DNA from: a virus
Virus record (IMG/VR): IMGVR_UViG_3300043409_001176
Location: 1-21,419 of that record
DNA: 21,419 bases
Reading direction: 5' to 3' (one strand)
Positions within the stretch are counted from its first letter, which is position 1. Every line of letters starts with the position of its first letter. A program made the position numbers and the translations under genes. Positions 1 through 21,419 of the stretch are shown one piece after another. Below the pieces are notes generated by a model. That model ran no database searches. It was not told the origin of the DNA and saw only the letters and a program-made list of their open reading frames with translations.

Positions 1-549
1 TTAAATGAAGCTTTAGTAGATGGCGAAAATACGGGAGAAGGATTCAGAGATACACGAACCGCAGACGAACTCAAATTATTTCCTGTTGATATTTTTACAA
101 AACAAGAATATCCAGATGGAAAAGATAAACATGGAGATGCACATGGGGCACAACTCCAAAACCAAACAACATCAGAAGCGTATCCAAGAGAAAAGTATTC
201 TCCGGAATCATCTGGGAGAGATCGTGGTACTCCTGACATAAATATTTTGTCTATACAAGATAAGACTCGATTAGAAAAAACAATAGTCGATACTAAACGG
301 AAACCTTTAACACAACAGGGATTACGAGATATCGGAGTGGATGTTGCTAGTTGTAAGCACCCAATCTTTGGAAGTGGTGTTATTGGGAAAAGTGGAGTCA
401 ATCGTGGAACAAACAAAGGATTGGGAAGAGGTATAAATTTACAACAATCAACTTCTGTTTCTTCTAAGAGAAATAAATCCAAGCAGTTTGTAGACAAACC
501 AACAAATAATAATGCAATTCGTATTGATTCATCGAAGACGATGAAATAA
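1..549 (+). CDS. Baseplate hub gp5, OB-fold-side half (5' end outside window)
   Basis: The frame is open from base 1 to the TAA at 547-549, giving 182 visible residues without their N-terminus. The stretch around visible residues 60-90 (AYPREKY..SSGRDRGTPDINIL) resembles the segment that follows the OB-fold in gp5 of marine T4-like phages, where a 'YPR...PD..RLAR'-type linker leads into the W-x-EP-x-TPY motif. That motif is present here, but at the start of the next ORF. The last 80 or so residues are polar, Gly/Asn/Lys-rich and look disordered. No T4-type lysozyme domain is visible in this part; whether one lies upstream cannot be seen. In family terms this half would form the OB-fold collar contacting the tail tube. 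The assignment rests on short motifs and on position just before the spike gene, so it is moderate. It could instead be an unrelated structural protein. Confidence 0.55.
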   Translation, partial: LNEALVDGENTGEGFRDTRTADELKLFPVDIFTKQEYPDGKDKHGDAHGAQLQNQTTSEAYPREKYSPESSGRDRGTPDINILSIQDKTRLEKTIVDTKRKPLTQQGLRDIGVDVASCKHPIFGSGVIGKSGVNRGTNKGLGRGINLQQSTSVSSKRNKSKQFVDKPTNNNAIRIDSSKTMK

Positions 550-550
550 T

Positions 551-554
551 GGAG
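551..554 (+). promoter_or_regulatory. Shine-Dalgarno GGAG that decides the start of the spike ORF
   Basis: GGAG lies five bases before the ATG at 560, in the 10-base gap after the TAA of the previous ORF. A well-placed ribosome-binding site supports a genuine separate start for the spike protein rather than an accidental break of one long gp5 gene. Confidence 0.6.
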
Positions 555-559
555 ATATA

Positions 560-2569
560 ATGGCTGGATCGCAAGCAAATACAGGTCAATGGTATGAACC
601 AGAAACCCCATACGGTAAAGTAAAGGGTAAGGATTTAGCACCAAGAAACAATGCTTCCAAAAGCACGATTTATCCATTTAATCAAGTAACAGAAACAGAA
701 TCTGGACATATCATTGAATTGGATGATACTCCGGGTGCAGAACGAATTAACATTCACCACAGAAGTGGAACCTTCGAAGAAATCCATCCAAACGGAGATA
801 AGGTAGAAAAAGTCGTAAGAGATCAGTATGTCTCTATTCTCAGAGACAGTAATGTTCATATCGACGGATTTTCTAATGTTACTGTGGATAAGGGATTGAA
901 AGTTTTTGTAAACAGAGATAATCTTCCAAATGCTGAATCATCTTGTGTGAATTTTGATATCCATGTCGGACAGAATGCTAATGTCAATCTGTTCTTGGAG
1001 AAGGGAAATTGCAATGTTCGCCTAGACGATGGGGATCTCAATCTTGAGATGAAACGGGGAGATATCAATATTGCACAAGATAAAGGCAATTTCAATCATT
1101 TTATTGGTGGAGACTATAATCTAGAATGCACAGGACATATGCATGTTGTGGTTGGACAGGATCATGTAACAGAGATAGGTGGATCTAGGGATGCGCGTGT
1201 AGACGGTGCGTTTGACAATTTGCAAGTGACCTCTGGTTACAAAGAAACACTGGTTGGTGGAGATCACCGCACAGAAGTTATGGGTGGTGTATATGAACTA
1301 TATCATAAGTCACAAGATACTCGAATTTTGTTAAATCGGATTGCTCATATTCTCGGAACAAATGATACAGTTATTATTGCAACAGATACTTTGAATGTGG
1401 GGGGATCACAAGATCAAACTATCACGGGATCTCGTTCAGTGACTACTGGTGGATCTACAAATATTCTAACAGCTGGATCTACTAAAGAAACTACTGGAGG
1501 ATCATTAGATATGCTATCTGGAGGAAAAACTGCCATATCCTCTTCTTCTATGCATCTAAACGGTGGATCTAGTATCATAGGCAGCGGAGGAGTGATCCAT
1601 TTTAATGGGCCTCCTGCAAGTGTAGCATCACCTGCTGCGCCAGCATCTCCTTCTACTTCACGCCCAATTTACATTCCAGGCCAGGGTGGGATTTGGAGAA
1701 AATCATCCCCAACTCACTCTAATAGTCCATTGGCGCAATTGCAAATGGTGTCTATGGATTTGATGGGACAATTACAAACAGTCAATACATTGACCACAGT
1801 AAATGCAGGGATAGCAACACAATTAGGAAGTTTGAATGAAAATGTAGCAGAACTCACCAATCTTTCTGGCCCACTTGATCAATTAGGCCCAGCGATAACA
1901 GAAAATATAAGTGGTTCTCTTTCAATAGCACAGGGAATCACGGATCAGGTTGCTGGTGTGGCAAGCGGTGCGGCGGATGTTGCATCTTCTGCTGCGGGAA
2001 CTGCAACAGGTGCAGTAGGTTCTATTACTAGTGCGGTTGGTGGTGCAGCAGGCGCAGCGGGCGGTGCTGCCGGCGCAGTCGGTGGTGCTGCTGGAGGAAT
2101 TGGTGGTATTACTGATACAATTAGTGGGGGAGCGAGTTCTCTTGGTGGATTAGGTACAGCATTTAGTGGAATCGGATCTGTTATTGGAGATGTTGTTGGT
2201 GCGATTGTTGATATCGGTTGTGCTATTGGTGATTTAATCAAAAACTTTATTGGTGGTGTAGTAAATGTAATCAATGGTGTGTTTAGTAAAATAAGTGAAA
2301 TCCTCGGTAAGATCACAGGTATAATTGGCGAAATCCTCGGTAAGATTGGAGAAATTATTGGCGGTATATTAGGAGCAATCAATGATGTTCTTGGTAAGAT
2401 CATTGATGCTGCTGGTAAATTTATTGGTGGTATTGCATCCGCAATCAATGGTATTCTCTCCAATCTCTTTGATGGATTTGGAAATATCGGATGTGGTGAG
2501 GAGTTACTGGCGGGGGTTGCCCCAGATCTGGGCACAGACGCACTTCCCTCTGTTGGAGGACTAGGTTAA
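560..2569 (+). CDS. 5: Baseplate central spike, gp5 C-terminal beta-helix half, with long C-terminal extension
   Basis: This 669-residue protein carries the gp5/VgrG spike signature ESGHIIELDDTPG at residues 47-59 and HRSGTFEEIHPNGDKV at 67-82. A repetitive beta-rich region follows to about residue 350, becoming clear octads (Gly-Ser at positions 1-2) at 282-329 and ending in GGVIHFNG. By family knowledge such chains trimerise into the triangular beta-helix that pierces the outer membrane. The protein has no lysozyme domain, and its OB-fold is presumably supplied by the preceding ORF. After the helix come an Ala/Pro/Ser linker (about 350-380), a polar segment, an Ala/Gly-rich low-complexity stretch (about 465-525), and about nine 11-residue Gly/Ile-rich repeats (547-645). 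T4 gp5 has nothing comparable. The stop codon shares an A with the ATG of the PAAR gene (TAATG), so the spike and its tip are probably translationally coupled. The spike assignment is secure; the role of the last 315 residues is unknown. Confidence 0.88.
   Translation: MAGSQANTGQWYEPETPYGKVKGKDLAPRNNASKSTIYPFNQVTETESGHIIELDDTPGAERINIHHRSGTFEEIHPNGDKVEKVVRDQYVSILRDSNVHIDGFSNVTVDKGLKVFVNRDNLPNAESSCVNFDIHVGQNANVNLFLEKGNCNVRLDDGDLNLEMKRGDINIAQDKGNFNHFIGGDYNLECTGHMHVVVGQDHVTEIGGSRDARVDGAFDNLQVTSGYKETLVGGDHRTEVMGGVYELYHKSQDTRILLNRIAHILGTNDTVIIATDTLNVGGSQDQTITGSRSVTTGGSTNILTAGSTKETTGGSLDMLSGGKTAISSSSMHLNGGSSIIGSGGVIHFNGPPASVASPAAPASPSTSRPIYIPGQGGIWRKSSPTHSNSPLAQLQMVSMDLMGQLQTVNTLTTVNAGIATQLGSLNENVAELTNLSGPLDQLGPAITENISGSLSIAQGITDQVAGVASGAADVASSAAGTATGAVGSITSAVGGAAGAAGGAAGAVGGAAGGIGGITDTISGGASSLGGLGTAFSGIGSVIGDVVGAIVDIGCAIGDLIKNFIGGVVNVINGVFSKISEILGKITGIIGEILGKIGEIIGGILGAINDVLGKIIDAAGKFIGGIASAINGILSNLFDGFGNIGCGEELLAGVAPDLGTDALPSVGGLG
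1403..1546 (+). repeat. Octapeptide repeats of the gp5 beta-helix
   Basis: Six consecutive eight-residue units, residues 282-329 of the spike protein, mostly begin with Gly-Ser (for example GSTNILTA and GSTKETTG). T4 gp5C is built from eight-residue pseudo-repeats of this kind, each adding a strand to the trimeric beta-helix. At DNA level the units share a recurring GGATC(T) core. Confidence 0.75.
1952..2134 (+). repeat. Ala/Gly-rich low-complexity tract in the spike C-terminal extension
   Basis: Residues 465-525 of the spike protein are almost entirely Ala, Gly, Val, Ser and Thr, with a core of alternating GGAAGA/GGAAGAV units at about 2036-2100. This stretch is visibly GC-richer than its surroundings. 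It suggests a flexible or glycine-zipper-like segment before the hendecad region. No function is known. Confidence 0.7.
2198..2461 (+). repeat. Tandem 11-residue (hendecad) amphipathic repeats in the spike C-terminus
   Basis: From residue 547 to about 634 (degenerating to 645) the protein reads in 11-residue units. The clearest, at 580-590, is EILGKITGIIG, and the next unit differs from it at only two positions. Hydrophobic residues recur at unit positions 2, 3, 6, 9 and 10, with Gly at 4 and 11 in the best copies. A 17-base direct DNA repeat (GAAATCCTCGGTAAGAT) occurs at 2297-2313 and 2330-2346, exactly 33 bases apart, so part of the array arose by recent duplication. Eleven residues make about three alpha-helical turns, which fits a long amphipathic helix. 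Confidence 0.75.
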
Positions 2570-2850
2570 TGAGAAGAGTTATTCGAAAAGGAATTGATAA
2601 ATCAACTGGCCATTGTTATACCCCCAGACCATGTATTACTGGAAGTAGTAATGTGTTTGTTAATAATATATCTGTTACTAGAAACGGAGACTTTTATCCA
2701 AAGCATTGCTGTGGTGATAGTTGTCATACAGGAAATGCAGTAAGTAAATCTAATGTATTTGTTAATGGTAGATCTATTCATATATCTGGAGATCGTATTT
2801 CGTGTGGAGATACAGCTTTTCACGGTTCTCCTAATGTTTTTGTAAATTAA
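2569..2850 (+). CDS. PAAR-domain spike-tip protein (T4 gp5.4-like)
   Basis: This 93-residue protein has the size and composition of PAAR proteins, which form the sharp metal-binding cone capping gp5 or VgrG spikes. It contains three copies of S-x-N-V-F-V-N or close variants (about residues 27-32, 61-66 and 88-93), matching the pseudo-threefold PAAR fold. It also has an unusual number of candidate metal ligands: His15, His46, His53, His71 and His85, and Cys16, Cys22, Cys47, Cys48, Cys52 and Cys79. The ATG overlaps the spike stop codon by one base (TAATG), linking synthesis of the spike and its tip. The literal Pro-Ala-Ala-Arg motif is absent, as in many family members. The assignment is firm from composition, repeats and position. 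Confidence 0.85.
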   Translation: MRRVIRKGIDKSTGHCYTPRPCITGSSNVFVNNISVTRNGDFYPKHCCGDSCHTGNAVSKSNVFVNGRSIHISGDRISCGDTAFHGSPNVFVN

Positions 2851-2853
2851 TCA

Positions 2854-2861
2854 TATAAATA
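2854..2861 (+). promoter_or_regulatory. T4-type late promoter element TATAAATA before gp25
   Basis: An exact match to the T4 late promoter -10 consensus lies in the 16-base gap between the PAAR stop and the gp25 ATG. T4 late promoters have only this box, read by RNA polymerase with the gp55 sigma and its partners. With T4 geometry (-13 to -6) the transcript would start at about 2867, the A of the gp25 start codon. No other perfect match was seen by eye in this half of the window. Confidence 0.65.
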
Positions 2862-2866
2862 AACTT

Positions 2867-3256
2867 ATGGCAAAAGAAAAAATCTACAAAGACTTAGACT
2901 TATCTTTCGATATCAATCCCCTTACAGGAGATGTTGGTCGAAAGACTGGCGTTGATGCCATCAAGCAGTCTCTTAAGAATCTTTTACTTTATAATATATT
3001 TGAAAAACCATACTCGACACAGTTCGATATTGGAGTCCGCAACTTATTATTTGAAAATAAGGGAAAAGGATTTGAAAATTATCTCAAATCTAGAGTCAAA
3101 CTTTTAATAACAACATACGAACCCAGAGTGACACTCGATAGTGTTCTTGTAAAAATGGGTTCTGATGCCAATAGTGTTGGTATTAGTGTATATTACTCTC
3201 CGATAGAAACTCAGACAAAAGACACTTTGGAACTATTTTTAGGTAAATATAAATGA
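2867..3256 (+). CDS. 25: Baseplate wedge subunit gp25
   Basis: This 129-residue protein has the length and layout of T4 gp25 and its relatives in other contractile systems (TssE and similar). It has an N-terminal 'DLDLSFDINPLTGDV' type strand region, a helix 'DAIKQSLKNLLLYN' at about 30-43, the 'EKPY' segment at 46-49, and the conserved Glu-Pro-Arg core motif at residues 85-87 (YEPRV). By family knowledge gp25 joins the first sheath ring to the gp6/gp7/gp53 core of the wedge and nucleates sheath assembly. No Shine-Dalgarno sequence is visible before the ATG; the upstream 16 bases are the late promoter element and AT-rich sequence. The stop overlaps the gp6 start as ATGA. Confidence 0.9.
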   Translation: MAKEKIYKDLDLSFDINPLTGDVGRKTGVDAIKQSLKNLLLYNIFEKPYSTQFDIGVRNLLFENKGKGFENYLKSRVKLLITTYEPRVTLDSVLVKMGSDANSVGISVYYSPIETQTKDTLELFLGKYK

Positions 3257-5118
3257 CTAATACAAAAGATTTCTTAAATGTCGCTGGATTAAGTTTCTAT
3301 GACATTAAATACAATTTTATTAATTTCTTGAAGAGTCAGTCTGAATTTTCGGATTATAATCTCGAAGGTTCTAACTTGACAGTACTTCTGGATATTCTTG
3401 CATACAATACATCCCAGCAGGGATTTTATACTACAATGGTTGCTAATGAGCAGTTCATTGATCGAGCATCTAAACGATCATCTGTTGTATCTCTTGCTAA
3501 GTTGATGGGGTATACACCAAACACAAAACGAGCAGCAAAAGCAAAAATATTGCTTGTGGTTGATGCCGAGGATGTACCAGACAGTAAACTTCTTAATAGA
3601 GGATCTGTTTTTCTTGGTGAATTAAATAATAATAATTATTCGTTTACGAACACAAATGCATATGCATATTATCCATACACCTTCAAAACAACTACAGATC
3701 CGGACGCATCAGCAAACGGAGAAATTTTAACCTATGCATGTGGGCCAGTAGATATCCAACAAGGGGTATTAAATACAATAAGTTATAATGCAGAATCATA
3801 TGATCAGCAGTTCTTGATTCCAGATATCAATGCAGATAAGGATTCGATACGAATATTTGTTATGAATTCTATAACAGATATAGTAGGAATTAATATTCCT
3901 TGGTTTGTTTCTAATGATCTAACTGTTATTGATGAGGATTCTAAAGTGTTCTTCCTCGAAGAAAATAATCTAGGTAAACTGGTTGTTCAATTCGGAGATG
4001 GTATCTTGGGCAAGAAAGTAGATATTGGTAATATTATTGTTATCGAATATCTATCCACATCCGGTTCAGAAGCGAATGGTATAGGAACAGCAGATACTTT
4101 AACAAAGCGGTCGTTCTCTATACAAGATAATACGGATATCACTGTATTGACCATTGAGTCATCAAATAGTGGTAATGAAAGAGAATCGTCTTCGTCAATA
4201 AAACGAAATGCAGTTCGTAATTACACATCCAGAGAACGCGCAGTAACAAAGACTGATTACGAAGGTCTTGTTCTTGCTTCGTTTAATAACAATGCTGCCG
4301 TTCGCTGCTGGGGAGGGGATGAAAATGATCCTCCTGTTTATGGTAAAGTATTCATTTCTGTCCGTCCAATAGGAACAACTATTTTGGCAGCATCTGAAAA
4401 AAGTAATCTAATCACCAACATTCTAAAGAAAAAGAATATTGTTGGTTTGGGTGTGGTAGTGGTTGATCCAGAGGTATTGTATATCAATTTGGATGTAACT
4501 GGATATTATGATAGATCTCTGACGAATGATTCTTCCACAAGTATTAGTAAAAAAATCAAGGATTCACTGGTAATATACTTTAGAAAAAACTTGGTAGAAT
4601 TTGGAGATTCTATTTATGCTCAGGATATAGAAATCCAAGCAAAGAATACAAATCCCAGTATAAAAGCAGTAGATGTAAATATAACCCTAGAACGAAAAAT
4701 AATACCAACCATTGGAGTGGGTGAAAAAGTCATAGTCAATTTCCAAAATAAACTATACCACCCATATGATGGTCATGCAGCAATTCTTATATCAAATATA
4801 TTTTATGTTACTGGTTCAACAGGAGCTCATTATTTTGAAGATAATGGGAGTGGCGTTATATTATTAAAGAAAAAGGTAGGAGGAATTGTTAGCACAGTAA
4901 ATTCCAACTATGGAACTATTGACTATACAACAGGAAAACTAACACTACCAGAACTAAAAATAACAGGATTCTCCCAAGGAAAATCTTGCGTGGAAATAAA
5001 GGCAAAACCAGAAAATAGTAATATATTCACAACAAAAAATTCAATTCTAGAATTTGATTCCTTAGATAATGATTCTCTTAGTATCATAATGAAAGAAGTC
5101 AATAGTCAAAAAGTCTAA
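3253..5118 (+). CDS. 6: Baseplate wedge subunit gp6
   Basis: This 621-residue protein (T4 gp6 is about 660) shows the typical gp6 N-terminus: 'SFYDIKYNFINFLKSQ' at 14-29, VLLDILAYN at about 44-52, then 'FYTTMVANEQFID' and 'SVVSLAKLMGYTP'. The middle has the baseplate J-like motif RERAVTKTDYEGLVL at 327-341, followed by 'VRCWGGDENDPPVYGKVFI'. gp6 dimers form the continuous iris ring of the baseplate that opens on contraction. A less conserved, Lys/Asn-rich C-terminal part from about 480 looks like an added beta-rich domain. The start overlaps the gp25 stop by four bases, implying coupled translation. Confidence 0.88.
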   Translation: MTNTKDFLNVAGLSFYDIKYNFINFLKSQSEFSDYNLEGSNLTVLLDILAYNTSQQGFYTTMVANEQFIDRASKRSSVVSLAKLMGYTPNTKRAAKAKILLVVDAEDVPDSKLLNRGSVFLGELNNNNYSFTNTNAYAYYPYTFKTTTDPDASANGEILTYACGPVDIQQGVLNTISYNAESYDQQFLIPDINADKDSIRIFVMNSITDIVGINIPWFVSNDLTVIDEDSKVFFLEENNLGKLVVQFGDGILGKKVDIGNIIVIEYLSTSGSEANGIGTADTLTKRSFSIQDNTDITVLTIESSNSGNERESSSSIKRNAVRNYTSRERAVTKTDYEGLVLASFNNNAAVRCWGGDENDPPVYGKVFISVRPIGTTILAASEKSNLITNILKKKNIVGLGVVVVDPEVLYINLDVTGYYDRSLTNDSSTSISKKIKDSLVIYFRKNLVEFGDSIYAQDIEIQAKNTNPSIKAVDVNITLERKIIPTIGVGEKVIVNFQNKLYHPYDGHAAILISNIFYVTGSTGAHYFEDNGSGVILLKKKVGGIVSTVNSNYGTIDYTTGKLTLPELKITGFSQGKSCVEIKAKPENSNIFTTKNSILEFDSLDNDSLSIIMKEVNSQKV

Positions 5119-5121
5119 ACT

Positions 5122-6972
5122 ATGAGTACTCCTCCCACCATCAATTATCCCGTAGAAGGAACTTTATTATTTTCAGATACTCTGACAATACACTATAAGT
5201 TAGCACAACAACTAGATCTTTCTGTGGCAGGAATCGAGTTTGTATTAGATGAAAATACTGCACTGCGTGACACGGAGTTAGATGGTATCTATACAATAAC
5301 AGATATTACAGAAGGTGATCATGTTCTTCGTGGTTATCTGATAAATTCATATAATAAAAGAATATCAAATACCGATTTTGATATTCGGTTCACTACTGAT
5401 AGTTCTACGCTAAGTGTAGAAAACAAACTAACCCATGTTTTAAAATCTACCATTCCAACCTTTATTAAGGAAGATTATCCAAATTTCGTTGCATTCCTTA
5501 AAGCATATTACGAGTGGTCATATTCTTCGAATAATCCATTCTATGCCCCTCTTGCAGCAGAAGACTTTAAGGATATTGATAAAACTCCTGATTATTTTAT
5601 TAAATACTTCAAAGAGCAATATCTTGGTGATTTTCCAGAGAGTTTAACTACTGATAAACAAACAGGAACTCCAATAGATGTCAAAACATTAATAAAAAAT
5701 ATAGTTGATTTCTATTCTGCTAAAGGTACAGAAAAATCAATTAAATTTCTTTTGACTATCCTATACGATTCTTATTCTGAAATATATTATCCAAAGCGAG
5801 ATATATTTAAGGCTTCAGATAGTACATGGAATCAACGATCTGGTATCAAATTTACATTTTCAACTGAAAATATTCACCAAATTAAATCACAACGGATGTA
5901 TCAGGAAAATGGTGGAACGATAACATCAGTTGCAAATATAAATGATTTGCATGTGTATCGTGCAATGGATCATAAACAAATAGCAGAAGTATTCTATTCA
6001 AATGTTGAAGGAACTTTCAATTTTACCAAACCATTCAAGGTAAATTTGGAAAACGAAATTGTAGAATTGACTCCCGTTGTTATTGTGAATAGTTTAGAAA
6101 TAAACGATGGTGGACTAAATTATCAGATAAATGATAAAATCACCATTAAACGACTGATCATAGTTTCTGGATTATTGGAAGATATTGCTATTGCACGGGT
6201 AGTTGCTGTAGATACATTCGGAACGATCACACAAGTTGAATTTGTTAACTTTGGTGTGAGTTATCTTCCATTAGGATTTGATTCTGATGGTAATATCATA
6301 GAATCAGAATCTATTCTATATTTCGACTCTATAGACTCAGATCTGGGATCTGGTGCAGATATTGGTATTGGAACTGGATTTATTGCAAATTATGCTGGAT
6401 ATTGGACAAATAAAAATTCACATCCAGATACGATCAAACGAATTGCAGATAATAAAAGATTTCAAGAATTTTCATATGTTGTTAGAACAAATAGAACATT
6501 AGACAAATATGCAGAAGTTCTCAGAAAATTAGCACATCCTGCTGGTATTGAGTTGTTGGGTGATGTTCTAATTCAAAATACGATATTACAACCAACATTA
6601 AATGAAGATTTATTTACTAGTATATTCTCTCCACTGATCGGGAACTATAGTGCATATAGGTTAGATACTGTCATTGATGTCAGAAATGGAGCAACACTAG
6701 ATTTATATCCTAATGGATTTGATCCTACTACCATAAATCCCCAACAAGACGGAACTGATGTTACTCCACATGAAATAAGTACAAACGGCAGATTAGATGA
6801 TTTAGTAAATCAAACCACATTTTCATACATTCCTGATGTATCTGATAATGATCAGATTAATAATTATTGGGTAATATATCCACATCCAAATACTGAAATA
6901 AATAGTTATGATAACAATTCTAGTTTTTTAGATTTAATAATTAAAGATTTCGTAAAACAAGAAAAAGAATAA
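5122..6972 (+). CDS. Virion/baseplate structural protein in the T4 gene 7 position, with N-terminal Ig-like domain
   Basis: This 616-residue protein lies between gp6 and gp8, where T4 carries gene 7, and starts three bases after the gp6 stop. Residues 1-92 look like an Ig/fibronectin-type beta-sandwich: 'P..G.LLFSDTLTIHYKL', 'GIEFVLDEN', 'DGIYTITDITEGDHVLRGYL'. Then come blocks seen in marine T4-like virion proteins: 'IPTFIKEDYPNFVAFLKAYY' at about 110-129, 'DIDKTPDYFIKYFKEQYL' near 152-169, and DFYSAKGTEKSIKFLL at 196-211 followed by 'EIYYPKRDIFKASDSTW'. A later segment has 'NRTLDKYAEVLRKLAHPAG'. No sequence-level similarity to T4 gp7 is claimed; a wedge role is inferred from position. It could also be a peripheral baseplate or fibre-attachment protein. 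Confidence 0.65.
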   Translation: MSTPPTINYPVEGTLLFSDTLTIHYKLAQQLDLSVAGIEFVLDENTALRDTELDGIYTITDITEGDHVLRGYLINSYNKRISNTDFDIRFTTDSSTLSVENKLTHVLKSTIPTFIKEDYPNFVAFLKAYYEWSYSSNNPFYAPLAAEDFKDIDKTPDYFIKYFKEQYLGDFPESLTTDKQTGTPIDVKTLIKNIVDFYSAKGTEKSIKFLLTILYDSYSEIYYPKRDIFKASDSTWNQRSGIKFTFSTENIHQIKSQRMYQENGGTITSVANINDLHVYRAMDHKQIAEVFYSNVEGTFNFTKPFKVNLENEIVELTPVVIVNSLEINDGGLNYQINDKITIKRLIIVSGLLEDIAIARVVAVDTFGTITQVEFVNFGVSYLPLGFDSDGNIIESESILYFDSIDSDLGSGADIGIGTGFIANYAGYWTNKNSHPDTIKRIADNKRFQEFSYVVRTNRTLDKYAEVLRKLAHPAGIELLGDVLIQNTILQPTLNEDLFTSIFSPLIGNYSAYRLDTVIDVRNGATLDLYPNGFDPTTINPQQDGTDVTPHEISTNGRLDDLVNQTTFSYIPDVSDNDQINNYWVIYPHPNTEINSYDNNSSFLDLIIKDFVKQEKE

Positions 6973-9243
6973 ATGATAGATTATCTAAAACAAACTCTAA
7001 AAACCGATCTGTGCTTATCCTTCGCGGAGTCATTTGCTTCTTCTAGTAAAGATAATTATTTTCTTTTCTTGGGTAGATCCTCCATGTGGGAATCACCATA
7101 CGCCGATAATAGTCCACCACCACCTATTGACACATTAAATTCTGATATGGAGGCGTGGAGACATATGACTGCTCTCACCAGAATCAATAAGAATAATATT
7201 ATGGTTGGTGCTGCTCGTTATGATTGGGCATACGGTACAGTATTTGATCAGTTTGATGATACTGTTGATTTATATGAAGAAGGAAACGAACGACACTTTT
7301 ATTGCATAACGGATGAATATAATGTTTATAAATGTATTAGCAATAATTATGGTACTGCATCCACTATTGCTCCAACTGCGGTTACTCCAGAAGAACAGAT
7401 TACACAGGATGGTTATGTTTGGAAATTTATGTTCCGTGTACGAGAAGAACTGTATGAATTCTTAACAGATGATTTTATTCCTGTTGAAAAATTAGAAAAT
7501 ATTTTGTTCACGGATGAGCGAGTACTCCAGAATAATGTCAAGATTGGTGCTACCCCCAGTTCGATTGATAATGTTCTTCTATACCAGTATGGTGGTTCAT
7601 ATCCACTAGCAATAGTTTCTGACGCTGGAGATACAGAATCCAAGCATAGGTTCACACAGGTAGGATCTGCAACATATACACTATTTCCATCAGTTGATTT
7701 AGATAGAACCAACGACATTTATAATGAATATTATGAACTCTATATTGCAGAAGGTCCCGGTGCAGGATATAAGTCTGTTATTATAGATTATGAAGTCAAT
7801 GTTTCAGATGGTTCTATCATTGTATATACAGAGGATGTGCTTCCAAATGTAACAACAGATAGTGTTTATCGAATTTATCCAAGAGTCAAACTAACTGGGG
7901 ATGGATCTGGTGGATCAATTATCCCGATAATGAATTCGGAAAAACTCATTACTGGATTCACAATCCTAAGTAGTGGTAAAAATTATCACTATGCTACACT
8001 TGATGTATATCGTAAGAATCCAACTTATTCTAATAAAACATTAGGAAGAGTAATCTTATCTCCACTGAATGGGCATGGATTTGATGCTGTCAAAGAGTTG
8101 GGATGTAATATGGTAATGATATATGTCCCTCTTCGAAATGCTGAGAAGACTATAGATCCCGATGCATCAAATCTTTTACTGAATGATTATCGTCAAATTG
8201 GTTTATTAAAAAATGCATTCTATAACGATTCAGAGGATCTTGCTCCGATAAGTAGCACAGAATCATTAAAAACACATTTAGAATTAGAAAATGTAAATTC
8301 TAAGAGTTTGATTAACATTACATCTACACAACATTTAATTACTATTTTACCTGTCGGTACACTAATAATCCAAGGATCTTCTTCAAATCTATTTCAGGCA
8401 AGAGGATATGTAGATTCTGTAGTTCGAACTGCAACTAATGTCTATAGTATTACAATAACAAATAGTAATGGTAGATTTTTGGCATCCTCATCCACCACAT
8501 ATCCACTGGTAATCAGTGATAATGAATCAGAGATAACGGGAACTATAAATGCTGTGTATATTACAGATCTATTTGATAGTGAAACTTTTCTTGTAGATAA
8601 TTACATTATCGGTACAACAACTGCAAGTACCGCAAAAATAACAAATTGGATATGTGATCCATATGGACTATCTGGTAAATTATACTATAGTGAGTTAAAA
8701 GGTAAATTTGCAAATTCCTATTATGCCAGAGATTCGGATGGGAATATTGTATTGGTGCGAGGAGAACGGGTTGTTGGGTACGCCTCAATTGATACCACAA
8801 CAGGTCAATTGGAAGGAATTTCTCCAGCAACTGTAGGTATTATTAGAAGTATAGGTACAACTGAGGAAGAAACCAAGCAGTTTTATAAGGTAACTACAAC
8901 ATTGAAACTAGTTCCATCTAGTGGGACGCTATCTACGAATTTATTCGCAGCAGATGATGTTGTGAGAAATTCAGACGATGTTGAAGGACGAGTTATTTCA
9001 TATACATTCATCTCTACAATTTCCGCAGAACTTGAAGTTACAGGATTAACAGGAAATTTTGCAGTAAATGATATCCTAACACTTGTTGGAGATACGGATA
9101 TAGCAACAAACGCAAGGATCTCACAAATCATTCTTCCGGAAGTGTTGCCTTATTACGGAGATATCATATACATACAGAATACAACACCAATTGTTGCATC
9201 GAATGACGCAGAAGAACATATTAAGATAATAATCAAATTCTAA
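6973..9243 (+). CDS. 8: Baseplate wedge subunit gp8, with large internal insertion
   Basis: The N-terminal half matches the gp8 pattern: 'NVYKCISNNYGTASTIAPT' starting near residue 118, the QDGYVWKFMFRV motif at 145-156, and DYRQIGLLKN at 405-414. The gp8-like ending GDIIYIQNTTPI starts at residue 729 and continues to '..EEHIKIIIKF'. T4 gp8 is 334 residues but this protein has 756. Much of the excess is a beta-rich block of about 290 residues between roughly 430 and 720, rather than a tail added at the end. gp8 dimers sit on the wedge next to gp7 and gp6. The ATG directly follows the stop of the previous gene (TAAATG), so translation is probably coupled. Confidence 0.75.
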   Translation: MIDYLKQTLKTDLCLSFAESFASSSKDNYFLFLGRSSMWESPYADNSPPPPIDTLNSDMEAWRHMTALTRINKNNIMVGAARYDWAYGTVFDQFDDTVDLYEEGNERHFYCITDEYNVYKCISNNYGTASTIAPTAVTPEEQITQDGYVWKFMFRVREELYEFLTDDFIPVEKLENILFTDERVLQNNVKIGATPSSIDNVLLYQYGGSYPLAIVSDAGDTESKHRFTQVGSATYTLFPSVDLDRTNDIYNEYYELYIAEGPGAGYKSVIIDYEVNVSDGSIIVYTEDVLPNVTTDSVYRIYPRVKLTGDGSGGSIIPIMNSEKLITGFTILSSGKNYHYATLDVYRKNPTYSNKTLGRVILSPLNGHGFDAVKELGCNMVMIYVPLRNAEKTIDPDASNLLLNDYRQIGLLKNAFYNDSEDLAPISSTESLKTHLELENVNSKSLINITSTQHLITILPVGTLIIQGSSSNLFQARGYVDSVVRTATNVYSITITNSNGRFLASSSTTYPLVISDNESEITGTINAVYITDLFDSETFLVDNYIIGTTTASTAKITNWICDPYGLSGKLYYSELKGKFANSYYARDSDGNIVLVRGERVVGYASIDTTTGQLEGISPATVGIIRSIGTTEEETKQFYKVTTTLKLVPSSGTLSTNLFAADDVVRNSDDVEGRVISYTFISTISAELEVTGLTGNFAVNDILTLVGDTDIATNARISQIILPEVLPYYGDIIYIQNTTPIVASNDAEEHIKIIIKF

Positions 9244-9258
9244 CGGAGAGTTCTTACG

Positions 9259-12200
9259 ATGGGTTATAATCACCCCGAAATTTTAAAATCAAGTCCTTAT
9301 TATGATGACTTTGATGATACAAAAAACTTCTTGCGAATCTTGTTTAAGCCAGGATATGCTGTTCAGGCTAGAGAACTAACGCAACTACAAACTCTCCTCC
9401 AGAATCAGATTTCCAAATTTGGAAGTCATATTTTCAAGAGCGGTAGTCAAATTTTTGGTGGTGGAGTCAATCTTGGAACTGCTAATTTTATTAGAGCTAG
9501 AATCACATTCGCTGCTACGGGAGTAGTGACATCCTCTGCAGATCTAATAGGTAAAGTTCTAACAATAGGTAGTAACCAAACTTTAGCACGGGCAAAAATT
9601 GTGGATGTGTTGTCCCCAATAGCAAGTACAGATCCTAACTATACTATTATTTTACAATATCTAACAGGAAATACATTTGCTGTTGGAGCAGAATTGACTT
9701 TTGATGGTACAATTACTGCAACAACTATTACTATTCCATCTACTAGTATTACTAATATACCTTCTTCCGATAATATTGGAGTATGTCAGACACTTTCTGT
9801 AGACAGCGGTATATTTTATACTGATGGATTCTTTGTAAACAACACCGCTCAAACAACTACACTTCATGTGTTACAAGACGGGGTTCGTAAATTCCGTGAT
9901 CTGATTCTTACATCAGAGGGTGTAACAAACCGTATTGGGTTTGAAGTTGTTCGAACCGCAATAACCTCAGAAATTGACTCTACATTAACTGATCCTGCCC
10001 GTGGTTTCTATAACTATAGTGCGCCTGGCGCAGATCGTTATGTTATAGACTTACAGTTGACCACGCAAGAATTTGATCCTACTTCAGTAGAACCCGGAGA
10101 ATTCACAACAGAAGATTTTGTAGAACTTGCCCGTGTAGTTAACGGAGTGTTGGATTATGTAAAGAAAGTACCAACATACGCAGAATTAGAAGACACATTA
10201 GCGAGAAGAACCTATGATGAGTCTGGTAATTATACAACAAAACCATTTGAACTAGAAGTGAAGAATCACTACAGAAATGATATTTATGCACTTGCTATTA
10301 AAGTAGATTCTGGATTTACTCAAGAGATGTATGCTGGTGATTATATCGTTACCAAATTTAATGGCGTAAATACAAAAGTTGGTAAGATTGTTAGATTTGA
10401 AAAATATATCCCAACTTCAGATGAAGTAAATTCGACAGAACAATCGGACTTACCAACAACAACTGTCTATGTTGAACGCAAAAAGAATGATAACGATATA
10501 CTAGATTATCCTTTCTTTTCTACAAGTACAACTGATAATCAAAATATTATATATTATCTAAATGTCGAACGAACTACAGAAAAACTATTAGGAATAACAA
10601 AACAAGTCGTTGCAAGTAGAGATCCTGATGGTGTGTATTCTCCTGAAGAGGGAGGAGATGATGAAAAGTATGTGTTGTCTGTTAAACCGGGAAAAGCATA
10701 TGTTTTTGGTTATGAGTTTGAGACAATTAATAATACAAATATCATAGTCGATAAAGATAGATCTGAATCTATAGTTTCTCTTGATGATTATAATCTTGGT
10801 GCTAATGTTGGAAACTACTTCTTGGTCGAAGCACCATTTAATACATGGAATACTGAAATAGATCTTGAAGATATGCCATATTTTAAATTTGGTGGTAGAT
10901 ATATTCGTCTCACAATTCCACAACAGGAAGAAATTAAGAGATCACAATTTTTAAAATATTGGTCTCCTCTACCATCCGATCAAGATCAAACAACATATAG
11001 AAGCGTTGTATTTGTTACTACAGTAGAAGCTTTAGCTACAGAATCTCTTGTTGGACACACAAATCCATCAAGTCCGGATTATCTGCATTTAATAGATTCT
11101 TCTGTAGAAGAAGGTGGAACAGAGCTAGAAATCGCAAACGATGCTGGATTTATTCGACCACAAAATACCGATATTGCAATATCTAAGTACGCTGGTGGTG
11201 GTACATCTCTTGCATCATATCCTATTGTAAATATGAGTAATGCCCCAGAGAGTAATATCACAAGAATGGTATTCACTGATCCATGGCACGGAAATGTTAC
11301 TGTTGCCTATGATATCACCTCAGAATCTGCAACAAATAACGCAAATACTTATATTGCAGAAACAGAAAATTTATTTAATATAAAGCAAATAAAATGCTTA
11401 GATACCGCTGTTCCTACTTCTATTCAAGTAACTACAGGTATAGGACTTCGGTGGATTCCTGCATCAGCAACAGGAGTTGGTCTTGCAAGCGGAAGTACAT
11501 TATATACAAAAGTAATTAGATCTATTTCATGGACTGGCGGAACCAACACAGAAAATGCACATTTTAATCTTGATGATGGTGTTGTCTTCACTGATCCTGC
11601 TACATCAACTAGTCCAATTTCATACGGTACAAGTATCGCATATGTCATTCGTGAATCTAATACTAAGAGGCACATAATCAAACCTAATGGTTCACTTGGA
11701 TGTAATGGAGGGGGAGCAGTAGATTGTACTGACGAAGGTCAAGGTGGATTCTTTGCTGTTGGTGATATTGTAACTCAGAATTATATCATAAACGGACAAG
11801 AAGTACAAGCAGTTGGAGAAGTACTTGCTGTTGGTGGTGATTTTTCTTTACCAACAGAAGGTAATAGTGGTGTTGAGGTATTCATACAATCATCTGGCGT
11901 GTATTCGTTCTATGGTGTTAATGATGAAGATATCTCCACTCAAGGAGTTACGGAATTGGGTTGTATTATTGGTCCATGTGGCGTATACAAACCTCGTTCA
12001 TCAATATCATTAAATAATCCAACCTGTGGTGAACTAATAAGAATAGGATTCAAAGATTCAGAAGATGTTGGTGGGTATGCTGTCAATGGTACTGTATTCC
12101 AGTACAATTATATTGCGCTTCAGGAAGACATAAACGAGGTTCCTTCATATCTTGCATCTGATTTGGTGCGAGGTAAGGTTGTTTCTTGGAATGAAACTTC

Positions 12201-15200
12201 AAAAGAACTTATTGTTCTTGAGACACAAGGACGATTTGAAAAATCAAATGGAACAATTTATCAATTAGCAAGTGGTACAGACGGACAAGTAAAATATGGT
12301 GGTCGTGGTTGGGATAAAGCAAAGACCAAACACTCAGCAGACACAGATAATGGAGCAGGAATATCAATTTATGATATTGAAAAAGTAAGTGGTATATTTA
12401 TTGATCTTAATGGGACAGTAAATAAGAATTTTCTTGAAACTTCTATTAGTGTTTTTGACTATACCCCCGCTCGTCAAGGAGAAAGTATAGTTCAGATTGC
12501 AATTCCGAGTAGTGATAATTATACAGGTCAGGCCTTCAGTGCAGGACAATTAATTTATCAGAATAGAGGTACTGATGGTGTTGCTAGAGGTATTCTATTA
12601 TCTTTCACACACAAGGATTTGACAAATCCAGCAGATGTGTCTGATACTGTATTGATAATTCAACCAACTGATATTGTTGAATTTATTGTTGGAGCTACAG
12701 CTAATCCTATCTTAGTTACAAATAATAGTTCACTATCCCTGCCAGTAACTGCATTTAATGCAACAAAAACAAAAGAGATAATTGGATGTGGTAGATTGCG
12801 TATTTTACGCAGACAAGAAGAAACTGCATATCAAGCATTTTTCTTTGATATAAAGATGGATTATCTTCCAGATCTTTCTAGAAAATATAATCTAAACGAA
12901 GTTTCGACATTCTATTATGAAACAGATTTTGCGAGTAGTATTGTTAATAATTACGAAGATGATGACATACAATTAGTCACAGCAAATGAAGACGATTATA
13001 TCTTTGCTGTGCATCCTTCGGAGGGAATTGATCTCAGCACAACCACAGATAACTTTACATTTAGTAAAGTGTTTGATCCTGAATTAAATAATCTATTATT
13101 CATGTTGCCAGGCAGTTCATCAATCAAATCTGTTGGTGAAATGGATTATAGAATTCAGCAACAACTATCCTATGCTGGAGACTTCAGCACACAAGCAATA
13201 ACATTTAATACACTCGATTCGTATGTTAGGTTTATCGGGGGAGAGTCATCATTGGTGGGTAAAGTAGACTCGAATGATTTAATAGAACACTACACTTTAT
13301 TTGTCAATGGAGTAGTGGTAGATCTAACAGATAGTTTGTATACAACAACAACTAATAATTACGGATCCCCAACATCAAACGCCACTGTTACGATCACAAA
13401 AACAGGACCTACATGGCAAACAAGTCAGGTAACCTCAGTACAACTTATTACAAATCTTAATGTAAATCCTAAACCTGCTAATACTGGTATTAGAACAAAA
13501 CAACAAAAAAGACAGACAGAAACTGTGACTCTAAAGAAGACTAAAGATGGTTTATGGAAAGCAAATCTCACAAAAGCAGATATAATTTCTATAGATAAGA
13601 TTACCACAGCGGGATCTTCTACAGATATTAAGAGTGAGTTTGATTTGTTTACCGGACAGACAGACAATCTCTATGATTTTGGACAGGTAACATTAAAGAA
13701 TGAATACTTAGTTGAAAATGTACCAGAATATACAGAAATTATCATCTCATATCAATACTTTAGTCATAAAGGTGTAGGCCCAATAACAATAAATTCATAT
13801 ATCGATAGTGTAGATTATAAAGATATTCCATATTATACGAGTACAGCAACAGGAAAGGTTTATAAATTAGATTCTGTTGTTGATATGCGTCCTGTTATAG
13901 AGTTGGTCAATGGTAAGGGTGTAATAACAAAGAAGTGGATCCCTGCACCAGCAGCATCATTTGATGTAGATTATGAGTATTATCTATCTAAAGCACATAA
14001 ATTGGTCATAACAAGAGATTTGAAATTCAAACTGATTAGTGGACGACCAGCATTTGAAGCAGAACTACCAAGTGATGACGAAAATGCAATGACTCTTTAT
14101 AATATCTTAACAGAACCTTATGTGTTTGATCGTTCTGATGTTGTTGCTAGTATGGTAAACAATCGTCGATATACGATGAAAGATATAATTGGTCTGGATA
14201 ATAGAATTGAAAAACTAGAACAATATACAATATTGAATTCGTTGGAGATGAAAGCATTATCAGAACAAATAATCGATGTTAATACGCAATTGGACAGAGT
14301 GCGGACAGCGGTTCTTGTAGACAACTTTAGTACACACGCTACTGGTGATACTGTAAATACGCAATATAATATTAGTATCGATTCAGAAGAGAATACTATT
14401 CGTCCACCATTTACAATGAATTTGATTACATTGAATGAAACTAATCCTGTTCTTGATAATTTGGTAAAAACATCAGATAATGTTGTTTTATTACCTTATG
14501 ATGAGATCAATCTTATTAGTCAATATGCAAGCAGTGGAGTAGAAAAAATCAACCCATTCAATGATATTTCGTGGATAGGAACAGTGAAATTATCACCATC
14601 ATCAGATGCGTGGTTTGATACTCAAGTTGTTCCTGATATAAGAGAAAATAACAATGGTGTTAACGATGCAATCGTAACAACAGTTCCATCAGTAGAAAAT
14701 TATCAAAATACTAGTTTTGGAAAGAATTATCGATTCTGGAAGAGATCGTGGTTTGGTAAAACAGATAATTCTACTTCTGTAGGTAATGTACAAAGAAAAA
14801 GAAACACCAAATACGCAAGACAAGCAATCCGTGATGTTCATTTTAATAAAAGAACAAATCCAGCAGAAACAACCACATCAAATACAGTGAATGTTGGTCA
14901 AAATAAAGTGGTTGATAGATCTGTAATGCCATTTATTCGACCAAAGACAATAACTGCAACGGCCGAAGGCTTGCGTCCGTATACTACTGTATATGTGTTT
15001 TTTGATGATGTTGATATCAGTTCAGAGTGTACAATTTTGAATAATGTTGGTGGTAGAGTAGGAGGAGTACTATTAACTAATCGTTATGGATCAATTAACT
15101 TCTCGTTTAATATTAAGTCTCGTACATTCAAGGCAGGAGAAAAGATTCTTGTTATTACAGATTCTCCATCAAACAGTTCTGCTCTTGCGTCAACTGTTGC

Positions 15201-16620
15201 TGAAACGACATATAATGTTAGTGGAGCAATCCAAACATCAGAATCTAATTATGTCTCGACTCGTAAAGCAAGAAAAAACCCATCTAGGTATTCTAAAAAT
15301 GTAAGCGATCCTGTTGCACAAACATTCTTCGTAGATCCATTAGTATATCCACAAGGATTATTTGTTAGTAGCGTGGATCTTTTCTTTGCAGAAAAGGATG
15401 GAAGTTTACCAGTAACTGTAGAACTTCGTCCAACCAGTTCTGGGTATCCGGCTAGTCGTGATTCAACTTTAGTTTATCCATTTGCAAGTGTCACGAAATA
15501 TTCAGAAGATATTGTAATTACAAATACTCCAAATTTAAATAATGCAACAGCACAAGGAATATCAGTTGCTATTAATAGTACTGTAGAAGACACGCGAACT
15601 AGATTTACTTTCTCAACACCAGTACATTTACTTCCCGGTGAGCATTGTCTAGTTGTTAAGACAAATAGTTCTGATTATCTATTATATGTTGCTGAAATTG
15701 GACAAAATCTATTGAATGCAACAGGACGAATCGCTCAACAAGCGGCAATTGGTTCTTTCTTCAAGAGTCAAAATGCAGGTAAATGGCAAGCATATGAAAA
15801 TATAGATTTGATGTTTGCTATCAATCGATGTGAATTTTCTGGTTCTACAGGATTATCAGGATCCATTACGCTAAATGATGTTGTTAGTGCAACTACACCA
15901 GATCACTTATTCGAAACGCTCACAGTAAATAATGATGAAATCAAATTTAATAATACTGATATCACATACACCATTCGAACAGTTAATGCTACAGGATCTG
16001 TCCTGCAAGCAAATAGTATCCCAATTACAGTAAATAATAATATCAATTTGAGTACTGCAAGTAAGGTTACATACAACGGGGAAAGTATTGAATTGGGTAT
16101 TTCTCTCACAAGTACAGATACCTATATCAGTCCTATGTTTGATTTGGATCGCCTAGCGGTGATTGCTATACACAATATTGTTGAGAACAATACATCAACA
16201 TCAAAGACAAATTTGAATTATAATGGAGAATTAGAACCAACAACTCCAATTAATAGCACTGAAACTGCGAGAAGTCGATATATTACTAAAATAGTAGAAT
16301 TGGAACAAGGATTCGAATCTACCAATATTAAGGTATCAATGGGTGCAAATTTACCTGCAGGGACAAAAATGCAGGTATTCTTGAAACAACAATCTATGGG
16401 TAAGGATAGTAGATTCGATGAAGAACCATATATTCAGTTGGTTTCTAGTAAACCAACCTATGTTTCTCCAGATGAAAATACATATGAAGATTTATTCTTT
16501 ACCATACCAACAGATTTGGAACAAGCATTTTCAAAGTTTGCTGTTAAGATCTGCTTATTCTCCGACAATCCAGTACGCATACCAAAGGTTAAAGAACTCA
16601 GGGTGGTGAGTCTTGTCTGA
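9259..16620 (+). CDS. Giant baseplate/tail virion protein (marine T4-like type, DUF4815-like)
   Basis: This 2453-residue protein starts after a good GGAGAG ribosome-binding site at 9245-9250. Residues 23-63 carry the marine T4-like signature 'FLRILFKPGYAVQARELTQL', then 'FGSHIFKSGSQIFGGG'. Near 471 is YVLSVKPGKAYVFGYEFE. About 1180-1680 resembles the conserved core, with 'VVDMRPVI' near 1540 and RRYTMKDI, 'LDNRIEKLEQYTIL' from 1636. A block at about 1884-1970 has 'MPFIRPKTITATAEGL..YT.VYVFFDDVD' ending in 'RTFKAGEKILVITD', a recurrent phage tail motif. From 2017, DPVAQTF begins a domain with 'LFVSSVDLFFAEKDGSLPV'. Roughly 520-1180 looks like inserted beta-rich material with a Cys cluster. By position it replaces T4 gp9/gp10 and likely belongs to the peripheral baseplate or fibre base. 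The exact function is unknown, and the DUF4815 label is from memory. Confidence 0.7.
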   Translation: MGYNHPEILKSSPYYDDFDDTKNFLRILFKPGYAVQARELTQLQTLLQNQISKFGSHIFKSGSQIFGGGVNLGTANFIRARITFAATGVVTSSADLIGKVLTIGSNQTLARAKIVDVLSPIASTDPNYTIILQYLTGNTFAVGAELTFDGTITATTITIPSTSITNIPSSDNIGVCQTLSVDSGIFYTDGFFVNNTAQTTTLHVLQDGVRKFRDLILTSEGVTNRIGFEVVRTAITSEIDSTLTDPARGFYNYSAPGADRYVIDLQLTTQEFDPTSVEPGEFTTEDFVELARVVNGVLDYVKKVPTYAELEDTLARRTYDESGNYTTKPFELEVKNHYRNDIYALAIKVDSGFTQEMYAGDYIVTKFNGVNTKVGKIVRFEKYIPTSDEVNSTEQSDLPTTTVYVERKKNDNDILDYPFFSTSTTDNQNIIYYLNVERTTEKLLGITKQVVASRDPDGVYSPEEGGDDEKYVLSVKPGKAYVFGYEFETINNTNIIVDKDRSESIVSLDDYNLGANVGNYFLVEAPFNTWNTEIDLEDMPYFKFGGRYIRLTIPQQEEIKRSQFLKYWSPLPSDQDQTTYRSVVFVTTVEALATESLVGHTNPSSPDYLHLIDSSVEEGGTELEIANDAGFIRPQNTDIAISKYAGGGTSLASYPIVNMSNAPESNITRMVFTDPWHGNVTVAYDITSESATNNANTYIAETENLFNIKQIKCLDTAVPTSIQVTTGIGLRWIPASATGVGLASGSTLYTKVIRSISWTGGTNTENAHFNLDDGVVFTDPATSTSPISYGTSIAYVIRESNTKRHIIKPNGSLGCNGGGAVDCTDEGQGGFFAVGDIVTQNYIINGQEVQAVGEVLAVGGDFSLPTEGNSGVEVFIQSSGVYSFYGVNDEDISTQGVTELGCIIGPCGVYKPRSSISLNNPTCGELIRIGFKDSEDVGGYAVNGTVFQYNYIALQEDINEVPSYLASDLVRGKVVSWNETSKELIVLETQGRFEKSNGTIYQLASGTDGQVKYGGRGWDKAKTKHSADTDNGAGISIYDIEKVSGIFIDLNGTVNKNFLETSISVFDYTPARQGESIVQIAIPSSDNYTGQAFSAGQLIYQNRGTDGVARGILLSFTHKDLTNPADVSDTVLIIQPTDIVEFIVGATANPILVTNNSSLSLPVTAFNATKTKEIIGCGRLRILRRQEETAYQAFFFDIKMDYLPDLSRKYNLNEVSTFYYETDFASSIVNNYEDDDIQLVTANEDDYIFAVHPSEGIDLSTTTDNFTFSKVFDPELNNLLFMLPGSSSIKSVGEMDYRIQQQLSYAGDFSTQAITFNTLDSYVRFIGGESSLVGKVDSNDLIEHYTLFVNGVVVDLTDSLYTTTTNNYGSPTSNATVTITKTGPTWQTSQVTSVQLITNLNVNPKPANTGIRTKQQKRQTETVTLKKTKDGLWKANLTKADIISIDKITTAGSSTDIKSEFDLFTGQTDNLYDFGQVTLKNEYLVENVPEYTEIIISYQYFSHKGVGPITINSYIDSVDYKDIPYYTSTATGKVYKLDSVVDMRPVIELVNGKGVITKKWIPAPAASFDVDYEYYLSKAHKLVITRDLKFKLISGRPAFEAELPSDDENAMTLYNILTEPYVFDRSDVVASMVNNRRYTMKDIIGLDNRIEKLEQYTILNSLEMKALSEQIIDVNTQLDRVRTAVLVDNFSTHATGDTVNTQYNISIDSEENTIRPPFTMNLITLNETNPVLDNLVKTSDNVVLLPYDEINLISQYASSGVEKINPFNDISWIGTVKLSPSSDAWFDTQVVPDIRENNNGVNDAIVTTVPSVENYQNTSFGKNYRFWKRSWFGKTDNSTSVGNVQRKRNTKYARQAIRDVHFNKRTNPAETTTSNTVNVGQNKVVDRSVMPFIRPKTITATAEGLRPYTTVYVFFDDVDISSECTILNNVGGRVGGVLLTNRYGSINFSFNIKSRTFKAGEKILVITDSPSNSSALASTVAETTYNVSGAIQTSESNYVSTRKARKNPSRYSKNVSDPVAQTFFVDPLVYPQGLFVSSVDLFFAEKDGSLPVTVELRPTSSGYPASRDSTLVYPFASVTKYSEDIVITNTPNLNNATAQGISVAINSTVEDTRTRFTFSTPVHLLPGEHCLVVKTNSSDYLLYVAEIGQNLLNATGRIAQQAAIGSFFKSQNAGKWQAYENIDLMFAINRCEFSGSTGLSGSITLNDVVSATTPDHLFETLTVNNDEIKFNNTDITYTIRTVNATGSVLQANSIPITVNNNINLSTASKVTYNGESIELGISLTSTDTYISPMFDLDRLAVIAIHNIVENNTSTSKTNLNYNGELEPTTPINSTETARSRYITKIVELEQGFESTNIKVSMGANLPAGTKMQVFLKQQSMGKDSRFDEEPYIQLVSSKPTYVSPDENTYEDLFFTIPTDLEQAFSKFAVKICLFSDNPVRIPKVKELRVVSLV

Positions 16621-16843
16621 TAAAATAAAGGTAGAAAATCAAGAAGATCTGGTTCGTGATGTTTATAATGGAGCAATTCTAAACACTAATTTATCCTCAA
16701 TAGTTGCATATAAAGCAAGAAAAAATGAGATAAATAAAATGAGAACTTTAGAAAATAGAGTTTGCGGAATAGAAACGGATTTAAGAGATATAAAAAGTCT
16801 ACTACAACAATTAGTAGTCGCAGAAGGAAAGAATAATCAATGA
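16613..16843 (+). CDS. Small coiled-coil virion-associated protein
   Basis: This 76-residue protein begins with TTG at 16613, overlapping the end of the giant gene by eight bases. The GGTGG/GGTGAG run at 16602-16610 may serve as its ribosome-binding site. The sequence has 'LVRDVYNGAILNTNLSSIVAYKARKN' in the first half and then a heptad-like helix (RTLENRVCGIETDLRDIKSLLQQL) with hydrophobics at a/d spacing, suggesting a coiled coil. Small proteins of this pattern sit beside large structural genes in marine T4-like phages, perhaps as an assembly partner or oligomerisation piece. The only in-frame ATG, at about 16739, would remove the N-terminal half, so TTG is preferred. The stop overlaps the next ATG as ATGA. 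No specific function can be assigned. Confidence 0.65.
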   Translation: MSDKIKVENQEDLVRDVYNGAILNTNLSSIVAYKARKNEINKMRTLENRVCGIETDLRDIKSLLQQLVVAEGKNNQ

Positions 16844-19800
16844 GTACTAATGAAATCGATATTGTTAAATTAAGTATTAATGATACTTTTTATGATTGGT
16901 TCTTGCGAACAAATCAAGTTATTGATTATGTCAATCCTATTAATGTGTATGATGTATTTGCTGGTGCAGGCATATTGGAAAGTCGAACAGGAACACCGGG
17001 TACAATCGAACTATCGATCTCCACTAAATCAGAAACCTACGCAATTGATACGCTGCTCGATACTGGTGGAGTTAGCACAGTTGCTCTGAACTACAACGAT
17101 TTAACTATTGGCACTGTTGTTAACACCACTAAATTTGGTATTCAGGGAACTGGTAGTCAAATATTTAGAGTGGCAGCATCTGATATGCTACCACCAACAT
17201 TACACTCAAATCATACATTTACAGGAACCATCACAGTTGCTGATCTGATCGTAAATGATGGAACTATCACCCTAAACAACACAATGTCAACGAGCAGAGA
17301 TAATTGTGGACTGATGATAGAATCCAAAGCAGATAACTTTAGCGAAAATGTTTACTTTACATATGATGTTGAGACAGAAGCATGGTATTCTAGTGAAAAT
17401 TTGGGTGTGAAGTCTGGTAAAGCGTTCGTAACAGATTCTTCTCCAAAGGCAATCTTTCCATTTCAGTCATCCTCGTCACAAGGACAGATTGATGTTCGGT
17501 TACAATCTATAATTGGTGGAGTGAACGAACGATTCTCAATTGAAGCAGAATTTGATGCAGGTAATTCTCTCACATTCTCACATTACTTAAATAATATATT
17601 GGTTCATGATGTATTAGAATTGACATCAAATGGTACTGCTGGAAGTGAAGTAATTGTAAAAGATATCATCACGATCACCGATGTAATCAATTCTAATCCT
17701 TTTACACAAACACCAGTTGCAACAAACATACCAATCACCGATTCTACAAATGGATATCTGAATACATTTGTTAATAGAATAAAACTTCCAAAGGGAAGTG
17801 TTACTGTTGGTGAAGTTGTTAGAATGGGTAGCACTACTCTAGAACTGGCAACTCCAACCAGTCTGAGCGCATCACAATCTATTGGTATCGTAGAAAGTCT
17901 AGATGGATCGAATGCAGTCGTTATAACATCTGGACCATTTTCTGGTATCACTGGTCTTTCTGGATTCACTATTGGTGATGTATATTATCTAGATCCCACT
18001 GTTGCTGGTGGAGTCACAAACACAGATCCAAATAACACAAATGGAATTTTAGACAAACCCGTCTTTATAGCAACTTCTGCAAATGGCGGTGTGTTGATTC
18101 CTGATTTTACCTCTATTGGAGGAGGGACTGTTATCTCTGGTGGTGGAACTGGTACTGTAAACAATGCTTTTAAAACTATAAGTGTTGATACAGAAACCCT
18201 GACTGCTAGTGGTGAAGATAATGTTATTTTTAGTAGTGGAACTTTCATTGATCTAGATTTATCTGGTGATGTGATAACTGCCAACTGTACGATTGCCAAT
18301 GCTCGTCCTGCATATTCCATATGGTCAACTGATGCAAGTGGTTCATTATCATTCAATACAATTCCTTCTTATTCTATCCCTGCGAGAACACTGACAGGAA
18401 CATTGTCTTCGGTTACATTAACTCCCGGTACATTACTTGGTAGAAGAGATGATACAGATGACACAGATAATCCAGTACAAGCGTTGTCTGGTAGTGAGGT
18501 ACTGAGTCTTCTGGGATTCAGTGGAAACAAATATATTAAAAATATACTGTTTGAAGGTGGAACAGGAACCGACGAGTTTGATTTTGATGCAGACAATTCT
18601 GAGTCTATCAGTATTCGTGCTGGTGATAATATTAGTTTTGAGTATTTGGGTGGTTCTCTCTATATTCACAGCGCAGGTCTTGCAGACACTACTAATCTGG
18701 GAGGATCAGCAGCTCTTATAATAGCAACAGAAGGAGATCCACAGGCACAAATAAATCGATTGATCTTTGAGGATGATTTTGGGGGAGCTGCAACAAATGC
18801 TACAAAGTTTATAGAGTTCTCGATGAGAACCGTAGGAACAAACTCAGATGCTTTTATTTCAGCTAAACCAACTAATAATTACTTAAGATTAAGTGGTGAT
18901 GGAGTAATTTTAGGATCACATACTGCTGGTAAGTTATTGAAAATACAAGGAGATACTAGAGTAGGAACCACTAGTACTCTTAGTACAAACTCAGCAGGAG
19001 AAACATTTATTATTGGACTATCACCTATGATTATAGTTGATAAAATTAAACCTCTTAAATCATCAACAGGAGATGATGGTCTTATATTATCTGGAGACTC
19101 CTCTATTACTGCCAGAAATACTGTAAAAATTATCGACTCTCCGAGAAACAGTGCTGATAATAAAGACGAATATACAATGGTTATCAATGGGTTTGATGAT
19201 ACTACTTCTGCAACTCCCAGAGTGAGTACATACTTGAACGGTGTGTTTGCAAGTGATGTATCTGGACTTAAAACAAAATGTGTCTCTTTATATGCGGATG
19301 CATCAGCTATTTCCTCAACAACAGAGGGGGATGTATATAGTTATCCATTTAGATTATTTGAATTGGTTGTAGATAAACTCCATGTTAATGAACTTAATGC
19401 TACTACGGCTATAAAATTAACAGAGTATTTGAGTACTGTAATAGGAACTAGTATTGGTCAGTCTTTTCCGTATAATACTTCAGATATTTGTATGGTTCGA
19501 TATAAAACAGATACACAAACTGTTGATAATCCATCTGGTGTGAACGGTGTGGGACTGACTTTCTTTGATGATGTATCAGGCGCACCGACACCATATTCAT
19601 ATATCATTAGACCATCAGCGTTTAGAGCTAATATATTAGATATACCAGCAAGCACATTTATTGTTAGTGATCACTTATCATTTGGTTCAAGTACAGATGC
19701 AGATGCTGTTAGTCCATATCTATCAAGAGGTGCTGCTGGTAGGATTGATATCACATCAGATGCTGTGACAGATGTATCCCTTCGTATACGCGGAGATAGT

Positions 19801-20148
19801 TCTGCTGGTGGTGAGGGTATTCTCGGATGTTCATCTATAGCGAATGGGTATCTATATTTAATTAATAATTCTGGTGGTAACACTGCATATCTACAATTGA
19901 ACGCAGGGAGCGGTAATAGTATAATCAAAACAGATACACTGACTATTACCGATGGAAGCAATGGTATTAAATTTGAGACAGATGCATTCGCAAGTACCGC
20001 TGCAGATAATGGTAAGGTTATGTTTGTGAATACAGTTGCAAGTGGAGTAGCAACAATGAAAAGTGGTTATATAGTAAAACCACTCCCTGCCGGCGCAGTA
20101 CCAGCTACCGATCCTATAAATACTCTATATTATACAGTAGTAGTCTAA
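16840..20148 (+). CDS. Tail-fibre-like virion structural protein
   Basis: The N-terminus of this 1102-residue protein (SINDTFYDWFLRTNQVIDYV, about 12-31) matches the 'TF..WL..TN.IID..N' baseplate-attachment pattern of large T4-like fibre and baseplate proteins. Residues about 305-428 form a recognisable fibre module: 'KLPKGSVTVGEVVRMG', then 'GFTIGDVYYLDPTVAGGVT' and 'KPVFIATSANGG'. At about 528-560 is a second common fibre element, 'GTLLGRRDD' followed by 'ALSGSEVLSLLGF'. The rest is Gly/Ser/Thr/Asp-rich and beta-rich, as expected for a trimeric fibre shaft, ending in 'YIVKPLPAGAV..' and hydrophobic TVVV. No C-terminal chaperone or collagen repeats were seen. It starts with an ATGA overlap after the coiled-coil gene. 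It is probably a receptor-binding or fibre-base component; the receptor is unknown. Confidence 0.7.
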   Translation: MSTNEIDIVKLSINDTFYDWFLRTNQVIDYVNPINVYDVFAGAGILESRTGTPGTIELSISTKSETYAIDTLLDTGGVSTVALNYNDLTIGTVVNTTKFGIQGTGSQIFRVAASDMLPPTLHSNHTFTGTITVADLIVNDGTITLNNTMSTSRDNCGLMIESKADNFSENVYFTYDVETEAWYSSENLGVKSGKAFVTDSSPKAIFPFQSSSSQGQIDVRLQSIIGGVNERFSIEAEFDAGNSLTFSHYLNNILVHDVLELTSNGTAGSEVIVKDIITITDVINSNPFTQTPVATNIPITDSTNGYLNTFVNRIKLPKGSVTVGEVVRMGSTTLELATPTSLSASQSIGIVESLDGSNAVVITSGPFSGITGLSGFTIGDVYYLDPTVAGGVTNTDPNNTNGILDKPVFIATSANGGVLIPDFTSIGGGTVISGGGTGTVNNAFKTISVDTETLTASGEDNVIFSSGTFIDLDLSGDVITANCTIANARPAYSIWSTDASGSLSFNTIPSYSIPARTLTGTLSSVTLTPGTLLGRRDDTDDTDNPVQALSGSEVLSLLGFSGNKYIKNILFEGGTGTDEFDFDADNSESISIRAGDNISFEYLGGSLYIHSAGLADTTNLGGSAALIIATEGDPQAQINRLIFEDDFGGAATNATKFIEFSMRTVGTNSDAFISAKPTNNYLRLSGDGVILGSHTAGKLLKIQGDTRVGTTSTLSTNSAGETFIIGLSPMIIVDKIKPLKSSTGDDGLILSGDSSITARNTVKIIDSPRNSADNKDEYTMVINGFDDTTSATPRVSTYLNGVFASDVSGLKTKCVSLYADASAISSTTEGDVYSYPFRLFELVVDKLHVNELNATTAIKLTEYLSTVIGTSIGQSFPYNTSDICMVRYKTDTQTVDNPSGVNGVGLTFFDDVSGAPTPYSYIIRPSAFRANILDIPASTFIVSDHLSFGSSTDADAVSPYLSRGAAGRIDITSDAVTDVSLRIRGDSSAGGEGILGCSSIANGYLYLINNSGGNTAYLQLNAGSGNSIIKTDTLTITDGSNGIKFETDAFASTAADNGKVMFVNTVASGVATMKSGYIVKPLPAGAVPATDPINTLYYTVVV
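20115..20122 (+). promoter_or_regulatory. T4-type late promoter element TATAAATA inside the fibre gene 3' end
   Basis: This perfect TATAAATA, preceded by C as in many T4 late promoters, lies within the last dozen codons of the fibre gene. With T4 spacing the transcript would start near 20128, giving a leader of about 32 bases that contains the AAAGGA ribosome-binding site at 20147-20152 before the ATG at 20160. The placement suits a promoter for the next gene. A chance match remains possible in AT-rich DNA. Confidence 0.6.
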
Positions 20149-20159
20149 AGGATTATATT

Positions 20160-21419
20160 ATGAGTTTAGATGTTAAATTAGATACAGCAACTACCACAGG
20201 CTCAATTCCACAAGAACAAGGCAAACTTAAGGTTAAACTATCAGAATCTACTGATCCTACTCTTACATTAAAGGATGTCAAGCAAGTTTATAGAAAAATT
20301 AATGCAACTGGATCAGAAACTGAGTTGGTTTGGGAAATATCAACACCTCCTGATACATCAATAACGACACAAGATAACCCACCAATAAATCAGTGCGGAG
20401 TCTGTAGCCGCAATCAACTTCGATATTGGCCTATATTGCCAACATCAGGATCAAATGCGAGGTGGGATTGTGTTATATGGAGCGACACAGGGAGATTAGT
20501 AGATTTAATAGCAACTGGTGTTCTGTTTCGTGATCCAGATGTCCCTGCGCCAGCGACTGCTGTGTACTATGCAGATGCTGCTATAGTGGCTACAAATAGC
20601 AGTAGTTTCTTTTTACCACCCCCACCAAATCATCTTTTAATGGATTATGCCACATATGGACTATCAGATAGAATCGTGGTTGTGGATAATACTGGTTATG
20701 CACAATTAGCATCAGATATTCCTGAACTTTTACCTGCTAATCTAGCATTTGCTGGATTTTTAGATGCAAAATATAGAATCAAGTGCATAAATTTTGAAGG
20801 AAGTGGCAGTGTAGCCATATCTGCACTAGTCTGTAACCTCGACCCACAGCCTAACCTTATAAGTGAAGTACCATTGTGTGCTTGTTCAGGAGGAGGTTTA
20901 TGCAACGAAACCACCATAGTTATAGAACAGGTTGGGGCTATTTGTAGGACACTAGAAGAGATTATAGATGATTCATATGCAAATAAAATTATAGATTCTG
21001 GTTGTATTAATACTACACCCTCTGGGTCGGATATTTATTCAGTTGAGTGTGAAACACCTAGTTGTAATGTATGTCATGGATATCCAGCACTATTTACAAA
21101 TACACTAGGAGATAACAATCTGAGTGGGACTCAAATGCACCATAGACAGGTTGGATATTTACCAAATGTTCTGTTAGGAAATTACGCAGATTTAGATCTT
21201 GAGGAATATGTTATACGCGAAGCTATATTTGATTCTGCCTATAAATTTACTGACCTGGCAATAATAAATGATGACGGGTGTAATGTAGAGGATTGTCTTC
21301 CACCTTCGAATCCTCCAGAGGGAGATCCTCTACGCTGTCCGGGTTCAGCTTGGAATGCAAGAATTTTTCTACCGTTTTATGTAAATGTTCCTACGAACCA
21401 TACCGATCTAACGGCAGGG
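20160..21419 (+). CDS. Cysteine-rich probable virion protein, function unknown (3' end outside window)
   Basis: The ATG at 20160 follows AAAGGA with seven-base spacing, and the frame is open for 420 codons to the window edge. The N-terminus 'DVKQVYRKINATGSETELVW' resembles short adaptor-like starts of other phage structural proteins, but I do not recognise the family. There are 16 cysteines in the visible part, far denser than in the large neighbouring genes: a CGVC pair at 79-82, singles such as Cys104, C-A-C-SGGGL-C at 240-248, and C297/C302/C305 with CNVCH at 302-306. Tryptophans and proline runs (PPPPN near 158) suggest a globular beta-rich protein. No signal peptide or membrane segment is evident. 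Gene order and the late promoter point to a virion component made late, perhaps a fibre or a decoration protein stabilised by metal or disulphides. This is inference only. Confidence 0.6.
   Translation, partial: MSLDVKLDTATTTGSIPQEQGKLKVKLSESTDPTLTLKDVKQVYRKINATGSETELVWEISTPPDTSITTQDNPPINQCGVCSRNQLRYWPILPTSGSNARWDCVIWSDTGRLVDLIATGVLFRDPDVPAPATAVYYADAAIVATNSSSFFLPPPPNHLLMDYATYGLSDRIVVVDNTGYAQLASDIPELLPANLAFAGFLDAKYRIKCINFEGSGSVAISALVCNLDPQPNLISEVPLCACSGGGLCNETTIVIEQVGAICRTLEEIIDDSYANKIIDSGCINTTPSGSDIYSVECETPSCNVCHGYPALFTNTLGDNNLSGTQMHHRQVGYLPNVLLGNYADLDLEEYVIREAIFDSAYKFTDLAIINDDGCNVEDCLPPSNPPEGDPLRCPGSAWNARIFLPFYVNVPTNHTDLTAG

Follow-up and report, generated by a model that had tools for sequence, protein, structure and literature searches.

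The window analysed here, a stretch of 21,419 nucleotides covering positions 1 to 21,419 of IMG/VR record IMGVR_UViG_3300043409_001176, comes from an uncultured virus that is related to phage T4 and carries a conserved extension on its spike protein. The following features lie at the spike locus.

Spike gene and neighbouring genes

1–549, + strand: 3' part of a gene, truncated at the window edge, that encodes the OB-fold portion of gp5 as a protein of its own (ORF matched to the L006 ORF)
560–2569, + strand: spike gene, 669 residues, a gp5C-type beta-helix followed by a C-terminal extension
560–1609, + strand: gp5C-like collar and triple-stranded beta-helix, residues 1–350 (profile and PDB matches, pN/pS 0.21)
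1610–1720, + strand: Pro/Ser/Ala linker, residues 351–387, with conserved PIYxPG..W and TH..SPL motifs (composition, alignment, pN/pS 0.53)
1721–2149, + strand: probably helical, weakly conserved region grading into an Ala/Gly-rich tract, residues 388–530 (composition, alignment, pN/pS)
2150–2482, + strand: phase-coherent hendecad amphipathic segment, residues 531–641, with a hydrophobic face of ~165 degrees (periodicity, pN/pS 0.26)
2219–2221, + strand: invariant Cys554, in a GC motif early in the amphipathic segment (alignment; counterpart LGC in cyanophage gp5)
2492–2494, + strand: invariant Cys645, in a GC motif just past the amphipathic segment (alignment; counterpart GISC in cyanophage gp5)
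2569–2850, + strand: PAAR tip protein (gp5.4-like); its ORF overlaps the stop codon of the spike gene (PF05488, E 1e-7)

The spike ORF is open for 669 codons, and the motif GGVIHFNG at the end of the beta-helix occupies residues 343–350. The original prediction had placed a 315-residue extension past this point; the extension is present, with a corrected length of 319 residues (residues 351–669, nucleotides 1610–2566). Residues 1–350 match the PHROGs family phrog_430 (baseplate hub/tail lysozyme) with an E-value of 1e-34 and the T4-type spike chains in the PDB with E-values from 6e-18 to 1e-14. The match to the Pfam family PF22178 (Gp5_trimer_C) has an E-value of 2e-6 and a score of 28.2 bits, just below the curated 30.9. 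Spikes of the T4 type are trimers in which the C-terminus of the beta-helix lies at the tip.

The OB-fold gp5 gene is complete in two related loci, L006 (3127–3990) and L004/G001, where it matches PF06714 (Gp5_OB) with E-values of 4e-16 (L006) and 5e-17 (G001). Profile searches found no lysozyme match in either the OB-fold ORF or the spike ORF. Judged by these matches, gp5 is split here, as in cyanophages, with the OB fold on one protein and the beta-helix on another. The intact PAAR gene stands beside the beta-helix spike as had been proposed, immediately 3' of the spike gene in each of the ten members of the lineage described below that were aligned, and is followed by gp25, gp6 and more baseplate wedge genes. 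The PAAR protein is rich in cysteine; among phages, its nearest matches come from large ones, NCTB and Erwinia phages for instance, and share ~50% identity with it. Farther downstream, two very long structural ORFs (9259–16620 and 16840–20148; 2453 and 1102 residues) follow a gp8-like wedge gene. On the minus strand, a 196-residue antisense ORF (1945–2535) mirrors the repetitive coding region and seems to reflect its composition rather than a real gene.

Conservation and periodicity of the spike extension

The chain past the beta-helix runs in the order originally described, from a Pro/Ala linker through an Ala/Gly tract (29% Gly and 26% Ala in residues 451–530) to a hydrophobic tail. Searches of the extension against Pfam, PHROGs and NCBIfam found no enzymatic or effector family after the beta-helix; its composition is that of a low-complexity helical region, and no polar catalytic motifs are conserved across the aligned relatives. 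DUF7217 and Baculo_PEP_C were considered as families for the extension and rejected, their matches in the window protein being below the curated Pfam cut-offs; such matches also arise for the cyanophage modules discussed later and are typical of low-complexity helices. The AlphaFold2 monomer model of the extension was uninformative (pLDDT 37), as was the AlphaFold2 model of the module from cyanophage S-PM2 (pLDDT 36). It should be mentioned that monomer prediction cannot reveal a trimer, and that helices in residues 388–530 were seen in the low-confidence model only.

In scans of IMG/VR the same spike gene turned up on about a dozen contigs, which belong to one lineage. The whole extension is kept in each of the ten members that were aligned, the window included, with identities to the window protein of 61–71% over the full chain and 51–62% over the extension. 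Pairwise pN/pS values, which are read as relative only, with synonymous changes near saturation, are 0.21 for the beta-helix, 0.26 for residues 531–641 and 0.53–0.55 for the linker, the helical region and the Ala/Gly tract. Purifying selection on residues 531–641 almost matches that on the beta-helix, while the tether drifts; based on this difference, the segment seems to be a functional end carried on a drifting tether. Both Cys554 and Cys645 are invariant in the alignment. Within residues 531–641 the alignment has a single indel: the window protein lacks four residues, about one turn of helix, and stays in phase; the Ala/Gly tract, in comparison, is variable in both length and sequence. L007, which is more distantly related, shares the beta-helix but has a short and different C-terminus. 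A Tblastn search of phage records with the whole extension gave no match at an E-value of 0.01, and a genome scan found no relatives in bacterial or archaeal genomes.

The hydrophobicity spectrum of residues 531–641 has a peak at a period of ~3.65 residues, close to the hendecad value of 3.667, with a power of 21 that was matched by none of 1000 shuffles at any period from 2 to 16. Pairs of Ile, Leu, Val, Met and Phe at lag 11 are 7 SD above shuffles, in agreement with the 11-residue hydrophobic periodicity that the original prediction had offered as a check. Each aligned relative peaks at 3.63–3.65, and the family consensus at 3.644. In the hendecad register, four of the eleven positions are occupied by Ile, Leu, Val, Met or Phe at 83–99%. 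The hydrophobic residues form a single stripe, ~165 degrees wide, with the polar residues on the opposite side, so the placement of hydrophobics on one helix face was correctly anticipated. The phase drifts slowly across the segment with no jump, as expected of one continuous helix of ~115 residues per subunit, which would be ~170 Å long if straight. A helical hairpin joining Cys554 and Cys645 was considered and is opposed by the unbroken phase across the midpoint.

Two details of the proposed repeat were revised. About nine 11-residue units had been described; the hendecad periodicity is real and spans about ten hendecads, but it is not an array of sequence repeats, as Tandem Repeats Finder reports only two 33-bp copies and the sequence follows the literal unit xILGxIxxIIG nowhere but around residues 578–603. 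Glycine makes up 16–23% of the amphipathic segment and is modestly enriched on one flank of the hydrophobic face (side bias p = 0.03), but it has no 11-residue spacing of its own (lag 11 z = 0.5), and the regularly spaced glycines of a strict glycine zipper were therefore rejected. A transmembrane check was also negative: scored by the Hessa 2005 scale, even the most hydrophobic 19-residue windows have an apparent dG of +6 or more, so that none favours membrane insertion. The net charge is about zero or negative.

A similar module in cyanophage gp5

The original prediction missed that a similar module recurs widely in the gp5 of cyanophages (for example at L035:2082–5027), where it belongs to the OB-fold protein and not to the spike tip. 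There it sits between the OB fold and later domains, at the position taken by lysozyme in T4, flanked by LGC and GISC. Cyanophage gp5 was found in 59 phage records, including S-PM2, and 423 IMG/VR contigs match the profile search; no accepted Pfam family was reached for the module. Common to the window extension and the cyanophage module is a hendecad stretch flanked by GC motifs ~87–95 residues apart, so that invariant cysteines bound the module in both groups. Cyanophage (Kyanoviridae) gp5, represented by phrog_1922 and phrog_694, thus resembles the window in its split gp5 and in a ~90-residue hendecad module between invariant cysteines, and differs in that the module follows the OB fold, on the other polypeptide, has its best period at 3.69–3.71 and contains a third cysteine mid-module.

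The extension profile matches phrog_694 and phrog_1922 with E-values down to 7e-9 (an E-value of 1.5e-8 is given for phrog_694), and tape measures match it too. Alignment of the window and cyanophage modules by hhalign gave 89–94%, with 93% and an E-value of 3.5e-7 in the forward direction compared to 51–72% when one side was reversed; the window module against its own reverse gave 95%, so low complexity inflates these values. On such sequence comparisons, homology of the two modules is suggestive but not secure. An unbiased scan covered 127 ORFs of T4-like baseplate blocks; of the eleven 100-residue stretches with the strongest amphipathicity, ten belong to the window-lineage extension or to the cyanophage gp5 module, the exception being a basic protein in L042. 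No amphipathic stretch of such strength was present in the scanned stretches of HTVC008M, Mosig, Aes508, Melnitz-3 and Cr30.

Possible roles and comparison with known systems

We propose that the extension is a tethered, membrane-active cargo of the spike complex, a reading to which we give about an even chance. The needle half of the split T4-type central spike would be a trimeric beta-helix under a PAAR cap. Past the tip, each chain would continue as a flexible tether, first Pro/Ala and later Ala/Gly in character, that leads to a continuous amphipathic helix, so that the extension would be trimeric and close to the tip. The spike would carry tether and helix into the periplasm, where the greasy face of the helix may bind to or insert into the host inner membrane. 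The membrane-bound helix could then help the tail tube to dock and to open the inner membrane, by analogy with the role proposed for the hydrophobic segments of tape measures.

Several observations favour this membrane-active cargo. A functional end-piece borne by a flexible arm would be expected to show just this pattern, a conserved segment on a drifting tether. The attachment of a similar module to two different spike polypeptides, one of them in cyanophages, fits a tethered cargo better than a part fitted to the tip. The module also resembles tape-measure regions, of a kind that in T5 are thought to meet the membrane (PMC10038345), and the bare T4 spike tip, gp5C-gp5.4, binds no liposomes (PMC7600766). 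The cargo aspect is supported by Methylophilales phage Melnitz-3 (L023:5653–7656) and Caulobacter phage Cr30 (L026:5521–7626), in which the chain runs past the beta-helix into an endolysin-like domain matching phrog_894 ('endolysin') with E-values of 8e-13 and 6e-13. The motif of this domain, of the type SxHxxGxAxD, indicates that it is probably an M15-type peptidase; a PDB carboxypeptidase match has an E-value of 0.23, and phrog_894 is the only significant match. These two phages point to the spike C-terminus as a site of envelope-acting cargo in this phage group and make the parallel with extended VgrG proteins, drawn in the original prediction, a reasonable one. Against membrane action stand the net charge and the lack of a transmembrane-grade window in the segment, as well as the hendecad core, whose four strongly hydrophobic positions in eleven also suit a soluble, straight coiled coil.

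This last point leads to the main rival, which accounts for the data nearly as well and which we regard as possible rather than probable. The three 115-residue hendecads may form a soluble, near-straight coiled-coil rod, pack along the beta-helix, or dock to the tape measure, a chaperone or the hub during baseplate assembly, with no action on the host membrane. The canonical hendecad with four strong core positions fits such a structural element, as does the absence of a transmembrane-grade window. One solved structure shows a full-length tape measure as a coiled coil of three chains (PMC11329794), so that resemblance to tape measures is no proof of membrane action. In phage TP901-1, recruitment or binding of a chaperone was considered a likelier role of the tape-measure hydrophobic regions than one at the membrane (PMC5099701). 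However, a glycine content of 16–23% is unusual in a soluble coiled coil, a ~165-degree hydrophobic face exceeds what a trimer needs, and the occurrence of a similar module on two spike polypeptides is awkward for a precisely fitted part.

It appears improbable that the extension is sufficient to form a channel for DNA in the host membrane, as originally suggested. The helices of the extension are amphipathic and contain glycine, and hendecad helices line the DNA tube of phiX174 H, but that tube is a decamer (PMC7354561) and just three copies are expected per spike, while six transmembrane helices are needed for a channel according to the authors of the T5 study (PMC10038345). Hairpins would give twice as many helices, but the single hydrophobic stripe, with its unbroken phase, speaks against them, and no segment is of transmembrane grade. 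A cell-wall-acting or toxin effector, as in evolved VgrG proteins, has precedents in Melnitz-3 and Cr30 and in the T6SS, but is very unlikely given the lack of an enzymatic family match, the low-complexity helical composition and the absence of conserved polar catalytic motifs among the relatives. We find it equally hard to believe that the tail is non-functional drift retained by chance, since, for all the variation of the Ala/Gly tract, pN/pS in the amphipathic segment is 0.26, there are cysteines and glycines that never vary, every relative has the same period, and the one deletion keeps the phase.

With membrane-active cargo as the preferred reading, a broader and rather doubtful idea can be put forward. 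Marine T4-like phages may share a mobile, spike-borne amphipathic module, attached to the OB-fold gp5 at T4's lysozyme position in cyanophages or to the beta-helix tip in the window lineage, which would engage the host inner membrane directly and bypass the host-chaperone contact proposed for T4. The passage of contractile-tailed phages through the inner membrane is an unsolved problem (PMC7600766), to which the spike extension offers a good entry point: with a conserved amphipathic segment built into the spike, the idea that the spike itself engages the membrane can be tested directly. Since the similar module occurs in S-PM2, S-CAM1 and other cyanophages in culture, such experiments need not rely on the uncultured virus.

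Besides cyanophage gp5, we have compared the window spike with four known systems. Like the T4 gp5C spike, it has a beta-helix of the Gp5_trimer_C/phrog_430 type, and a PAAR gene comes next (gp5.4 in T4). It differs in having the OB fold in a separate protein, with no lysozyme match found in either ORF, and in its 319 extra residues past the beta-helix, where T4 gp5 ends at the tip.

In the T6SS, a VgrG with a C-terminal extension combines a beta-helix needle, cargo past the tip and a PAAR cap. Such extensions are described as effectors in PMC4067218. The window spike is unlike them in that its cargo is amphipathic and helical, with no enzyme or toxin domain found.

The extension profile also matches the tape-measure family phrog_58 with a best E-value of 5e-14, and the best solved chain for the module is the tape measure of 80alpha (PDB 6v8i, E 0.004). 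The hydrophobic regions of tape measures are, like the window segment, hendecad, Gly/Ile-rich amphipathic helices; however, a tape measure lies in the tube lumen, sets tube length and has several hundred residues, whereas the window segment has ~115 residues and is fused to the spike. The phiX174 H protein also uses hendecad helices in a DNA-delivery device, in its case as a presumably unrelated protein that forms a decamer with a polar lumen.
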